DNA from: Gammaproteobacteria bacterium
GTDB lineage: Bacteria; Pseudomonadota; Gammaproteobacteria; Pseudomonadales; Porticoccaceae
DNA length: 64,000 bases
Assembly: GCA_018069465.1 (NCBI GenBank)
Contig: JAGPUW010000022.1
Location: forward strand, 1 to 64,000
Reading direction: 5' to 3'
Positions 1 to 64,000 of this stretch are shown here, one piece after another (within the stretch, counting starts at the first letter, position 1; every line of letters begins with the position of its first letter). The notes beneath the pieces were generated by a model. It made no database searches. It was not told the origin of the DNA and was given only the letters and a program-made list of their open reading frames with translations. A program made the translations under genes and the position numbers.

Positions 1-105
1 AAAGCATCTGAACGCTGGACACACCCTGTTCAGAATTGGAATTTAACCCTGTCACAATTGGCGATTCATTTTCCAGATCGCCTAAACAAATACATCAGCC
101 TGTAA
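1..105 (+). CDS. IS256-family (Mutator-type) transposase, C-terminal end only
   Basis: The frame is open from the first base and stops with TAA at 103-105, giving 34 residues. They contain the run RWTHPVQNW, then LSQLAIHFPDRL. This resembles, from memory, the extreme C-terminus of IS256/Mutator transposases (K/RWTxPIxNW followed by a hydrophobic LAI.F..RL helix). A terminal-repeat-like sequence starts 8 bases after the stop, as expected for this family. The rest of the element lies outside the window, so it is unknown whether the transposase is intact. The family call rests on a short segment. Confidence 0.7.
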   Translation, partial: KASERWTHPVQNWNLTLSQLAIHFPDRLNKYISL

Positions 106-480
106 GCTGGTTAGGTTGACACAGAGTTTTGAACACCCTCGAAACTTTTCATTGAGCGAGGGCATGAGTTTTGATGTTGCACCGATAAAAGCTGCTGCGA
201 CACCGGCCATACCATTCGCCCAGGTTCCAATCTGCAATGTTGTAAACCACACTTTCAAACCCAATACATTTAGGTGTAATTCGCTAATAAGAAAGCCGAA
301 CACGACCATCAAAATGCCATTAGCCGTGAACTCAATGTGCGCCATAACAATTCCGCGATACCATTCCACTGCTGATGGAGGTATGAATCCAATCATGCAT
401 CCAACTGTGATCTGGAGAACACCCAAAAACAAAGTCCAGCGTTTGAGATTTACTTTCAAACTTTTGATACCACTTGTCAT
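82..480 (-). pseudogene. Styrene-oxide isomerase / hydroxylaminobenzene mutase-like membrane protein, 3' end replaced by an IS end
   Basis: The frame starts with ATG at 480, preceded by a GGGAG ribosome site. About 112 native residues carry four hydrophobic segments with the pattern AHIEFTANG then TLQIGTWANG. That pattern resembles the small four-helix family of StyC and HabA/HabB, which isomerise styrene oxide or arylhydroxylamines in the membrane. At base 140 the frame runs into the IS terminal repeat, and the last 20 or so residues are translated IS sequence that overlaps the transposase gene antisense. Family members are usually about 135-170 residues, so the native C-terminus is probably lost. 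Activity is doubtful, and the substrate cannot be inferred. Confidence 0.6.
113..140 (+). repeat. Terminal inverted repeat of the IS256-type element (right end)
   Basis: These 28 bases begin AGGTTGACACAG and end TTTGAACACCCTC. They follow the transposase stop by 8 bases. An identical 28-base copy lies at 31716-31743 in the same orientation. Beyond base 140 the sequence is coding for the interrupted gene on the other strand, so 140/141 is taken as the insertion boundary. Confidence 0.7.
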
Positions 481-499
481 ACCCAGCTCCCGGTTAAGC

Positions 500-559
500 G
501 CCTAACGTCACACCAACTCAAGCGATGTACGAGCGTCGATGCTAAGTGTTTGGTTAGTC
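500..559 (-). other. Integron attC-like site (candidate)
   Basis: Read on the minus strand, this 60-base segment begins GACTAAC and ends GTTAGGC. The second exactly fits the attC core GTTRRRY; the first misses RYYYAAC by one base. The ends pair as CTAAC/GTTAG, then ACAC/GTGT after three unpaired bases. It lies after the stop of the TPR gene and about 20 bases before the ATG of the next gene, which has its own ribosome site: the usual cassette layout. The inner stem is poor, and no second attC or integrase gene is visible. Confidence 0.35.
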
Positions 560-610
560 ATTTTGGTGTTTATATTACCGATTGTAACAACCTCCAGGAC
601 AGCCAAGTAT

Positions 611-1813
611 TTAGTGACGTTCTTTGCAACTCGCTTCGATCAAGTCGATAAGTATTCGCTCGACATTACTTCCACCTATACCAATACGCACACCTGGGGA
701 AATTGTTGCCAGTGTCTGCGTCGAGCGTTGATAGTTACCTGTCACAAAATCACTAAGTGCGGACACCAGAGCCAGTGAAACATCACGATTAGTCCCTACA
801 GGTGTGGCAGAAATGGTTTCTTCACATCGTTTAAGTCCGGCCAAGTCTCCAGCGGTAGCGTACAGGCCAGCCACATGTAGCGCGATGAAAGGATGACCCA
901 CCATTCCAAAAACGCGATCAATATGCCTGAGCACTTCATTTCCCAATGGGCTCGTCTGGCCACTTTGCAGATAATCCCTAAGCAGGAAACCACCACAATC
1001 AGCAAGCGTGAGAATAGGGCCGCATGTCGTCGTTTCTGGTGCACAAAACGTCAGGTAACGTTGCATTGCGGCATCGCGGTTACCCATTTGAAATTCGGCT
1101 AAAGCAAGGTGCCACTGAACGTGCCCATACATTTGACCACCGCGTGAGCCAGACTCATGAACCTTGAGCCAGTCTTGCAATAACTTAGCCGATTCTTCGG
1201 CAGCGCCGTCATCATGCAGCATATGTGCTAAGCCATGAATAGAGAAAAGTGACTGCGGTCGAAGATCTAATGCACGTTCAATAAGCTCGCGTCCACGCTT
1301 GTGTTGCCCTGCTTCACTCGCTGCAAATCCGAGGCGTGCAAGAAAGGCCCAATCGTCTCCTAAAACTTCTTCAACAGACTCGAATACATTCAGCACGGCT
1401 TCTAGTTTAGTTGCCCCACCGTAGAAAAATATAATCCCCGTTAGCTTGGCAATTACTAACAGATCATTAGGTGTAGTTTCGATATAGGACATTGCCTTTG
1501 CTTGGGTGGCACTAGGCTCATCAAGTAAGCCAATAAGGACATCTACGTGTTCTCGCTCCCAATCAGTTGCGTTTAATGAAGCACGCTCTGCAAGTTCACG
1601 ATAGACCTTAGCATCTGGCTCACCAACATCTTGTGCCACGTAATAGCGCGCAGCGGCAGCTAAAGCGAAATTCTTATCTAGTTCAAGTGCTTTATCAAGA
1701 ACTTCAGTGGCGCCAGATTCGGATCCTAAAATTAAATCGACTGCATCCTGGTAGAGTTTAACTGCTTCAGCGGATTCGCTTGATAGTACTTTGCCGGTGC
1801 GTGCTTCAAACAT
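611..1813 (-). CDS. TPR-repeat protein resembling TTC38
   Basis: This 400-residue protein lacks a signal peptide and membrane segments and is built of helix pairs. The segment around HGLAHMLHDDGAAEES followed by GHVQWHLALAEFQMGNRDAA resembles the conserved His-containing repeats of the TTC38-like family, whose biochemical role is not known; TPRs normally bind partner proteins. The ATG follows an AAGG about seven bases upstream. The stop is followed by the attC-like site, so the gene may be a cassette passenger. It is not in an obvious operon with the cupin gene, which lies 286 bases upstream. Family call fairly sure, function unknown. Confidence 0.75.
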   Translation of the reverse strand: MFEARTGKVLSSESAEAVKLYQDAVDLILGSESGATEVLDKALELDKNFALAAAARYYVAQDVGEPDAKVYRELAERASLNATDWEREHVDVLIGLLDEPSATQAKAMSYIETTPNDLLVIAKLTGIIFFYGGATKLEAVLNVFESVEEVLGDDWAFLARLGFAASEAGQHKRGRELIERALDLRPQSLFSIHGLAHMLHDDGAAEESAKLLQDWLKVHESGSRGGQMYGHVQWHLALAEFQMGNRDAAMQRYLTFCAPETTTCGPILTLADCGGFLLRDYLQSGQTSPLGNEVLRHIDRVFGMVGHPFIALHVAGLYATAGDLAGLKRCEETISATPVGTNRDVSLALVSALSDFVTGNYQRSTQTLATISPGVRIGIGGSNVERILIDLIEASCKERH

Positions 1814-2099
1814 GGGAAAACCTTATTAGTAGTTATTTTATTCCGGTAAAACCGGGGGCTAATTTATTGACTACCTTGTCCATCACTGCCGTCCTCGTTA
1901 GTGATACGAAGAAGGGAGAGCGTCCATGTCATTATTCAAAAGAACGTGGTGTCGCCTACTTCTGGGTTGCGAATTCAATCACTAGTGGGCGGGCACTGGC
2001 GAAAGTCTGGGGCGAGTCGATAGCTGTTTATATGTTTGCTGTTGACGCTACTGACTCGTCGCATTCACCCTGCTTCATTCACCTCAGCATTGGCTGTGT

Positions 2100-2657
2100 T
2101 TATCCAGCCGCTGCCCGTTCAGCGCTTAGGGTTTTTGCAAAGCCCATTAGTTGTTCAAAGTTGTAGGGCAGTTCTTCTTTTGTTTCTGGATCCCATACAC
2201 TGCGACTAGAGCGTTGCAAAATATTCCCACCGTAAACGTGAAGACCGCACATCTCCTGGCCAGGTGGTGTTTCAATGGCGTGAATAGCGTCAGCACGGAG
2301 GCTAAATATGCCTGTCTCTGCCTTTAAGACGAGCTCCTGCTCCACCTCTAAACCGTCATTGGTGCGGCGATATAGATAATTTTTCTCCTCGCCCTCGAGG
2401 ATGCCGATCATTGCCCACATCAAATGATTGTGAATCGGGCTAAGAAAATTAGCGGGGGTTGCGACACGCAATATCGTCAGGTTTTCATCTGAATAGAGCG
2501 GGGCTACGCTTTTTCCTGGGCTGGCAACCTCTAGGGCCTGCTGTAGAGCCTTAGGGTCACTGAAAGCATCCTCCATGAGCGTTTTGACTTGCTTCTGGGG
2601 TTGATCGCTCAGAACTGCTTTCTTGCAGTCTTCTATAAATGTCTTCAAATCGAACAT
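2100..2657 (-). CDS. Cupin protein of the cysteine dioxygenase type
   Basis: This 185-residue soluble protein has the thiol-dioxygenase style of cupin. Motif one holds H76 and H78 in SPIHNHLMWAMIG, then GEE, and motif two has H126 and H140 in CGLHVYGGN. Members oxidise cysteine or a related thiol to the sulfinate with a non-haem iron held by three histidines. H76, H78 and H140 are the likely ligands. Length is near that of bacterial cysteine or 3-mercaptopropionate dioxygenases. The start ATG has a good AGGGGATAATT ribosome site. Neighbours do not identify the substrate. Confidence 0.75.
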   Translation of the reverse strand: MFDLKTFIEDCKKAVLSDQPQKQVKTLMEDAFSDPKALQQALEVASPGKSVAPLYSDENLTILRVATPANFLSPIHNHLMWAMIGILEGEEKNYLYRRTNDGLEVEQELVLKAETGIFSLRADAIHAIETPPGQEMCGLHVYGGNILQRSSRSVWDPETKEELPYNFEQLMGFAKTLSAERAAAG

Positions 2658-2952
2658 AATTATCCCCTGTGGTCTCAGTAGTATTGCCGGTTAAATTTTA
2701 TTTAATAAAGTTTGTTTTGTGGATTATAGTGTCGAGTCATAAGTTGCAGTATTTTTACGTTACAAACTCCTAAGCAAAAAAGAAAGAATCACCCGCAGGC
2801 AATCCTCCTTTCATCCTCAAGCCGACTTTATCACTACCCCTACCCCAGCTACCAGCCTATTACCCCGATGTTCTAGTAGGTATACCCGCACCATCATCGC
2901 TGAGGATAGAGAGCGTTAAGCGGTAGCGGTAGGAAGCTGTGCTCAGGGAAGG

Positions 2953-3126
2953 TCAGGCTATCCGCTGCTGTTGTGGCTTACCCAGTAGTGCCAGCGTAGC
3001 AGCAGTATCGTCTTCTTCAATGTAAATTAACTGGGTAGCGGTATCTCGCCAGAATTGTTTAGCCTGTGTTGTAGAGGCAAAGGATTCTAGCAGGCAGGTC
3101 ACCAGTTTGGTTGCTACTGGCCCAGC
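2953..3126 (-). pseudogene. Possible remnant of a protein-coding gene
   Basis: On the minus strand 57 codons are open before a TGA at 2953-2955. The product includes KLVTCLLESFASTTQAKQFW and TATQLIYIEEDD, an amphipathic, charged composition that looks protein-like rather than random. An in-frame TAG lies just upstream at 3127-3129 and no start codon with a ribosome site is seen, so this is probably a decayed end of a larger gene. I do not recognise the family. Confidence 0.3.
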
Positions 3127-3207
3127 CTATCGAGAGCAGCATTGCACTGTTTGAGTGGCTACTATTATTAGTCGATCTCGACAAGGAACGGCCTTGGAAA
3201 TAACCCG

Positions 3208-3245
3208 GGAGAAGCACCGCGTTATGCGGCGATTAGAGCTTCTCC
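3208..3245. repeat. Nested inverted repeat
   Basis: GGAGAAGC at 3208-3215 pairs with GCTTCTCC at 3238-3245. Inside it CCGC (3217-3220) pairs with GCGG (3226-3229) around GTTAT. There is no T-run, so it is not a typical terminator. It may be a structured RNA or the end of a small mobile element. Confidence 0.5.
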
Positions 3246-3303
3246 TGCATTACCTATCGCGCTTTAATAAGCCTTCAAAAAACAATTAATAGTGATGTAT
3301 AGA

Positions 3304-4686
3304 CTACTTGCGCCTATTTTTTCTAACAGTGATCTTTATGCTACTTGATGCCTGCGAACCCTGATCGTCAGTGACCGTTAAAATGACGGGATAAGTACCG
3401 GGAAGGATAAACTCATGCGAGGGATTAGCACTTGTGCCCGAACTTCCATCCATAAAATCCCAGGAATAATTCAGAGCAGCACCTTCAGGGTCAATTGAGC
3501 CTGTCGAATCAAAACTCACTACCAAAGGCGCTTTACCAGAAGTCGGAGTGGCACTGACCACCGCGACAGGTGGCTGATTTTCTACGGGCGGTGGCTCTGA
3601 TACCGTGGTGCTACTCAATAGAAAACCGTGCTCAATTCCATCGACCAGGCCTACACCGACGATATCACCAAGGTCATTAATGGCCGTTGCTCGGATTAAA
3701 ATCCAGCCTGTCGGCAACTGAACCAGATCATTCAAATCACTCATTAGCCCTTCTTCCCAAATAAAGGCATGGTATTTGGCGGGGTCAACAAGACTCGTAT
3801 TCGCAGTTACCAACCAGGAGCTGCCGACCACTTGATTTAAGTCGTTAATATCGTAAGCATGGCTGGTCAAGCCGGGCTCTGAACCGGGGCCATTACTTGG
3901 CAGGGTTCCCAGGTTAAATAGCGCATCGGCATTAAAGTCATAAAGAAATGCGTAGGCATATTCACCCGTGCTTGAGCTGCTGCTAGTAGTACCTACCACC
4001 ATATTGCTGTTATTGATATCAATCGCACGCCCTCCAGAGAAAAAGACCACGTCACTTACATCGTTAACGGGCCCATTGGTATCAATCAAAATTGCAGCAT
4101 AACTTGCCAGACCATAGCGATATTTATAGCCAACAGTGTAGCCACTATCATTAATACTATTGAGGATATACCTGTCTGCATATACCCCCTGGCGAGTACC
4201 TCTGGGGTATAACCTGGCAATATCAAAAACATTCCACTTTTTGCCATTAAATATTGCGGGATTGTAAGGCAGCGACCGTGGTTGGTACGGATTTGCACCC
4301 ACACTATATCCGGCCACTTCGCCCAACTGGTTATTTCCAAAGGCGCCATAATCACTCCAGTCACGATAATTACCATCGACAATAAAAGCACCATCAATTG
4401 TCGAACCGGCAATTTGCCCGGCATCGTTCACCGCATTCGCGCTTGTGCCACCATTTATAATCTCCAGACCGCTATTCGAAGTCCAGGTAAAAGCACTCGT
4501 CGGATACAGATCCGTATTACTGACACCAACGACGACACCCGTGTTATCCATTGCCTTGGGTTCCACATTTACGCCGAGGTCGATCAAGTTGTATGCGAAC
4601 ACTTGAGAGCTGGCAATTGCACCAAGTATCGCTACTGAAAGATAAGGTTTAAAAAATCTCTTCGCGTATCGAATATTATTTCTCAT
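3304..4686 (-). CDS. Exported HAF-repeat and PKD-domain protein
   Basis: This 460-residue protein starts with a typical signal peptide (residues 1 to about 31, ending SSQVFA). Residues 35-360 hold repeated units with the pattern INDxGxxVG, as in AINDLGDIVGVG and DINDLNQVVGSS, the mark of HAF (probable extracellular) repeats, which likely form a propeller. A proline-rich linker (EPPPVENQPPVAVV) leads to one PKD domain, residues about 370-455, with YSWDFMDGSSGTSANPSHEF. It ends in a basic tail, with no LPXTG or PEP-CTERM signal. Probably secreted or on the surface; the ligand is unknown. The ATG has a strong AAAGGAGATG ribosome site. It stands alone. Confidence 0.8.
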   Translation of the reverse strand: MRNNIRYAKRFFKPYLSVAILGAIASSQVFAYNLIDLGVNVEPKAMDNTGVVVGVSNTDLYPTSAFTWTSNSGLEIINGGTSANAVNDAGQIAGSTIDGAFIVDGNYRDWSDYGAFGNNQLGEVAGYSVGANPYQPRSLPYNPAIFNGKKWNVFDIARLYPRGTRQGVYADRYILNSINDSGYTVGYKYRYGLASYAAILIDTNGPVNDVSDVVFFSGGRAIDINNSNMVVGTTSSSSSTGEYAYAFLYDFNADALFNLGTLPSNGPGSEPGLTSHAYDINDLNQVVGSSWLVTANTSLVDPAKYHAFIWEEGLMSDLNDLVQLPTGWILIRATAINDLGDIVGVGLVDGIEHGFLLSSTTVSEPPPVENQPPVAVVSATPTSGKAPLVVSFDSTGSIDPEGAALNYSWDFMDGSSGTSANPSHEFILPGTYPVILTVTDDQGSQASSSIKITVRKNRRK

Positions 4687-4906
4687 AGTTCATCTCCTTT
4701 AAATAAAAATATTGAATATTCAAGTGATACTAACAAGCCTTTCTTAAGAAATGCTTAAGGGTATTGAGCCGTTCGCCTCTCAATAGACACTATTTGATTG
4801 GCTACTAATTAATAAGCGTGGCAATATCTTCTGACACCCATTTAACTGGCGCTTATAGGCCCGGCTTTGTAGCTGCACCGGGCGCCGAATTTAGCAGGAG
4901 AGTCAG

Positions 4907-5311
4907 ATGCCCATTGAAATCACCAAAGAGTCCATCGACCTTGGCCTTGTCACCACCAATGCCGAGGCGCTCGTCAAATTCTACCGAGACACTCTCGGAC
5001 TAGCGCAGGAGGGGGAAATGCAGATGCCGGGTGGCGGACACATGACGCGCCTTAAGTGCGGCACCACCACCTTAAAAATTGTCGTCAATGGCAAGAAGCC
5101 GAAAGCAGTGGCTGCGCCCGGCGGTATTCGCGGCGCTACCGGGTTTCGCTATTTCACTATTTCGGTAAGTAATCTGGCCGTGGTTACGCAAGAGTGCCAA
5201 ACGGCTGGCTATAAAGTGCCGGTGCCGCCCACGGAAATAAGGCCAGGAGTTTCTATTTCGATGATTGAAGATCCCGATGGCAATTGGGTGGAGTTGTTAG
5301 AGGCTAGCTAA
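4907..5311 (+). CDS. VOC-superfamily (glyoxalase/dioxygenase fold) protein
   Basis: This single-domain 134-residue protein has the betaalphabetabetabeta halves of the vicinal oxygen chelate fold: LGLVTTNAEALVKFYRDTLG at the start and SMIEDPDGNWVELLE at the end. The terminal Glu is the usual metal ligand of the second half. The first half offers few candidate histidines, so metal use is uncertain. The ATG at 4907 has an AGGAG site 5-10 bases upstream; longer reading frames upstream lack one. Members include glyoxalases, extradiol dioxygenases and resistance proteins; the activity cannot be chosen from this context. Confidence 0.8.
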   Translation: MPIEITKESIDLGLVTTNAEALVKFYRDTLGLAQEGEMQMPGGGHMTRLKCGTTTLKIVVNGKKPKAVAAPGGIRGATGFRYFTISVSNLAVVTQECQTAGYKVPVPPTEIRPGVSISMIEDPDGNWVELLEAS

Positions 5312-5410
5312 GGAGCATCTGATTAAGTCTGGACGAAGTAGGCTGTGCTTTAGGGTGTTTAGATTCACCGACAGTAGGCGCTTGAGGCGAGGCGCAAGCC
5401 GCACGTAATA

Positions 5411-5507
5411 CCCAAAGCGTTTCACGGGGCAGGCTCTAGCTAGCTATTGCGAAGGCTTGTACCAACAGCACCCAAAGCACTCTCTTCGCTCATGGGGCAG
5501 GCTCTAG
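5411..5507 (+). repeat. Short direct repeat pair
   Basis: CCCAAAGC at 5411-5418 and 5471-5478, each followed by GGGGCAGGCTCTAG at 5426-5439 and 5494-5507. The two units differ in spacing. They lie between the convergent VOC and sulfotransferase genes; no coding sense is visible. Confidence 0.6.
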
Positions 5508-5589
5508 GCGCTTTAGGCGACGTAGAAGCTGAATATTCTAAAGTGCAGCATGCGAGTTCATGACTTGCTCAGAGGCTCCCCAGCTTCCA

Positions 5590-6516
5590 CTAAGAACCGA
5601 GCCGGCCATTTTCTAGCCAGCTGGCCAGCTCAGGTTCAACCTTTTCGCTCATGACCTGTCGGTACAGGCTCAGCTCTTTATCGCCGAGAATACTCCGCCA
5701 CTGGCCACTTTCACCTTTATTAAAAAACTGGCCTGGGTCTTTCCAGATACCATCGCCCACTTGTGGCGCCAACTGATCGGCTTTGCTCTTCATATTGTCG
5801 AAGGTCGCTGCGACGACTAGATCGGGCCACAATTCATCAGCCACATCAATTTGCAAAAACGCTGCAATGCGCTTCATCTCACCTTCAAGGTCAGCTTTCA
5901 AGTCACTGTAGTGCAGCATAAGAATATTCGGCAGCTCCCTGAACTGCCAAAAGCTATTCACGTAGTACAAAACATCGGTATGAAATTCATGGCCGGGCTC
6001 TTCACTGCAACTAGAACCTATCCAACGACGAAACCATTCACAGAGGTCATTGAGAGGAGGTTTCGGCGGATGCCACTCGCCGGTAGCGTGTTTTTGCAAA
6101 GTCTCCAGTGCCTCGGGGCGCATATTTTCGACATGGTTTTTTAAGGATAAAAAAGCGTCCCGGGGATCGCGCCCCACACAAATATATTTTATCTGCTCGT
6201 TATATTCCAAGCCATCGAGAGGCGTGTGGGTTTTAATAAAGCGGCGGTGAGTCTGCTGCTCTAATTGGTTTAACACCTTGTCAGCCGATGTTGTCAGTAC
6301 ATCCACCCAGGGCGAGCACTGCGTCAATGGTTTTTCAAATTCAGTTTTTTGAAAAATTAGCAGGGCACAAATCATCTGTGTCCAGGTTGTTCCGCACTTC
6401 GCCGGGGTGGCGATAATAATGTCATCTTGCCGTGGTTTGAAATTATCCCAGCGGCTACTTTCCATAACAAATTCGTTATAGACACGATTTTTAAGTGGCT
6501 TCTTTTGCTGACTCAT
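5590..6516 (-). CDS. PAPS-dependent sulfotransferase (SULT type)
   Basis: This 308-residue cytosolic-type sulfotransferase should move sulfate from PAPS to an alcohol, phenol or amine. The 5'-phosphosulfate loop is TPAKCGTTWTQ (residues 37-47). The 3'-phosphate-binding region is YICVGRDPRDAFLS, and the C-terminal NKGESGQWRSIL replaces the classic RKGxxGDWK. A catalytic His candidate is H96 in FIKTHTP. Length fits the family. It is single and opposite to the VOC gene. The acceptor is unknown; marine bacteria use such enzymes for small-molecule or lipid sulfation. Confidence 0.85.
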   Translation of the reverse strand: MSQQKKPLKNRVYNEFVMESSRWDNFKPRQDDIIIATPAKCGTTWTQMICALLIFQKTEFEKPLTQCSPWVDVLTTSADKVLNQLEQQTHRRFIKTHTPLDGLEYNEQIKYICVGRDPRDAFLSLKNHVENMRPEALETLQKHATGEWHPPKPPLNDLCEWFRRWIGSSCSEEPGHEFHTDVLYYVNSFWQFRELPNILMLHYSDLKADLEGEMKRIAAFLQIDVADELWPDLVVAATFDNMKSKADQLAPQVGDGIWKDPGQFFNKGESGQWRSILGDKELSLYRQVMSEKVEPELASWLENGRLGS

Positions 6517-6575
6517 ACCTTATTCCCGCTTATTTATAGTTATTTATTTATCGTCGGCTAAAGTGGTATTAAAAA

Positions 6576-7442
6576 CTAGCGCAGTAATAAGTGCGGCACT
6601 GTCGCCTTGCGAATCATATTATTAGTGGTGCTGCCGACAAAGAATTCGCGCAAACGCGAGTGCCCGTAAGCGCCCATCACCACCATATCAATATTGTGCT
6701 GCTGCTGATATTGGTGCAGAGCCGGCTCTATTTCACCATCCAGCACGGCGCACTGTATATCGTGGCCGGCATCACGGATGGTTTTTTCTGCCCACTGAAG
6801 ATCTTTGCTGAGGGTTTGTCGGTCTTTACTGACGGAGACCAGATGGCCATTTAAGCCACGAAATAAAGGGCTGGCCGCAAACATCTCGACGCCCTTGCGC
6901 GTGGTCTCGCTGCTGTCAAAAGCCAGCATCACCTCCTGTGGGGGTTTAAACTCACCTTGAGCGATAAGAATAGGCCGGTGCAGGGTACGCACCAGTCGTT
7001 CAACATTATCGCCAATATGCTTAGCGCCAACATGAGTGCCATCACTGTGCTCCTCGCCCTGCTTGCCGATCACCAGTAGCCGGGTGTCATCCTCCAGCTC
7101 GGCCAGGCTTTCAATTAAATGCCCGTGGCGTTGGCGCAGCACAGGCTCGGCCACACCACCCGCAACCGCACGCAAGCGGGCCGCTTCGAGCATCAGCGCG
7201 CCCTGCTCCAGAGCCAGCTTGTTACGGCGGGTATCGAGTTCAGCCAGCTCGGTGAGCAGATGCTCTCTGGCGTCAACGCCTAACTTACCACTGAGGTCGT
7301 TCTCCACCGGGTAGCGCGATTGATCGAGCACATGGAGCAGTGTCAGCGGTGCCGCAAGGCGCGATGCCACCCACGCCGCATAATCGCAAACAGAACCGGC
7401 AGCGCTGGAACCATCAATACAGGCAATCACATTACTCATCAT
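6576..7442 (-). CDS. Tandem universal stress protein (UspA type)
   Basis: Two Usp domains, about 1-160 and 170-288, form this 288-residue soluble protein. The C-terminal domain keeps the nucleotide-binding pattern G-x2-G-x9-G-S/T in GAYGHSRLREFFVGSTT, so it probably binds ATP; the N-terminal copy is more diverged (VIGKQGEEHSDG). Tandem Usp proteins respond to starvation or respiratory stress. It lies 75 bases after the SulP gene on the same strand, so the two are likely co-transcribed. AAGGAG lies 5 bases before the first of two adjacent ATG codons; either could start the protein. Confidence 0.88.
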   Translation of the reverse strand: MMSNVIACIDGSSAAGSVCDYAAWVASRLAAPLTLLHVLDQSRYPVENDLSGKLGVDAREHLLTELAELDTRRNKLALEQGALMLEAARLRAVAGGVAEPVLRQRHGHLIESLAELEDDTRLLVIGKQGEEHSDGTHVGAKHIGDNVERLVRTLHRPILIAQGEFKPPQEVMLAFDSSETTRKGVEMFAASPLFRGLNGHLVSVSKDRQTLSKDLQWAEKTIRDAGHDIQCAVLDGEIEPALHQYQQQHNIDMVVMGAYGHSRLREFFVGSTTNNMIRKATVPHLLLR

Positions 7443-7517
7443 TATTACTCCTTTTCCTTAATGGAGAGTGTCTCAATACAGAGCTATCATTCAAGTTAGC
7501 CGACCCTGCGCCGAGCA

Positions 7518-9005
7518 TCAATGACCACCCATCATTTTGTCAACCGCCTCAGACTTGTCGTGTACGGCAAACTTGTCCACCAGCGTGGAGCTGGCTTCGT
7601 TGAGGCCGATCACCTCAACATCCGTACCCTCACGGCGCAGTTTAATAATCACTTTGTCGAGGGCGTCGATGGCGGTGAGATCCCAAAAATGCGCCCGATC
7701 CAGATCTATCGTCACCTTGCCGACGGCCTCTTTAAAATCAAAAGACTCGGTAAACTGTGTCGCCGAGGTATAAAAAACCTGACCGACCACTTTGTAAATA
7801 CGATGATTATTGTCTTCACCATCGACAGCCGTAACGTAGAAGATGCGGCCCACTTTATTGGCGTAAAACAGCGCGCTTAGCACGGCGCCGACGCCCACAC
7901 CGAGGGCGAGATTGTGAGTGAAGACGGTGGTGATCACCGTCGCAAGCATCACCACACTACTGCTAGAAGGGTGCTTACTCAAATTGGCCAGCGACTCCCA
8001 GCTAAAGGTACCGATGGAGACCATAATCATCACCGCCACCAGAGCGGCCATGGGAATCACCGATACCCACTTATCCAGGAAAACCACCAAAATCAGTAGA
8101 AACACACCGGCCACCAGGGTTGAAAGTCGCGTCCGGCCACCGGATTTAACATTGATCACCGACTGACCGATCATCGCACAGCCCGCCATACCGCCAAGAA
8201 ATCCGGCACTAATATTGGACAGGCCCTGCCCGGCACACTCGCGGTTTTTATTACTTTCGGTATCGGTCAAATCATCAATGATGGTTGCCGTCATCATCGA
8301 CTCCAGCAAGCCCACGGCAGCCATGGTGAGCGATACCGGAAAGATGATCTCCAGGGTATGCAGGTTTAGGGGGATATCGGGAATCAAGAAAATGGGCAAG
8401 GTATCGGGCAGCTCGCCCATATCACCCACGGTGCGGATATCCAGCCCCAGATACAATGAAATACCCGTGAGCACCACGATACAAATCAGCGGCGAGGGCA
8501 GTGTTTTATTGACCAGAGGGAAGAGATAAATAATACCCAGGCCACCGGCCGTCATCGCGTAAACATGCCAGGTGACATCGATTAACTCGGGCAGCTGGGC
8601 CATAAAAATAAGGATAGCCAGTGCATTTACAAATCCGGTCACCACAGAGCGGGAGACAAAACGCATCAGCGAACCCAGCTTAAATAGTCCGGCAAAGATT
8701 TGTATGACCCCGGTCAATACCGTTGCCGCCATCAAATATTGCAGCCCGTGCTCCTTCACCAGCGTCACCATTAACAGCGCCATGGCGCCGGTAGCCGCTG
8801 AGATCATCCCCGGTCGGCCACCCGCAAAGGCACTGACCACGGCGATACAAAACGAGGCATAGAGCCCCACCTTGGGATCGACACCAGCGATAATCGAGAA
8901 GGCGATAGCCTCGGGGATCAGCGCCAACGCCACCACGGTGCCGGCCAGCACATCGCCACGTATATTACTGAACCATGTTTCGCCCAATGAGTGGGTCATT
9001 GCCAT
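7518..9005 (-). CDS. SulP-family anion transporter with STAS domain
   Basis: The 495-residue protein has about ten to twelve hydrophobic segments in residues 15-385 and a cytosolic STAS domain from about 400. Near the start it has the SulP signature region [21 protein letters not shown] and PKVGLYASF. SulP proteins exchange or import sulfate, bicarbonate or dicarboxylates; substrate is not decidable from sequence. It is shorter than typical plant or cyanobacterial forms, as usual for the bacterial subgroup. The downstream Usp gene suggests stress-linked anion uptake, an inference. A GAGGT lies about 11 bases before the ATG. Confidence 0.85.
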
Positions 9006-9333
9006 TTAAGTCACTACCTCAGCGTTAGTTGTTTCATCAAACCGGGCACACTTTTATCGACAGCTTACCCTCAGTCAACAAGGCAGGGCAGCAGTGACAC
9101 GCAAGTGTTTGGGGAAATGAAAAAGGGAATGGGTAAAGGCTCAAGAAGCCCTTTTGAAGGGGCTGCATAATAGCGATTTTCACCGCCAAGCTCAATCGAG
9201 CCAAAGCTCTAGCCTTTCCACCGATAAAAAATAACGGCTTTGATAGCGCCATTGCCGATGGTGTTTAAGCACCCTTGCTAAGGCCGAAAGCCATCTGAGC
9301 TATCTCTGGGTGCTACGGCAACATAACGTATCG
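9006..9333. other. 328-base non-coding gap
   Basis: Upstream of the SulP gene and downstream of the DUF599 gene. An imperfect inverted repeat AAGCCCTTTTGAAGGGGCT lies at about 9147-9166. The one open frame here (9037-9252, minus) is rich in Leu and Cys without recognisable pattern and is not taken as a gene. The SulP promoter is presumably here. Confidence 0.5.
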
Positions 9334-10047
9334 CTACACCACCTGGTTAAGGGCGTTTAAAACCCGAGAACGAAACTCCCGCCGATAGAGCACGCCCACC
9401 ACAATGCTGGAGGCCAGCATAAATATCCACGGATTGAGGAACCAAAGCAGGTAGGCCAAACTAAAATAGTAGGCGCGCAGACCTAAATTAAATGCCTGGG
9501 CCGCCCGAGAAATCACCTGGGCCGCGTGGGTAGAAAACTGCCGCGCAGCTTCTGCGTCAAGATCAGAGTGCGCGGGAGCACGCCCTATTAGCACAGCGGC
9601 AAAACCGTATTGGCGCAGCGACCAGGAAAATTTAAAAAAGGCATAAACAAAGATAGCGGCCAGGAGGAGAAGTTTTGTTTCCCAGCCATGCTCGCTCACG
9701 GCCATGGTAAAGGGCAGGTTGTCAGTCACCGCCACGATGTCATCACCGGAACCCAAAGCGGCCACCAAACCCGCGAGCACCAGCAGAGTCGAGGAGGCAA
9801 AGAAGGAGACATTGCGTTCTAAATTGCCCAGCAGGGCCGCGTCACCGACGCGATTGTCCCGCGTCAACAAGCCATCCATCCACGCCACCCGGTGTGCCGC
9901 CATAATGCTGGACAGGGAAGTGCGCCGCTGCGACATTTTACGTGAATAAACGCTATAACCCAGCCAGCAAAAAGTAAACCAGCCCAGGGCCAGGACATCG
10001 AGCCCACTAAACCCTTTGATCACTTCAGAACCCATTGCCCATCCCAA
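9334..10047 (-). CDS. DUF599 integral membrane protein
   Basis: This 237-residue protein has four or five membrane spans: residues about 14-32 (LDVLALGWFTFCWLGYSVYS), 80-100, 122-142 and a C-terminal pair around 190-225. The first helix and the following YSRK.. segment match the DUF599 family, widespread and uncharacterised. A TTG codon preceded by AAGGTAGG is taken as start; an ATG four codons later is possible. It is divergent from the acyl-CoA synthetase gene and has no operon partner. Confidence 0.75.
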   Translation of the reverse strand: MGWAMGSEVIKGFSGLDVLALGWFTFCWLGYSVYSRKMSQRRTSLSSIMAAHRVAWMDGLLTRDNRVGDAALLGNLERNVSFFASSTLLVLAGLVAALGSGDDIVAVTDNLPFTMAVSEHGWETKLLLLAAIFVYAFFKFSWSLRQYGFAAVLIGRAPAHSDLDAEAARQFSTHAAQVISRAAQAFNLGLRAYYFSLAYLLWFLNPWIFMLASSIVVGVLYRREFRSRVLNALNQVV

Positions 10048-10355
10048 TACTGCCTACCTTAATATTGCCAATTTTGAATATTAGAGGAGGATAAACCTCA
10101 GCCCCCTGAATGTCCAAGCCTGCCCCGTTTAGGGCAAAACCTGCTCAATTCACAACGCTACCTTACTCAACCCACTACTACGCTTTGATTAAAATTATTA
10201 AAAAAAATAGAGCCAAGGGATAAGTTTTGCTAGCGTTTTTTCCTAAAAGGCTATTCCTCAATAGCGAGTTTCATTATAGTCAGCAGAAGCGTGTGATGAC
10301 TTTTCAGCAAAATCTATCACCACACATCTAACAATAATGATCTGGGAGAGTAGCT
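10048..10355. other. 308-base divergent promoter region
   Basis: It separates the DUF599 gene (minus) from the acyl-CoA synthetase gene (plus). The stretch 10180-10215 is very AT-rich. I see no operator I can name and no gene. Confidence 0.5.
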
Positions 10356-11909
10356 ATGTATCCAGGCAAGTGGGCTGAAGAATTCCCCGACAAAGCAGCC
10401 GTCATTCATTCGCTCAGCGGTGCGACAATCACCTATCGCCAATTGAACGAGCGCTCCAATCAACTGGCTCAACTGATGTGGGCCAGAGGTCTGCGTCCCG
10501 GCGATCATGTTGCCATCTTTATGGAAAACAACCTGCGCTACTTTGAGGTCATCTGGGCGGCCCTGCGCTCGGGCCTGTATTTAACCACGGTCAATCAGTA
10601 CCTGACCGACGAGGAAGCGGCTTACATCGTTGACAACTGTGAAGCCGAAATACTAATCACCTCCAAACGACTCGCCGAGGTAGCCAGCAAACTCAAACCT
10701 TTTGCCCCCAACTGCCATAACTGGCTGATGGTCGACGGCACTGTCGCTGGCTATGAGGCCTATGAAGACGCCATTGCCCAGCACCCCAGTGACAAGCTCG
10801 CCGCCGAACCGGCCGGTCTGTTTATGCTCTACAGCTCCGGTACCACCGGGCGGCCCAAGGGCATTATCCGCCCCCTGCCCAAAAACGATATCGCCGACAA
10901 CCCCGGCGCCGTCGGCACCTTGCAACAGAAAATCTGGGCGGTTGACGAAAATGCGGTTTATCTCTCCCCAGCCCCCCTCTACCACTCTGCACCACTGTCA
11001 TTTTGCACCGGCATTCAGGCCAACGGCGGCACTGTTATTATGATGCCGAAATTCGACGAGATCGGCGCACTAGAGGCCATAGAGAAATACCGCATCACTC
11101 ACAGCCAATGGGTGCCGACCATGTTTACGCGCATGTTAAAAATGCCCGCCGAACAACTGCAGCACTTCGACCTGTCATCCCACCAGGTCGCAATACACGC
11201 AGCCGCACCCTGCCCCGATGGCATCAAACGACAAATGCTCGACTGGTGGGGACCCATTATTTACGAATACTACGGCGGCAGCGAACTCAATGGGCTCACC
11301 CACTGCGGCCCCCAGGACTGGCTCGACCACCCCGGCTCTGTTGGTAAACCCATTCTCGGCACCCTGCATATCTGCGCTGATGACGGCACCGAGCTACCCG
11401 CTGGGGAAGCCGGCTTGATCTATTTTGAGCTGCCAATAGTGGCGTTCACCTATCACAAGGAAGCCGACAAAACCAAAGACGCTCAACACCCCGAGCACCC
11501 TAACTGGAGTGCCCTCGGTGACATCGGCTACGTCGACGAAGATGGCTTCTTATTCCTCACCGACCGCGCCACCTTTATGATTATTTCCGGCGGCGTCAAC
11601 ATCTACCCCCAGGAAATTGAAGACGCCCTGATCATGCATCCCAAAATTGCCGACGTCGCCGTTATCGGCGTGCCCAACGAGGAAATGGGCGAAGAGGTTA
11701 AGGCCGTGGTTGAAACGCCCAAAGGCATTGCCGGCGACGATGCCCTGGCCAGCGAAATACTGGCCTATGCGCGGGACCATATCGCCCACTATAAATGCCC
11801 GAAAAGTGTCGACTTTACCGACCAGCTGCCGCGTCTGCCCACGGGTAAACTCTATAAACGCCTGCTAAAAGACAAGTACTGGGGCAAGACCAATTCGCGG
11901 ATAGTCTAA
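10356..11909 (+). CDS. AMP-forming acyl-CoA synthetase / ligase
   Basis: The enzyme should activate a carboxylic acid to its CoA thioester through an acyl-adenylate. The phosphate loop is YSSGTTGRPKGII (about 165-177). Motif A5 is YEYYGGSEL, and the hinge is GYVDEDGFLFLTDRATFMII followed by GGVNIYPQEIE. The C-terminal catalytic Lys is in LPRLPTGKLYKR. Length 517 suits FadD-like or crotonobetaine-type ligases. The start ATG follows GGGAGAGTAGCT. It faces the catabolic cluster at 14-22 kb and may feed it. Substrate chain length or ring type is not readable. Confidence 0.9.
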   Translation: MYPGKWAEEFPDKAAVIHSLSGATITYRQLNERSNQLAQLMWARGLRPGDHVAIFMENNLRYFEVIWAALRSGLYLTTVNQYLTDEEAAYIVDNCEAEILITSKRLAEVASKLKPFAPNCHNWLMVDGTVAGYEAYEDAIAQHPSDKLAAEPAGLFMLYSSGTTGRPKGIIRPLPKNDIADNPGAVGTLQQKIWAVDENAVYLSPAPLYHSAPLSFCTGIQANGGTVIMMPKFDEIGALEAIEKYRITHSQWVPTMFTRMLKMPAEQLQHFDLSSHQVAIHAAAPCPDGIKRQMLDWWGPIIYEYYGGSELNGLTHCGPQDWLDHPGSVGKPILGTLHICADDGTELPAGEAGLIYFELPIVAFTYHKEADKTKDAQHPEHPNWSALGDIGYVDEDGFLFLTDRATFMIISGGVNIYPQEIEDALIMHPKIADVAVIGVPNEEMGEEVKAVVETPKGIAGDDALASEILAYARDHIAHYKCPKSVDFTDQLPRLPTGKLYKRLLKDKYWGKTNSRIV

Positions 11910-11943
11910 AAGCCCGCGTGCAAAAATAAATTAATCCTGTGAA

Positions 11944-11980
11944 GGGGCGCGCTGCTTGCGCCGCCCCGGTTTTGTTGCCC
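11944..11980 (+). terminator. Probable terminator after the acyl-CoA synthetase gene
   Basis: GC-rich hairpin GGGGCGCG / CGCCGCCCC with one bulge (11944-11967), followed by GGTTTTGTTG. The T-run is interrupted, so strength is uncertain. Confidence 0.45.
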
Positions 11981-12187
11981 CCAGGATAGATAGGACTTTA
12001 CGGCGCGATAGCAGGCACCGACCTGCGGCTATATTGCAATAACTTTCATACAATAACTTTGCACTTTTTCTAGCACACAGTACAATCCGCGGCATTTAAA
12101 ATAAAACGCGGCCACCCCAACCCCCGGCTCGCAGAAAACACAAGCACAGGTAGTGCGCGAAGTAACAAGGACGAAATAGTTGTTTAC

Positions 12188-12757
12188 ATGTTAAAAACCC
12201 TCCTCTACATCAGCCTAATTGCCTGCCTCCTCATTAGCCTTCTATTTTTTTACACGCTCCAGCCACAAGGCATAGACAGCCGTAGCGCAGCGAATACCCC
12301 CACGGCGATCGAACGCGGCAAAAGCCCCCTCGAAAAAATATCACCCCCTGACAATTCGGAAAAAAGTACAGTCCGTAGTCGCGAAGAGCTCAGCCAGGCA
12401 CCCACCGTCATTGCAGCAATAGCCGCTGAAGATAAGATGCGCAATGAACGCTTGCGCAAAGACATTATTCGCAACTATAAAAAAACACGTAATTTATATT
12501 ACGCCGATACCAGCTTAAACACTGCTGACAAACAACAATTGATTACACAACTCGACACGGCAGTTTTTGGCGACCAACAACCCGACTACGCACAGACCAG
12601 CGAAGACCTCGACGATCAAGCGCTATACCGGGAAATAATGCTTAACTTTCAATATGACACTCAAAATATAAAAGCTGATTCTTCGCTCAGCCGCCAACAA
12701 AAAGAAGACAGCATACGCCAACTACTTTCTCAATTTATTACTGACATTGACGGCTGA
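12188..12757 (+). CDS. Membrane-anchored protein with two homologous 41-residue repeats
   Basis: I do not recognise the family. The 189-residue product has one N-terminal membrane segment (about 4-23), a polar linker to about residue 70, and two internal repeats at 89-129 and 146-186. Both follow the pattern L..[DE]I...N[YF]......(A)D[ST]SL...K......QL, so they arose by duplication and are mostly helical. The layout (anchor, linker, helical repeats, placed just before a secreted hydrolase gene) recalls lipase chaperones but is much shorter, so this is only a suggestion. The stop codon lies in a 13-base tandem repeat. The phospholipase D-like gene starts 73 bases on. Confidence 0.65.
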   Translation: MLKTLLYISLIACLLISLLFFYTLQPQGIDSRSAANTPTAIERGKSPLEKISPPDNSEKSTVRSREELSQAPTVIAAIAAEDKMRNERLRKDIIRNYKKTRNLYYADTSLNTADKQQLITQLDTAVFGDQQPDYAQTSEDLDDQALYREIMLNFQYDTQNIKADSSLSRQQKEDSIRQLLSQFITDIDG

Positions 12758-12780
12758 CATTGACGGCTGATATTGATAGC
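12742..12780 (+). repeat. Three tandem 13-base units over a stop codon
   Basis: TGACATTGACGGC occurs at 12742-12754 and 12755-12767, then a diverged unit TGATATTGATAGC at 12768-12780. The TGA that ends the repeat-protein gene is the first codon of the second unit. Confidence 0.8.
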
Positions 12781-12830
12781 TGATTGTACGGATACAACAA
12801 CTTATTTATTCTAAAGACAAAGGGATTTAC

Positions 12831-14195
12831 ATGTTCACGTTAAAACACCTTAAAGCTTCAATTATATTGACCGCTCTTTCCTCAGGCCTTCTCTCTGCAA
12901 GCTCAACGCTCGCCGCCATTGGCGATGAAAACTTTGAGACCGAGCTTGATAACCTGACCAACACCACATCAACCTTTGGCAACGAGCTGGATATTCTAGA
13001 GTCGGCCAATGAAGTTTATTTATTGCGCCAGCATTTAATGGCGGACGCCCAACAGTTTATCAACATTCACACCTGGGCCATCAGCCAGGATACCACCGGA
13101 CTCGACACAGCCGCACAACTGGGAGCCAAAGCCACCCTCGACGATGTCGAAGTCAATTTCCTCTATGACGCATTGGCGCAGCTTTACGTGTCACCGGCAA
13201 TGGGTGCTGGCCTGCGCTCACTCGGTATTAACGCCGTCGCCTACGTGCCACAAAATATAGATCAAGATAACCTCATCCCCTACCTGTTAACCGGCAGTCA
13301 CAAAAAATCGATGATTGTCGATAGTGTCAATTATGGTCTGGAGTCTGTCGTTGGCGGCCGTAATATTGGCGATGATTATTTAACCGAGGTCATCGATGCC
13401 GCCCCCGGAGAATTTGTCGATAAATGGCGCGATACGGATCTACTTATTCGCGGCCCAGCAACGCTGCTGCTACAACAAGACTTTGTCGATTCTTTTAACC
13501 ATCAAACGAGTATTTCCGTCGGCTGTTCAAGCGATGATGAAAGCTGTCATTTTTACCCGCAAACAAGCACAGAAAACCCTTCTGCCAATGCCAATTTACG
13601 TATCTTGCACAATGACCCCGAACTAAATGATGGCGCCGGTGTATTTCAAGTTAACGCCATGTACGAAAAATTACTGACTGAAGCCGAATACAGTATTGAT
13701 ATAGAAACACCTTATTTTATACCCCCGCCAGCATTACTCGAGGCTATTTACGGTGCCCTGGCCAGAGGTGTGCGCGTACGAATTTTAACTAACGATGATA
13801 AAAATAATGACGGGGGCGGCATTGTATATTTGGCCTCAGCGTTCTATTGGCAAGATCTACTCGAAGCCGGGGCAGAATTTTATCTATGGGGGGTCAAGAA
13901 ATCTGCTGCAGAGCCCGAGGCGTTTCGACAAATGCACTCCAAATTTATTATTGTCGACGACCAGCTCTTTATGCCGGGCTCCTGGAACTTTGATGGCAGG
14001 GCCTATTACACCTCCAGCGAATTCGGCTTTGCCACCACCGACACGGCGGTAGTGGACGATGCGCTACGCATGTGGCAGGACGATCTCGCCACCATTGACG
14101 TCATCACTGTTGACGCCGCCTGGTACGACGCAAACTTCACCTGGCTCGATAAAATTAAAATGAAATTTTACGCCTTACTCTCACCTATTCTTTAA
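12831..14195 (+). CDS. Exported phospholipase D-like protein with two HKD motifs
   Basis: This 454-residue protein has an N-terminal signal peptide (about 1-28, ending STLAA). The two catalytic HxKx4D motifs are HKKSMIVD followed by GLESVVGGRNIGDDY, and HSKFIIVD followed by GSWNFDGRAYYTSSEFG. The architecture is that of bacterial PLD/cardiolipin-synthase-like proteins, which cleave or transfer phosphodiester bonds; both halves are complete, so it is probably active in the periplasm or outside. AAAGGGA lies upstream of the ATG. It probably shares a transcript with the anchored repeat protein. Phosphatidyl transferase, phospholipase or nuclease activity are all possible. Confidence 0.85.
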   Translation: MFTLKHLKASIILTALSSGLLSASSTLAAIGDENFETELDNLTNTTSTFGNELDILESANEVYLLRQHLMADAQQFINIHTWAISQDTTGLDTAAQLGAKATLDDVEVNFLYDALAQLYVSPAMGAGLRSLGINAVAYVPQNIDQDNLIPYLLTGSHKKSMIVDSVNYGLESVVGGRNIGDDYLTEVIDAAPGEFVDKWRDTDLLIRGPATLLLQQDFVDSFNHQTSISVGCSSDDESCHFYPQTSTENPSANANLRILHNDPELNDGAGVFQVNAMYEKLLTEAEYSIDIETPYFIPPPALLEAIYGALARGVRVRILTNDDKNNDGGGIVYLASAFYWQDLLEAGAEFYLWGVKKSAAEPEAFRQMHSKFIIVDDQLFMPGSWNFDGRAYYTSSEFGFATTDTAVVDDALRMWQDDLATIDVITVDAAWYDANFTWLDKIKMKFYALLSPIL

Positions 14196-14306
14196 ACGAC
14201 ATATTGGAAAACCGCGTATTGCTAAACGCCATCGACAGGCAGGGCGACGCGGTGCGCTTTATTCTTGAATACGGGACAGCCATAACTGTAATAAAAACAG
14301 CCGCAA

Positions 14307-14951
14307 TCAACGCGGCGCACTAGCAGAGGAGGCGCGAAACCAGGTGGCGATTGAAAAGCGATCCCGCCTGGTAGGCAGAACTTCATGGGGAAAGTCTTCA
14401 CTTAAAAATACCACGATGGTGCCAAAACTCGGGCTCACGGCTAGCGGCGTCTGAGCTTCATACCCCGTATAAATAACTAGCTCGCCACCGTCTTCGCTCT
14501 GCCACTCATTATTTAAATAAAGCACCATCGACAGCACACGGTTGGCCTCGCCTTTAAATGCGTCGCTGTGCTTTTTATAAAAATCACCCGGCCCGTAGTG
14601 AGCATAGTGACTTTCGGATGAAAATAAGCCCAAAAACAAGCGGCGATTGAGAAACACTTGCAGTGACTCAAGCCACCCTAGCCAGGCGGCACCCGCCTCG
14701 TGGTCGCCATTAATCCAGCAAATTTCATCACCGCGTATCAGCTGATTCAAGTGCTGTGCGCTCTCCCGCCCTATACCCGCTTTTTTAAAGTCGGCGCCAG
14801 ACATTGTCTGCACATGCTTTGAAAGTTGGTCGAGCAAAGCCGCCGGTAAGGCATTGGGCAGAATGCTGTAACCTGTGGCCGCAATATCCCTGGCGATGTC
14901 TGCGAATATAAGTTCGCTACCGTCGCCCGCATCGTCGGCAGCTTTATTCAC
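14307..14951 (-). CDS. 2-oxoglutarate/Fe(II) oxygenase, prolyl-hydroxylase (SM-20) type
   Basis: This 214-residue protein carries the iron facial triad HSDAFKGEANR (HxD) and PHEVLPTRRDRFSIATWFR (distal His and the 2-oxoglutarate Arg). AHYGPGDFYKKH before the HxD and VLYLNNEW after it are typical of P4Hc/SM-20-like oxygenases. These hydroxylate proline or other substrates with oxygen and 2-oxoglutarate. It begins with GTG two bases after the stop of the acyl-CoA dehydrogenase gene, so the pair is probably translationally coupled. That suggests a part in the same catabolic route or simple hitch-hiking. Confidence 0.82.
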   Translation of the reverse strand: MNKAADDAGDGSELIFADIARDIAATGYSILPNALPAALLDQLSKHVQTMSGADFKKAGIGRESAQHLNQLIRGDEICWINGDHEAGAAWLGWLESLQVFLNRRLFLGLFSSESHYAHYGPGDFYKKHSDAFKGEANRVLSMVLYLNNEWQSEDGGELVIYTGYEAQTPLAVSPSFGTIVVFLSEDFPHEVLPTRRDRFSIATWFRASSASAPR

Positions 14952-14953
14952 TA

Positions 14954-16120
14954 TTAGGCATTTTTCTTAAGACGCTGGCGGGCAAGCACCCAACGGTGTA
15001 TTTCGCTCGGCCCTTCATAAATGCGCATTAAGCGCACCCGCTGGGCCATGAGTTGCAGGGGTAGTTCTTTAGTCATGCCCATGGCGCCGTAAGTTTGCAT
15101 GGCCCAGTCGATAGCGTCGGTGGCCAGCTCCGTGGCGTAGAGTTTAATCATGCTCGCCTCGGTGCGCACATCCCCACCGGCATCCTGTTTGGTGGCGGCG
15201 TGCCAGAGCATTAATTGCAGGCAGTGGCAGCGGGTTTCTATCTCGGCAACCCACCATTGAATGGACTGTCGATCGGCCAGCGGCGCACCAAACGTCTCTC
15301 GCTGATTGGCGTAATCACAGAGCATATCCAGCGCCCGACGCGCCGTTCCCAAACACCAGGCGCCCATTTCCAGGCGCCGCACGATAAGACGCAGTTGCAT
15401 GGGCGCAAAGCCCTGCCCTTCCACGCCGAGTAATTGGCTGGCGGGCAGGCGGCAATTATCGAAGGCAATTTCGTAATTGTAGTGGCCGCCGATCAATAAA
15501 ATTTTGCGGGCAATTTCCAGCCCTGGCGTGTCGCGGTCGACGAGGAAGGCGGAGATACCTCCCCGCGAGCCTTTCTGTGGATCGGTAATCGCCATAACAA
15601 TGGTGAAGTCAGCCTTGTCCATGCGGCTAATCCAAATTTTGCGCCCGTTGAGCACCCAGTCATCACCGTCGCGCACGGCCCGCGTGGTCATGCCCGCAGG
15701 GTCGGCACCGGCGCCCGGTTCAGAAATCGCAATGGCGGAAATAGTTTCACCCCGGGCATAGGGTTCGAGGTATTTCGCCTTCTGCTGCTCGTTGGCCGTG
15801 GCCAGTAACATATGTAAATTGGGCGAGTCGGGCGGAAAGGTAAAGGGCGTGATGGTACGGCCCAGCGCCTCGTTGACGCCAACCAGAGCAATGGCGGGCA
15901 AATCGGCACCGCCGGTTTCAGCCGGGCAATCTAGCCCCCATAAACCCAGCTCGCGGCATTTGTCGTGCAGCGGGGCAAGCTCCGCATCTGTCAGTTCGTG
16001 GTTACCGCCCAGGGCTTCGCGTTCGAGCACCGCTGCCTCAAGAGGCATCAGCTCATTTTCAACGAATTTATTGACCATTTCGTTGAGTAGTCGATATTCT
16101 TCGTCCAGTTGAAAATCCAC
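14954..16120 (-). CDS. Acyl-CoA dehydrogenase
   Basis: FAD-dependent alpha,beta-dehydrogenation of an acyl-CoA. The 388-residue protein shows the FAD/substrate region ISEPGAGADPAGMTTRA and NGRKIWISRMDKADF, a mid-domain SRGGISAFLVDRDTPGLEI, and a C-terminal IYEGPSEIHRW. The Glu in YEGPSE corresponds to the catalytic base of the medium-chain group. It starts at GTG with GAGG about 8 bases upstream. It is followed closely by the 2OG oxygenase and preceded by an SDR and a CoA-transferase on the same strand, a likely catabolic operon. Chain or ring preference is unknown. Confidence 0.92.
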   Translation of the reverse strand: MDFQLDEEYRLLNEMVNKFVENELMPLEAAVLEREALGGNHELTDAELAPLHDKCRELGLWGLDCPAETGGADLPAIALVGVNEALGRTITPFTFPPDSPNLHMLLATANEQQKAKYLEPYARGETISAIAISEPGAGADPAGMTTRAVRDGDDWVLNGRKIWISRMDKADFTIVMAITDPQKGSRGGISAFLVDRDTPGLEIARKILLIGGHYNYEIAFDNCRLPASQLLGVEGQGFAPMQLRLIVRRLEMGAWCLGTARRALDMLCDYANQRETFGAPLADRQSIQWWVAEIETRCHCLQLMLWHAATKQDAGGDVRTEASMIKLYATELATDAIDWAMQTYGAMGMTKELPLQLMAQRVRLMRIYEGPSEIHRWVLARQRLKKNA

Positions 16121-16169
16121 GCTGTTGCCTCGCTTACCTTATTTAAAAATTAATTCTATCCGATCTAAA

Positions 16170-17006
16170 TCACTCTTCGTCGGCGGGTCGGTAGACCTTA
16201 ATGGGGTGATATTCTTTCTGGAAACCGGGTTGATCTTCCCACTTCAAACCGCCAATCAAACCACCGTCAACCACCATCGCCTGACCGGTGACAAAGGTCG
16301 AGCGATCGCCCGCTAGCCAGCAGGCCATTTGCGCGATGTCATCGGGAATGCCGGCGCGGGGAATCGCCTGGGTTTTACTAAAGCTGGGCAATACTTTTTC
16401 GATTAGCTCATCGGAGCGACCCACAGTATTGGCCGCCAGCGGTGTGGCGATAAAGCCGGGGCAAATGGCGTTGACGCGGATGTGGTGCTCGCCCAGTTCC
16501 ATAGCCACCGATTTAGTCATGTGAATAACGGCGGCCTTAGCACCCGCGTAGGCGTGAGGGCTGTAGCCCGAGGCCAAACCGGCGATGCTGCCGGTATTAA
16601 TAATGCTGCCACCTCCCTGTTTTTTCATAATCGGCGCCGCGTGTTTCATGCCCAAAAATACACCGCGCACTAGTACGTCGTAGGTCATGTCGAATTCATC
16701 GGCTGGTGTATCTTCAACCGGGCCAATCACGCCGCCAAAACCGGCGTTATTAAAGATAATGTCGAGCCGGCCCCACTGGGATACGGCCAGATCAATCGCG
16801 GCTTTTACTTCCGCTTCCTGGCGCACTTCTACCTTGGCAAATACGGCGGCATCGCCCAGCTCGGCAGCCAGGGCTTCGCCCCGTTCAACCTGCATATCGG
16901 CGATCACTACCCGCGCGCCCTCTTCAATAAATAAGCGCACGGCGCGCTCGCCAATGCCGCTGGCACCACCGGTAATTACTGCTACTTTGCCATCGAGTTC
17001 GGCCAT
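16170..17006 (-). CDS. Short-chain dehydrogenase/reductase
   Basis: Classical SDR of 278 residues. The cofactor loop is TGGASGIGER near residue 12, NNAG at about 90, and the active-site set is INTGSIAG with YAGAKAAV (YxxxK). An acidic residue after the second strand (IADMQ) suggests NAD rather than NADP. A C-terminal extension of about 25 residues follows VVDGG. It probably oxidises a 3-hydroxyacyl or cyclic alcohol intermediate. A GGGAGAAAGAAT site precedes the ATG. It lies between the CoA-transferase and acyl-CoA dehydrogenase genes. Confidence 0.9.
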   Translation of the reverse strand: MAELDGKVAVITGGASGIGERAVRLFIEEGARVVIADMQVERGEALAAELGDAAVFAKVEVRQEAEVKAAIDLAVSQWGRLDIIFNNAGFGGVIGPVEDTPADEFDMTYDVLVRGVFLGMKHAAPIMKKQGGGSIINTGSIAGLASGYSPHAYAGAKAAVIHMTKSVAMELGEHHIRVNAICPGFIATPLAANTVGRSDELIEKVLPSFSKTQAIPRAGIPDDIAQMACWLAGDRSTFVTGQAMVVDGGLIGGLKWEDQPGFQKEYHPIKVYRPADEE

Positions 17007-17071
17007 ATTCTTTCTCCCATATTTTTTGCTATGTTAACTTTGATTAAATGTTTACCTGTGCAGAACAGGGT

Positions 17072-18253
17072 TTAAACCACCCGCTTACTGCGCAGGTCGG
17101 CGATTTCTTCGACACTGTAATTTAAAGATTTTAACAAACTGTCGGTGTGCTCACCCAGTGCCGGTGGTGGTGTTTTAATGCCACCGGGGGTACGCGACAG
17201 CGAGATTGGCGTATCCATTACCGGCACCGGTTTATCGATGCCGGGAATGGCCACATCCTTCAACATGCCCGTAGCCTTAACGTGTGGATGGTCGAGCACT
17301 TGCTGGGGCGACAATACTTCACCTGCCGGAATGCCCGCCGCTTCGAGTTGCTCGAGAACTTGCTGCGTGGTGCGCTCGCCACACCAGCGGCTCATGCGCT
17401 CGCTAATCACCGCGCCATTGGCACCACGGGAGTCATCATCGGCAAAGCGCGGATCTTCCAGCCACTCGGGTTCACCGATTAAATCGACCCAACGCTTGAA
17501 GAGTGGATTGCCAATGCTCTGCACCATGACCCAGTTATCTTTGGTCTGAAAGGCATCGGCAGGGGCGCCGGTGGGCGCACGGCTGCCGGTGGACACACGG
17601 TTCAGTGCCAGCACCGCCTGCTCCATCACCACCGGGTTGGTAATGGTCAGCGCCGTGTTGAGCAAAGCGCCCTCAACAATTTGCCCCATGCCGCTGGTCT
17701 TGCGCTCGTACAGTGCCAGCACCGTGCCCAGCGCGCAGAGCATGCCGCTACTGTAGTCGACGTAGGGCGCAAAATTTTTCATCGGCTCACCCTCGTGACC
17801 GGTCATGTACATATTGCCCGACATCGCTTGCGCAACACCGTCAAAACCGAGCTTTTCGGCGAAGGGCCCCTTCGAGCCAAAGGCCGAACAGGTGGTGAGA
17901 ATAATATCGGGCTTAATGGCTTTCAGGCTGTCGTAGTCGAGGCCCATCGCCGGCAGCGCATGGTAGGGCATATTGACCACCACCACGTCGGCGGTTTCGA
18001 TTAAACGACGGGTAACTTCTTTGCCATCGGGCTTGGTGGGGTTGAGGGTCAGGCCCAGCTTATTGCGGCCGTTGTGAATAAAGTGAGCACCGTACTCATC
18101 ATTGAGCGGCGCCACGTAGCGGTCTTCACTGCCGTCGACCTTTTCAATGCGAATCACCTCGGCACCGAAATCACCCAGCAGAGAGGCGCAGTGCGGCCCG
18201 GCCACATAGCGCCCAAAATCGAGCACGCGAATTCCCTCTAAAACTCCCGACAT
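17072..18253 (-). CDS. Family III CoA-transferase (CaiB/BaiF)
   Basis: The enzyme exchanges CoA between carboxylic acids. The 393-residue protein starts with GIRVLDFGRYVAGPHCASLL and GDFGAEVIRIEK, the family signature. The expected catalytic Asp lies in YVDYSSGMLCALG. C-terminal ALGEHTDSLLKSL is also typical. It is first in a likely operon (CoA-transferase, SDR, acyl-CoA dehydrogenase, 2OG oxygenase) after a terminator at 18397-18432. The AGGGGAAATAAA ribosome site is good. The acid handled is unknown. Confidence 0.92.
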   Translation of the reverse strand: MSGVLEGIRVLDFGRYVAGPHCASLLGDFGAEVIRIEKVDGSEDRYVAPLNDEYGAHFIHNGRNKLGLTLNPTKPDGKEVTRRLIETADVVVVNMPYHALPAMGLDYDSLKAIKPDIILTTCSAFGSKGPFAEKLGFDGVAQAMSGNMYMTGHEGEPMKNFAPYVDYSSGMLCALGTVLALYERKTSGMGQIVEGALLNTALTITNPVVMEQAVLALNRVSTGSRAPTGAPADAFQTKDNWVMVQSIGNPLFKRWVDLIGEPEWLEDPRFADDDSRGANGAVISERMSRWCGERTTQQVLEQLEAAGIPAGEVLSPQQVLDHPHVKATGMLKDVAIPGIDKPVPVMDTPISLSRTPGGIKTPPPALGEHTDSLLKSLNYSVEEIADLRSKRVV

Positions 18254-18396
18254 TTTATTTCCCCTGAAGTGTGTAATAAATAGATGCTGAGAATAGGCTC
18301 TGCGAACCAGACCCGTTCATAATTGCTGGAAGCATGATAAACCCGGGGCCGTAACAGCGCTATAGCGGGGACAAAATTGGCCCGCCAAAAAACAAG

Positions 18397-18432
18397 CTAA
18401 AAAAAAGGTGCAGAAACTATCTGCACCTTTTT
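18397..18432 (-). terminator. Rho-independent terminator, bidirectional
   Basis: GGTGCAG (18407-18413) pairs with CTGCACC (18421-18427). It has an A-run on the left, giving a T-run for the minus strand, and TTTTT on the right. It ends the minus-strand SDR transcript and separates it from the CoA-transferase operon. Confidence 0.85.
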
Positions 18433-18457
18433 ACTGACGGGCTAAGGCCTAGAGAAC

Positions 18458-19225
18458 CTAACTTTGCATCACACTAAAGGGGTTGAGCTTTGACATACCA
18501 CCATCGACCAGCATGGAGGTGCCATTGACATAGCTCGCATCGTCGGAGGCGAGAAAGCACACCGCTTTGGCAATATCATCGGGCTGGCCGACACGCTTGC
18601 AGGGCAGCATTTTTGGGAATTCTTCTTTCAGCATTTTCGACGCTTCCTCACCATAGACATTCGGCAAAATAGGCGTGTCGATCAAACCCGGCAGAATCAC
18701 GTTGTGGCGAATGCCCGGCACGCTAATCACACTGTCCTGGGTGAACTTCAAGACCGCCGCTTTGCCTACACCGTAGGGACAGTAATTGTCGATGGAGACA
18801 ATCGCCGCCGCCGAGGCAATATTAATCACCGAGCCATTGGGTGCAGCGCGCAGCAACTTAGCGCCATGCTTAACTAAGAAAATGGGCGCTTTTATCAAGA
18901 TAGTCATTTCGGCATCGTAGCTTTCTTCCTCGACATTTTCGGGGCTTTGAAAGTTGGCAAAGGCCGCATTATTAACTAGCGTATCGAGGCGGCCGTAATC
19001 TTTTTCGACTTTCTCCATTAGGGCTTTAATTTCAGCCACTTTGCAGATGTCACACACTAGCGGCACATACTGGCTGCCCAACTCACTCGCTGCCGTGGCC
19101 AGATTGTCCTGATTAATATCCACCGCCAGCACCGTGGCACCGTCAGCGATAAAGCGCTTTGCCGTACCCAGACCAATGCCCGAAGCGGCACCCGTGACCA
19201 TGACGACCCAAGAATCAAATTTCAT
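18458..19225 (-). CDS. Short-chain dehydrogenase/reductase
   Basis: A second classical SDR, 255 residues. Motifs are TGAASGIGLG, NNAAFAN and YGVGKAAV (YxxxK) after INIASAAAIV. AVDINQDN after the second strand favours NAD. A frame extending eight codons upstream exists, but the ATG at 19225 has AGGGA seven bases away and is chosen. It is followed directly by a strong terminator. Only about 37% of its visible motif surroundings match the SDR at 16170, so the two are not recent copies. Substrate not known; likely an alcohol or hydroxyacyl-CoA of the same pathway. Confidence 0.88.
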   Translation of the reverse strand: MKFDSWVVMVTGAASGIGLGTAKRFIADGATVLAVDINQDNLATAASELGSQYVPLVCDICKVAEIKALMEKVEKDYGRLDTLVNNAAFANFQSPENVEEESYDAEMTILIKAPIFLVKHGAKLLRAAPNGSVINIASAAAIVSIDNYCPYGVGKAAVLKFTQDSVISVPGIRHNVILPGLIDTPILPNVYGEEASKMLKEEFPKMLPCKRVGQPDDIAKAVCFLASDDASYVNGTSMLVDGGMSKLNPFSVMQS

Positions 19226-19344
19226 AATTTTCCCTGCATTAATTGTCATTAGAATTTTTTGTAATAAATTTTAGCTCAAGTATTCTAACCCAATTACGAC
19301 AAGGTATTTCCATAGTTTTGACAAAGGCTCTCAAACAGGCCGCT

Positions 19345-19932
19345 TTACTCAGAGCCCCATTGATGCCGAGGCATGGCCTCCAGTATCGCGCTAATTTGGC
19401 GGGCGCTTAGCTCCTGCTTCGCCAGTAAATCCTGGGCAATACGCTGCAAATAATCCACATAAACAGCATCGTTTAAGAGGCCGAGAATATCCTCCGCCAG
19501 CGTATCGAGAATGTTTTTATGTTTGTACGAAACATCCAAACTATGGGGCTGAGGCAGGCTGAGCCGCAAGCGCTCAAGAAGTAGGAGTTCTGACAGCGCA
19601 TCGCGATAGTCCTGACCACCGGCCATATCGCGATAGGCTATTTGCTGATGCAGGGATTGCGCCAGTGGGCCGGCCAAACGGATGCGTGTCGTGACCAGCG
19701 TTTCGCGCACCGCCAGGGGCCAGCGTTCGTCCAGCTTGGTGAGGTCGAGGTGGACGTCTTGAATATATGGGGTCAGGGCAAAGCGCACATGGCTGCGTTC
19801 GCCACCAGTACTGTGGCTCGCGGGCCGACTTTGCAAATAGGCACCGTAAACCTTGCGCCCGTAATAGTGCGCGAGCAGTACATGGCCTGCCTCGTGGGTC
19901 GCTATGGCTTCGAGATCAATCGTTTCGTGCAT
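19345..19932 (-). CDS. M41-like zinc metallopeptidase domain without an ATPase
   Basis: This 195-residue protein holds HEAGH at residues 13-17, the zinc-binding helix seen in FtsH (M41) peptidases, followed by a helical region with DYRDALSELL that may supply the third ligand. There is no AAA module and no membrane segment, so it is a stand-alone relative of the FtsH protease domain. Such proteins are found in many bacteria with no known substrate. No clear ribosome site precedes the ATG. It lies among, but is not clearly part of, the catabolic genes. Confidence 0.7.
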   Translation of the reverse strand: MHETIDLEAIATHEAGHVLLAHYYGRKVYGAYLQSRPASHSTGGERSHVRFALTPYIQDVHLDLTKLDERWPLAVRETLVTTRIRLAGPLAQSLHQQIAYRDMAGGQDYRDALSELLLLERLRLSLPQPHSLDVSYKHKNILDTLAEDILGLLNDAVYVDYLQRIAQDLLAKQELSARQISAILEAMPRHQWGSE

Positions 19933-19997
19933 CTAAACCACTGTATATGAGTAATGGCATCTTCTTATTGCGACTCTGAGCCTTGGCCGCCAACTTA

Positions 19998-20369
19998 TTA
20001 GGTATACATAGCCTTGCCTTCCGACAAGTTCATCCAGCCTTTAATAATTCGATATAGCACCCAAATGGCATCGGCCAAAAGCACCAGGTAGCCAACGAGA
20101 ACAAACACCAAAACGAAACCAATAATCGACCACAGCACACTGTACCAAAAGGTGCGTATCTGCCAAAGAAAATGGGATTCAAGCCAGGTGCCTTCAACCT
20201 CCGACTGTTTGACGTAATTGACGATAACCGCCGCGATAAACGAAAGTCCGATAACAAAGGAAAGAGCCTGGAGGACATAGACCACCGTGGTGATTGTTTC
20301 TAAGCCTTGCCCTTCCTTAGCTTCTATTGCGCTTGCCGAGCGACCTTGTAGCTCTTTATTTTGACTCAT
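19998..20369 (-). CDS. Small membrane protein, DUF4870-like
   Basis: This 123-residue protein has a polar N-terminal tail and hydrophobic segments at about residues 27-50, 72-90 and 92-110. VYVLQALSFVIG with IVNYVKQ and a C-terminal YRIIKGW resemble the DUF4870 group of small membrane proteins of unknown function. The ATG at 20369 has AAGG about 9 bases upstream. An upstream extension of 28 basic residues lacks such a site and is not adopted. It sits between the metallopeptidase and acyl-CoA dehydrogenase genes. Confidence 0.7.
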   Translation of the reverse strand: MSQNKELQGRSASAIEAKEGQGLETITTVVYVLQALSFVIGLSFIAAVIVNYVKQSEVEGTWLESHFLWQIRTFWYSVLWSIIGFVLVFVLVGYLVLLADAIWVLYRIIKGWMNLSEGKAMYT

Positions 20370-20467
20370 TGATGACACCTTTTGTAGACGCTTAACCTGC
20401 TGCTTTATCTTGTTTGGCCTTGGCAAACCCGGCCCCTTTCTTGGTTTTAGCACTCAGCTCCAGGCGC

Positions 20468-21622
20468 TTAACTACGCGCACCCGAGGCCAGCAAGCGTCC
20501 AATAATAATGCGCTGTACCTCGGACGTGCCCTCGACAATCTGCATGATTTTACTGGCGCGGAAAATACTCGCCACCGGGTAGTCTTCCATCACCCCGTTG
20601 CCGCCGAGTATTTGCACCGCGTCGCTGGCGCATTGCTCAAGCATTTCCGAGGCGTAGAGTTTGGCGCTCGCCGCTTCAAAGGTGTGGGGACGGCCCTCAT
20701 CCTTCAACCAGGCCGCCTTGAGATACAGGGTGCGCGCCATTTCGATTTTCACCGCCATGTCGCTGAGCTTGAACTGCACGCCCTGAAACTCAAAAATCGG
20801 CTTGCCAAATTGCTCCCGCTCGCGGGCATAGGCGAGGGAGTGATCGAGACAGGCCTGGGCCGCGCCAACACAGGCGGCGGCAATGCTGATGCGCCCGGTC
20901 TCCAGCACGGCGAGGTGCTGGGCAAAACCGCGGCTGGGGTCGCCGAGAATACTGTCTTTGGGGATGCGGCAGTGATCAAAAATTAGCTCGTTTGTGGCCC
21001 CCGATTCAAAGGCGATTTTGTCGTAGCTTCTACCCACCACCAGGCCGGGGGCGTCTTTGGGCACAATAAAGGTGACGATCTGTTCCTTGCCCTCGATCTC
21101 GGCGCGGGCCGCAACCACTACCAGAGAGCAGTGGTCGAGACCGACATTGGTAATAAACTGCTTAGTGCCCTCTAACACCCACTCTTCGCCATCGAGCTCG
21201 GCGCGCATTTTCAGACTACCGGCATCCGACCCGCTGCTCGGTTCGGTCAGGGCGAAGGCACCAATCGTTTTACCGGTGCATAAATCGGGCAACCACTGTT
21301 TTTTCTGTGCCTCGGTGCCGAAGCGATCAATCTCCTGAGCGACCACACTGGTGGTGACATCGAGCAGAGTACCGAGGGCAATATCGGCCCGCGACACCTC
21401 TTCAATCACCAGATGCATGGACACCCAGTCACCGCCACCGCCGCCGTACTCTTCACTAAAGGGCACGCCCATAAAACCCATGTCGGCCATTTTGCCGAGA
21501 ATGTCGTAGGGCACCTCATTGCTGGTTGCCAGTTTCTGAAATTCAGGCGCGATAACATCGGCCGAAAAACGCCGTGCCATGTCGCGGATAATGGATTGCT
21601 CTTCACTGAGATCGAAATTCAT
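20468..21622 (-). CDS. Acyl-CoA dehydrogenase
   Basis: This 384-residue enzyme has the regions FALTEPSSGSDAGSLKMRA and EGTKQFITNVGLDH for FAD and substrate, LYASEMLEQCASDAVQILGG, and a C-terminal IVEGTSEVQRIIIGR with the catalytic Glu in VEGTSE. Closest in pattern to short/branched-chain or glutaryl-type dehydrogenases. The start ATG follows AGGTGTAAAA. The enoyl-CoA hydratase gene lies 138 bases upstream on the same strand, so dehydrogenation and hydration may be consecutive steps. Confidence 0.92.
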   Translation of the reverse strand: MNFDLSEEQSIIRDMARRFSADVIAPEFQKLATSNEVPYDILGKMADMGFMGVPFSEEYGGGGGDWVSMHLVIEEVSRADIALGTLLDVTTSVVAQEIDRFGTEAQKKQWLPDLCTGKTIGAFALTEPSSGSDAGSLKMRAELDGEEWVLEGTKQFITNVGLDHCSLVVVAARAEIEGKEQIVTFIVPKDAPGLVVGRSYDKIAFESGATNELIFDHCRIPKDSILGDPSRGFAQHLAVLETGRISIAAACVGAAQACLDHSLAYAREREQFGKPIFEFQGVQFKLSDMAVKIEMARTLYLKAAWLKDEGRPHTFEAASAKLYASEMLEQCASDAVQILGGNGVMEDYPVASIFRASKIMQIVEGTSEVQRIIIGRLLASGARS

Positions 21623-21760
21623 TTTTACACCTGTCGATGGTTACTGCTTACGTTTAAATGGTTGCGTACGTTTAAGCTGCTGCGAGCGTTTAAATTACGG
21701 CAAGAATGGCGGGCAGCGATTAAAGCCTGCCGGCAAGTCTTCTACTTGCCGTGCCGCTTT

Positions 21761-22537
21761 TTACTTGCCGAGCCACTGGGCGGGGCGTTTTTCCATAAAG
21801 GCCTTAAAGCCCTCGGCTCTGTCCTCGGTGGCAAACAGAAAGTGGAATAGACGCTGCTCGGTCGCCAGACCATGGCTGAGGGTTTCGTCGAGCGCGGCAT
21901 TGACACATTCTTTACCCACCTCCACCGCCAATGGCGGGCGCTGGGACAGTTCAGCGGCCAGCGCCTGAGCCTTGTCTAGCACCTCAGCACCGGGGCAGGC
22001 GTAGTTGGCGATACCGAAATTAATGGCCTCATCGGCATTCAGCGTGCGGCCATTGAGGATCATCTCCATGGCCAGGGCTTTGCCGACAATACCCGGCAGA
22101 CGCTGGGTGCCGCCGGCACCGGGAATCACACCCAGTGTGACTTCTGGCAAACCGAGGCTGACATCATCGCCAACCACCACCATGTCGCACTGCATCACCA
22201 ACTCAAGGCCACCGCCCAGAGCCAGCCCCCTGACAGCGGCAATAATCGGCTTGCGGAAGTGCTCAATCGCCCGCCAACTGGGGCTGGCAAAATGGCAACG
22301 GGCATCGACGGCAGAAAATTCCATCAGCTCACTAATATCGGCACCCGCGGCAAAGGCGCGCTCGCTGCCGGTCAGCACCACGGCACGCACGGCAGCGTCG
22401 CTCTCAAACGCTGTTAATACAGTACACAGCTCGTCGAGCATACCCTGGCACAGGCCGTTTAATTGTTTGGGGCGATTGAATTGCACCCGGGCAAAACCCC
22501 TCTCGTCTTTTTCAACCAGCAGATACTGATAGCTCAT
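21761..22537 (-). CDS. Enoyl-CoA hydratase/isomerase (crotonase family)
   Basis: Crotonase-fold enzyme of 258 residues. The oxyanion loop is FAAGADISEL. The two acidic residues of a hydratase are present: GGGLELVMQCD (first Glu) and LPEVTLGVIPGAGGTQRL (second Glu), so true hydration is likely. C-terminal FMEKRPAQWLGK fits the family. A GGGAGACAGAACGT site precedes the ATG. It heads a row of minus-strand catabolic genes together with the acyl-CoA dehydrogenase. Confidence 0.92.
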   Translation of the reverse strand: MSYQYLLVEKDERGFARVQFNRPKQLNGLCQGMLDELCTVLTAFESDAAVRAVVLTGSERAFAAGADISELMEFSAVDARCHFASPSWRAIEHFRKPIIAAVRGLALGGGLELVMQCDMVVVGDDVSLGLPEVTLGVIPGAGGTQRLPGIVGKALAMEMILNGRTLNADEAINFGIANYACPGAEVLDKAQALAAELSQRPPLAVEVGKECVNAALDETLSHGLATEQRLFHFLFATEDRAEGFKAFMEKRPAQWLGK

Positions 22538-22761
22538 ACGTTCTGTCTCCCGTTTATTGATGTTGTTTTACACGTGCGTGCGCCGACTGATTGTAAGCAA
22601 ATAGAGGGAGGAGTCTTATAAAAGTAGTGACTGTGAGGTCATTGGCCGTGACTAACTGAAAGGCCTTAACGCTATTATTATTGTATGGCTGTTAAAAAAG
22701 AGCGGGCATGCCGAGCATGTGGCAGATAAGCCGCCAAACACCCAGCAATGACGTTTATGCG

Positions 22762-23289
22762 CTACTTAAACTGATCGTCCAGCGGGGTGTGCGCCAGCTT
22801 ATTGGTGAAATTACTAATGGTCTTCTGGGCGATGCCGAGGATAATTTCCAGAAACTGCTGGTTGCCGTAACCGACCGCTTCAAAGCGCTGGATTTGCGCG
22901 TCGTCGAGATCGCCGCGCTGCTTTAATAAAGCCTCGGTGGTGAGTTTCAGCACCTCCAGCTTTTCCGTCGGCAGTACTTTGCCTTCGAGCAAGCTATTAA
23001 TAATAGCGCTATCGACCTCCATCATTCCCGCTATCGCAGTGTGGGCAGGTACGCAGTAATGGCAGGCGTTTTCAAGGTTGATGGACTGCCATACCACGGT
23101 CAGCTCCTGGGCATCGAAGCTGCTTTGTTGAAACAAACCGTGAAGGTTTTTATAGGCCGCGAGCACTGGCGGTGCCTCTGCCAGCACCGCGTGTAAATTC
23201 GGCACCCAGCCAAAACTATCGACAGAGTTCTTCAACTCATCTCGCGCCGCCTGCGGGGCCGTATCCGGGGTATATAGTGTGAAAGACAT
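22762..23289 (-). CDS. AhpD-like / carboxymuconolactone decarboxylase-family protein
   Basis: Helical 175-residue protein with the AhpD-type redox motif CHYCVPAH (CxxC plus His) after INLENA. AhpD proteins use the two cysteines to pass electrons to peroxiredoxins; other members are lactone decarboxylases. The intact CxxCxxxH argues for the redox type. AAGGA lies about 8 bases before the ATG. It is divergent from an AraC regulator, 143 bases apart, which may control it in response to oxidative or substrate stress. Confidence 0.85.
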   Translation of the reverse strand: MSFTLYTPDTAPQAARDELKNSVDSFGWVPNLHAVLAEAPPVLAAYKNLHGLFQQSSFDAQELTVVWQSINLENACHYCVPAHTAIAGMMEVDSAIINSLLEGKVLPTEKLEVLKLTTEALLKQRGDLDDAQIQRFEAVGYGNQQFLEIILGIAQKTISNFTNKLAHTPLDDQFK

Positions 23290-23432
23290 TCGCTCATTCC
23301 TTAATCATGAAATATTTTGTGAAATGCACCCCGGAGCATCTGCGCTATCTACCACGGGGATGCCATGACTTTACACCGCAAAAGCCGTACGATGAATGCC
23401 TTAAAATACGAAGTTGTTGCTCAGGAGTACAA

Positions 23433-24356
23433 ATGTCGCCCTTAAACGATCTGACTCAGCTACTCAGGCTACAAGTCAGTATTTATCACAATGCCCGCGT
23501 TTGCGGTGACTGGAAAATTGCCAGTGGCGAGCAGATTAGTGGCAAAACCTGTTTTCATATGGCCACTCAGGGCGGCTGTCTACTGAGCGTACCCGGCTAC
23601 GATAACTGGGTACTGGCAGAGGGCGACCTGGTGATATTTCCCCGTGAAATTGCCCACAGCATGGTCAGCCAACAGCCGCAACAGGGTACCCAGCAACACC
23701 TGGTTATCAGCCAATCCCAAAACACACCCGGCACCAGCATGCTCTGTGGTGAAATCACCTTTGCCAACCCCGGCTTTCAGGTCTTACTCGATGCCCTGCC
23801 CGAAGTGTTTGTTATTCAGCGCGATGCCTCCACGCCCTGGCTAACGGAACTGTTGAATTTAATCCTCGCCGAGAGCCTGAGCAGTGAGACGCCCTCCAAC
23901 CCCCTGCTCGACAAACTTTGTGAACTGCTATTTGCCTATGGTTTACGCCACTTTATCGAACACCAACATCGCGGTATTGGCATCGTCGCACTCTTTACCC
24001 ACCCGAGAGTTGCGCGGGCAGTAAGCGCTATTCACGCCGAGCCAGGCCGAGAATGGGGCTTGCTCAACCTGGCCGAAGAGGCGCAAATGTCGCGCACGCA
24101 ATTCGCCCAAACGTTTAAACAACTCAGCGGCTGGACAGCCATGCAATACCTCACCTGGTGGCGTATGCAAATTGCCTGGTCCTATCTTGAGGCCGGTGAA
24201 CACCTTGCCACGGTGGCAGAGAAAGTCGGCTACCGCTCAGAGTCCGCCTTCTCGCGGGCCTTTCAAAAGAGTCATGGCACAAGTGCGGGAGCGGTTCGAC
24301 GTGGGCGTCAAACAGAAGAGAAAAAAGTGGAGCAAAATAAAAACATGGGGTCGTAA
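23433..24356 (+). CDS. AraC-family transcriptional regulator
   Basis: The N-terminal cupin-like sensing part (about 1-190) includes GGCLLSVPGYDNWVLAEGDL. The C-terminal HTH pair (about 200-295) has LAEEAQMSRTQFAQTFKQ and VAEKVGYRSESAFSRAFQK with the usual AF.R.F. Start chosen at 23433, where CAGGAG lies five bases upstream; a frame 42 codons longer has no ribosome site. Product about 307 residues. It is divergent from the AhpD-like gene and probably regulates it, and perhaps itself. The effector is unknown. Confidence 0.88.
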   Translation: MSPLNDLTQLLRLQVSIYHNARVCGDWKIASGEQISGKTCFHMATQGGCLLSVPGYDNWVLAEGDLVIFPREIAHSMVSQQPQQGTQQHLVISQSQNTPGTSMLCGEITFANPGFQVLLDALPEVFVIQRDASTPWLTELLNLILAESLSSETPSNPLLDKLCELLFAYGLRHFIEHQHRGIGIVALFTHPRVARAVSAIHAEPGREWGLLNLAEEAQMSRTQFAQTFKQLSGWTAMQYLTWWRMQIAWSYLEAGEHLATVAEKVGYRSESAFSRAFQKSHGTSAGAVRRGRQTEEKKVEQNKNMGS

Positions 24357-24502
24357 ATTTATCTAAGAATGGCGGGACAAAACCTGCTTTTAGCGATTCT
24401 CAACTTGTGCCGAGCAGTTTATTTTTGCCACCCCTGCCTTTAGCATCTTCAGCCTTTATAATCCCCAGTCACAATAATCACTCACCCATTAAAGAGCGAC
24501 TC

Positions 24503-25264
24503 ATGCCCTACCCTCCTGCCTCTATCGACAGTATGTATAACGGCCCCATTAATTGTGGCAACGGCGGCTACATTAGCGGCCTGCTCGCCAGCTATATTGA
24601 AGGCGATGCCGAAGTGCGCATTAATGCCGCCTTCCCCGTCGCAACCCCCTTACAGGTAGAAGACAGCGACGCTGGCATTGGCGTGTATCTCGACGGCAAA
24701 CTTCTCGGCAGCGCTCGCCCTGTTAAACTCGAACTAAACGTTCCCGCCCCCGTTGACCGCGCCACTGCCCAGGCCGCCGGACAGCGCTTTGACTTCATCC
24801 ACTCATCCGCCCCCGAGGGCTGCTATGTGTGCAGCCCCAGCCGCACAGAAGACAACGGCCTGCGGGTTTTCTGCGGCGCCATTAAGCCCGCCGACGGTGA
24901 AAATGCCGATGCCCTTGAGCAAAACATTGTCGCCGCCTTATGGCGACCCAATGAAAACCTCGGTAATGATGACGGCAAAGTCGATAATATTTACGTCTGG
25001 TCAGCCCTCGACTGCCCCGGCGCCTACGCCATTAAAGCCGCCGAACCCGACGCTGGCTTACAACTCCTCGGCACCTGTAGTGGCAGTATTAAAGCCCCAC
25101 TAAATACTGGTGAAGAATACATACTCACCAGCTGGAAGGTAGAAGCCAACAAGGGCCGCAAACGCATTATGGGCGTTGCCATTCACTCTACCGATGGCGA
25201 GTTAATGGCCTGTGCAAAGCAGATTTGGATAGATGTGGGGGATGCATTGCCTGCGGCTGTTTGA
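24503..25264 (+). CDS. Hotdog-fold thioesterase-like protein
   Basis: The ATG at 24503 follows AAAGAGCGACTC; a frame 32 codons longer lacks a site. The 253-residue protein starts MYNGPINCGNGGYISGLLA, a CGNGG-type N-terminus followed by a basic-hydrophobic pattern (RINAAFPVATPLQV) seen in hotdog-fold proteins that bind acyl-CoA. Two such halves could fit in the length. A Cys pair in GCYVCSPS is notable. I infer a CoA-thioester-linked role from this and from the nearby acyl-CoA genes; activity is untested and the family match is from memory. Confidence 0.6.
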   Translation: MPYPPASIDSMYNGPINCGNGGYISGLLASYIEGDAEVRINAAFPVATPLQVEDSDAGIGVYLDGKLLGSARPVKLELNVPAPVDRATAQAAGQRFDFIHSSAPEGCYVCSPSRTEDNGLRVFCGAIKPADGENADALEQNIVAALWRPNENLGNDDGKVDNIYVWSALDCPGAYAIKAAEPDAGLQLLGTCSGSIKAPLNTGEEYILTSWKVEANKGRKRIMGVAIHSTDGELMACAKQIWIDVGDALPAAV

Positions 25265-25367
25265 TATGCCAAGGGTGCACTGGTTTAACCGGGTCGCCTT
25301 AAGCATTATAGTTTTCACGCTTTAATACTAAAAAATGCTAGTAGGCGAAAGAAACGAGGATATATAG

Positions 25368-26225
25368 TTGAATAACGGCGCAATACTAATAGATATATTA
25401 TTCCCATCATTCGACTGGAATGACGCAAAAATCCACGTTGCCCAAAAGTCGCCAAATAATAGACCAATCGATGTTTTTACACGCAGTTTCGACGAATGGC
25501 AAAACGACTGGAATGGTAATTTTCATAGTAATCATTGTTGGAATAAGCAATATATATTTTCAATGATTGAACTTCCAACCCAGCCTGATTGCTGGCTATT
25601 TGCTGGCATTTTTAAAGTTTTGTCTTATCAAGAAGGGAAAAGCCTCACAGGAAAAGAGGGGGTAATCTATAAAGTTAGTCTATCCGAGAAAGGCCAATCT
25701 ATGATTGGAAGGCTCGTCATTCATTGGGTCAAAGATGCCAGAATCAAAGGACGAAAACCCGAAAGAATGCTGGCCAACATGCGAGTTTCCGAGATATTGC
25801 CGGAAACTTATGCCGGTGAAGATTTCCCGGGCTATACAAACGTTAATCACCGCTATGATGTTTTAGAAAAACTTTGGCTCGACTCTAAATCTGACTGGCT
25901 AGCCGCTTTAACCCACTGCCAAGGTGTGTATCTCATAACTGACTTAAAAACAGGCTTACGTTATGTAGGTTCAGCATATGGAGAAGAAGGTATTTGGTCT
26001 AGATGGGGGGATTATTTTACCTCTGGAGGCCATGCAGGCAATGCGCTGCTAAAAAAATTACTGTCAGGAAAAAAGAGCGGGATAGATTATGCTAGAAAAA
26101 ATTTCCAAATCAGTCTTTTGGAGCAAGCCTCTTCTCGTGACAGTGAGCAATATATTATTCAAAGGGAAAGCTATTGGAAACGAGTTTTGTTAACCCGAGG
26201 AAAATACGGCCTTAACCAAAACTAG
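25368..26225 (+). CDS. GIY-YIG nuclease-domain protein
   Basis: This 285-residue protein has an unrecognised N-terminal part (1-180) and a C-terminal GIY-YIG domain. GVYLI at 186-190 and RYVGSA at 198-203 are the motifs, with R212 as the catalytic Arg and a Glu in QRESYW as the metal ligand. The start is TTG, with ACGAGGA seven bases upstream. The gene is clearly richer in A and T than its neighbours, and it sits alone between a plus-strand hotdog gene and convergent yheS. It could be an orphan restriction or defence nuclease, or a homing-type remnant. Confidence 0.75.
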   Translation: MNNGAILIDILFPSFDWNDAKIHVAQKSPNNRPIDVFTRSFDEWQNDWNGNFHSNHCWNKQYIFSMIELPTQPDCWLFAGIFKVLSYQEGKSLTGKEGVIYKVSLSEKGQSMIGRLVIHWVKDARIKGRKPERMLANMRVSEILPETYAGEDFPGYTNVNHRYDVLEKLWLDSKSDWLAALTHCQGVYLITDLKTGLRYVGSAYGEEGIWSRWGDYFTSGGHAGNALLKKLLSGKKSGIDYARKNFQISLLEQASSRDSEQYIIQRESYWKRVLLTRGKYGLNQN

Positions 26226-26274
26226 CAAGGTCGGCCAGTAAATAACCCTAAGCGATAAGTGCCATCACAAGGCA

Positions 26275-28200
26275 CTACCCAACAAACTGCCGCTCAAATT
26301 CGACCGTCATTTCTTCCAGCTCTTCAGTTATCAGCAGCCAGTCTTCCTCCAGTGTTTGCAGCTCATTCTTACCCTCGCCCTGGGCCTTCATTAATTTATT
26401 CAATTCTTGCACCGGCTTGTCGGTGTAGAGGGCGGGGTCGGCAAGTTGCTCGGCGAGGCTTTCTAGCGCAAGTTCGAGCTTGGCCATTTTCTTTTCAATG
26501 GCACTAATCTTTTTACGCTGGGGGCCGGCCTGGCGGCGGAACTCGGCCTGCATGCGTTTTTGTTCTTGCCGGTCGGGCGCTCTACTGCTATCCCCAGCGG
26601 CGGTCTCTTCAGTGTCACTATCTTGGGGGCGAGCTGTGCTCTTAATCTGCAGGCGCTGGTAGTCGTCGAGGTCGCCATCAAAGGGCCGGACTTCGCCATT
26701 AGCCACCAAATAAAGCTCATCGACCACGGTGTGCAAGAGGTGGCGGTCGTGGGAGACCACCACCACCGCACCCGGGAATTCCTGCAGGGCGAGGATTAGC
26801 GCTTCGCGCATGTCGATGTCGAGGTGGTTGGTGGGCTCATCGAGCAGCAGTAAGTTGGGCCGCTGCCAAACCAGTAGCGCCAGCGCGAGGCGCGTTTTCT
26901 CACCGCCCGACAGGGGGCCTACCGGGGCGAGCACAGCGTCACCCCGAAAACCAAAGGTGCCGAGATAGTTGCGCAGCTCCTGTTCTTTCACGCCCTCGGC
27001 AATGCGTTGCAGGTGGAGCAAGGGGCTGGCTTCAAGATCGAGGGCGTCGAGTTGTTGCTGGTCAAAATAGCCGACCTGCAATTGGCGGCCGCGATCGACA
27101 TCACCACACAGGGGCTGAATCACCCCGGCAAGCAATTTCACCAAGGTCGATTTACCGGCGCCATTGCGACCCAGCAGGCCAATGCGCGAACCCGGCAATA
27201 GATTGAGGTGGATGTGCTTGAGGATGACGGTGTCGCCATAACCGGCTTGCACCTGATCAAAGCTGACCAGCGGCGAGCAGAGTTCGTCGGGCTCGAAAAA
27301 CTCGAAATCGAAGCCACTGGCGGCATGAATGGGCGCAGCCGCCTGGAGTTTTTCCAGCGCTTTAACTCGGCTCTGCGCCTGTCGCGCCTTGGTGGCCTGA
27401 TAGCGAAAGCGGTCGACAAAGGCCTGTAAATGGGCGCGCTGGCGTTGCTGCTTGTCAAATACGGCCTGTTGCAGCATTAAGCGCTCACCGCGCTGGCGCT
27501 CAAAACTGGAGTAATTACCGGCGTAAGTATCCAGACTTGCGCCGTTAAAATGAATAATGCCATCGACCAGGTTGTCGAGAAAATCCCGGTCGTGGGAGAT
27601 AACAATAAGCGTGCCCGCATAGCGCTTTAACCAGCGCTCCAGCCACACCACGGCCTCTAAATCGAGGTGGTTGGTGGGCTCATCGAGCAACAATAATTCG
27701 GAGGGCTTGAGCAGGGCGCGCGCGAGGTTGACCCGCATGCGCCAACCCCCGGAAAAACTCGACACCGGCTGTTGCTGCGCCTGATGGTCAAAGCCCAGTC
27801 CGGCGAGTAATTGCGCCGCACGGGAGACCATCGAATAGCCGTTGAGGGCCTCGTAGCGATGGTGCCAGTTGGCCAGCACGTCACCCCCGGCCACTTCGGC
27901 ATCTGCCTTTTCAGCTTCAAGGTCGCGGTACTCGCTGTCACCGTCGATGGTGTAGTCGAGCACCGCGCTGACAATACTCGGGGTTTCCTGGTCGACACTG
28001 GATATGCGCCAGTGGACAGGAAAGCCTATATCACCGGCGTCGGCGTGTAGCTCGCCTTTTAAGAGGCCAAATAGCGATGACTTACCCGAGCCATTGGCAC
28101 CAATCAGGCCGATCTTTTGGCCGTCGTGAACACGCATATTGGCGTCTTTTAACAGGCTTTTATTGCCGCGAATAAGTTCAAGATTTTGAGCAGTAATCAT
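26275..28200 (-). CDS. yheS: ABC-F ATPase, YheS type
   Basis: Two ATP-binding cassettes without membrane domains (641 residues). Walker A: GANGSGKSSLFG and GRNGAGKSTLVK; signatures SSFSGGWRMRVNLARALL and GPLSGGEKTRLALALL; Walker B LLLLDEPTNHLDLEAV and LLLLDEPTNHLDIDM. The linker and a charged coiled-coil tail (after residue 525) are as in YheS. ABC-F proteins act on the ribosome. It starts 5 bases after the ttcA stop, so ttcA-yheS is an operon. A short hairpin, AGTGCC/GGCACT, overlaps its stop codon. Close to the E. coli YheS length. Confidence 0.9.
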   Translation of the reverse strand: MITAQNLELIRGNKSLLKDANMRVHDGQKIGLIGANGSGKSSLFGLLKGELHADAGDIGFPVHWRISSVDQETPSIVSAVLDYTIDGDSEYRDLEAEKADAEVAGGDVLANWHHRYEALNGYSMVSRAAQLLAGLGFDHQAQQQPVSSFSGGWRMRVNLARALLKPSELLLLDEPTNHLDLEAVVWLERWLKRYAGTLIVISHDRDFLDNLVDGIIHFNGASLDTYAGNYSSFERQRGERLMLQQAVFDKQQRQRAHLQAFVDRFRYQATKARQAQSRVKALEKLQAAAPIHAASGFDFEFFEPDELCSPLVSFDQVQAGYGDTVILKHIHLNLLPGSRIGLLGRNGAGKSTLVKLLAGVIQPLCGDVDRGRQLQVGYFDQQQLDALDLEASPLLHLQRIAEGVKEQELRNYLGTFGFRGDAVLAPVGPLSGGEKTRLALALLVWQRPNLLLLDEPTNHLDIDMREALILALQEFPGAVVVVSHDRHLLHTVVDELYLVANGEVRPFDGDLDDYQRLQIKSTARPQDSDTEETAAGDSSRAPDRQEQKRMQAEFRRQAGPQRKKISAIEKKMAKLELALESLAEQLADPALYTDKPVQELNKLMKAQGEGKNELQTLEEDWLLITEELEEMTVEFERQFVG

Positions 28201-28205
28201 CGCGT

Positions 28206-29066
28206 TCAGTTCGCCGTCAAATTGACAATTTCAATATTATTGGGATTAAAGTCTTCTGCATCGGCACCGCGCTGTAACTTCAGCCCGGTAAAATCGAATA
28301 AATTGCTGTCGGCCAATTGTGAGGGCGCGATATTTTTAATAGCGGAAAAAATAGTTTCCATACGCCCCGGATATTCCTTCTCCCAGCCCTGCAACATCTC
28401 TTTAATCACTTGGCGCTGGAGTTTTTCCTGGGAGCCACAAAGATTGCAGGGAATAATGGGGAAGGCTTTGTACTCTGCCAGTAGTTCGAGATCTTCTTCA
28501 CGACAATAGGCCAGAGGACGAATGACGATATTTTTCTTGTCGTCGCTGAGTAATTTTGGCGGCATGGCTTTGAGCTTGCCACCGAAGAACATATTCAAAA
28601 ATAGGGTTTCGATAATGTCGTCACGGTGGTGGCCGAGGGCAATTTTAGTGGCGCCAATTTCCTGGGCAAAACCGTAGAGACTGCCACGGCGCAAACGGGA
28701 GCATAAACCGCAATAGGTTTTATTTTCGGGTACGCGCTCGGTAACAATGCTGTAAGTATCTTTTTCGAGAATATGGAAAGGCACCCCTTGCTCGGTGAGA
28801 TAGGCCGGCAGTATGTGCTCGGGAAAACCCGGCTGTTTCTGGTCGAGGTTAACGGCGATCAGTTCAAAATCAATTGGCGCGGTCTGCTGCAGGTTGCGCA
28901 GCACCTCTAGCATGGCGTAGGAATCTTTACCCCCCGACAGGCAAACCATCACCTTGTCGCCCTCTTCGATCATCTTGTAATCGGCGATTGCCCGGCCGAC
29001 CTGGCGGCGCAATCGCTTTTGCAGCTTGTTCAACTCATGACGATCTTTGCGGGGCTGGTGTGTCAC
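28206..29066 (-). CDS. ttcA: tRNA 2-thiocytidine(32) synthetase TtcA
   Basis: The PP-loop ATPase adds sulfur to cytidine 32 of certain tRNAs. The 286-residue protein has the SGGKDS loop in [15 protein letters not shown] and the two CxxC pairs [11 protein letters not shown] and CNLCGSQ that hold the Fe-S cluster. The N-terminal [17 protein letters not shown] is typical. It is co-transcribed with yheS downstream. An upstream terminator (29170-29200) separates it from the DUF547 gene. Confidence 0.95.
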
Positions 29067-29169
29067 GGGAATTACCTACGGGCTAAAAAGGGGCGCGCCA
29101 TTGTAAAGCTTCGGCAGCGGACATACCAAGGGAAGGTCATCGCAAGGAAAGACAACTGGCGGCACCATA

Positions 29170-29200
29170 AAAAAACGGCGCCCCAAAAGCGCCGTTTTTT
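29170..29200 (-). terminator. Rho-independent terminator, bidirectional
   Basis: ACGGCGC (29175-29181) pairs with GCGCCGT (29189-29195), with an A-run to the left and T-run to the right. On the minus strand it ends the DUF547 gene before ttcA. Confidence 0.9.
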
Positions 29201-29218
29201 CATCTCTTAAGCCCCGCA

Positions 29219-30040
29219 TCAGGGGGCGTTGATACGCCAATCGTGGGTGTAGTCAATCTTGCCGTTGAAGCCGAGTAAATACAGGGCATCGCGGTCACTT
29301 GAATAGTGAGCAAAGACTTTCAGTAATTTCTTATCACTCTTGGCGAAGTCATCCTTATACCACTCAAAGAGTTTCGAGACGTGCAGCTCACCATTTTCTA
29401 ACTTAACGCCCCGAGGGTGCTTAACAAACTCATAACCCGACTTCTTCAACAACTCGCGACTATTGGTGCTGGTAAAAGCCTCTGGCTGTAAATTGGGGCA
29501 ACCCAGGCCACCACAGGCAAGTCCAAAGTGGACTCTGTGGTCTTGCCAAAGGGGACGCAGAATGCGGTGTTCAATATCGTTCAGTGAGATTTTTTGCCCC
29601 GCTACACTGGTCACTTTTTTATCCCACGGGCCTTTCGCGCCAGAGCCACCGGGGCCGGGGATATTCTCGACACTATCCACCGGGTAATTATCTAAAATCA
29701 GCTCCAGGGTCAGGGCATTATAGAGATTCAACCAATAGGCCTTTTGTTCTGCCCGGCTGTAGTCCCGAGGGTCGAGATTTGTGCTGGTTTGAATATAGCG
29801 TCCCAACTGCTTGCGGTGCTTGCGCTTAACATCTCCGTAGCGAAAGCGGTTGATGCCCGAGGCGTGGTCACTGACCACATAGGTGCGCAAAATGGCATCG
29901 AGAGCGGCGTGGTCAATCACCCGCTGATTGGCTTCATTGCTTTTATTCCAAATCGGCCAGTAGTCGGATGCCGGAGCAGCGACACTTAGTCCGCTTGTCA
30001 GCAGCAGTGCTACACACAACCCCATCTTTAATATTTTCAC
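29219..30040 (-). CDS. DUF547 exported protein
   Basis: This 273-residue protein has a clear signal peptide (about 1-22, ending SVAAPA), so it is periplasmic or secreted. The body carries the DUF547 signature region with YWLNLYNALTLELILDNYP, then DIEHRILRPLW and HFGLACGGLGCP, the last containing a conserved Cys pattern. Function of the family is not established. It is divergent from bioA, 139 bases apart, and followed by a terminator, so it is probably a single-gene unit. Confidence 0.88.
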   Translation of the reverse strand: MKILKMGLCVALLLTSGLSVAAPASDYWPIWNKSNEANQRVIDHAALDAILRTYVVSDHASGINRFRYGDVKRKHRKQLGRYIQTSTNLDPRDYSRAEQKAYWLNLYNALTLELILDNYPVDSVENIPGPGGSGAKGPWDKKVTSVAGQKISLNDIEHRILRPLWQDHRVHFGLACGGLGCPNLQPEAFTSTNSRELLKKSGYEFVKHPRGVKLENGELHVSKLFEWYKDDFAKSDKKLLKVFAHYSSDRDALYLLGFNGKIDYTHDWRINAP

Positions 30041-30179
30041 AATATAGACTCCTCTATCCGCTACGTTAGCCGTGTAATCCTTGAGCCACCAATCTAACGC
30101 AGAGCCTTTGTTGTCGCTATGACGCCTGTCATACTACAAACGCCACCTATCTTCGAACCATGGAACCGCATAGCAAATC

Positions 30180-31481
30180 ATGAATTTTAAACATCTCAGC
30201 GACCAGCAGATTCACGCCATTGACCAGGCTCACGTCTGGCATCCTTATTCTTCGCTGAGCCAGCCCCTGCCCACTTATCATGTCACATCGGCCAGCGGTG
30301 TGCGCCTGCAGCTCGCCGATGGCCGGGCCTTAATCGACGGCATGTCGTCGTGGTGGTGTGCGATTCATGGCTACAACCACCCCCAACTTAACGCTGCCGT
30401 CAGCGCGCAACTCGGCAAAATGTCCCATGTTATGTTCGGCGGTATTATCCACGAACCGGCGGCCCAGCTAGCGCAGCGCCTGGTCGATATAACACCCGAG
30501 CCACTCAACAAAGTGTTTTTCAGTGATTCCGGCTCGGTCAGCGTTGAGATCGCCATGAAGATGGCCCTGCAGTTTTGGCAGGCCAAAGGGCAAGCAAAGA
30601 AAAGCCGACTACTGACCTTGAGAAAGGGTTATCACGGCGACACCTTTGCGGCGATGTCGGTCTGCGATCCCGACACCGGCATGCACCACCTATTTAATAA
30701 AGTGCTACAGCAACAGATTTTTAGTGAATCGCCCCGCTGCCGTTTTGACGAAGAGTGGCAGCCCCACTACCTCGCCGATTTCGAAGGCCAACTAAGCCGC
30801 CATAAAGATGAAATCGCCGCCGTCATTCTCGAACCCATCGTGCAAGGTGCCGGTGGCATGTGCTTTTATTCGCCAGAGTATTTAAAAGGCGTACGCGCCC
30901 TGTGCGATGAACACGACGTGTTGTTAATTGCCGATGAGATCGCCACCGGCTTTGGCCGCACCGGCAAGCTATTCGCCTGCGAATGGGCCGGTATTAGCCC
31001 CGATATATTGTGTGTTGGAAAAGCGCTGACGGGGGGCTATATGAGCCTCGCCGCCACCTTGTGCAACGACAGGGTCAGCGATGGTATTAGCGAAAGCGAA
31101 GCCGGTGTGTTTATGCACGGCCCCACCTTTATGGCCAACCCGCTGGCCTGCGCCGTCGCCAACGCCAGCATCGAACTGTTGCTGGCTTCGCCCTGGCAGG
31201 ACAATATTGCGCGCATCGAAGCCCAGCTAAAGGAGCAACTCGAACCCTGTAAAGCGCTGAGTAGCGTCGCCGATGTGCGCGTGCTGGGTGCCATTGGCGT
31301 GGTGGAAATGCACGACTTCGTCGATGTTGCCGCCCTGCAAAAGCAGTTCGTCGAGGCCGGAGTGTGGATTCGCCCCTTTGCCAAACTGGTTTATATTATG
31401 CCGGCCTATATTATTGGCGAGGCTGATTTGCAAAGCCTGACTAGCGCTGTGGTTGGCGTGTTGGCGGATGGTGCGAGATAA
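30180..31481 (+). CDS. bioA: Adenosylmethionine-8-amino-7-oxononanoate transaminase BioA
   Basis: PLP aminotransferase of biotin synthesis, using S-adenosylmethionine as amino donor to make 7,8-diaminopelargonate. The 433-residue protein begins with HVWHPYSSLSQPLP and MSSWWCAIHGYNHP, matching BioA. The PLP Lys is in LCVGKALTGGYMSL. VADVRVLGAIGVVEM and IRPFAKLVYIMP near the end are also BioA-like. The ATG has no strong ribosome site. No other bio gene is visible. Its 3' flank holds a lone IS end and the restriction-modification island. Confidence 0.94.
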   Translation: MNFKHLSDQQIHAIDQAHVWHPYSSLSQPLPTYHVTSASGVRLQLADGRALIDGMSSWWCAIHGYNHPQLNAAVSAQLGKMSHVMFGGIIHEPAAQLAQRLVDITPEPLNKVFFSDSGSVSVEIAMKMALQFWQAKGQAKKSRLLTLRKGYHGDTFAAMSVCDPDTGMHHLFNKVLQQQIFSESPRCRFDEEWQPHYLADFEGQLSRHKDEIAAVILEPIVQGAGGMCFYSPEYLKGVRALCDEHDVLLIADEIATGFGRTGKLFACEWAGISPDILCVGKALTGGYMSLAATLCNDRVSDGISESEAGVFMHGPTFMANPLACAVANASIELLLASPWQDNIARIEAQLKEQLEPCKALSSVADVRVLGAIGVVEMHDFVDVAALQKQFVEAGVWIRPFAKLVYIMPAYIIGEADLQSLTSAVVGVLADGAR

Positions 31482-31789
31482 AGCGCAAAGCCATATGGTC
31501 AAAGCCACTGCGGACTCTAAGCGCTTTTTATTACCGGGTTCATGCTGTTGGGACACCTGCGGATTATTATTTATAAATAATAGCTTACGATGGCTGCGCG
31601 CAAGAAATAGCGCTGGAATTTTGCCTATCGCTTTATTATATTGGGGTGGGTGTTCTTGTTAGGGTGTTAGCGGTTAATACGAATGTTGCAATGTTAGACT
31701 TGCCCCCCTTTACTCAGGTTGACACAGAGTTTTGAACACCCTCAACTAGTGGTATTAATCTGGCAATTATCACTACCGGGAAGGGCGCT
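31482..31789. other. 308-base gap: palindrome and lone IS end
   Basis: Between bioA and the HNH gene. Holds an 18-base perfect palindrome TATTATTTATAAATAATA at 31565-31582 and the 28-base IS repeat at 31716-31743. The open frame 31453-31662 on the plus strand has no recognisable content. Confidence 0.55.
31716..31743 (+). mobile_element. Lone IS256-type terminal repeat (relic)
   Basis: All 28 bases equal the IS right end at 113-140, same orientation. No transposase C-terminus precedes it here and no matching left end is found nearby, so it is a leftover after deletion of an element, or an insertion boundary. It lies 46 bases beyond the stop of the HNH gene. Confidence 0.65.
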
Positions 31790-32758
31790 CTAACTAAAGT
31801 ATGAAAGAAGTTTATCTTTATCAATTCCGCCACGATGAACATTATCATGGCAAATATTACATAGTGTTATCAAATTCCCCTCGGTGTTCGCTCCACCTTC
31901 CGCATGATGCTCGACATGATGGAGTTCAAGTAAATTTCTTAGCTTGTCACCCTCTTTTCTATTTTCATGACTCCAATTGCAACATCTACAGGAATATTTA
32001 TCCCTTTCAAGAACACTCACTCGAATCGGGTCAGGGATTTTACGGTCATGGGTCTCTGCCTGCCTATCTTCTTCGAGTATATATACACCGACTGAAAGTT
32101 CAGGCCTACCAGAAACACGCGTAGCAACGGGCCAACCGTCTTCCGTTCTCAACTCTCTAACTCTTCTAGCCCACTCAGAAGCATCCTTAGCCAAATATTT
32201 TAATTCTTCGCCAGTAACCTTTTGACCGACATTCTCTCTCAAGTATGCCAATACTTTATTCTTAACAGAAGTATCACGCTTACGAATTTCATTCGCGATA
32301 TTCCATCTATAAGCAGAGTCTCTATCTTGCTCGTCAGCCAACAGAATATATGTATCAGTTTTGGCATCATCTGAGTTAACCCCATTCAAAACCTCACCAT
32401 CTTCCAATATTGCACGAAGAGCCTGACCACTAAGAATTGGCCAGCCATGCTCAACTCTTAATTCTCTTATTCTACGAGGGTAATCGCCTATTCCGGCAAC
32501 GACCATAAGCTCACTTCCCTGAAGTAATACGGCAGGGTATTTTCGAAGATAGGAAAGTATCCTTTCTCTCGCCGAAGTGGCACTCTCATCCTTTATCAAA
32601 GAACTCCCCAAATCTCTTAAAAGAAAATTCGCAGGAACAAGACTGGTAACCTGATCTCTAAGGTCATCATCCTGCAACTTCTCTTCAAAACCTTCGAGTA
32701 GCTGAATTAGCTTCTTTCTAAGGGATTCTGGCTTCTCTCGCCTTGACCTTCGTGCCAC
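31790..32758 (-). CDS. HNH endonuclease with two N-terminal helical repeats (probable type II restriction enzyme)
   Basis: This 322-residue protein has two similar modules at about 65-110 and 166-211, each ending RRIRELRVEHGWPI or RRVRELRTEDGWPV. They look like winged-helix DNA-reading modules. The C-terminal HNH nuclease has Cys pairs 257/260 and 300/303 for zinc and the catalytic set HH (280-281), N295 and H304. It begins right after the stop of a C5 methyltransferase gene, on the same strand, the usual arrangement for a type II restriction-modification pair. AT-rich like its partner. The cut site is not predictable. Confidence 0.85.
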   Translation of the reverse strand: MARRSRREKPESLRKKLIQLLEGFEEKLQDDDLRDQVTSLVPANFLLRDLGSSLIKDESATSARERILSYLRKYPAVLLQGSELMVVAGIGDYPRRIRELRVEHGWPILSGQALRAILEDGEVLNGVNSDDAKTDTYILLADEQDRDSAYRWNIANEIRKRDTSVKNKVLAYLRENVGQKVTGEELKYLAKDASEWARRVRELRTEDGWPVATRVSGRPELSVGVYILEEDRQAETHDRKIPDPIRVSVLERDKYSCRCCNWSHENRKEGDKLRNLLELHHVEHHAEGGANTEGNLITLCNICHDNVHRGGIDKDKLLSYFS

Positions 32759-33874
32759 CTATACTCCCCCACATCTTTTTATTTTTTTTCTATACGATAA
32801 AACCTCACTAATATATTCTGCAATTTTACCTGCAAAAATCGGAGGAACTGCATTACCAATTTGACGAGCAATCTCTATCTTGCTCCCCGTAAAACAAAAA
32901 TCGTCCGGAAATGACATCAGCCTTGCAGCCTCTCGGTGAGTAATGGGTCTATTCGCTGACGGATGTAAGTATCGACCTTTTTCCGGTTTATAAAATTCCG
33001 TCCGAATTGTTACGGACGGACGATCCCACCACAAACGACCAAAAAGGTCTGTTCCTCCCGATTTTTTATTAATCCAGCATTGCGGAGTAATGTCAGGTCT
33101 TTTCCTCTGTAAATCAAACCGATTGCCACCGGGCGGAACCGTCTTATATCTCTCTTTACTAATATCGGTTGGATTTCGACCAAAGTGTAAATCCAGAGGA
33201 GGTGGGTCACTTGATCTTATCTCTACACCTTTAGGGCGACGAGGAAGCTCACCAATATACTCTTTAACTGATCGCCATAAAGGAAGGTTTGAATTAACGG
33301 TAGGGCCACGATGTGTAGGCGACGGCGGAAATTTAAAGTTCGCCTTGCTAAGAAAATCAGCCGTTTTCACGCCTATTACAATCGCTCGCTTTCGAGTTTG
33401 TGGAACACCGTAATCAGCCATATTTAGAACGGTAGGGTCAAGCATCTCAAAGCCGAGTGCATGAGCTCGCTTGCTTATATCTAAATATTCAGGGCTCTTT
33501 AATAAACCAGGAACATTTTCCATTACAAATACCGTGGCACCAGACTGCTCCACAATATCCATATAAGGCTCCCACAACTCCCTACGTGCATCTCCAATTC
33601 TTTTTTTGTTGAGTAAACTAAACCCCTGACAAGGTGGACCACCAATAACCACATCAGCTTTTGGGACCTTACCTGAATCCAGCCAATCCTCAACACTCCC
33701 ATTTACACAATGGTTGTTTTCACTAAAATTTTTATTGTAAGTATTCACCGCATCAATATTGTTATCTATTGCAAAGATACTTTTAAAATCACCACAATAA
33801 CGATCATCAACGAAGCCAAGAGTCATCCCTCCTGCACCACAAAATAGATCAACGACCCTATACTCTTTAGACAT
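32759..33874 (-). CDS. DNA (cytosine-5) methyltransferase
   Basis: C5 methyltransferase, 371 residues, that should protect DNA from the adjacent HNH enzyme. Motif I is DLFCGAGGMTLGF, motif IV GGPPCQGFS with catalytic C82, motif VI ENVPG at 119-123, motif VIII QTRKRAIVIG and motif X QIGNAVPP. The target-recognition part is between VIII and IX and is not assignable by eye. Its last base adjoins the first base of the HNH gene. The ATG has only a weak GAGG/GTG context upstream. AT-rich; the island is probably acquired. Confidence 0.95.
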   Translation of the reverse strand: MSKEYRVVDLFCGAGGMTLGFVDDRYCGDFKSIFAIDNNIDAVNTYNKNFSENNHCVNGSVEDWLDSGKVPKADVVIGGPPCQGFSLLNKKRIGDARRELWEPYMDIVEQSGATVFVMENVPGLLKSPEYLDISKRAHALGFEMLDPTVLNMADYGVPQTRKRAIVIGVKTADFLSKANFKFPPSPTHRGPTVNSNLPLWRSVKEYIGELPRRPKGVEIRSSDPPPLDLHFGRNPTDISKERYKTVPPGGNRFDLQRKRPDITPQCWINKKSGGTDLFGRLWWDRPSVTIRTEFYKPEKGRYLHPSANRPITHREAARLMSFPDDFCFTGSKIEIARQIGNAVPPIFAGKIAEYISEVLSYRKKIKRCGGV

Positions 33875-34101
33875 TCACGAGCCTCATTAACTCCCTCAGT
33901 AAAACAACCACAATATACTGATCATACGTACAGCTCAATTGATTATATTGCATTCTTGTAAATTAGCTTTTAGGGTCAGATCTAACACCCACTATGATCA
34001 CTAACAAAGACACCCACCCTAATACCCACTAGAGAAACCGGCCCCGTAAATGAGACCGTCATTCATAAGTCTATTGGCGTGGACGCCCTTGTTCGTTTGT
34101 A

Positions 34102-34161
34102 ATTGGGGTGCTGGACATGCGCCACTTCGTCGATGTCGTCGATGTACTCAAACCCAGTTAA
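34102..34161 (+). pseudogene. Possible bioA 3' remnant
   Basis: Bases 34102-34139 match the bioA stretch 31293-31330 at 31 of 38 positions, in the same reading frame: IGVLDMRHFVDV against IGVVEMHDFVDV. The frame ends TAA at 34159-34161. Such a similarity on the other side of the restriction-modification island may mark a duplicated or replaced junction. It is short and may be chance. Confidence 0.25.
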
Positions 34162-35165
34162 GCGAGAGGTCGAATACCCACGGCGCGGCGCACATCATCC
34201 ATCAAGGGCTGGCTCTGCGCTCTGGCCTTCTCGCCACCGGCCTGTAATATCGCCTCAATTTCAGCGGGCGCATTGAGCAGGGCCTGATAGCGCTCGCGAG
34301 CTGGGGCCAGCTCGGCATTAACCAACTCAAACAATTGCTTCTTGGCCTCACCCCAGGCAATGCCATTGGCGAACTCAGCGCGCATCGCCTCGGTTTGCTG
34401 CGGCGTGGCAAAGGCCTGCCAAATTTGAAACACCGATGAGCTGTCGGGGTCCTTCGGCTCACCCGGCTCCAGCAAATTGGTTTTGATTTTATTGATGTGC
34501 TTCTTGAGCTGCTTTTCTGTCAGAAACAGCGGAATAGTATTGCCGTAGCTCTTACTCATTTTACGACCGTCGAGGCCCTGTAATAAAGGCACATCGTCAT
34601 CGACCAGCGCCTGGGGCAAGGCAAAGTGCTCGCCGTAGTGGTGATTGAAGCGCTGGGCAATATCACGGGCCATTTCGACGTGTTGAATCTGATCGCGACC
34701 CACCGGGATTTGATGGGCGTTAAACATCAAAATATCGGCAGCCATCAGCACCGGATAGCTAAACAGGCCCATGGTAATACCGAAGTCGGCATCTTCCCCG
34801 GCTGCTTCATTCTCTTGTACCGAGGCTTTATAGGCGTGGGCGCGATTCATCAAGCCCTTGGCGGCCATGCAGTTGAGGAACCACATAAGCTCGGGAATTT
34901 GCGGAATATCGGACTGGCGATAGAACACCGCATTGTCTGTATCCAGACCCAGAGCTATCCAGCTGGCGGCAATTTCCAGGGTCGAACGATGCACGTCATC
35001 GGGGTTTTTACATTTGATCAGCGCATGGTAGTCAGCAAGAAAATAGAAGGACTCGACATCGGTCTTTTTACTGGCCTCGACCGCGGGGCGAATGGCACCC
35101 ACATAGTTGCCCAAGTGGGGAGTGCCAGAGGTGGTAATGCCGGTGAGTATTCTTTGCTTGCTCAT
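34158..35165 (-). CDS. trpS: Tryptophanyl-tRNA synthetase
   Basis: Class I synthetase that charges tRNA-Trp. The 335-residue protein shows the HIGH-like segment [12 protein letters not shown] near the start and [22 protein letters not shown] and [16 protein letters not shown] are typical TrpS pieces. Length is that of the usual bacterial enzyme. It begins with ATG. It is not coupled to the permease gene upstream. Confidence 0.96.
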
Positions 35166-35284
35166 AAGGTCTCAGTGCCGATGGCGATGCTGAAAAAAGT
35201 CGGCGTCATGATACCTGATTTCCAGCCCTTGCTGGGATGGCAAAGATGCCCTGCAAACTCACCATTAACTGGCCTAGCCACTCC

Positions 35285-36412
35285 TCACAGTGGCATTTGG
35301 TTGAGTATCCAGCCGAGTACCAATACTTGAGGCAAGGTGACCAGCGGCAGGAAAAGCGCAATTTTCCACGACTTGGTGAGATCCTTGAGAATCATAATCT
35401 CGGTGTAGTCGGTGGCGATACCCGCCATCAAAAAGGTGAAGCCATTGCCGGGTGCGCCAGCGCGTATCACCAGATCGGCGGCGATGGGAGTCGATCCCTC
35501 GGAGCACACCTCAATGATGGTTGCCGCCACCAGGGTCAACAACAAGCCCATAATCGTCGGGCCAAACAAAGCGCTGTAGGTGTCGAGGGGGACAAAGGCC
35601 CTGACCGCCGTGGCCAGTACCAGACCGAAAAACAACCAGCGAAACACCATGCGCGAATCTTTCAGGCCATCCCACAATAGGGCCCCGATTGTTTGCGGGG
35701 TAAAGCGGGCTTCGGCGAACAGTTTTTTTAATTCGGGCCACACGGCTGGAGCTTGCTGCTGGGCACTGGCATCGGGAGTAGCGGGATTGGCGTTCAACAC
35801 TCCCCTGGCGACGAGTCGGTCAAATATCACGCCACTGATCAAACCAATCAGCAGTGACAAGCCGATATAGAGCAGGGTCCACTTGAGGCCGATCAGGGTC
35901 AGCATAATGATGGTCAGCGACAGAGAGTTCCAGGGACTGGCGATGAGAAAGGCCATCAACTGGCCGAGGCTAGCGCCCTTTTGATAGAGCTTGGTGCCGA
36001 CCATCAAAATACCGTGGCTGCACAAATCGAGCAGCAGACCGGCAAAGGTCGCCCGAGCAATGCCCTTGAAGGTACCGCCCCGACCCAAGGTCGCCATAAT
36101 GAGTTCGCGGGGGATTCGCTCCAGCAGGCCGACAAAGACCACCGCTGCAGCCAAACCCCACCACATTTTATTGATCAGCTCAAAAATGCCGCTGCTCATG
36201 ACAGTGAGCCAGCGGGGCAAGGTATCAGCGTCCGCGAACCAAAAACCCAGTAGATAGCAAATAAGTACGATGCTGCCCGACACCAGCAGTAAATAGTCGC
36301 GCTGGTTTTTTTCACTGGGGCAACAGGAGGTCTCGACCGGCGTTGCACTGCAAGAGGGCTGGCCGGCTTCCGGCGTGGGTTCTGGCTCGGGTTTATTGCA
36401 GCAGCTACTCAT
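35285..36412 (-). CDS. SO_0444-type Cu/Zn efflux permease
   Basis: This 375-residue membrane protein starts with a cysteine-rich tail (CC at 4-5, C20, CC at 30-31), suited to bind soft metal ions. About eight to ten spans follow, including GLLLDLCSHGILMVGTKL, with the DUF318/ArsP-type permease fold, e.g. FLIASPWNSLSLTIIM. Its start overlaps the stop of the CueR-type gene by four bases (ATGA type), so the two are coupled and under one copper-responsive promoter. Copper or zinc export is the family role; here copper is favoured by the regulator. Confidence 0.8.
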   Translation of the reverse strand: MSSCCNKPEPEPTPEAGQPSCSATPVETSCCPSEKNQRDYLLLVSGSIVLICYLLGFWFADADTLPRWLTVMSSGIFELINKMWWGLAAAVVFVGLLERIPRELIMATLGRGGTFKGIARATFAGLLLDLCSHGILMVGTKLYQKGASLGQLMAFLIASPWNSLSLTIIMLTLIGLKWTLLYIGLSLLIGLISGVIFDRLVARGVLNANPATPDASAQQQAPAVWPELKKLFAEARFTPQTIGALLWDGLKDSRMVFRWLFFGLVLATAVRAFVPLDTYSALFGPTIMGLLLTLVAATIIEVCSEGSTPIAADLVIRAGAPGNGFTFLMAGIATDYTEIMILKDLTKSWKIALFLPLVTLPQVLVLGWILNQMPL

Positions 36413-36840
36413 CGATCATTCTCCGTCAAACACTGGCTCTCGACCTGCTCACGCGGGTCCGCCAGGCTGTCGATAATGGCGCAGTCCGGCTCGTCGTTAT
36501 TGGAGCAAGCGCCAACCAGGCTCGCCAACAGGTCGCGGGTTTCGCCAAGTTCACGAATATGGGCATCGACCTCTTCGAGCTTGTCACTCACCAGCTGATG
36601 AACTTCCCCGCTGCGCCGCTGAGGATTCTTATACAGGCCTAACAAAAGCCGACACTGGGCGATATTAAAACCAAATTGTCGGGCCTGGCGAAGGAAGCAG
36701 AGGGTCTTAATGTCGCCGTGATGATAACTGCGATAACCATTGCCCGCGCGTCTGGGCTGGCTAAGCAGCTCAATACTTTCGTAGTAGCGAATGGTTTTTG
36801 CCGACAGGCCGCTGAGTTTAGCTGCCTCGCTGATATTCAT
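36409..36840 (-). CDS. cueR: CueR-type Cu(I)-responsive MerR-family regulator
   Basis: Start at 36840, with GAGGTG eight bases upstream. The 143-residue protein has the MerR HTH (NISEAAKLSGLSAKTIRYY) and the long dimer helix. The metal loop is ACSNNDEPDC, with C112 and C120 at the same numbers as in E. coli CueR, and S77 marks monovalent ion sensing. The C-terminus is longer and has another Cys (ESQC). It should activate the promoter at 36875-36905, driving itself and the overlapping permease gene. Confidence 0.92.
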   Translation of the reverse strand: MNISEAAKLSGLSAKTIRYYESIELLSQPRRAGNGYRSYHHGDIKTLCFLRQARQFGFNIAQCRLLLGLYKNPQRRSGEVHQLVSDKLEEVDAHIRELGETRDLLASLVGACSNNDEPDCAIIDSLADPREQVESQCLTENDR

Positions 36841-36874
36841 ACCACACCTCACCCTTTGGCTTTGATTGAAGCCC

Positions 36875-36905
36875 AATCTAAGCCTTACAGCAAGAGGAAG
36901 GTCAA
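36875..36905 (-). promoter_or_regulatory. CueR-activated promoter with 19-base spacer
   Basis: On the minus strand a -35 TTGACC is followed by 19 bases, TTCCTCTTGCTGTAAGGCT, and a -10 TAGATT. The dyad ACCTTCC ... GTAAGG resembles the E. coli copA CueR box, and the overlong 19-base spacer is the hallmark of MerR-family control. It drives cueR and the permease gene. Confidence 0.88.
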
Positions 36906-37000
36906 GAAAAAAAGGGGAAGGGAGGGTTCACTGCCGCGAAAGAGCGGCGGGGATGATGTTGATCGTGCAGATAAAACCTAAGCAAGGCACAAAAAGTTTA

Positions 37001-37417
37001 TCAAGCGCAATCGAGTATGCGGGTGAACATCTCGATGGATTCCAGCTCAAAACCAGCATGTAGTTTTTTACGCCTGGCCAATTCTCTGACGTCACTGAGG
37101 GTAAACCAGTCGACTTCCAGTAGCTCACTGTGATCAATACGGCCTATCTCGCCCTCAAACAAAGTGCCGTAAACCTTGTGCTGGTAACCCTTGTAAGAGT
37201 AACTGCCGACATCGACCAGCTCGCCCATCGCGGTGTCGAGCTCTTCGTGAATTTCTCGACGCGCAGCCTTAAGCGGCTTTTCGCCCCAGTCGATTCTGCC
37301 ACCGGGCAAACCCCAAATGCCGGTGTTCTCACCACGGACATTATTGTGGACGACCATCAAAAACTCGTCGTTTGATTTAAGGATGCAGCGCGAGGTTCGG
37401 TAATTGTGTGCCTTCAT
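37001..37417 (-). CDS. Nudix hydrolase
   Basis: 138-residue single-domain protein with the Nudix box G..GEKPLKAARREIHEEL (GGRIDWGEKPL..REIHEEL). Members hydrolyse nucleoside-diphosphate-linked substrates with Mg2+. KAHNYRTSRCILKS at the start is reminiscent of MutT-like proteins. Substrate cannot be inferred. It is not linked to any neighbour: the CueR operon lies downstream and the DUF465 gene upstream. Confidence 0.88.
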   Translation of the reverse strand: MKAHNYRTSRCILKSNDEFLMVVHNNVRGENTGIWGLPGGRIDWGEKPLKAARREIHEELDTAMGELVDVGSYSYKGYQHKVYGTLFEGEIGRIDHSELLEVDWFTLSDVRELARRKKLHAGFELESIEMFTRILDCA

Positions 37418-37550
37418 ATTCTTCCCTGTACACCGAGGCCAGCCAGTTCAATGCAGCCCCGATCAATAGGGTCTCCTGAGCCATCTATCGGATTAATGAA
37501 TAAACAGTGGTTTTTAACAGGAAACTAAAATAACAAGTTATTTTTAAAGC

Positions 37551-37578
37551 TGCCGCGACCGGGGTCACAGTCGCGGCA
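37551..37578 (-). terminator. Possible terminator hairpin after the DUF465 gene
   Basis: TGCCGCGAC pairs with GTCGCGGCA around ten bases. On the minus strand it is followed by only GCTTTAAAAA, so the T-run is weak. It lies 63 bases beyond the stop of the DUF465 gene. Confidence 0.45.
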
Positions 37579-37641
37579 AAGCTCGGTGCGGAGCCGATGC
37601 CTGTTATCAATATATCTTAGGGCAGGTGCGGGGAATTCAAG

Positions 37642-37884
37642 CTAAGAGGCTTTTTTGAGCATATCCAGCAATTGATCTTTTAAAGCCAGACGCGTCTTCT
37701 TTCTCTCTTCAAGATGAGCATCTTCACAGTTTTCAACGCCCGTTTCAAAACGGTGAACTTCATGATCAAGTTCATGATATTCGGCGAAAATCTTTGAAAA
37801 ATGCCGATCGCTTATCTTTAGATCGTGAATTAAGTTTTTGTATTCAGGCAGCTCGTGCAGTAAATCGTGTTTTTCTAATGGCAT
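37642..37884 (-). CDS. DUF465 / YdcH-like small protein
   Basis: Soluble, 80-residue, strongly helical and charged, with PEYKNLIHDLKISDRHFSKI and DEVHR-like segments that match the DUF465 family (YdcH). The function is not established. A GGAGAG precedes the ATG. It is monocistronic between the Nudix gene and a divergent CoA-transferase gene. Confidence 0.88.
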   Translation of the reverse strand: MPLEKHDLLHELPEYKNLIHDLKISDRHFSKIFAEYHELDHEVHRFETGVENCEDAHLEERKKTRLALKDQLLDMLKKAS

Positions 37885-38155
37885 TAATCAACTCTCCTTT
37901 GATGTTTTTTCATTTTCCCACAGCTTGTTAAAACGAGCCATGACACATATCAAGCGCTGTCGGGGAGTTGAGCCTGACTTGCGGCAACGACGCTCATCAG
38001 GGTTTTGAGATCTGCCCTTTAAATTATCATTGCACTGTAAACACCTGCGCAAAACACAATTGTAAAAAACGCCTATTTAGTATCTTATGTGCGCCAATTA
38101 ACCCTTTAAAAACACGCATCCAACAACTAACACAGACCAATAAGGAGCACCCCTG

Positions 38156-39382
38156 ATGACAGACACAGATGCTTTACTGAGCGGCATTAAAGTACTGGAA
38201 ATAGCCACCTTCGTCTTCGGCCCCGGTTGCGGCGCCATCCTCTCGGACTTTGGCGCCAATGTGATTAAAGTCGAGTCCCCGGGTCTTGGCGATCCTCTGC
38301 GCCACTCCCATAAATCACCGCCGTTTATGAAGCTGGATTTCGCCTACCCCTGGCAGCAGGACAATCGCAATAAACGCAGTCTTGCTCTCGACCTGAAAAC
38401 CGATGAGGGCCGAGAAGTGCTGTTAAAACTGGTGCGCGAGGCCGACGTACTGATCACCAACTTCCCCCCCCATGTGCTGGAACGCCTTAAAATACGCTAC
38501 GAAGATCTCTTCCCTGAAAACGATCAACTCATTTACGGGCAAATCACCGGCTACGGCGAAAAGGGCGATGATGCCAATACGCCCGGCTTCGATGGCAACG
38601 CCTATTGGGCCCGCACCGGTTTGATGGATGCCGTGCGCACCCGCTTCGGCGAGCCCGCCATGCCCGCGCCCGCGATGGGCGACCACCCCAGCGCCATGAC
38701 CATGTATGCCGGCATTATGACCGGTCTGTTTAAACGCGAGCGTACGGGCCAGGGCAGCAAGATCAGCACCAGTCTGATGGCCAACGGCCTGTGGGCCGCA
38801 GCCAGCGGCCTGTCGGGTATTTTGGCGGGCACCAAGCCCTACCGCCGCCTCGACCCCGCCTCCCCGGGCAGTGCGCTGGTGAATTACTACGGCACAGCCG
38901 ATGAGCGCTGGCTTTCGTTGATCGTTATTCAGGATGAGAAACTCTGGCCCGGCTTTCTTAAAGCCGTCGAGCGCCCAGACCTGAACGACGACCCTCGCTT
39001 TGCCAACGTCGCCGGACGCTTCAAACACGCCAAAGAGCTGGGCGCGATACTCAGTGATATTTTTAAAACCCGAAACTGCGACGAGTGGCGGGAGCGCTTG
39101 CGCGACAACAAAATCACCTTTAGCGTGGTCGCCACTTTTGAAGATGTGATCGATGATGCCCAAGCTCTGGATAACGACATGTTTATTGATGTTGAGGGCC
39201 ATAACTTTGGCCGCGGTCAGGCCGTCAACAGCCCCTTTTGGGTCAGTGGCTCCGATAAAGTCAGCGCCCATCTCGGCTCGGAGCTAGGCGCCGATGGTCC
39301 GGCCATATTGAAGGAATTAGGCTATAGCGAAAGTCAGATAGCGGCGTTTACCGAACAGGGTGTGATTGAAAGCCAGGGCTGA
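38156..39382 (+). CDS. Family III CoA-transferase (CaiB/BaiF)
   Basis: 408 residues. It has the N-terminal GIKVLEIATFVFGPGCGAIL, then DFGANVIKVESP, and LALDLKTDEGREVLLKL. The expected catalytic Asp is in PAMGDHPSAMTMYAG. It should exchange CoA between carboxylates. The start ATG follows AAGGAGCACCCCTG. It stands away from the 14-22 kb cluster, with no enzyme neighbour, so its substrate is unclear. Confidence 0.92.
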   Translation: MTDTDALLSGIKVLEIATFVFGPGCGAILSDFGANVIKVESPGLGDPLRHSHKSPPFMKLDFAYPWQQDNRNKRSLALDLKTDEGREVLLKLVREADVLITNFPPHVLERLKIRYEDLFPENDQLIYGQITGYGEKGDDANTPGFDGNAYWARTGLMDAVRTRFGEPAMPAPAMGDHPSAMTMYAGIMTGLFKRERTGQGSKISTSLMANGLWAAASGLSGILAGTKPYRRLDPASPGSALVNYYGTADERWLSLIVIQDEKLWPGFLKAVERPDLNDDPRFANVAGRFKHAKELGAILSDIFKTRNCDEWRERLRDNKITFSVVATFEDVIDDAQALDNDMFIDVEGHNFGRGQAVNSPFWVSGSDKVSAHLGSELGADGPAILKELGYSESQIAAFTEQGVIESQG

Positions 39383-39392
39383 TTGCGAACCT

Positions 39393-39413
39393 GGGCTAAC
39401 TGACAGTTAGCCC
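39393..39413. terminator. Hairpin between convergent genes
   Basis: GGGCTAACT (39393-39401), three-base loop GAC, AGTTAGCCC (39405-39413). It lies between the stops of the CoA-transferase (plus) and recJ (minus) genes. No T-run, so termination is likely but not shown. Confidence 0.55.
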
Positions 39414-39436
39414 AAATAGGTAAGGAGAAAACGCGG

Positions 39437-41194
39437 CTAAACCAGCAAATGCTCAACCATCAACTGCAGAGACTCGCGCCCGCGAAAACGATTGATATCG
39501 AGGCGAAATACGGCGGATAGCTGTTCGGGCACAACGGGCGCACTGCCTTCTTCCACGGTGTTGAAGGCAATGGCGTCGACCATTTGCTCACTGGAGGGGC
39601 CATAGCTCAGCACCAGCTTCAGGTGTTTGCCACCGACCACGCGGTGTTGCACCACAGTGAAATCGCCGTAAAAGCAGGGCTCGGGGAAATGCTGCCCCCA
39701 GGGGCCGCCATCGCGTAACTGCTGAGCCACATCAAGATTGAAATCATCCGCCGCAAGTTCACCATCGGTGAGCACTTCGGCCTCTAAATTTTCGGGTGCC
39801 AACTGGCGCCTCACCTCCTCATCAAAGGCGGCGGCAAAAACCGGAAACTGTGCCTTTTTTAACGACAGCCCGGCGGCCATCGCATGGCCGCCAAAACGAT
39901 CGAGCAGGCCCGGATGGCGACTGGCGATAGCATCGAAAGCGTCGCGAATATGGAACCCGGGGATGGAGCGCGCCGAGCCTTTCAGCTCATCATCGCCCCC
40001 CTCGGCAAAGGCAACCACCGGGCGGTGCAACTTGTCTTTAATGCGCGAGGCCAGCAGGCCGACCACGCCCTGATGCCAGCCCTGATCGTAGAGGCAAACG
40101 CCCCAGGGCATGTTGTCGGCATCAAAATTAAGTTCGGCCAACAGCGCCAGCGCTTCACTTTGCATATCGGCCTCGATCAAACGACGATCGCGATTTAACT
40201 CGTCGAGCTGCAGGGCAAGTTGTTTCGCCTCGGCGGGGTCTTCACTGAGCAGGCAGCGAATGCCCACTGCCATGTCGTCCAAACGGCCCGCCGCGTTGAG
40301 GCGCGGACCCACGGTAAAACCGAGGTCGGAGGCCACCAACCACTGCCTGTCTTTATTGGCCAGCTCAAGCAGAGCGAGGATACCGGCTCGCGCCCGACCC
40401 GCGCGAATACGCCGCAGGCCTTCGTTAACGAGTACTCGGTTGGTTTTATCCAGCGGCACCACGTCGGCGACAGTGCCGAGGGCCACCAAATCGAGCCAGT
40501 CGGCCATGTTCGGCTCGACCAGACTGGCCTCCTCAAACCAATGCTGCTCTCGCAGGCGCGCCCGCAGGGCACTCAATAAATAAAACACCACGCCGACACC
40601 GGCAAGATTTTTACTACTGAAAGCACAGTCGGGCTGGTGGGGATTGACGATGGCATCGGCGGCGGGCAGTTCAGCACCGGGCAGGTGATGATCGGTCACC
40701 AGCACTTTAATACCCGCTGCCTGGGCTGCGAGCACGCCACTTATGCTGGAAATACCGTTATCGACGGTGACGATAAGATCGGGGCTGCTCTGCTCGGCAA
40801 GAGCGACAATTTCAGGGGTGAGTCCGTAACCGTAGTCAAAGCGATTGGGCACCAAAAAGTCGACCTGCTTGAAGCCGAAGGCGCGCAGTACCAGCACCGC
40901 TAAAGTGGTGCTGGTCGCACCATCGGCATCAAAGTCACCGACAATCAGTACTGATTGATCTTCACGCAGGGCCGTACAGAGTAAATCGAGGGCGGCATCG
41001 AGGCCGCGCAAAGCATCGGGGCGAGGTAATTCAGCCAGTTTTAACGACAGCTCCTGCTGAGTGAACACACCGCGCCCGGCATACACCCGCTGCAATAGCG
41101 CGGGCATGGCGGGGTCAAAACTGAGGCCGCTTAAATCCGCTTCGCGATAGCGAACCAGCGGTGACTGGCCAGTGACGAGCGTCGACTTGCTCAT
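39437..41194 (-). CDS. recJ: Single-stranded-DNA exonuclease RecJ
   Basis: DHH-family 5'-3' exonuclease of recombination and mismatch repair. Residues hold LIVGDFDADGATSTTLAVL with the DHH-type aspartates, VTVDNGISS, VTDHHLPG, and a DHHA1-like GGHAMAAGLSL near the end. The ATG at 41194 starts MSKSTLVTGQSP; a longer frame overlapping thrC is not used. Product about 585 residues. It follows the thrC stop by four bases, so it belongs to the hom-thrC transcript. Confidence 0.94.
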   Translation of the reverse strand: MSKSTLVTGQSPLVRYREADLSGLSFDPAMPALLQRVYAGRGVFTQQELSLKLAELPRPDALRGLDAALDLLCTALREDQSVLIVGDFDADGATSTTLAVLVLRAFGFKQVDFLVPNRFDYGYGLTPEIVALAEQSSPDLIVTVDNGISSISGVLAAQAAGIKVLVTDHHLPGAELPAADAIVNPHQPDCAFSSKNLAGVGVVFYLLSALRARLREQHWFEEASLVEPNMADWLDLVALGTVADVVPLDKTNRVLVNEGLRRIRAGRARAGILALLELANKDRQWLVASDLGFTVGPRLNAAGRLDDMAVGIRCLLSEDPAEAKQLALQLDELNRDRRLIEADMQSEALALLAELNFDADNMPWGVCLYDQGWHQGVVGLLASRIKDKLHRPVVAFAEGGDDELKGSARSIPGFHIRDAFDAIASRHPGLLDRFGGHAMAAGLSLKKAQFPVFAAAFDEEVRRQLAPENLEAEVLTDGELAADDFNLDVAQQLRDGGPWGQHFPEPCFYGDFTVVQHRVVGGKHLKLVLSYGPSSEQMVDAIAFNTVEEGSAPVVPEQLSAVFRLDINRFRGRESLQLMVEHLLV

Positions 41195-41198
41195 CGCC

Positions 41199-42599
41199 CT
41201 AAACGGTAATATTGGCCGCCATAAAGGCCTGCACTCTGGCGAGGTCATTGGCCTCGACGTGATAGCGCTCTTCGCGCGCAAAGAGGTCGGCCATATGGTG
41301 GGGTAAAGCTGGGGCCTGGGGATAACCGGCCTGCATCACCGCATCGGGAAACTTCGCCGGGTGAGCCGTGGCGAGACAGATCATCGGTGTTGCCGATGAA
41401 GTACGACATTTTCGACCCGCCTGCAGACCAATGGCCGAGTGGGGGTCGAGCAGGTAATCGCTAGCCTCGTACTCATCGCGAATCACTTTCAGGGTCTCAT
41501 CATCGTCGAGGCGATAAGAGCTAAAGACTTTGCGCGCCTGTGCCAGCGCTGCGGGGTCGAGTTCACTGGTACTACCGGCACTTAAAGAGGCCATCAAACT
41601 ATCGATAGCGGCACCGTCTTTGCCGTAGAGGTCAAACAACAAGCGCTCGAAATTGCTCGAGGCCATAATGTCCATGCTCGGCGACAAGCTGTGCTCAATG
41701 GGCTTTTTACTGTGGTCATTAGCGCTGATGCAGCGGTGGAGAATATCGTTGGCATTGGTGCCGATCACCAACTGCTCAACCGGCAAACCCATGCCTCGGG
41801 CCAGGTAACCGGCAAAAATATCACCAAAGTTGCCCGTCGGCACGGCGAATGACACGGGCCGATGGGGGCCGCCAACCGATAAGGCAGCCCAAAAATAATA
41901 GACAATCTGGGCCATAATCCGCGCCCAGTTGATGGAATTAACGGCCACTAACTGGCGATCTTCGGGCAGAAAAGACTGGTCGCCAAAACTGGCTTTGACC
42001 ATATTCTGACAATCGTCAAAATTACCTTCGACGGCGATGTTGTGGATATTGTCGCTCAACACCGTGGTCATCTGTCGACGCTGCACGTCGGATACCCGCC
42101 CGTGGGGGTGGAGGATGAAAATATCGATATTCTTACAGCGGCGGCAGCCCTCGATGGCCGCAGAACCGGTATCGCCCGAGGTGGCACCCATGATGACCAC
42201 TTTCTGCCCGCGCTTGTCGAGAATGTAGTCGAGCAGATGACCGAGAAACTGCAGGGCGAAGTCTTTAAACGCTAACGTAGGGCCATGAAACAGTTCGAGT
42301 ATCCACTCGTTGTGGCCGCTCTGTACCAACGGCGCAATGGCGCGGTGGCGAAAGTCGCTGTAAGACGCATCAATAATGCCCTTCAAATCGGCGGCGGGAA
42401 TAACACCATCCACAAAGGGCGAAATCACTTTAAGGGCCAGCTCGTTGTAGGGCAGGCCCGCCCATGAGGCGATTTCTTCGCGGCTAAACTGGGGCAGAGT
42501 TTGTGGCACAAACAAACCGCCATCGGGTGCCAGGCCCGTCAGTACCACCTCTTCAAATGACAGAGCGGGGGCCTGACCACGAGTGCTGATATATTTCAC
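41199..42599 (-). CDS. thrC: Threonine synthase
   Basis: PLP enzyme making threonine from O-phosphohomoserine. The PLP Lys is in GPTLAFKDFALQFL; ATSGDTGSAAIEG and PTGNFGDIFAGYLARGMGLP are also present. 466 residues, the usual length for the gammaproteobacterial type. It starts at GTG with AAGG nine bases upstream. It follows hom by 75 bases on the same strand. Confidence 0.94.
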   Translation of the reverse strand: MKYISTRGQAPALSFEEVVLTGLAPDGGLFVPQTLPQFSREEIASWAGLPYNELALKVISPFVDGVIPAADLKGIIDASYSDFRHRAIAPLVQSGHNEWILELFHGPTLAFKDFALQFLGHLLDYILDKRGQKVVIMGATSGDTGSAAIEGCRRCKNIDIFILHPHGRVSDVQRRQMTTVLSDNIHNIAVEGNFDDCQNMVKASFGDQSFLPEDRQLVAVNSINWARIMAQIVYYFWAALSVGGPHRPVSFAVPTGNFGDIFAGYLARGMGLPVEQLVIGTNANDILHRCISANDHSKKPIEHSLSPSMDIMASSNFERLLFDLYGKDGAAIDSLMASLSAGSTSELDPAALAQARKVFSSYRLDDDETLKVIRDEYEASDYLLDPHSAIGLQAGRKCRTSSATPMICLATAHPAKFPDAVMQAGYPQAPALPHHMADLFAREERYHVEANDLARVQAFMAANITV

Positions 42600-42674
42600 G
42601 TTTTAACCTTCTACAGAATGGTTTAGAGCGGCGTTATTCAAAATGCGTTGCGCTATAAACGCCGCTGCTATTAT

Positions 42675-43982
42675 TTATGTATCGAGACTTTCCAGGCGGA
42701 TTTTTACCACCGTGCCATTGACCGATGCCAGGGCTTCAATTTCCTCCACCGCATCGCGCAGGTTTTGCTCGCGGGTGGTATTGGTGAGCATAATCAGCGG
42801 CACATCAGTGGCACCGGAGCGGGGTTCTTTCTGAATAATAGCCTCGATACTGATGCCGCGCTGACTCATGATTTGGGCCACGCTGGACAGGACTCCGGGC
42901 TGATCGAGCACCGATGCCCGCAAATAGTAGGCCGTCTCAATTTCACCGATATCGAGCACACCGGGATCGACAATCGCCGCGCTAGAGAAACCCAGCGCCG
43001 GTACACGGCTCTCGACAGGGGCCGCCAAACTGCGCGCCACATCGACAATATCGGCCACCACGGCTGAGGCCGTCGGCTCGGCACCGGCACCGGCACCGTA
43101 GTACAAAGTGGGGCCAACGGCATCGCCCTTGACCATCACCGCATTCATCACCCCATTGACCTGGGCGATTAACTGGCGCTCGGGGATTAAAGTGGGGTGC
43201 ACTCGCAGCTCAACGCCATCTTCGCGCTGTTTAGCGATGCCCAAATGTTTGATGCGATAACCCAGCTCCTGAGCGTAAACCACGTCTTCGGGCTGAATCT
43301 CGGTGATACCCTCGGTAAAGACCGCGTCAAAACGCAGGGGCATGCCAAAGGCGATGGAGGCCAGAATCACCAGCTTGTGAGCCGCGTCAGTGCCCTCTAC
43401 ATCAAAGGCGGGATCGGCCTCGGCGTAACCCAGCTGCTGAGCCTCGGCCAGCACATCGGCGAAGTCACGGCCCTTGTCGCGCATTTCGGTAAGAATAAAA
43501 TTGCCGGTGCCATTGATAATACCGGCCAACCATTCGATTTTATTTGCCGACAGGCCCTCGCGCAGCGCTTTGATAATGGGAATGCCACCGGCGACACCGG
43601 CTTCGTAAGCGACACAAACGCCCTGCTTTTCGGCGGCGGCGAAAATCTCGTTACCGTATTCAGCAATCAGCGCTTTATTGGCGGTGACAACATGCTTCCC
43701 ATTGGCGATAGCCTGCAGCACCAGCTCTTTAGCGGTGGTGGTGCCGCCGATCAACTCGACAATAATATCCACATCGGGGCGACTGGTGAGGGCGAAGACG
43801 TCTCTCTCGACCACGACCTGAGAGGTATCGCAACTGGCATTGTCACGACGGGCACCGACTACCGACACCTGAATATCACAACCGGCACGTGCATTGATCA
43901 ACGCGGCATTACGAGCCAGCACATTAAAAGTACCGCTACCAACGGTACCCAGACCACAAATCCCAATATTGACTGACTTCAA
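42675..43982 (-). CDS. hom: Homoserine dehydrogenase
   Basis: 435-residue monofunctional enzyme. NAD(P) loop ICGLGTVGSGTFNVL, then AGVAGGIPIIKALREG and INGTGNFILTEM, and a C-terminal ACT domain YYLRASVLDQPGVLSSVAQI that suggests threonine feedback. It makes homoserine from aspartate semialdehyde. It starts at TTG, with GAGAG close upstream. It lies between dsbC and thrC. Confidence 0.95.
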   Translation of the reverse strand: MKSVNIGICGLGTVGSGTFNVLARNAALINARAGCDIQVSVVGARRDNASCDTSQVVVERDVFALTSRPDVDIIVELIGGTTTAKELVLQAIANGKHVVTANKALIAEYGNEIFAAAEKQGVCVAYEAGVAGGIPIIKALREGLSANKIEWLAGIINGTGNFILTEMRDKGRDFADVLAEAQQLGYAEADPAFDVEGTDAAHKLVILASIAFGMPLRFDAVFTEGITEIQPEDVVYAQELGYRIKHLGIAKQREDGVELRVHPTLIPERQLIAQVNGVMNAVMVKGDAVGPTLYYGAGAGAEPTASAVVADIVDVARSLAAPVESRVPALGFSSAAIVDPGVLDIGEIETAYYLRASVLDQPGVLSSVAQIMSQRGISIEAIIQKEPRSGATDVPLIMLTNTTREQNLRDAVEEIEALASVNGTVVKIRLESLDT

Positions 43983-44042
43983 AGCGCTCTCACAGGTAGA
44001 TAAGAAAAAAGAGGGCCACCTTAATGGCGGCCATGCCGAGTG

Positions 44043-44873
44043 TCAACGGGTGGTCGAAGCCTGCTGATTATTGATGCCCAGTACACGCGCCATATCGGCC
44101 GCAGGGCGATAGCCGGGCAGTAAAGAGCCATCGGCCAGCACAATGGCCGGGGTGCCGTTAACACCCATTTGCTGGCCCAATTCATACTGTTTGGCAACGG
44201 GGTTGTCGTCACAAAAGTTAGTATCGACATGCTCACCATTTTTCATGGCCGTCAGTGCAGTGCGAGGATCTTCGGCACACCATGCTGAAGCTATTTTATG
44301 GTGGGATGCCGAACCCAAACCGGCTCGCGGGAAAGCCATGTAGCGCACTTCAATGCCCATGGCGTTAAGCTCGGGCACTTCTTTGTGCAATTTCCGGCAA
44401 TAGCCACAATCGACATCGGTAAACACATTAATCACGCCCTTTACCTCTGCCGTCGGCGAGAAGACAATCATTTCATCCAGTGGGATTTCCGCCAGTAGAT
44501 CTTTGCGCACCGCCGTTAAGGCCTGCTCTTTAAGATTGATAAAGCGGCCTTTGCCGACCTGATAAAGATCGCCATCAAAAAAGAACTCGCCATCATTGTA
44601 GACAAAGAGCATGGGGCCATTTTCGACCTGTATCATCGCGATACCGGGGATGGGGCTGGCCTCAATATCACCATAGTTTAGATCCGGGCGAGCGGAGCGC
44701 AGGGTGGCCATAATGCGCGCTTTGCGCTCGCTGCTCACCTCAGTGGCGCTACTACTGGGCTCTGCTGCCCACAGGGGCTGCGCCACGCAAGCGATGATTA
44801 TGCTGACCAGGGCAAGCCATTTCAGCCTTATTGGCTGACGGGGATTGGCATCGTATCGAAGAACTTTATACAT
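44043..44873 (-). CDS. dsbC: Thiol:disulfide interchange protein DsbC
   Basis: Periplasmic disulfide isomerase of about 276 residues. A signal peptide runs to about residue 37 (CVAQPLWA). The active site is CGYC in DVDCGYCRKLH, in a thioredoxin fold after an N-terminal dimer domain; a second Cys pair (WCAEDP, NFCDDN) is also conserved. ATG at 44873 has GGAG nine bases upstream; a GTG start five codons earlier is less likely. Between xerD and hom, the common order in pseudomonads. Confidence 0.93.
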   Translation of the reverse strand: MYKVLRYDANPRQPIRLKWLALVSIIIACVAQPLWAAEPSSSATEVSSERKARIMATLRSARPDLNYGDIEASPIPGIAMIQVENGPMLFVYNDGEFFFDGDLYQVGKGRFINLKEQALTAVRKDLLAEIPLDEMIVFSPTAEVKGVINVFTDVDCGYCRKLHKEVPELNAMGIEVRYMAFPRAGLGSASHHKIASAWCAEDPRTALTAMKNGEHVDTNFCDDNPVAKQYELGQQMGVNGTPAIVLADGSLLPGYRPAADMARVLGINNQQASTTR

Positions 44874-44953
44874 AAACAAAAACTCCACTACTCATTACTA
44901 AAGACAGTTATTGGAACACATTGCCGGCAGTCTGTTCCCAGGCGCAACGACAA

Positions 44954-45853
44954 TCAGGCTCTGGGGTGATGCTCGGCATGTAACTCTTGCATGCGAGTCT
45001 TGGCAATGTGGGTATAAATTTGCGTGGTCGATAAATCGCTGTGGCCGAGCAGTAGCTGAACCACCCGCAAATCAGCCCCATGATTCAGCAAATGTGTGGC
45101 AAAGGCATGACGCAGGGTGTGGGGGGACATGGCCTGCTCAATGCCGGCCACACTGGCCCAATGTTTCAGCCGGTGCCAGAAAGTCTGGCGGGTCATACCG
45201 CGACCGCGCTGGCTGGGGAAGAGCACCTCACTGGCTTTCATACCCAGCAGCTCGGGACGGCTGTGGCGCAAATAGCGCGTCAACCAATCCAACGCCTCTT
45301 CACCAACCGGCACCAACCTTTCCTTGGCGCCCTTGCCAACCACGCGCACAACACCCTGGCGAATATTGACCTGACTCATGGTCAAGCTCACCAATTCAGT
45401 GACCCGCAGGCCCGTGGCATACAGTAATTCGATCATGGTTTTATCGCGCAGGCCGATGGTAGTGTCGACATCGGGAGCCAACAATAACTGCTCGACCTCT
45501 GCTTCACTCAGGCTTTTGGGCAATGGCTGGGGCAATTTTGGACTAGGCACCTTCGCCGTCGGATTCGTACTGATCTGTTTTTCGCGCAACCAGTAATAAT
45601 AAAAGCCCCGCAAACAAGACAGTGAGCGGGCGGCCGAGCGGGCACTCTTCGGTGGGTCCAGGCAAAACGCCATGTAATCACCCAGCAACGACTCATCCGC
45701 TGTCATCAATGTCGAGCCCAAGGGCTTCAGCCATTGACTAAAGGCCGACAGGTCGCGGCGATAGGACTGCCGCGTGTTGTCACTCAGGCCCTTTTCCAGC
45801 CACAGGGCGTCGATATATTTATCGATGCGTTCGTCATCAGTCGCAATACTCAT
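44954..45853 (-). CDS. xerD: Site-specific tyrosine recombinase XerD
   Basis: Resolves chromosome dimers at dif with XerC and FtsK. The catalytic domain has LLYATGLRVTELVSL (Arg I), the GKGAKERLVP lysine strand, HTLRHAFATHLLNHGADLR with HxxR, and IYTHIAKTRM with the Tyr. Start taken at ATG 45853 (MSIATDDERID); a frame of 16 more codons exists and the ribosome site is weak for both. About 299 residues, as usual. Confidence 0.93.
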   Translation of the reverse strand: MSIATDDERIDKYIDALWLEKGLSDNTRQSYRRDLSAFSQWLKPLGSTLMTADESLLGDYMAFCLDPPKSARSAARSLSCLRGFYYYWLREKQISTNPTAKVPSPKLPQPLPKSLSEAEVEQLLLAPDVDTTIGLRDKTMIELLYATGLRVTELVSLTMSQVNIRQGVVRVVGKGAKERLVPVGEEALDWLTRYLRHSRPELLGMKASEVLFPSQRGRGMTRQTFWHRLKHWASVAGIEQAMSPHTLRHAFATHLLNHGADLRVVQLLLGHSDLSTTQIYTHIAKTRMQELHAEHHPRA

Positions 45854-45950
45854 GGCTGGAGTGTAGTGGCTCGGTGCCACTCCTGTAAATGCCGTTGTCA
45901 CCGACCGGGGGCCATCAGATCACGACAAAACGCAGTCAATCAGCGGGCAC

Positions 45951-45977
45951 AAAAAAGGCGACCGAAGCCGCCTTTTT
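45951..45977 (-). terminator. Terminator of the rpsP-rplS operon
   Basis: AAAAAAGGCG(ACCGAAGC)CGCCTTTTT: on the minus strand a GGCG/CGCC stem with a T-run directly follows. It lies 20 bases beyond the rplS stop. Confidence 0.85.
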
Positions 45978-45996
45978 AACACAGCAGGGTAAACCC

Positions 45997-46350
45997 TTAG
46001 CCGAGCTTTTCCTTGATTCGAGCTGCTTTACCGGACAGTTCACGCAAGTAGTACAACTTGGCCTGACGCACGTCGCCGCGACGCTTCACCGTAATGCTGT
46101 CAATCGCCTTGCTGTGAGTCTGGAAAGTACGCTCAACACCGATGCCGCTAGAAATCTTGCGCACAGTGAACGCTGAGTTCAGGCCGCGATTGCGCTTGGC
46201 GATCACCACACCTTCGAAAGCCTGCAGACGCTCGCGATCACCCTCGCGAACCTTGACCTGAATAACAAGGGTGTCACCGGGACTAAAGGCAGGAATGTCC
46301 TTACCCATTTGCTCCGCTTCAAGTTCAGCGATCATTTTATTCTTGCTCAT
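45997..46350 (-). CDS. rplS: 50S ribosomal protein L19
   Basis: Basic protein of 117 residues from the ATG at 46350, which has CAGGAGCTGGAC upstream. Sequence such as [20 protein letters not shown] and [19 protein letters not shown] is L19. It is the last gene of the rpsP-rimM-trmD-rplS operon. Confidence 0.97.
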
Positions 46351-46508
46351 GTCCAGCTCCTGGTAACTCTCTTTGTACGGCTTCACAGCCGGGTTAATGT
46401 CGTCAACAATTTGCTGTGAAGCCCGCAACTGTTGTGCAATATTCGTTCATTCTTTGCTAAATATTTGTTCACTATCTCTATGAGCGGGTCTACACCACCC
46501 GCCCCTTG

Positions 46509-47243
46509 TTACTCTTTTGTAGCCGCGGCCAATATCGCCGCCTGCTCCGCTGTCAGCGTCAACGCAGCCAACAGTTCCGGTCGTCTCGACCGCGTTCTCA
46601 TCAACGAGCGCTGCAAGCGCCAACGTCGTATTCTTTCGTGATTACCCGAGAGTAGTACCTCGGGAACCTGCATGCCCTCATAAACTTCGGGCCGCGTATA
46701 GTGCTCACAATCGAGCAAGCCGTCTACAAACGAATCCTCTTCAGCCGATGCCTCGTGACCTAGCACGCCCGGCAACTGCCTAAGCAGAGCATCCATCAGC
46801 ACCATCGCCGGCAGTTCTCCGCCGCTGAGTACATAGTCACCGATCGACCACTCTTCATCGACCTCTAGCGACAACAGCCGCTCGTCAATGCCTTCGTAGC
46901 GCCCGGCTATCAGCACCAAATTTTCTCTGCACCCGGCAAAATCGGCAACTGCCTGGTGTTTTAATAATTGACCTTGCGGCGATAAATACACCACTTTACA
47001 TGGACCCTGCATCCAGGCCCTGGCCTGCGTTATAGCTTCGCGCAGGGGCTCCAGCGTCATCACCATGCCCGGCCCTCCGCCATAGGGTCTGTCATCAACA
47101 CTGTGATGACGGTCGGCGGTATAGTCTCGGGGGTTAAAAAACCCGACTTCCACCAAACCCTTGCTGAGCGCTCGCCCCGTCACGCCGTAATCCGTTACCG
47201 CTTTAAACATCTCGGGAAACAGTGTCACCAGTGCTATTTTCAC
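46509..47243 (-). CDS. trmD: tRNA (guanine-N1)-methyltransferase TrmD
   Basis: SPOUT enzyme that makes m1G37. The 244-residue protein has [20 protein letters not shown], the knot region, and RYEGIDERL. Starts at GTG 47243 ([13 protein letters not shown]); the ribosome site is weak and translation may be coupled. Part of the conserved ribosomal operon. Confidence 0.96.
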
Positions 47244-47327
47244 TAGTTATTACACCCAAGCTGCAGAACAGCCAGGCCGAGGTATTGCTCTGCTTTTTCC
47301 AAAACACTTTTCAACAAGGCAACAAAC

Positions 47328-47873
47328 CTAAAACTCGGGATCCCAGTCGACGAGGATTTCTCCAGCACCGGCATCAACCTTCAATAAGTACTGATCTACA
47401 TAGGGAATCAGTCTTTCCCTCTGATCAATACTGTCGTTTGTTCCCTTGACTACCAGCACGTCATTGGCGCCGGTTTCAAGGAAGCCCGAAACTTCACCGA
47501 GAAGTACACGAGCATCACCGTCGACGCTATAAACCTTCAAACCCTGCAGCTGGTACCAGTAGTGGTCACCACCTTCAAGGTCATCAAATTGCTCTCGCAA
47601 CACGCAGATGTCGAGACCCGCTAAAGCCTCGGCCTCGTTGCGATCATCAACACCGCACAAATGTGCGACTGTGCCTTTGCCTTGAGGGCGAAAACTATCG
47701 GCCTCAAGCTCTTGCCAGCGACCATCGAGCTGTACTCGCCAGGGCTGGTAGTTAAAGACATTCTCTGCTGGCTGGGTGTAGGAGTGTACTTTTACCCAGC
47801 CCTTAATACCGTGGGCCCCGGTAATCCGAGCCACCACTGCATAATCGCCAGGCTTTTCCATTCCCACACTCAA
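47328..47873 (-). CDS. rimM: 16S rRNA maturation factor RimM
   Basis: 181-residue factor that helps 30S assembly and binds S19. It begins DYAVVARITGAHGIKGWVKV, with a PRC-barrel end at GANDVLVVKGTNDSIDQRERLIPYV and VDWDPEF. The start may be TTG at 47873, or an ATG four codons later. 37 bases after rpsP. Confidence 0.95.
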   Translation of the reverse strand: MSVGMEKPGDYAVVARITGAHGIKGWVKVHSYTQPAENVFNYQPWRVQLDGRWQELEADSFRPQGKGTVAHLCGVDDRNEAEALAGLDICVLREQFDDLEGGDHYWYQLQGLKVYSVDGDARVLLGEVSGFLETGANDVLVVKGTNDSIDQRERLIPYVDQYLLKVDAGAGEILVDWDPEF

Positions 47874-47910
47874 CCCTGCTTACCGGGCCCTAATCAACTG
47901 GGCCAAGAAA

Positions 47911-48162
47911 TCAGGCTGCAGCTTTCGCCGCCTTTTTCAGCAGGCTAGCAACGCGCTCAGACAAGGTAGCGCCCTTGCTCACCCAGTAATCAATACGCTC
48001 TTGATCAAAGCGTAAAGGCTCTTCCTGCCCGCGGGCGAGAGGATTAAAAAAACCAACGCGTTCAATGTAGCGGCCATCTCGTGAACGGCGGCTATCGCTG
48101 ACCGTCAGATGGTAGAAAGGGCGTTTTTTTGAACCGCCACGTGCCAGACGTATTGTGACCAT
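47911..48162 (-). CDS. rpsP: 30S ribosomal protein S16
   Basis: 83 residues, [19 protein letters not shown] at the start, and [19 protein letters not shown]: clearly S16. First gene of the rpsP-rimM-trmD-rplS operon. The upstream region holds three imperfect CCGGGGTAAGT-like units at about 48185-48222. Confidence 0.97.
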
Positions 48163-48418
48163 GAAATCTGTTTTCCTGTTTTTACCGGGGTATTTATGCC
48201 GGGGTAAGTCTACCGGGGGTAAGTACCCATCCGGCCATACATTGCGCGGGGCTTGATCAAAGGCTTTGGCTACACGCTAAAACACCCTCGAAAGTATAAA
48301 AAATACTCTCAAAGTATTAAGGCGCAGACCAAGCACTCACAGCCCTACGGAAAGGCGCGGTATTTTACGTCAATTCAAAGCCAAAGAAAACCATCTTCTC
48401 AGAACAATTTTCAAAGCA

Positions 48419-49816
48419 TTAACGACGGAAGCCACTGGGTGGCATGCCACCACCCTGAGCACCGCTTTGCGACATCATGCTCTCCATGCCGCGCATCATC
48501 TTATTCATGCCCTTGCCTTTCATTTTCTTCATCATTTTGCTCATTTGCTTGTACTGCTTGAGCAGGCGATTGAGATCCTGAATATTGGTGCCCGAACCCT
48601 GGGTGATGCGCCGCTTGCGCGAGCCATTGAGAATATCGGGGTTGGATCTTTCGGCCAGAGTCATCGAATCGATGATTATTGACATGCGACCCAGCTGTGA
48701 ACTCAGGTTCGCCTGCTCGGCCATTTGCGCCATATTGCCCATACCGGGCATTTTTTCGAGCATGCCGCCCATGCCGCCCATGTTTTGCATCTGTTGTAGC
48801 TGATCACGCAGGTCGTTGAGGTCAAAGCGCTTGCCCTTTTGTACCTTTTTAATCAGCTTGTCAGCTTTCTTTTTATCGACCTTGCGCTCAACTTCCTCGA
48901 TCAACGAGAGCATGTCGCCCATGCCGAGAATACGCGAAGCCACCCGCTCGGGATGGAAGGGCTCAAGGGCATCGGTTTTTTCACCGACGCCAAGGAATTT
49001 AATCGGCTTGCCGGTAACCTGACGCACAGACAGGGCCGCACCACCGCGAGCATCGCCATCAACCTTGGTCAAAATAACCCCGGTCAGCGGCAGGGCATCA
49101 TTGAAGGCACTGGCCGTATTCACGGCGTCCTGACCAATCATGGCGTCAATGACGAACAGGGTTTCAACCGGCTTCACCGCGGCATGAAGATCTTTGATCT
49201 CAGTCATCAATACTTCATCGATATGCAGGCGACCTGCGGTATCGACGATCAGCACATCGGCAAAGCTTTTGCGCGCCGCCGCCAATGCAGCTTGCGCGAT
49301 ATCGACCGGGCTCTGCTCAGACGTGCTGGGGAAGAACTCAGCGCCCACCTCGCCAGCCAGAACCTCAAGCTGCTTAATCGCCGCCGGGCGATAAACGTCG
49401 GCGCTGACCACCATGACTTTTTTCTTTTCCCGCTCACTTAAATAACGCGCCAGTTTGGCAACGGAAGTGGTTTTACCCGCACCCTGTAAGCCGGCCATTA
49501 AGATCACTGCCGGCGGCGCCGCAGCGAGATCGAGACTCTCGTTGCTGGCACCCATCACCAGTTCGAGCTGGTCCTGCACAATCTTTAAAAACTGCTGCCC
49601 CGGATTGAGACTGAGATTAACATTCTGCCCCACAGCGCTGTCGCGCACCTGATCGATAAAGGTTTTCACTACGGGCAGGGCAACATCGGCCTCCAGCAGC
49701 GCCATGCGCACTTCGCGCAGGGTGTCCTTAATATTTTCTTCACTGAGGGTCGATTTGCCAGAGATGGCTTTCAGGCTATGGGAAAGACGATCACTGAGAT
49801 TTTCGAATAGGGCCAT
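48419..49816 (-). CDS. ffh: Signal recognition particle protein Ffh
   Basis: GTPase that, with 4.5S RNA, targets nascent inner-membrane proteins. The G-domain has GLQGAGKTTSVAKLA, DTAGRL and TKVDGDARGGAAL. The M-domain is methionine-rich with a GGMGGMLEKMPGMG loop and the RNA-binding RRITQGSGTNIQDLNRLLKQ. 465 residues, normal length. Monocistronic and divergent from ypjD. Confidence 0.97.
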   Translation of the reverse strand: MALFENLSDRLSHSLKAISGKSTLSEENIKDTLREVRMALLEADVALPVVKTFIDQVRDSAVGQNVNLSLNPGQQFLKIVQDQLELVMGASNESLDLAAAPPAVILMAGLQGAGKTTSVAKLARYLSEREKKKVMVVSADVYRPAAIKQLEVLAGEVGAEFFPSTSEQSPVDIAQAALAAARKSFADVLIVDTAGRLHIDEVLMTEIKDLHAAVKPVETLFVIDAMIGQDAVNTASAFNDALPLTGVILTKVDGDARGGAALSVRQVTGKPIKFLGVGEKTDALEPFHPERVASRILGMGDMLSLIEEVERKVDKKKADKLIKKVQKGKRFDLNDLRDQLQQMQNMGGMGGMLEKMPGMGNMAQMAEQANLSSQLGRMSIIIDSMTLAERSNPDILNGSRKRRITQGSGTNIQDLNRLLKQYKQMSKMMKKMKGKGMNKMMRGMESMMSQSGAQGGGMPPSGFRR

Positions 49817-49996
49817 GGTTTTTAATCCCGCTGAAGGTTAGGCGCTAGCATTAGGCAATTTAGCCCCACAGTATAACCGATCAAAACCTTCACCGGCAGC
49901 AATCTACCTGCAGCACCTGGCCGGTCGAGCCACATGCTTTGCGCCACTGGCTTTCTGTGCCAAACTCGACGAATCTGATCAACACGAACAGCTGTT

Positions 49997-50806
49997 ATGT
50001 CCGTACAATTTTCTGCCCTAGCGGCAATTGCCTGCTATCTACTAGCTTTTGGCTTGCAGGTTCGCGCCAGCCTGCAACCATCCAACAGCAATGCCTCCCT
50101 TGCTAAAGGCTCGGTACTCGGCCTTAGCTGCCTCGCTTTAGCTGCCCATTTTTTCACCAGCTGGCAGCAAATCTTTACTGACTCGGGCACTAATTTCAGC
50201 TTGCTGCCACTGTCGGTGGCGATATTTATGGTGATCAATTTTATGGTGGTTAGCGGCAGTCTGCGCCGACCCTTTCACAGTCTTTTCCTGCTGCTGTTTC
50301 CCTTCAGCGCTCTGGCCCTGGCGCTATCTTTACTGCCCCTCGGGCAAAGCCCGCCCCGCAACAACCTGCCCCCTGGCTTGAGCCTGCATATTTTATTATC
50401 GATTATTGCCTATAGCCTGCTTAGTATTGCCGCTCTTGAAGCGCTCTTTCTCGCCTATCAGAACCGTCAGCTGCACCAGCACCACAGCAGCGCTTTAATG
50501 CGCATACTGCCACCCTTGCAAACGATGGAGAGCCTGTTATTTAGCCTGGTGATCACTGGTTTTACCCTGCTCACACTGGCGCTGATTAGCGGCCTTCTCT
50601 TTGTCGACAATTTTTTTGCCCAGCACCTGGTACACAAAACGGTGTTTTCCATCGTCGCCTGGCTGGTCTACGGCATATTATTGTGGGGGCATTTCCGCTG
50701 GGGCTGGAGAGGCAAAACCGCCACCGCGTGGACCCTCGGTGGCTTTACCCTATTAATGTTCGCCTTCTGGGGCACCAAGTTTGTACTCGAGGTTATTCTT
50801 GCCTAA
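49997..50806 (+). CDS. ypjD: Cytochrome c assembly-like inner membrane protein YpjD
   Basis: 269 residues with about eight membrane spans. The pattern of the CcsA/YpjD family is seen in LSLHILLSIIAYSLLSIAA and HKTVFSIVAWLVYGILLWGHF, with histidines as in haem-binding relatives. Function of the YpjD branch is uncertain. The ATG has no strong ribosome site. It is divergent from ffh, with a CorC-type gene downstream, a common grouping in this lineage. Confidence 0.85.
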   Translation: MSVQFSALAAIACYLLAFGLQVRASLQPSNSNASLAKGSVLGLSCLALAAHFFTSWQQIFTDSGTNFSLLPLSVAIFMVINFMVVSGSLRRPFHSLFLLLFPFSALALALSLLPLGQSPPRNNLPPGLSLHILLSIIAYSLLSIAALEALFLAYQNRQLHQHHSSALMRILPPLQTMESLLFSLVITGFTLLTLALISGLLFVDNFFAQHLVHKTVFSIVAWLVYGILLWGHFRWGWRGKTATAWTLGGFTLLMFAFWGTKFVLEVILA

Positions 50807-50888
50807 AACCAGTCAATAAACTCAGTTGCCAAGCGCTGCAAACTCCTTCAACATGAGCGCCCCTTAGCTATGAGAGTTTAGCCCCTCT

Positions 50889-52175
50889 TTGAACGACGCC
50901 CCGATATGGTTACTTGTCAGTGTGCTGACTGGCCTCTTGATTATCTCTGCTTTTTTTTCTGGCTCCGAAACGGGCATGATGTCCCTCAACCGTTATCGGC
51001 TGAAACATCTTGCCAAGAAAAATCGTGGCGCCCGGCGCGCCCAGAAGCTTCTCGAGCGCCCCGACCGCCTGATCGGCATCATCCTGATCGGCAATAATGC
51101 GGTCAACATTCTCGCCTCCATTATTGCCTCCATCATTAGCATTCGTCTGTTTGGCCCTGAAATCGGCATTGTTGTCGCCACTCTCGGCCTCACTTTTGCC
51201 ATTCTGATTTTCTCCGAGGTAACACCAAAAACCATCGCTGCCCTGCACCCCGAGAGCGTGGCCTTTAAGGCCAGTCATATTCTTAAACCTCTGCTCAAAA
51301 TTGCCTACCCACTGGTGTGGATAGTCAATCATCTATCCAACGCCCTGGTGCGTCTGCTCGGTTTCAACCCATTGAAGAAGGTTGACGACAGCCTCAGCAA
51401 AGATGAGCTGCGCACGGTGGTGGATGAGGCCAAGGAAGAGAATCTCTCGTCGCGTCACCAGGACATGTTGATCAGCGTGCTGGATCTGGAAAAAATCAGC
51501 GTCAACGACATTATGGTGCCGCGCAATGAAATCATCGGCCTCAATTTAGAGGACGATATCGACACCCTGGTCGAGCGCATCGTCAATACCGAACACACCC
51601 GCCTGCCGATCTACGAGGGCGACATTAACCAGATAGTGGGCATCCTCCACATGCGCAAGGTGAGCCGTATTTTGCGCGGTGGCGAGGGCGAGCTGACTAA
51701 AGAGGCGCTTAAGCGCTTTGCCAATCCGACCTACTTTATTCCCGCCGAAACGCCGCTGCATATTCAGCTCATTAAATTCCAGAAGAACAAATACCGCCTC
51801 GGCCTGGTGGTCGATGAATACGGCGAAATAGAGGGTCTGGCCACACTCGACGATATCCTCGAAGAAATCGTCGGCGATTTCACCACCAATATTTTCGAAC
51901 ACGAAGATGAAATCGCGCGCCAGGATGACGGCAGTTATTTGATCGACGGAGCCGCGAATATTCGCGACATCAACAAAACTACTCATTGGGATTTGCCCGT
52001 TGACGGGCCAAAAACCCTCAACGGCCTGGCCCTTGAGCATATTGAAAATTTCCCCGACGCCAAAGTCAGCTTTAGCATCGACACCTACCGGCTCGAAGTA
52101 CTCGCGCTCTCGGAAAAAATGATCAGCAAGCTAAAAGTTTGGCAGGTAGCCCCGCCCCGACAGGAAGAGCGCTAA
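50889..52175 (+). CDS. CNNM/CorC-type transporter-associated protein (HlyC/CorC family)
   Basis: Three domains in 428 residues. A DUF21 membrane domain at about 1-180 has four spans with FFSGSETGMMSLNRYRLKHL and GNNAVNILASIIAS. Paired CBS domains lie at about 200-330 (VPRNEIIGLNLEDDIDTL). A C-terminal CorC_HlyC domain (LVVDEYGEIEGLATLDDILE) follows. Relatives move or control Mg2+/Co2+. The start is TTG. It follows ypjD by 82 bases, as in related genomes. Confidence 0.92.
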   Translation: MNDAPIWLLVSVLTGLLIISAFFSGSETGMMSLNRYRLKHLAKKNRGARRAQKLLERPDRLIGIILIGNNAVNILASIIASIISIRLFGPEIGIVVATLGLTFAILIFSEVTPKTIAALHPESVAFKASHILKPLLKIAYPLVWIVNHLSNALVRLLGFNPLKKVDDSLSKDELRTVVDEAKEENLSSRHQDMLISVLDLEKISVNDIMVPRNEIIGLNLEDDIDTLVERIVNTEHTRLPIYEGDINQIVGILHMRKVSRILRGGEGELTKEALKRFANPTYFIPAETPLHIQLIKFQKNKYRLGLVVDEYGEIEGLATLDDILEEIVGDFTTNIFEHEDEIARQDDGSYLIDGAANIRDINKTTHWDLPVDGPKTLNGLALEHIENFPDAKVSFSIDTYRLEVLALSEKMISKLKVWQVAPPRQEER

Positions 52176-52188
52176 GCGCGGCAACACC

Positions 52189-52407
52189 TCAGGCGAAGGG
52201 GTTGCCAACCTTGCCCCGAGCTTGAGCATTTTTTAGCACCGCTCGGCGCGCGGCGTTATCCAGCGACACCCACTGGCGAATTTCCCCACCACTGCGATGG
52301 CAGCCCGTGCAGATATCACCTGCCCCGAGGACGCAGATCGACACACAGGGTGAAACCACCGGCGCCTCTGCAACTGCGCCGCCCGCCATTTTTTTATCGT
52401 CGCTCAT
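52189..52407 (-). CDS. DUF1289 small cysteine-rich protein
   Basis: 72 residues with the DUF1289 signature SPCVSICVL..GDICTGCHRS and four cysteines spaced for metal or cluster binding. Family function unknown. Convergent to the CorC-type gene, stop 13 bases apart. It lies upstream-adjacent to a gamma-carbonic-anhydrase-like gene on the same strand. Confidence 0.85.
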   Translation of the reverse strand: MSDDKKMAGGAVAEAPVVSPCVSICVLGAGDICTGCHRSGGEIRQWVSLDNAARRAVLKNAQARGKVGNPFA

Positions 52408-52445
52408 ATCGCAACCCGCTAATTGTCAAAGGTTCAGGTTAAGAC

Positions 52446-52967
52446 TTACTTTAAGGCAACGAGCGACGTGCGAAAACTCGCCGCTTTTTCAATATACGTC
52501 GCGGCCGACCCCTGCAACACGGCAACGGTTTTTTCATCGAGCTGGCGGACAATCTTCGCCGGCGTACCGAGCACCATCGAGTTATCGGGAATCACCATGC
52601 CTTCGGGTACCAGGGCATTGGCACCGATCAAGCAGTTCTTGCCAATTTTTGCGCCATTGAGAATCACCGCGTTAATGCCAATCAGCGAATTGTCGCCAAT
52701 GGTGCAGCCATGAATCATCGCGCAATGACCGATGGTGATATTGCAGCCAATGTTGGCCTGTATGCCCGGGTCGGTGTGGATCACTGCCGTATCCTGAACA
52801 TTAGTGCCGGCGCCGATATTAATAATATCGGTATCGCCGCGAATCACCGCGCCAAACCAGACACTGACCTGATCACCCAAATTAACCGAGCCGATCACAT
52901 CGGCGCTGGGGGCGACAAACACATCTTTGCCCAGTGTCGGTATCCGGTCTTCGTATTGATAAATCAT
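52446..52967 (-). CDS. Gamma-carbonic-anhydrase-like hexapeptide protein
   Basis: 173-residue left-handed beta-helix of hexapeptide repeats with the metal histidines in DTAVIHTD and GHCAMIHGCTIGDN. This is the YrdA/CaiE-type family; some members are carbonic anhydrases, others have no known activity. GAGGTAAAACA precedes the ATG. It lies 33 bases after the Nudix gene on the minus strand, so they may share a transcript. Confidence 0.92.
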   Translation of the reverse strand: MIYQYEDRIPTLGKDVFVAPSADVIGSVNLGDQVSVWFGAVIRGDTDIINIGAGTNVQDTAVIHTDPGIQANIGCNITIGHCAMIHGCTIGDNSLIGINAVILNGAKIGKNCLIGANALVPEGMVIPDNSMVLGTPAKIVRQLDEKTVAVLQGSAATYIEKAASFRTSLVALK

Positions 52968-53000
52968 TGTTTTACCTCTTAATGATAGTGATTGTTGGCT

Positions 53001-53639
53001 TCACTGACCCTCGGGAAAGTGCGGAAATTGCTGGCGTATATCAGCCGGCAAGTCAGCCCGATCAATCTCGGCGCACAAGCCCACATCAAACACCCGATTG
53101 AGCATATCGACCAGCACCGTCAGGGTAAAACCCCAGATGGTGTAGCCCGCATAGTGATAACAGGGCATCCAGCACCAGCTGCCCAGCACATCGACCTGCC
53201 TCTTAATTAAGTGCTTCGGTTCCAGCAAGTATGACAGGGGCACATGAAATATCGCCTCCAGTTCAGAGGGATCAGCCAGCAGCTCCAGACCGGGGCGGAT
53301 AAAACCCAGGTAGGGTGTCACCTGCACCCCCAGACGCGTGCGCCGCTGTGGGAGCCTGGCAACCAACTCGACCTCTGCCGGCGCCAAAGCCACCTCCTCC
53401 TCGCTTTCACGCAAGGCGGTTGACAGCAAACTGCTATCGCCCTGCTCCCACTTGCCCCCCGGAAAGGCCACCTGTCCGGGGTGACTATTCATGTGCTGGG
53501 CACGCTGAATAAACACCAGCTGGGGATCGTGCTCGCGGGTCAAAGCCAGCAACACGGCTGCCTCACGACCACCCTCCGCTGGCTGCAAGGCTGCGGGCGG
53601 CAAACTGACAAGCTGCTCGGAAATTTTATTTAACACCAA
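53001..53639 (-). CDS. Nudix CoA pyrophosphatase-type hydrolase (NudL-like)
   Basis: 212 residues with the Nudix box GGKWEQGDSSLLSTALRESEEEVAL, preceded by HPGQVAFPGG and followed by the PxLGFI... region typical of CoA-diphosphatase NudL/YeaB. The role is probably hydrolysis of CoA or other nucleoside diphosphates. The start is a TTG or the GTG next to it. It is divergent from another Nudix gene. Confidence 0.87.
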   Translation of the reverse strand: MVLNKISEQLVSLPPAALQPAEGGREAAVLLALTREHDPQLVFIQRAQHMNSHPGQVAFPGGKWEQGDSSLLSTALRESEEEVALAPAEVELVARLPQRRTRLGVQVTPYLGFIRPGLELLADPSELEAIFHVPLSYLLEPKHLIKRQVDVLGSWCWMPCYHYAGYTIWGFTLTVLVDMLNRVFDVGLCAEIDRADLPADIRQQFPHFPEGQ

Positions 53640-53733
53640 AAAAAACCTGCTTCATTTGTTTCCTGCTTATTGTTCGACAAGGTTATACTCAGGACAATAA
53701 ATTGTCATAAATAATTCAGGATATGCCAGCACC

Positions 53734-54267
53734 TTGAAATACTGTAGTAGCTGCGGCGGCGATATTACGCGACGCATCCCCGAGGGCGACGATCGCCACC
53801 GACACATTTGCGATGGCTGTGAAACCATACACTATCAAAACCCCTGCATTATCGCTGGCTGCATCCCCGTGTACCAGAATCAGGTACTACTCTGCCGTCG
53901 CGCCATTGAGCCCGCCTACGGGTATTGGACCCTGCCGGCAGGCTTTATGGAAAACGGCGAGACCATACTCGAGGGTGCCGTGCGCGAATGTGTTGAAGAG
54001 GCCAACGCCCACCTGCATTCCCTCGAGCTGTACAGCATGATAGACATCCCCCACATCAATCAGGTCTATGTGTTTTTTCGCGGCGAGCTGGAAAAGCCTG
54101 ATTTCTCACCGGGTATAGAATCCCTCGAAGTCGAACTCTTTGAGGAGCATCAAATACCCTGGCAGGAGATCGCCTTTCCCTCGGTAAAGAAGACCCTAAA
54201 ACAGTTTTTCAAGGATAGAGAAACAGGCGCTTTCCCCGTCAGGACAGATGCCATCCGCCGCAAATAA
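53734..54267 (+). CDS. Nudix hydrolase with N-terminal zinc ribbon
   Basis: 177 residues. A zinc ribbon with CSSCGG and CDGC at residues 4-29 precedes a Nudix domain with GFMENGETILEGAVRECVEE. This is the architecture of a widespread NADH-pyrophosphatase-like group; the substrate is not known. Start TTG with a weak site. Divergent from the NudL-like gene. Confidence 0.87.
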   Translation: MKYCSSCGGDITRRIPEGDDRHRHICDGCETIHYQNPCIIAGCIPVYQNQVLLCRRAIEPAYGYWTLPAGFMENGETILEGAVRECVEEANAHLHSLELYSMIDIPHINQVYVFFRGELEKPDFSPGIESLEVELFEEHQIPWQEIAFPSVKKTLKQFFKDRETGAFPVRTDAIRRK

Positions 54268-54516
54268 ACGGGCGCAGGCCGCCTGACTCCACCAACAGCA
54301 CCTGCGCACGAAATTAAACAGTGCCCATAAGGACATAATTCTTCAAAATACGCCCCATTGTCGTAATCGGCACCCTAAAAGACAGTTAATGCCCTCCTCT
54401 CACTCAGCTTTTTTACGTAGAGTCCCCAGCCTGTAAACTGAGTAGTACCCTTTTTAGGGCAACAACACATATCAAAATCGAACAATAAAAATCACACTGA
54501 CAGGGGAAAATCGGGA

Positions 54517-55575
54517 ATGATGCCTACTTTAAAAAGCTTGCTCACAGGCTTTCGCTACACCACTCAAGCTTTTATCTTATCGACACTAATCAGCTCCTAT
54601 GCCAGCGCTGAACCCAGTGCTTACCGGGTCGAAAAACAAACCGTGCTCGACTTAAAATCGGTCTTTGCCTCGGTCGAGTCAATGGATGTGACCCAGGGTA
54701 GAGCCCGTATCGGTGGCACCCTGATTGAGCTGCTGGTTGACGAGGGCGATGTGGTCGAAGCCGGGCAGAGGCTGGCTTTAGTGCGCGATGCCAAGCAAAA
54801 ATTACAGATCGCCGCTTTCGCCTCGAAGTTGCGCTCTTTAAGTGCCCAGCTAACACTGTCCAAAACCACCTTGAAAAGAATCTCCACACTGCACAAGTCC
54901 GGCAAGGCCAGCCAATCTGAACTCGACAGAGCCCTGACCAATGTTGATGTCACCAGCGCCGATATCGCCACTCTGAAACTCGACCAGGCGGTGGTGAAAG
55001 AATCTCAGGCCCAGGGTGACGTGCTCGCCCCAGCTCGCGGGCGGGTACTGAGCGTCAACGTCACTCTGGGCGCAGTAGTCATGCCCGGGGAGCCGATTGC
55101 CGAGATCGCCGCCGACAATTACATCCTGCGCTTGTTGCTTCCCGAGCGTCACGCCCGCTTTATTAAAAAAGGCGATACGGTGCTGGTGGCCGAAAGAGGC
55201 ATGCTCGACAGCGCCAATACCAGTAGCCGCTCTGAACAGCGCACAGGCACTGTCTCCCAGGTCTATCCCGAGCTCGATAATGGCCGCGTGATGGCCGATG
55301 TGCAGGTGGCCGGGCTCGGTGACTTTTTTGTTGGCGAGCGCGTGCGAGTCTGGGTGTCAACGGACAAGCGGGAGGCCTATGTCATCCCCGAAGACTACAT
55401 CCATCGCCGCTACGGCTTGAGCTTTGTTTATCTCAGCGACGGCAGTGAAGTGGTGATTCAACCGGGCACCCGACTCGCCACCGGCATCGAAATTTTATCG
55501 GGCTTAAAAACGGGCGACACACTCCGAAAAAACCCAGCGCCCCGCCCCGCATCCTCCAATAGTGCGGGAGAATAA
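54517..55575 (+). CDS. RND efflux periplasmic adaptor (membrane fusion protein)
   Basis: 352 residues with a signal peptide (about 1-31). The lipoyl half GTLIELLVDEGDVVEAGQRL, a coiled-coil with LRSLSAQLTLSKTTLKRIS, and a second half with GDVLAPARGRVLSVNV are adaptor features. It should join the inner-membrane RND pump to an outer-membrane channel. AGGGGAAAATCGGG precedes two ATG codons. The pump gene begins two bases after its stop. Confidence 0.88.
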   Translation: MMPTLKSLLTGFRYTTQAFILSTLISSYASAEPSAYRVEKQTVLDLKSVFASVESMDVTQGRARIGGTLIELLVDEGDVVEAGQRLALVRDAKQKLQIAAFASKLRSLSAQLTLSKTTLKRISTLHKSGKASQSELDRALTNVDVTSADIATLKLDQAVVKESQAQGDVLAPARGRVLSVNVTLGAVVMPGEPIAEIAADNYILRLLLPERHARFIKKGDTVLVAERGMLDSANTSSRSEQRTGTVSQVYPELDNGRVMADVQVAGLGDFFVGERVRVWVSTDKREAYVIPEDYIHRRYGLSFVYLSDGSEVVIQPGTRLATGIEILSGLKTGDTLRKNPAPRPASSNSAGE

Positions 55576-55577
55576 GA

Positions 55578-58500
55578 GTGTCGTCTTTAGGCGTAGCCGG
55601 GGGCATCACCAGGGCATTTATTCAATCGGCCCTAACACCCCTCATCCTTATTGTTTCAGTCATTCTCGGCACCATGGCACTGCTCAGCATGCCCCAGGAA
55701 GAAGACCCCCAAATCACCGTGCCCTTTGTCGATATTTTTATCAACACGCCGGGTCTGCAAGCGGAGGATGTGGTTGAGCTGGTCACCAAGCCTTTTGAAG
55801 ATATATTAAAAGGCATCGACAATGTCGAGCACGTCTATTCGATGACCCGCGACGACGGCATCGCTCTCACCGTACGCTTTGATACCGGTTTCGATGACGA
55901 CGCCGCCGTAGCCCGAGTCAACGATGCGATTGACGCCAATCGCTATCGCGTACCGAGTGATTTACCACCCCCCCTGGTGATCGGGCGCAGTATCGATGAC
56001 GCCGCCGTGGTGGTGCTCACCCTGTCGCCAAAGCCCGGCAACGCGGGCCGCTGGACCTCGGATTCGCTCTACGACTTAACCGAAGAGCTAAAGCATGAAA
56101 TCATCAAAGTCGACGATGTCGGCCTGACCTATATTATCGGCGGCCACCCCAAAGAGCTGCGCATTGAGCCCGACCCCGAACTGCTATCTCTGTACGGCAT
56201 CACCCTCAACCAGGTGGTCGACAAAATACGCCACGCCAACCAGTCGTTCGCCGCCGGCAGTTTGCGCAACACCAACCAATTGACCCCCGTGATCGTCGGC
56301 CAAACCCTGCACAGCACCACCGAGATCGGCTTGCTGGTGATTACCACTGTCGATGGCCGCCCCGTGTATTTGCGCGATGTCGCCAAGATCGTCATCGGCG
56401 CCAGTCTTGGCGAGTACCGGGTTTCCCAACTGCTGCCGGTCACTGACGACGGCAAAAGCTATGAGCGCCTGCCCGCCGTCAGCCTGGCCATTGGCAAGCG
56501 CAACGGCGCCAATGGTGTGGCCATTAGTGAAGATGTTCTCAAGCGCCTTGAGCAGGTGCGCGGGGGCTTGATTCCCGACGAGATCAACGTCGAGATCACC
56601 CGCGATTACGGTGAGACCGCCGGCCACAAATCCAACGAAATGATGCTCCACTTAATTCTCGCCACCGCCGCCATTGTGCTGATCATGGGCGCATTTTTAG
56701 GTTGGCGCGAAGGCATCGTGGTGCTGCTGGTCGTACCGGCAACCATTTTGCTAACCTTTTTCACCTGCTGGCTGTTCGACGTTACCCTCAACCGCCTGAC
56801 CATGTACGGCATTATTTTCTCCATTGCCATCCTCGCCGACGACGCCATTGTGGTCATCGAAAATGTCTCCCGGCACTGGAAAATGCTCAATGGCCGCACC
56901 CTGCTACAAGCGACCATTGACGGTGTCGCCGAAGTCGGCAATCCGACCATTATCGCCACTTTCACTGTGGTGATAGCGATGCTGCCCATGCTGTTTATCC
57001 ACGGCTTTATTGCACCCTTTCTCGCACCCATTCCCATTGCCGCCTGTGCTGCAATGATCTTTTCACTGCTACTGGCCTTCACTGTCGTGCCCTGGGCGAT
57101 GCTGAAATTGCACCCGAACGCGGGCCAACACACTGCAGATCACAGTGCCTTAGACAACGAAAAAGAAGCTCAGGGCGGCATCTTTGGTGCGGCAGTGCGC
57201 CGCTGTATGTCCGGCCTGCTGAGCACGCCGACAAGGGCCAAATATACGGTGCTCGCCGTGGTCTTCCTCACCCTGCTAACTTTTTTAATACCCTATTACA
57301 AGTTGGTGCTGTTCAAAATCATGCCCTTTGATGACAAACAGGATATTCAAATACAGGTCGATCTCCCCGAGGGCTCCACCCTCGAGGCGACGGATCGCAT
57401 CCTGGTAGAGGCCAGCCAGCTGATCGCCGGTATTGAAGAAATTCAAAACATGCAGATTTACACTGGTGTGGCTGGGCCCTTCCATTTTTACGGGCTGGTG
57501 CGCCAGGACTATCTGCGCAACTCGCCAGAGCTGGGTGAGCTGCGCATCAGGCTGTCGTCCACCTGGGAGCGCAAGCGCGAGAGCCACGACATTGCCATGG
57601 AAATCAAGCAGCGCTTAAAGGCTCTGCAATTGCCCGAAAACGCCACGCTAGAGCTGGTCGAATCCCCACCCGGGCCACCCGCGCCCTACATTGTGCTGGC
57701 AGAGGTTTACGGGCCCGATGCCCAAACCCGCCGCGACACGGCACGCAAAATCCAGCAAGCCATTGACCAGATCCCCGCCCTGGCTGAGAGCGACAACTCT
57801 CTGGGCAACCCGCCCATGCGCATGCGCATCGCCATTGATCAGGAAAGCCTCGACTTTCACCGCGTCGATGAAGGCGCGGTTTACGGCACCCTTGCCGCCC
57901 TCTTGCAGGGTGTCAATCTCGGCCACTCTCACCGTGGCGATGGTCGCAACCCCATCCCCATTGTCCTGCGTGAGCCGAAAGAATCGCTATTTCTCGGTGA
58001 GCGCCTGTTGTCCACCCCCGTCCCCACTATGGACGGAGGAATCAGAGAACTGGGCGATGTGGTTAGCATTACCAGGGAGCCGGCCTCCTTCCCGATTTAT
58101 CGCCGCGATGGCCACTTCGCTGACATGGTGATGGCCAGTATTCGCGGTGAGCACCGCGATGCACCGATGTATGCCCTGTATGAGGTTGAGCAGATTATTA
58201 ATAACATGGACTGGGCCGGAGGCATAAAACCCGACGTCCGTTACTTTGGCCAACCCGAAGACGAAAGCAAACCCACACTGCTGTGGATGGGCGAATGGGA
58301 TGTCACCAAGGAGACCTTCGTCGAACTTGGCTCGGCCTTCAACTACGCCATACTCGGCATTTATATTCTTGTGGTTGGCCACTTCAGTAGCTTTAAAACG
58401 CCACTCATTGTGTTACTGCCCGTGCCGCTGGGCTTCTCCGGCATTATTCTCGGCCACTGGATCATGGATGCCACCTACTCCATGCCCTCCACCATCGGCC

Positions 58501-58802
58501 TGATTGCCCTCTCGGGCATCGTGGTGCGCAACTCGATACTGTTAATTGAGTTCATCCACATGGAGAGCAGAAAAGGCGTACCCATGCGCACCGCCGCACT
58601 GGAGGCCGCCGCCATCCGCTCCAAGCCGATCTTCCTTACCGCGCTGGCGGGCATCGCCGGTTCGGCCTTTATTCTGCCCGACGCCATGCTCCACGGCATG
58701 GGTGTGGCGCTGATGTTTGGCCTCGCCTCATCCACGATACTGACCTTGTTGGTGATACCCGCGATGTACGTCTGGTTGCGCGATGATGGGCGGGCAGTGT
58801 AA
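55578..58802 (+). CDS. RND efflux pump permease
   Basis: 1074-residue proton-driven pump of the AcrB/MmpL-type HAE group with twelve membrane spans. The first is in ALTPLILIVSVILGTMALL. The proton-relay Asp pair is in SIAILADDAIVVIENVSRH, and GIVVRNSILLIEFIHME is TM11. Two porter domains face the periplasm (e.g. FVDIFINTPGLQAEDVVE). The GTG start has GGGAG upstream and follows the adaptor by two bases. No outer-membrane factor gene is in view. Substrate unknown. Confidence 0.93.
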   Translation: MSSLGVAGGITRAFIQSALTPLILIVSVILGTMALLSMPQEEDPQITVPFVDIFINTPGLQAEDVVELVTKPFEDILKGIDNVEHVYSMTRDDGIALTVRFDTGFDDDAAVARVNDAIDANRYRVPSDLPPPLVIGRSIDDAAVVVLTLSPKPGNAGRWTSDSLYDLTEELKHEIIKVDDVGLTYIIGGHPKELRIEPDPELLSLYGITLNQVVDKIRHANQSFAAGSLRNTNQLTPVIVGQTLHSTTEIGLLVITTVDGRPVYLRDVAKIVIGASLGEYRVSQLLPVTDDGKSYERLPAVSLAIGKRNGANGVAISEDVLKRLEQVRGGLIPDEINVEITRDYGETAGHKSNEMMLHLILATAAIVLIMGAFLGWREGIVVLLVVPATILLTFFTCWLFDVTLNRLTMYGIIFSIAILADDAIVVIENVSRHWKMLNGRTLLQATIDGVAEVGNPTIIATFTVVIAMLPMLFIHGFIAPFLAPIPIAACAAMIFSLLLAFTVVPWAMLKLHPNAGQHTADHSALDNEKEAQGGIFGAAVRRCMSGLLSTPTRAKYTVLAVVFLTLLTFLIPYYKLVLFKIMPFDDKQDIQIQVDLPEGSTLEATDRILVEASQLIAGIEEIQNMQIYTGVAGPFHFYGLVRQDYLRNSPELGELRIRLSSTWERKRESHDIAMEIKQRLKALQLPENATLELVESPPGPPAPYIVLAEVYGPDAQTRRDTARKIQQAIDQIPALAESDNSLGNPPMRMRIAIDQESLDFHRVDEGAVYGTLAALLQGVNLGHSHRGDGRNPIPIVLREPKESLFLGERLLSTPVPTMDGGIRELGDVVSITREPASFPIYRRDGHFADMVMASIRGEHRDAPMYALYEVEQIINNMDWAGGIKPDVRYFGQPEDESKPTLLWMGEWDVTKETFVELGSAFNYAILGIYILVVGHFSSFKTPLIVLLPVPLGFSGIILGHWIMDATYSMPSTIGLIALSGIVVRNSILLIEFIHMESRKGVPMRTAALEAAAIRSKPIFLTALAGIAGSAFILPDAMLHGMGVALMFGLASSTILTLLVIPAMYVWLRDDGRAV

Positions 58803-58829
58803 AGCCCCACCCCAACTCACCTCGCTATA

Positions 58830-58868
58830 AAAAAGCCCGCCACTGAGCGATCAATGGGGGGCTTTTTT
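58830..58868 (+). terminator. Terminator of the RND operon
   Basis: AAAAAAGCCC (58830-58839) pairs with GGGCTTTTTT, giving a stem and T-run about 30 bases after the pump stop. Confidence 0.85.
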
Positions 58869-58908
58869 ATAGTACTCAGAAAAATGAAAACCTGCGTTAG
58901 CGAAGCCG

Positions 58909-59466
58909 TCAATCACCACTCTTCATATAAAAAGGGCAGTAGTAATCATCGGAGTTACCGTACTCGGGCCTATTGCTATAACGCTGATAGTGCCTTAAAT
59001 CCGTATACCCTTTTTTCATCCAATATAAGGCACTCGGAATAGGGACAACATGCTCCACAAAACGTCTCTTCTTAAAACTCCAAAGATAAAACGCCCCTTT
59101 TTTGGCGACGCCAAAATGCATTTCAGTGCCAATCTCCCCTCTTTTCCCATAGCCGCGACCCTCTTTGGCATAAAACAACCAGCCCTGTCGAATCGCATGA
59201 TCAAGAATATGGCGGTAATCAATTGCTGCCGGATCCATAACAACCACCCACTCTCGGTAAGAATGAATCCGTTCCGGGAAAATAAAGAAGCCGGGTATAC
59301 GCTGCTGTTTGACTCTGGGGACGATAATGCAATAGGGCTCATCGTTGACCACCTCAGCCAGGCCTGCAACAACATCCTCATAAAAGGTGTCTTTGTATAA
59401 ATGAAAAACGACGGGCACAACAATCTCGGGCAGATAAATAATAATCAGCAGCGCCCATACGCGCAC
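58909..59466 (-). CDS. Hypothetical protein with one N-terminal membrane segment
   Basis: I do not recognise this 185-residue product. It has a hydrophobic run (VWALLIIIYLPEIVVPVVF) near the start. A basic, Tyr-rich body ends KKGYTDLRHYQRYSNR. The reading frame stays open upstream into the 3' end of the beta-propeller gene, and no ribosome site precedes the GTG at 59466, so the true start is uncertain. It may be translated with the propeller gene, 65 bases upstream. Confidence that it is a gene is moderate. Confidence 0.55.
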   Translation of the reverse strand: MRVWALLIIIYLPEIVVPVVFHLYKDTFYEDVVAGLAEVVNDEPYCIIVPRVKQQRIPGFFIFPERIHSYREWVVVMDPAAIDYRHILDHAIRQGWLFYAKEGRGYGKRGEIGTEMHFGVAKKGAFYLWSFKKRRFVEHVVPIPSALYWMKKGYTDLRHYQRYSNRPEYGNSDDYYCPFYMKSGD

Positions 59467-59530
59467 TACATATTTATTAAAAAAACAGATGACAATAACT
59501 GCCTCATTATTGCCATCCCGCGCGCCTTGC

Positions 59531-61111
59531 TCACACTTTACTTAAACGCAGCACACTACCCTCACCATCGGCGGCTATCAGCAGCCCACCTTTGCCATCG
59601 ACACAGAGGCCACCGGCAAAATCCAGCGGGCAGCTAGCGCCGATGGGCAGGTGGGTGGCGATTTGTTCAGGCTTACTTTCACCGCTAAGGTCAATCGCCC
59701 AGACAGAATGGGCGGCGCGGTCCAGTACATAGAGGGTATTTTCAATGGCGGTAATGCCGCGGGGGTCAAACAGACCGTCCAGCAATGTCCTTACCTCGCC
59801 CTCGAGACTGACTTCGAGCAAGCGCCCGACACCGGTGTCAGAGACATAGCACTTGCCCTGCCACATAAACACGTCGGTGGGTGCATTCAAACCCTCTACC
59901 AGAGTCGTGATGTCACCCGTGGCACTGATGGCGAGCACGGAGTTGGTGTTTTCTCTCACCACCAGCACGCCGCCATCTTCTGTGGCACACAGGCCTTTTA
60001 ACTGCCCCTGCTTGGCAACCAGCATGTTGGTCGTTGCGGTGGCAAAGTCGTAGCGCAGTACATCACCGCGAGCGGTGGTCATCAGGAATTCGCCCGGCTG
60101 GCCTGCAGCGACGGCACGCACAAAGCGCGGGGCGGAGGTATCGAGGGGACTACCGACGGAGCTGCGTTCACCATCGGGGGAGATCATTGCCAGGCTCAGG
60201 CCATCGACCACAAAACAGGTGCCAGAGCTGCTATCGCAGGCGATGCCCCAGGGGCCGACCCAACCGGGTGCCACCAGAACACGTTCAGCATTGCTGCCAT
60301 CCATCGCCACTTCGGCAACGCCGCCATCGACAAAGTGCGAGAGGTAGAGCTTGCCATCGGCATCAATGGCCAGATTGTCGATACCCGGTCGCACCTTGGC
60401 GACCACCGTTTGCTCACCGGTTTCGGTGTCAATTTTGACCACCTCACCGTTGCCCGCCTGGGGGGAGAGCAGTTCGCCCGAGGGCGTAAATTTTACCGCC
60501 GTGGGGTGGGACAGGCCCGCGGTGACTTGCTCCAACTCACCGCTTTCGGGATCTGCTCGCCAGATTTCACCCTTGGGCACCAGCGGGTAGTAGAGCTTGC
60601 CATCCGGCCCACCGGCCAGCGCATTGGGGCTGTCGAGATCTTTGGCGATTAAGCGCGGCGCTCTATCGTCGTGGGGGTAGAGTTCAAACAGGCGACCTTT
60701 GGGGCGGTGCTCATCGATAAAGAGTCTATCGTTAAACACCGTCACGCCATTGGCGGAGGGTAGTTCGTCCGAGACCACGCTGACCTCCCCGTCGGGCTTG
60801 CGCATGGTTACCTGAGCGCTCATCACTTCGGTGGAATACATATTGCCCTGTGAGTCGAAGGCGACATCGTCAGGCCCGGTAATGGGCCCACCATTCTCAG
60901 CAATGACCTCCAGCTCACCGCTCGTAGTATCGATTGCGGTGACCTGACTACCCATGGCCTGGGCAACGTAAAGCCTGCCGTCGGTGCCAAACTGCATGCC
61001 ATTGGCACCAAATAAAGCACTGGCCGGGGTCATCCGGCTGCATTGCCAAGCCGCTGTCAATCGGGGTTCTACCGCTTGTTCGCCATGAAGTGCCGCGAAA
61101 CGATTTTTCAT
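59531..61111 (-). CDS. Beta-propeller (SMP-30/NHL-type) protein
   Basis: 526 residues of repeated blade units, such as GMQFGTDGRLYVAQ, DDVAFDSQGNMYSTE, NALAGGPDGKLYYP, TAVKFTPSGELL and NLAIDADGKLYLSH. These match SMP-30/gluconolactonase or NHL propellers, about 9-10 blades here. No signal peptide is seen. It could be a lactonase or a binding scaffold. GGGAGGAATAACA precedes the ATG. It follows the amidohydrolase gene with a terminator in between, so read-through or a separate promoter is required. Confidence 0.85.
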   Translation of the reverse strand: MKNRFAALHGEQAVEPRLTAAWQCSRMTPASALFGANGMQFGTDGRLYVAQAMGSQVTAIDTTSGELEVIAENGGPITGPDDVAFDSQGNMYSTEVMSAQVTMRKPDGEVSVVSDELPSANGVTVFNDRLFIDEHRPKGRLFELYPHDDRAPRLIAKDLDSPNALAGGPDGKLYYPLVPKGEIWRADPESGELEQVTAGLSHPTAVKFTPSGELLSPQAGNGEVVKIDTETGEQTVVAKVRPGIDNLAIDADGKLYLSHFVDGGVAEVAMDGSNAERVLVAPGWVGPWGIACDSSSGTCFVVDGLSLAMISPDGERSSVGSPLDTSAPRFVRAVAAGQPGEFLMTTARGDVLRYDFATATTNMLVAKQGQLKGLCATEDGGVLVVRENTNSVLAISATGDITTLVEGLNAPTDVFMWQGKCYVSDTGVGRLLEVSLEGEVRTLLDGLFDPRGITAIENTLYVLDRAAHSVWAIDLSGESKPEQIATHLPIGASCPLDFAGGLCVDGKGGLLIAADGEGSVLRLSKV

Positions 61112-61164
61112 TGTTATTCCTCCCAGAAAAATGACTTATAGTGCCTACGCAGTAATTCAAAGGC

Positions 61165-61199
61165 AAAAAAAACCCTGTAACAGCAAGCTGTTACAGGGT
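61165..61199 (-). terminator. Strong terminator after the amidohydrolase gene
   Basis: ACCCTGTAACAG (61172-61183) and CTGTTACAGGGT (61188-61199) form a 12-base perfect stem with a four-base loop. On the minus strand it is followed by eight T. It separates the amidohydrolase and propeller genes. Confidence 0.92.
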
Positions 61200-61228
61200 G
61201 TGAATTAAACCTTTAAGGTTTAATTCAC
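61200..61228. repeat. Second perfect inverted repeat beside the terminator
   Basis: GTGAATTAAACCTT, one T, then AAGGTTTAATTCAC: 14-base arms with one central base. It adjoins the 61172-61199 hairpin and ends one base before the amidohydrolase stop codon. It may protect the 3' end, or bind protein. Confidence 0.85.
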
Positions 61229-61229
61229 A

Positions 61230-62354
61230 TTACACATTCACATTCAAGTTAAATAACTTTTTGACATTATCGTGAATACAGTTGTTTTGTTGCTCTAAAG
61301 TCAAGTGAGCCATTTGCTCATCGAGAATTCTTTGTGAATTCGGCCATGAGGCATCGGTGTGTGGATAGTCGTTGGCCCAGAGCAGGCAACCACTGTCGAC
61401 AACATCGAGATTCCTGTAAGCCGTTTCATCATCCTGGAAAGTGAAAGATACATTTTCGGCAATGTATTCACTCGGTGGACGGGTCAAATGACATTCAACC
61501 GCTGGCCCGAGGCGGGCCATAGCGTGGTCAGCACGATACTTGTAGTGAGGAATCCAACCAGCATCGCCTTCGGCAACAACCATTTTCAGCTTGGGGTTGC
61601 GTTCAAATACGCCGCCAAACAGGAACACACCCAGCACATCCTGAACGCCGCGAATAATGTTCATAAAGCCGTTAGCAGCATGGCCACGCTTAGGTGCCAA
61701 TACTTCTTTTACACCGCAATCATCAGAAGTCAGAATGTGGAAGCACATAGGCATATCCAAATCGACCGCACACTCCCACAGAGCGTCATAATCTTTGTGA
61801 TCGTAATCGGCATAGCCTGGACGGCCCGGCATCATCATGCCAACCATACCCTGAGCCTTAGCGCGCTTGACGTCGGCAATCGCTGAATCAACAGACAAAA
61901 CTGCAGACTGAGCCAGACCAAACAAACGATCGGGCTGAGCGCCACAGAAAGTTTCCAACCAACGATTATAAGCCTGCATACAGACATCTTTATACTCGAG
62001 ATCGGGATGACCACACATGATCATACCAACAGAAGCATAGATGATCTCAGCGCACACACCGTCCTGATCCTGTACTTCAGCACGGAAATCCGGGTTCCAG
62101 GCAGCATTGGGTAGCTCATCGAACTTGGCATTGCGATACTTGGGCAACTCAGCTGCAGGTACGCCAGCAGCGCCGAGCAGGGCCAGGGGAATAATGTCAT
62201 CGAGACCGGGAATGTTGAAAATAGAGCCCCCAGTTGGGCCATCTATTACGGTCGGTGCACGATCACGAAATTTAGGATCAATAAAATCAATATATGTGTT
62301 TGGCGGCTCAACAATGTGAGAGTCCGCTGAAATGCCTGGTTTACGAGTAGCCAT
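61230..62354 (-). CDS. Amidohydrolase (ACMSD-type, PF04909 family)
   Basis: 374-residue metal-dependent TIM-barrel protein. ISADSHIVEPP at the start holds the DxH-type ligand; MCFHILTSDD, VVAEGDAGWIPHYKYR and WANDYPHTDASWPNS supply the later metal and catalytic residues of the amidohydrolase_2 family. Relatives decarboxylate or hydrolyse aromatic-ring-derived acids; a natural-product or polyketide role is also known. GGAGGTTAC precedes the ATG. It is upstream of the propeller gene, with a terminator between. Confidence 0.9.
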   Translation of the reverse strand: MATRKPGISADSHIVEPPNTYIDFIDPKFRDRAPTVIDGPTGGSIFNIPGLDDIIPLALLGAAGVPAAELPKYRNAKFDELPNAAWNPDFRAEVQDQDGVCAEIIYASVGMIMCGHPDLEYKDVCMQAYNRWLETFCGAQPDRLFGLAQSAVLSVDSAIADVKRAKAQGMVGMMMPGRPGYADYDHKDYDALWECAVDLDMPMCFHILTSDDCGVKEVLAPKRGHAANGFMNIIRGVQDVLGVFLFGGVFERNPKLKMVVAEGDAGWIPHYKYRADHAMARLGPAVECHLTRPPSEYIAENVSFTFQDDETAYRNLDVVDSGCLLWANDYPHTDASWPNSQRILDEQMAHLTLEQQNNCIHDNVKKLFNLNVNV

Positions 62355-62688
62355 GTAACCTCCATCCTTTTTTGATTAGTCATTCGAGCTTGCGACCCAG
62401 AGAAAGGGCAATGCAAGCAACCTTGTAAAGGTATTTACATTCTTCCAAATATTTAGGGTGAGTGTCAAACAATCCAGGAAGTTTTCAGCGAATTCGAGCA
62501 CTTTTTTGTGACCAGAAATTTTGTGACCCCAGTTGATAGTCTGTATACATCGACGTCGGCAAGCAAATTAACCTCAGGGAAGGCTAATTCACCCCCTGAC
62601 AAGAAGGCTTTGCCAGAAGCGGTTTAAAATTGCTCGCCAGCCACTTACAATAAGCGCTACCAATCTTTTGACGAGCTGACAACAACTA
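62355..62688. promoter_or_regulatory. 334-base divergent control region
   Basis: Between the amidohydrolase (minus) and cyclase-PilZ (plus) genes. A direct repeat TTTTGTGACC occurs at 62504-62513 and 62519-62528, 15 bases apart centre to centre, a possible regulator site. No gene seen. Confidence 0.45.
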
Positions 62689-63783
62689 ATGCAAGAAAAT
62701 GAGAAACAGATCCTGATAGAGAACCTGCTTCACAGCATTCGCCAGCGCCCTGCGGCCTCGGCATCAGGTCTGGACCCGTCACTCGACGACACTGCCCTGG
62801 CTCAGCAGTTTTATGAGCTTATCAACGAAGCCACTGGCGACAATCACAAATCGGAACAAAAACAGGTGACGATTCTGCTTGCCGATTTACGCGGTTTCAG
62901 CGCCATGTCAGAGAAGCATACGGCGGAAGAATTGATCGACCTGCTGAATCGTTATTTCCACAAAATGAGTGAAATCATTCTCCATTACGGCGGCACCATC
63001 GACAAATTTATGGGCGATTCGGTGATGGCCCTGTTTGGTGCTCCCTCCAGCGGCGAGGATGATCTGGAGAGGGCTCTCGCCTGTGCGGTTGAAATGCAGC
63101 TGGCGATGAACGACGTTAACACCACCAATAATGCCCTGGGCCTGCCCAATATATACATGGGTATCGGCCTCAATACCGGCACCGTAGTGGCCGGCAATCT
63201 CGGCTCCAAACTGCACAGCGAATACACCGTTATCGGCAACGAAGTGAACCTGACCTCGCGGATTGAAGCCCACAGTTTGCGCGGGCAAATTATGCTCAGC
63301 GAGAGCACCTATGACCTGGCTGCAGAGTACGTGAGCGTGGGCACTATTAATGACGTGCTGGTGAAAGGACGCTCCAGGAGTGTCCGCCTCTATGAATTAC
63401 TATCGACAAGCCGCCCAAAACAACTGGATGTTCCGCAGCGCGAAATTCGTAAAAGCCCTCGCATCGCGGTCAATATGCCGCTTAATTTTCAGACCGTGGC
63501 CGGTAAAACGGTGCAGGCTGAAGAATACGAAGGGCGTATTAACAACATCAGTTATAACGGCATGATGGCCGTTATGCCCATGCCCATCCAGTCCAGTGCC
63601 GAAATTAAAATCCACTTTGCCCTGTCGATGATGTCCAACCAAACCAGCGAAGTGTATGCCAAAGTACTCCACGTGCAGGAACTAGATAAGCAATTTTACT
63701 GCCAGCTCGAATTTACTTTTATTGATGATGAAGCCCAGCGTGAGCTGAAAGAGTTTATCGACCGCATCATCGAGAGTAATTAA
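62689..63783 (+). CDS. Class III nucleotidyl cyclase fused to a PilZ domain
   Basis: 364 residues. A class III cyclase domain (about 55-230) has metal ligands D66 (LLADLRGF) and D110 (KFMGDS), K106 and T180 (EYTVIG) at the purine-binding positions of adenylate cyclases, and N187/R191 for the transition state. It should make cAMP. A C-terminal PilZ domain (about 240-355) has RxxxR at 244-248 and NxSxxG at 276-281, the c-di-GMP-binding motifs. No membrane part is seen. c-di-GMP control of cAMP synthesis is inferred from the fusion. Confidence 0.9.
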   Translation: MQENEKQILIENLLHSIRQRPAASASGLDPSLDDTALAQQFYELINEATGDNHKSEQKQVTILLADLRGFSAMSEKHTAEELIDLLNRYFHKMSEIILHYGGTIDKFMGDSVMALFGAPSSGEDDLERALACAVEMQLAMNDVNTTNNALGLPNIYMGIGLNTGTVVAGNLGSKLHSEYTVIGNEVNLTSRIEAHSLRGQIMLSESTYDLAAEYVSVGTINDVLVKGRSRSVRLYELLSTSRPKQLDVPQREIRKSPRIAVNMPLNFQTVAGKTVQAEEYEGRINNISYNGMMAVMPMPIQSSAEIKIHFALSMMSNQTSEVYAKVLHVQELDKQFYCQLEFTFIDDEAQRELKEFIDRIIESN

Positions 63784-63864
63784 ACGCCCGACCCTGCGGT
63801 AATTTTTTCAACAGCAACTAAACTGCTTAATGACTACACAATTTAACTTTTCAGGTAGCTATTG

Positions 63865-64000
63865 GTGCAAGTATCCGCAGCCCAGTATTTGCCCCCCTCT
63901 ATATTTAGCAGGGTGCCAGCAAACAACGGCGATCAAGTCAGCGACAAAGCCCTTAAGGCTTCCAGCACTAACAAAAGCGATACCGCCAATGGCGCGGAAA
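63865..64000 (+). CDS. Start of a gene running off the window
   Basis: From GTG at 63865 the frame is open to the end: the product begins VQVSAAQYLPPS and is Ser/Ala-rich. An AGG lies about nine bases upstream; a TTG three bases earlier could also start it. Too short to name a family. Confidence 0.4.
   Translation, partial: MQVSAAQYLPPSIFSRVPANNGDQVSDKALKASSTNKSDTANGAE

Follow-up and report, generated by a model that had tools for sequence, protein, structure and literature searches.

An adenylate cyclase fused to a PilZ domain as a candidate link between c-di-GMP and cAMP

c-di-GMP and cAMP are two global second messengers of bacteria and are often antagonistic. In Pseudomonas aeruginosa, high c-di-GMP reportedly lowers cAMP, and the route by which this happens was still unknown as of 2021 (passages of PMC8230467, which cites Almblad 2015). 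A direct link between a cyclic mononucleotide and c-di-GMP has been described for XC_0250 and XC_0249 of Xanthomonas; that link, however, runs in the opposite direction (cGMP raises c-di-GMP synthesis), involves two proteins, and has its cyclase fused to TPRs (passages of PMC3770947). A c-di-GMP receptor fused to a cyclase would be the simplest possible connection between c-di-GMP and cAMP, and one testable with a single purified protein.

Regarding the cyclase half of such a protein, the closest solved catalytic domain to the one analyzed here is that of the guanylyl cyclase Cya2 (2w01) of Synechocystis. It shares 45% identity and a target TM-score of 0.96 with our protein, but carries E, not K, at the purine selector, hence GTP. 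Closer in its selectors is CyaB from P. aeruginosa (3r5g), with a catalytic domain 39% identical over approximately 190 aligned columns and the same K/T pair; its solved structure, however, is the cyclase core, and full-length CyaB presumably has a membrane sensor part and no PilZ. As for the receptor half, the cellulose synthase BcsA offers the precedent of a PilZ-bearing enzyme under c-di-GMP control (passages of PMC7288161 and PMC10333796), and BcsA structures match our PilZ model, yet BcsA is a membrane glycosyltransferase and not a nucleotide cyclase. PilZ domains occur in 221 architectures in Pfam, with GGDEF, EAL and Peptidase_S8 given as examples of catalytic partners, and the passages of PMC7288161 that state this do not name a pairing with a cyclase.

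Both domains and their chemistry are already known, and a link of this kind is not surprising in principle. Domain databases very likely contain the pairing already, though without comment. In the open-access full-text literature, judged by titles and the start of abstracts of the papers listed and with subscription papers and preprints outside its scope, no adenylate cyclase-PilZ (AC-PilZ) protein was found described. The same holds for the passages considered of PMC10333796, PMC7288161, PMC6416229, PMC3770947, PMC11139211 and PMC13232838, and of PMC11410210, PMC8230467, PMC7063779, PMC10745434 and PMC13075795. AC-PilZ proteins form a real and widespread family, which is apparently uncharacterised.

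The AC-PilZ gene and its cyclase domain

The window analyzed here, the whole stretch of 64,000 nucleotides, has the AC-PilZ gene as its last complete large open reading frame. A reading made from the sequence alone had proposed an adenylate-cyclase-like domain fused to PilZ at 62689-63783, and both Pfam domains indeed score far above their cut-offs, with Guanylate_cyc (PF00211) matching residues 56-230 (E 1e-31, 110 bits against a cut-off of 21.9) and PilZ (PF07238) matching residues 253-358 (E 8.4e-12, 45.8 bits against 22.5). The PilZ tail is the sole input domain recognisable in the protein by Pfam. The features of the locus are the following:

62689..63783, + strand: AC-PilZ gene, 364 aa, stop codon included, ATG start (ORF list, Pfam, 7 of 7 genus genomes drawn)
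62689..62853, + strand: N-terminal region, residues 1-55, predicted helices 3-18 and 34-49, poorly conserved
62854..63378, + strand: class III adenylate cyclase catalytic domain (predicted), residues 56-230, PF00211, nearest structures 2w01, 6fht and 3r5g
62884..62886, + strand: codon of D66, metal ligand, D in 71 of 71 AC-PilZ proteins
63004..63006, + strand: codon of K106, purine selector (ATP), K in 70 of 71, R in 1
63016..63018, + strand: codon of D110, metal ligand, D in 71 of 71
63226..63228, + strand: codon of T180, purine selector, T in 68 of 71
63247..63261, + strand: codons of N187 to R191, transition-state residues, N187 in 69 of 71, R191 in 71 of 71
63409..63462, + strand: linker presumed to act as the c-di-GMP switch, residues 241-258, with R254xxxR258 at its end, both arginines in 71 of 71
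63445..63762, + strand: PilZ domain, residues 253-358, PF07238, Foldseek top matches being PilZ structures, many with c-di-GMP
63544..63561, + strand: N286-I-S288-Y-N-G291, the [D/N]xSxxG motif, D/N286 in 71 of 71, S288 in 39 of 71, G291 in 71 of 71

The chosen ATG is supported by the MQEN start common to four genus rows of the alignment, and by the frame upstream of it, which is more variable in the five rows compared. That the product is a single soluble protein, as had been claimed, agrees with its hydropathy profile, in which the highest 19-residue Kyte-Doolittle mean is 1.03 and no membrane-like segment appears. The N-terminal region (residues 1-55), modelled with pLDDT values of 48-78 by blocks of ten, is a candidate dimer handle.

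We then looked at the catalytic residues. Both metal ligands (D66 and D110) and the K/T purine selectors (K106 and T180) listed in the sequence-only reading are present, the selectors also being numbered correctly therein. D66 and D110 align with the metal aspartates of Cya2, CyaB and others, and the catalytic set is completed by the transition-state Asn and Arg, N187 and R191, which that reading did not mention. The three solved chains nearest by sequence, namely Cya2 (2w01), 6fht, which is a fusion, and CyaB of P. aeruginosa (3r5g), also take the first three places in a Foldseek search with the AlphaFold model, the best match being 2w01_B (E 1.1e-22, target TM-score 0.96), with the class III cyclase fold. 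The full model has a pLDDT of 84.1 and a pTM of 0.63, too low a value to rely on how the domains are placed relative to each other.

At the position of K106, an E is found in 2w01, titled guanylyl cyclase Cya2, and a K in 6fht, titled artificial phytochrome regulated adenylate/guanylate cyclase, while CyaB 3r5g has K and T at the positions of K106 and T180. The K/T(S) selector pair is that of class IIIb adenylate cyclases. As the window protein has this pair, ATP is its likely substrate, and we predict from the residues, with high confidence, that AC-PilZ is an ATP cyclase. A degenerate cyclase was also considered and rejected, all six catalytic residues being present in the window protein, and a guanylate cyclase is not favoured, given K106 at the purine selector.

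The PilZ domain and the AC-PilZ family

The two PilZ motifs noted earlier, RxxxR and NxSxxG, were recovered as RKSPR at residues 254-258 and NISYNG at residues 286-291; the arginines had been numbered R244 and R248, ten too low, and are R254 and R258. The last cyclase strand spans residues 232-240 and is followed by approximately 18 residues before the PilZ barrel, with RxxxR lying within that linker. A separate model of residues 237-364 (pLDDT 86.9) has six strands and the PilZ barrel. Its best PDB matches by Foldseek are PilZ domains, the top six with c-di-GMP. The scores are moderate (query TM-score 0.54-0.60, best E 5.9e-5), and the matches include 4xrn and VCA0042 2rde, both with c-di-GMP, Alg44 4rt1, 5y6g, BcsA, MrkH and YcgR. 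Searching the PDB with the PilZ-part sequence gave either no match or two insignificant ones (E 0.48 and 0.93), and the fold search alone matched. In both ligand-free models, full-length and 237-364, the RxxxR stretch has low confidence, which would fit a loop that folds on its ligand. From its motifs, the PilZ domain is predicted, with a confidence only little below that for the cyclase activity, to bind c-di-GMP.

A survey of the fusion elsewhere, suggested in the earlier reading, found it in full length in all seven genus genomes drawn (the window's own and six others, these at 89-93% identity) and in many, mostly proteobacterial, lineages. A chance fusion or an assembly joint was rejected on the grounds of this full-length presence in the genus and on many unrelated contigs. 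Comparing the six congener genes with the window gene, dN/dS (NG86) is 0.033-0.042 for the whole gene, 0.010-0.025 for the cyclase part, 0.016-0.042 for the PilZ part and 0.06-0.28 for the N-terminal region, these ratios being rough as dS is mostly above 1. Among the best 80 loci of 560 relatives, a scan that gives minimum lineage counts and favours full-length AC-PilZ proteins, gammaproteobacterial members come from Porticoccaceae, Spongiibacteraceae, Chromatiaceae, Thiodiazotropha and others, betaproteobacterial members from Curvibacter, Roseateles and Rhodoferax, and a few records carry the label Myxococcota, Planctomycetota or Cyanobium. Cultured carriers include Marichromatium gracile, Thiocystis minor and Aliikangiella marina. 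In an even draw of 369 class genomes, with at most five candidates scored per genome, five including the window's own (G000, G132, G406, G267 and G257) have a match reaching the last 5 of 357 model positions; AC-PilZ is not universal in the class. In a plasmid search (690 records), among the 10 matches listed, one covers at least 80% of the query (Rhizobium leguminosarum, 25% identity).

The alignment holds 85 proteins, namely those of the 80 loci and seven from other searches, minus L083 and L084, whose frame is broken in the record. Since some genomes occur in it under both G and L names, giving near-copies, a non-redundant set of 52 rows (<80% identity) was also used. Guanylate_cyc is present in 85 of the 85 aligned proteins and PilZ in 70 (Pfam, E up to 0.01). 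Position 106 is K or R in 71 proteins, which we took as the AC-PilZ set, all with R254 and R258; in the other 14 it is E in 13 and D in one, the second selector position being G in 12, T in one and A in one, and both PilZ arginines are found in L137 only.

Throughout the 71 AC-PilZ proteins, D66, D110, R191, R254, R258 and G291 are invariant, position 286 is always D or N, and all six catalytic residues are kept in 66. At position 288, 39 proteins have S, 31 have G and one has A, which leaves the whole [D/N]xSxxG motif in 39 of 71; the replacement of S288 took at least 10 changes on the tree. These replacements would count against assuming that every family member binds c-di-GMP; the window protein keeps the full second motif. 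In the 52 non-redundant members, R254, R258 and G291, all in c-di-GMP motifs, are the sole invariant positions of residues 241-364, a part in which the mean share of the commonest residue is 0.47 as compared to 0.65 in the cyclase part. Invariance of these three residues amid a variable PilZ part is what selection for c-di-GMP binding would leave.

On a tree of 105 cyclase domains, built by a quick search with SH-aLRT support only, the 71 AC-PilZ proteins fall on one side of a branch (SH-aLRT 96) and the AC-PilZ label changes once, against 28.9 times in shuffles; the other groups, tailed E-type cyclases and other class III cyclases, are mixed with each other. This widespread family on one side of a branch had been missed by the sequence-only reading.

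Several individual members deserve mention. In the metagenome bins labelled Klebsiella pneumoniae and Singulisphaera (L125 and L097), the AC-PilZ genes sit among betaproteobacterial or other proteobacterial sequences, and the labels are probably wrong. The gene on a contig of Cyanobium sp. T1B-Tous (L114:5716-6933) pairs with one from a Cellvibrionales bin, which would reflect either transfer or contamination. Two members (L040:1249-2574 and L095:2543-3859) start with a strongly hydrophobic segment, with 19-residue means of 2.53 and 2.72, and membrane-anchored versions of AC-PilZ may thus exist. Moreover, the Dasania protein (L093:5794-6918) has an odd catalytic set, with R at K106 and D at N187.

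Possible roles of the PilZ tail

Class III cyclases form their active sites between two chains. By analogy with the class, two AC-PilZ chains would dimerise through their cyclase domains to form the ATP sites, in which D66 and D110 would bind the metal, K106 and T180 select ATP, and N187 and R191 stabilise the transition state. c-di-GMP would bind the PilZ barrel through R254 and R258 of the linker and N286, S288 and G291 of the barrel; the linker would then fold onto the ligand and shift the PilZ domains relative to the cyclase dimer, switching cAMP output. Overall, we explain AC-PilZ as a soluble class III adenylate cyclase with its activity set by c-di-GMP, a reading to which we give a probability of roughly 0.7, and within it we think an allosteric effect of c-di-GMP on the cyclase likely. 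As to the sign of the effect, we lean slightly to activation by relief of autoinhibition, by analogy with BcsA, while inhibition would agree with the fall in cAMP at high c-di-GMP in P. aeruginosa.

The PilZ domain could instead set the location of the cyclase (pole, pilus or flagellar motor) or its contact with a partner, giving local cAMP with an unchanged turnover rate. PilZ proteins that work by protein contact are described, YcgR through protein-protein interaction and MapZ as an adaptor (passages of PMC10333796), and both folds are among the fold matches of our PilZ model. A free-standing adaptor would also be expected to keep no neighbour gene, and none was seen to stay beside the cyclase outside the genus.

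In the window, the upstream neighbour is a divergent amidohydrolase gene (61230-62354, - strand; Pfam), and downstream lies an SprA-related gene (PF12118, + strand), the reading frame of which starts from 63862, 78 bases after the cyclase stop, and continues beyond 64000; the cyclase and SprA-related genes possibly form a two-gene unit. Two genes away, on the other strand and just beyond the window end, is an EAL-HDOD gene (L031:9500-10708), another c-di-GMP-related gene near AC-PilZ. In tblastn searches of 80 contigs, many of which are short, making neighbour absence incomplete, the EAL-HDOD and amidohydrolase genes lie beside the cyclase in four of four congeners (L066-L069; the amidohydrolase match in L069 is split in three pieces) and the SprA-related gene in three of four, L069 being the exception, while outside the congeners there are weak amidohydrolase matches alone (L113 and L116, 26% identity). 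In addition, no family is shared by more than 4 of 68 flanking ORFs (of 121 called at 32 loci; Pfam, E up to 1e-5), the commonest being Response_reg, with one GGDEF among them. The AC-PilZ gene seems to travel alone, and its neighbourhood says little on its function. Against a role in location or partner contact stand the position of RxxxR directly behind the cyclase domain, where an intramolecular switch is expected, and the PilZ tail being the sole recognisable input domain; we consider this alternative unlikely.

It was also considered that the PilZ domain might have lost c-di-GMP binding and now act as a structural or dimerisation element, as is probably the case in guanylate-cyclase-type relatives. 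For these cousins, 17 tails were compared, E-type except for one D-type (L131, L132, L134-L138 and L140-L145, with L139, one of the 14 proteins lacking K/R, left out, and L041, L043, L044 and L045 added). Their hosts include cyanobacteria, Sorangium, Desulfobacterales and others, and several tailed E-type cyclases carry CHASE2, REC, HAMP or PAS parts. Both cyclase and tail are homologous to those of AC-PilZ: a profile comparison of 25 AC-PilZ PilZ domains with the 17 tails gave 99.3% and E 1.1e-20 over 127 columns (hhalign), and nine of the 17 tails match Pfam PilZ weakly (E up to 1), the best at 0.0033, below cut-off.

The tailed E-type cyclases differ from AC-PilZ, however, in that most are predicted to be of the GTP type and the c-di-GMP motifs are mostly gone from their tails, RxxxR being absent from 16 of 17 (L137 keeps it) and [D/N]x[S/G]xxG from 17 of 17. 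Purine type and c-di-GMP motif thus largely go together, an association that amounts to one tree split and not to independent events. These homologous tails speak for such a role, but R254, R258 and G291 are the sole invariant residues of the PilZ part in the 52 non-redundant K/T-type sequences, and we regard a purely structural tail in AC-PilZ as improbable. Slightly less probable still is a primary input of bicarbonate or another small ligand at the cyclase core, merely tuned by c-di-GMP, which would suit a class IIIb K/T pair as in P. aeruginosa CyaB, for which bicarbonate activation is reported, as are opposite changes of c-di-GMP and cAMP (passages of PMC8230467), but which is compatible with c-di-GMP gating anyway.

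cAMP and c-di-GMP genes in the genomes with AC-PilZ

Control of the AC-PilZ cyclase by c-di-GMP, the reading we prefer, was then considered together with the gene content of the genomes. In the window's own genome, an assembly 97.6% complete, in which a second cyclase could therefore be missing, the AC-PilZ protein is the only class III match (PF00211), and neither a class I cyclase (PF01295) nor a CYTH protein (PF01928, searched in that genome alone) was found; as controls, these models match 5, 1 and 11, respectively, of 14 known genomes. The absence of any other detectable adenylate cyclase in its own genome raises the interest of the gene, and had been missed by the sequence-only reading.

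The same genome has 26 GGDEF matches, 25 of them over cut-off, six PilZ matches and seven cNMP-binding matches, among them a CRP/Vfr orthologue (NF008732, 358 bits; Vfr 7ff8, E 1.6e-97). CRP is over cut-off in seven of seven genus genomes. A CpdA-like phosphodiesterase is likewise present in seven of seven (201-210 bits), its identity being unsure because these scores lie below the curated cut-off of 225 and the model matches 8 of 14 control genomes, E. coli alone over cut-off. From this gene content, c-di-GMP would be supplied by the 25 GGDEF proteins, its predicted makers, and cAMP would act through the CRP/Vfr orthologue and be removed by the CpdA-like phosphodiesterase. With AC-PilZ the only cyclase detected in this genome, the whole cAMP pool would be under the control of c-di-GMP.

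None of the six congeners has a class I cyclase; class III cyclases number one in each of four (G001, G003, G004 and G005) and two in each of the others (G002 and G006). In at least five of the seven genus genomes seen, the genus may therefore use a single-protein switch, in which one c-di-GMP-receptor enzyme makes cAMP and places the CRP/Vfr regulon under c-di-GMP, with AC-PilZ having dispersed over many proteobacterial lineages as a single family, and with the motifs lost from the tails of the guanylate-type cousins; for this wider picture we hold the odds to be about even. A receptor-cyclase fusion would explain how the two messengers are coordinated in symbionts, purple sulfur bacteria and many marine bacteria, and AC-PilZ could serve as a c-di-GMP-controlled cAMP source or as a laboratory reporter.

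The sole-cyclase situation does not hold in the seven carriers tested outside the genus. Counting the fusion, PF00211 matches number three in G013, six in G044, three in G046, three in G132, seven in G267, four in G257 and six in G406 (one of these six below cut-off), and a class I cyclase is present in four of the seven (G046, G132, G406 and G257). Within the genus, the second class III cyclase of one congener is adjoined by a second, divergent CRP-like gene (G002:C93:38070-39438), which suggests a separate cAMP unit in that genome.
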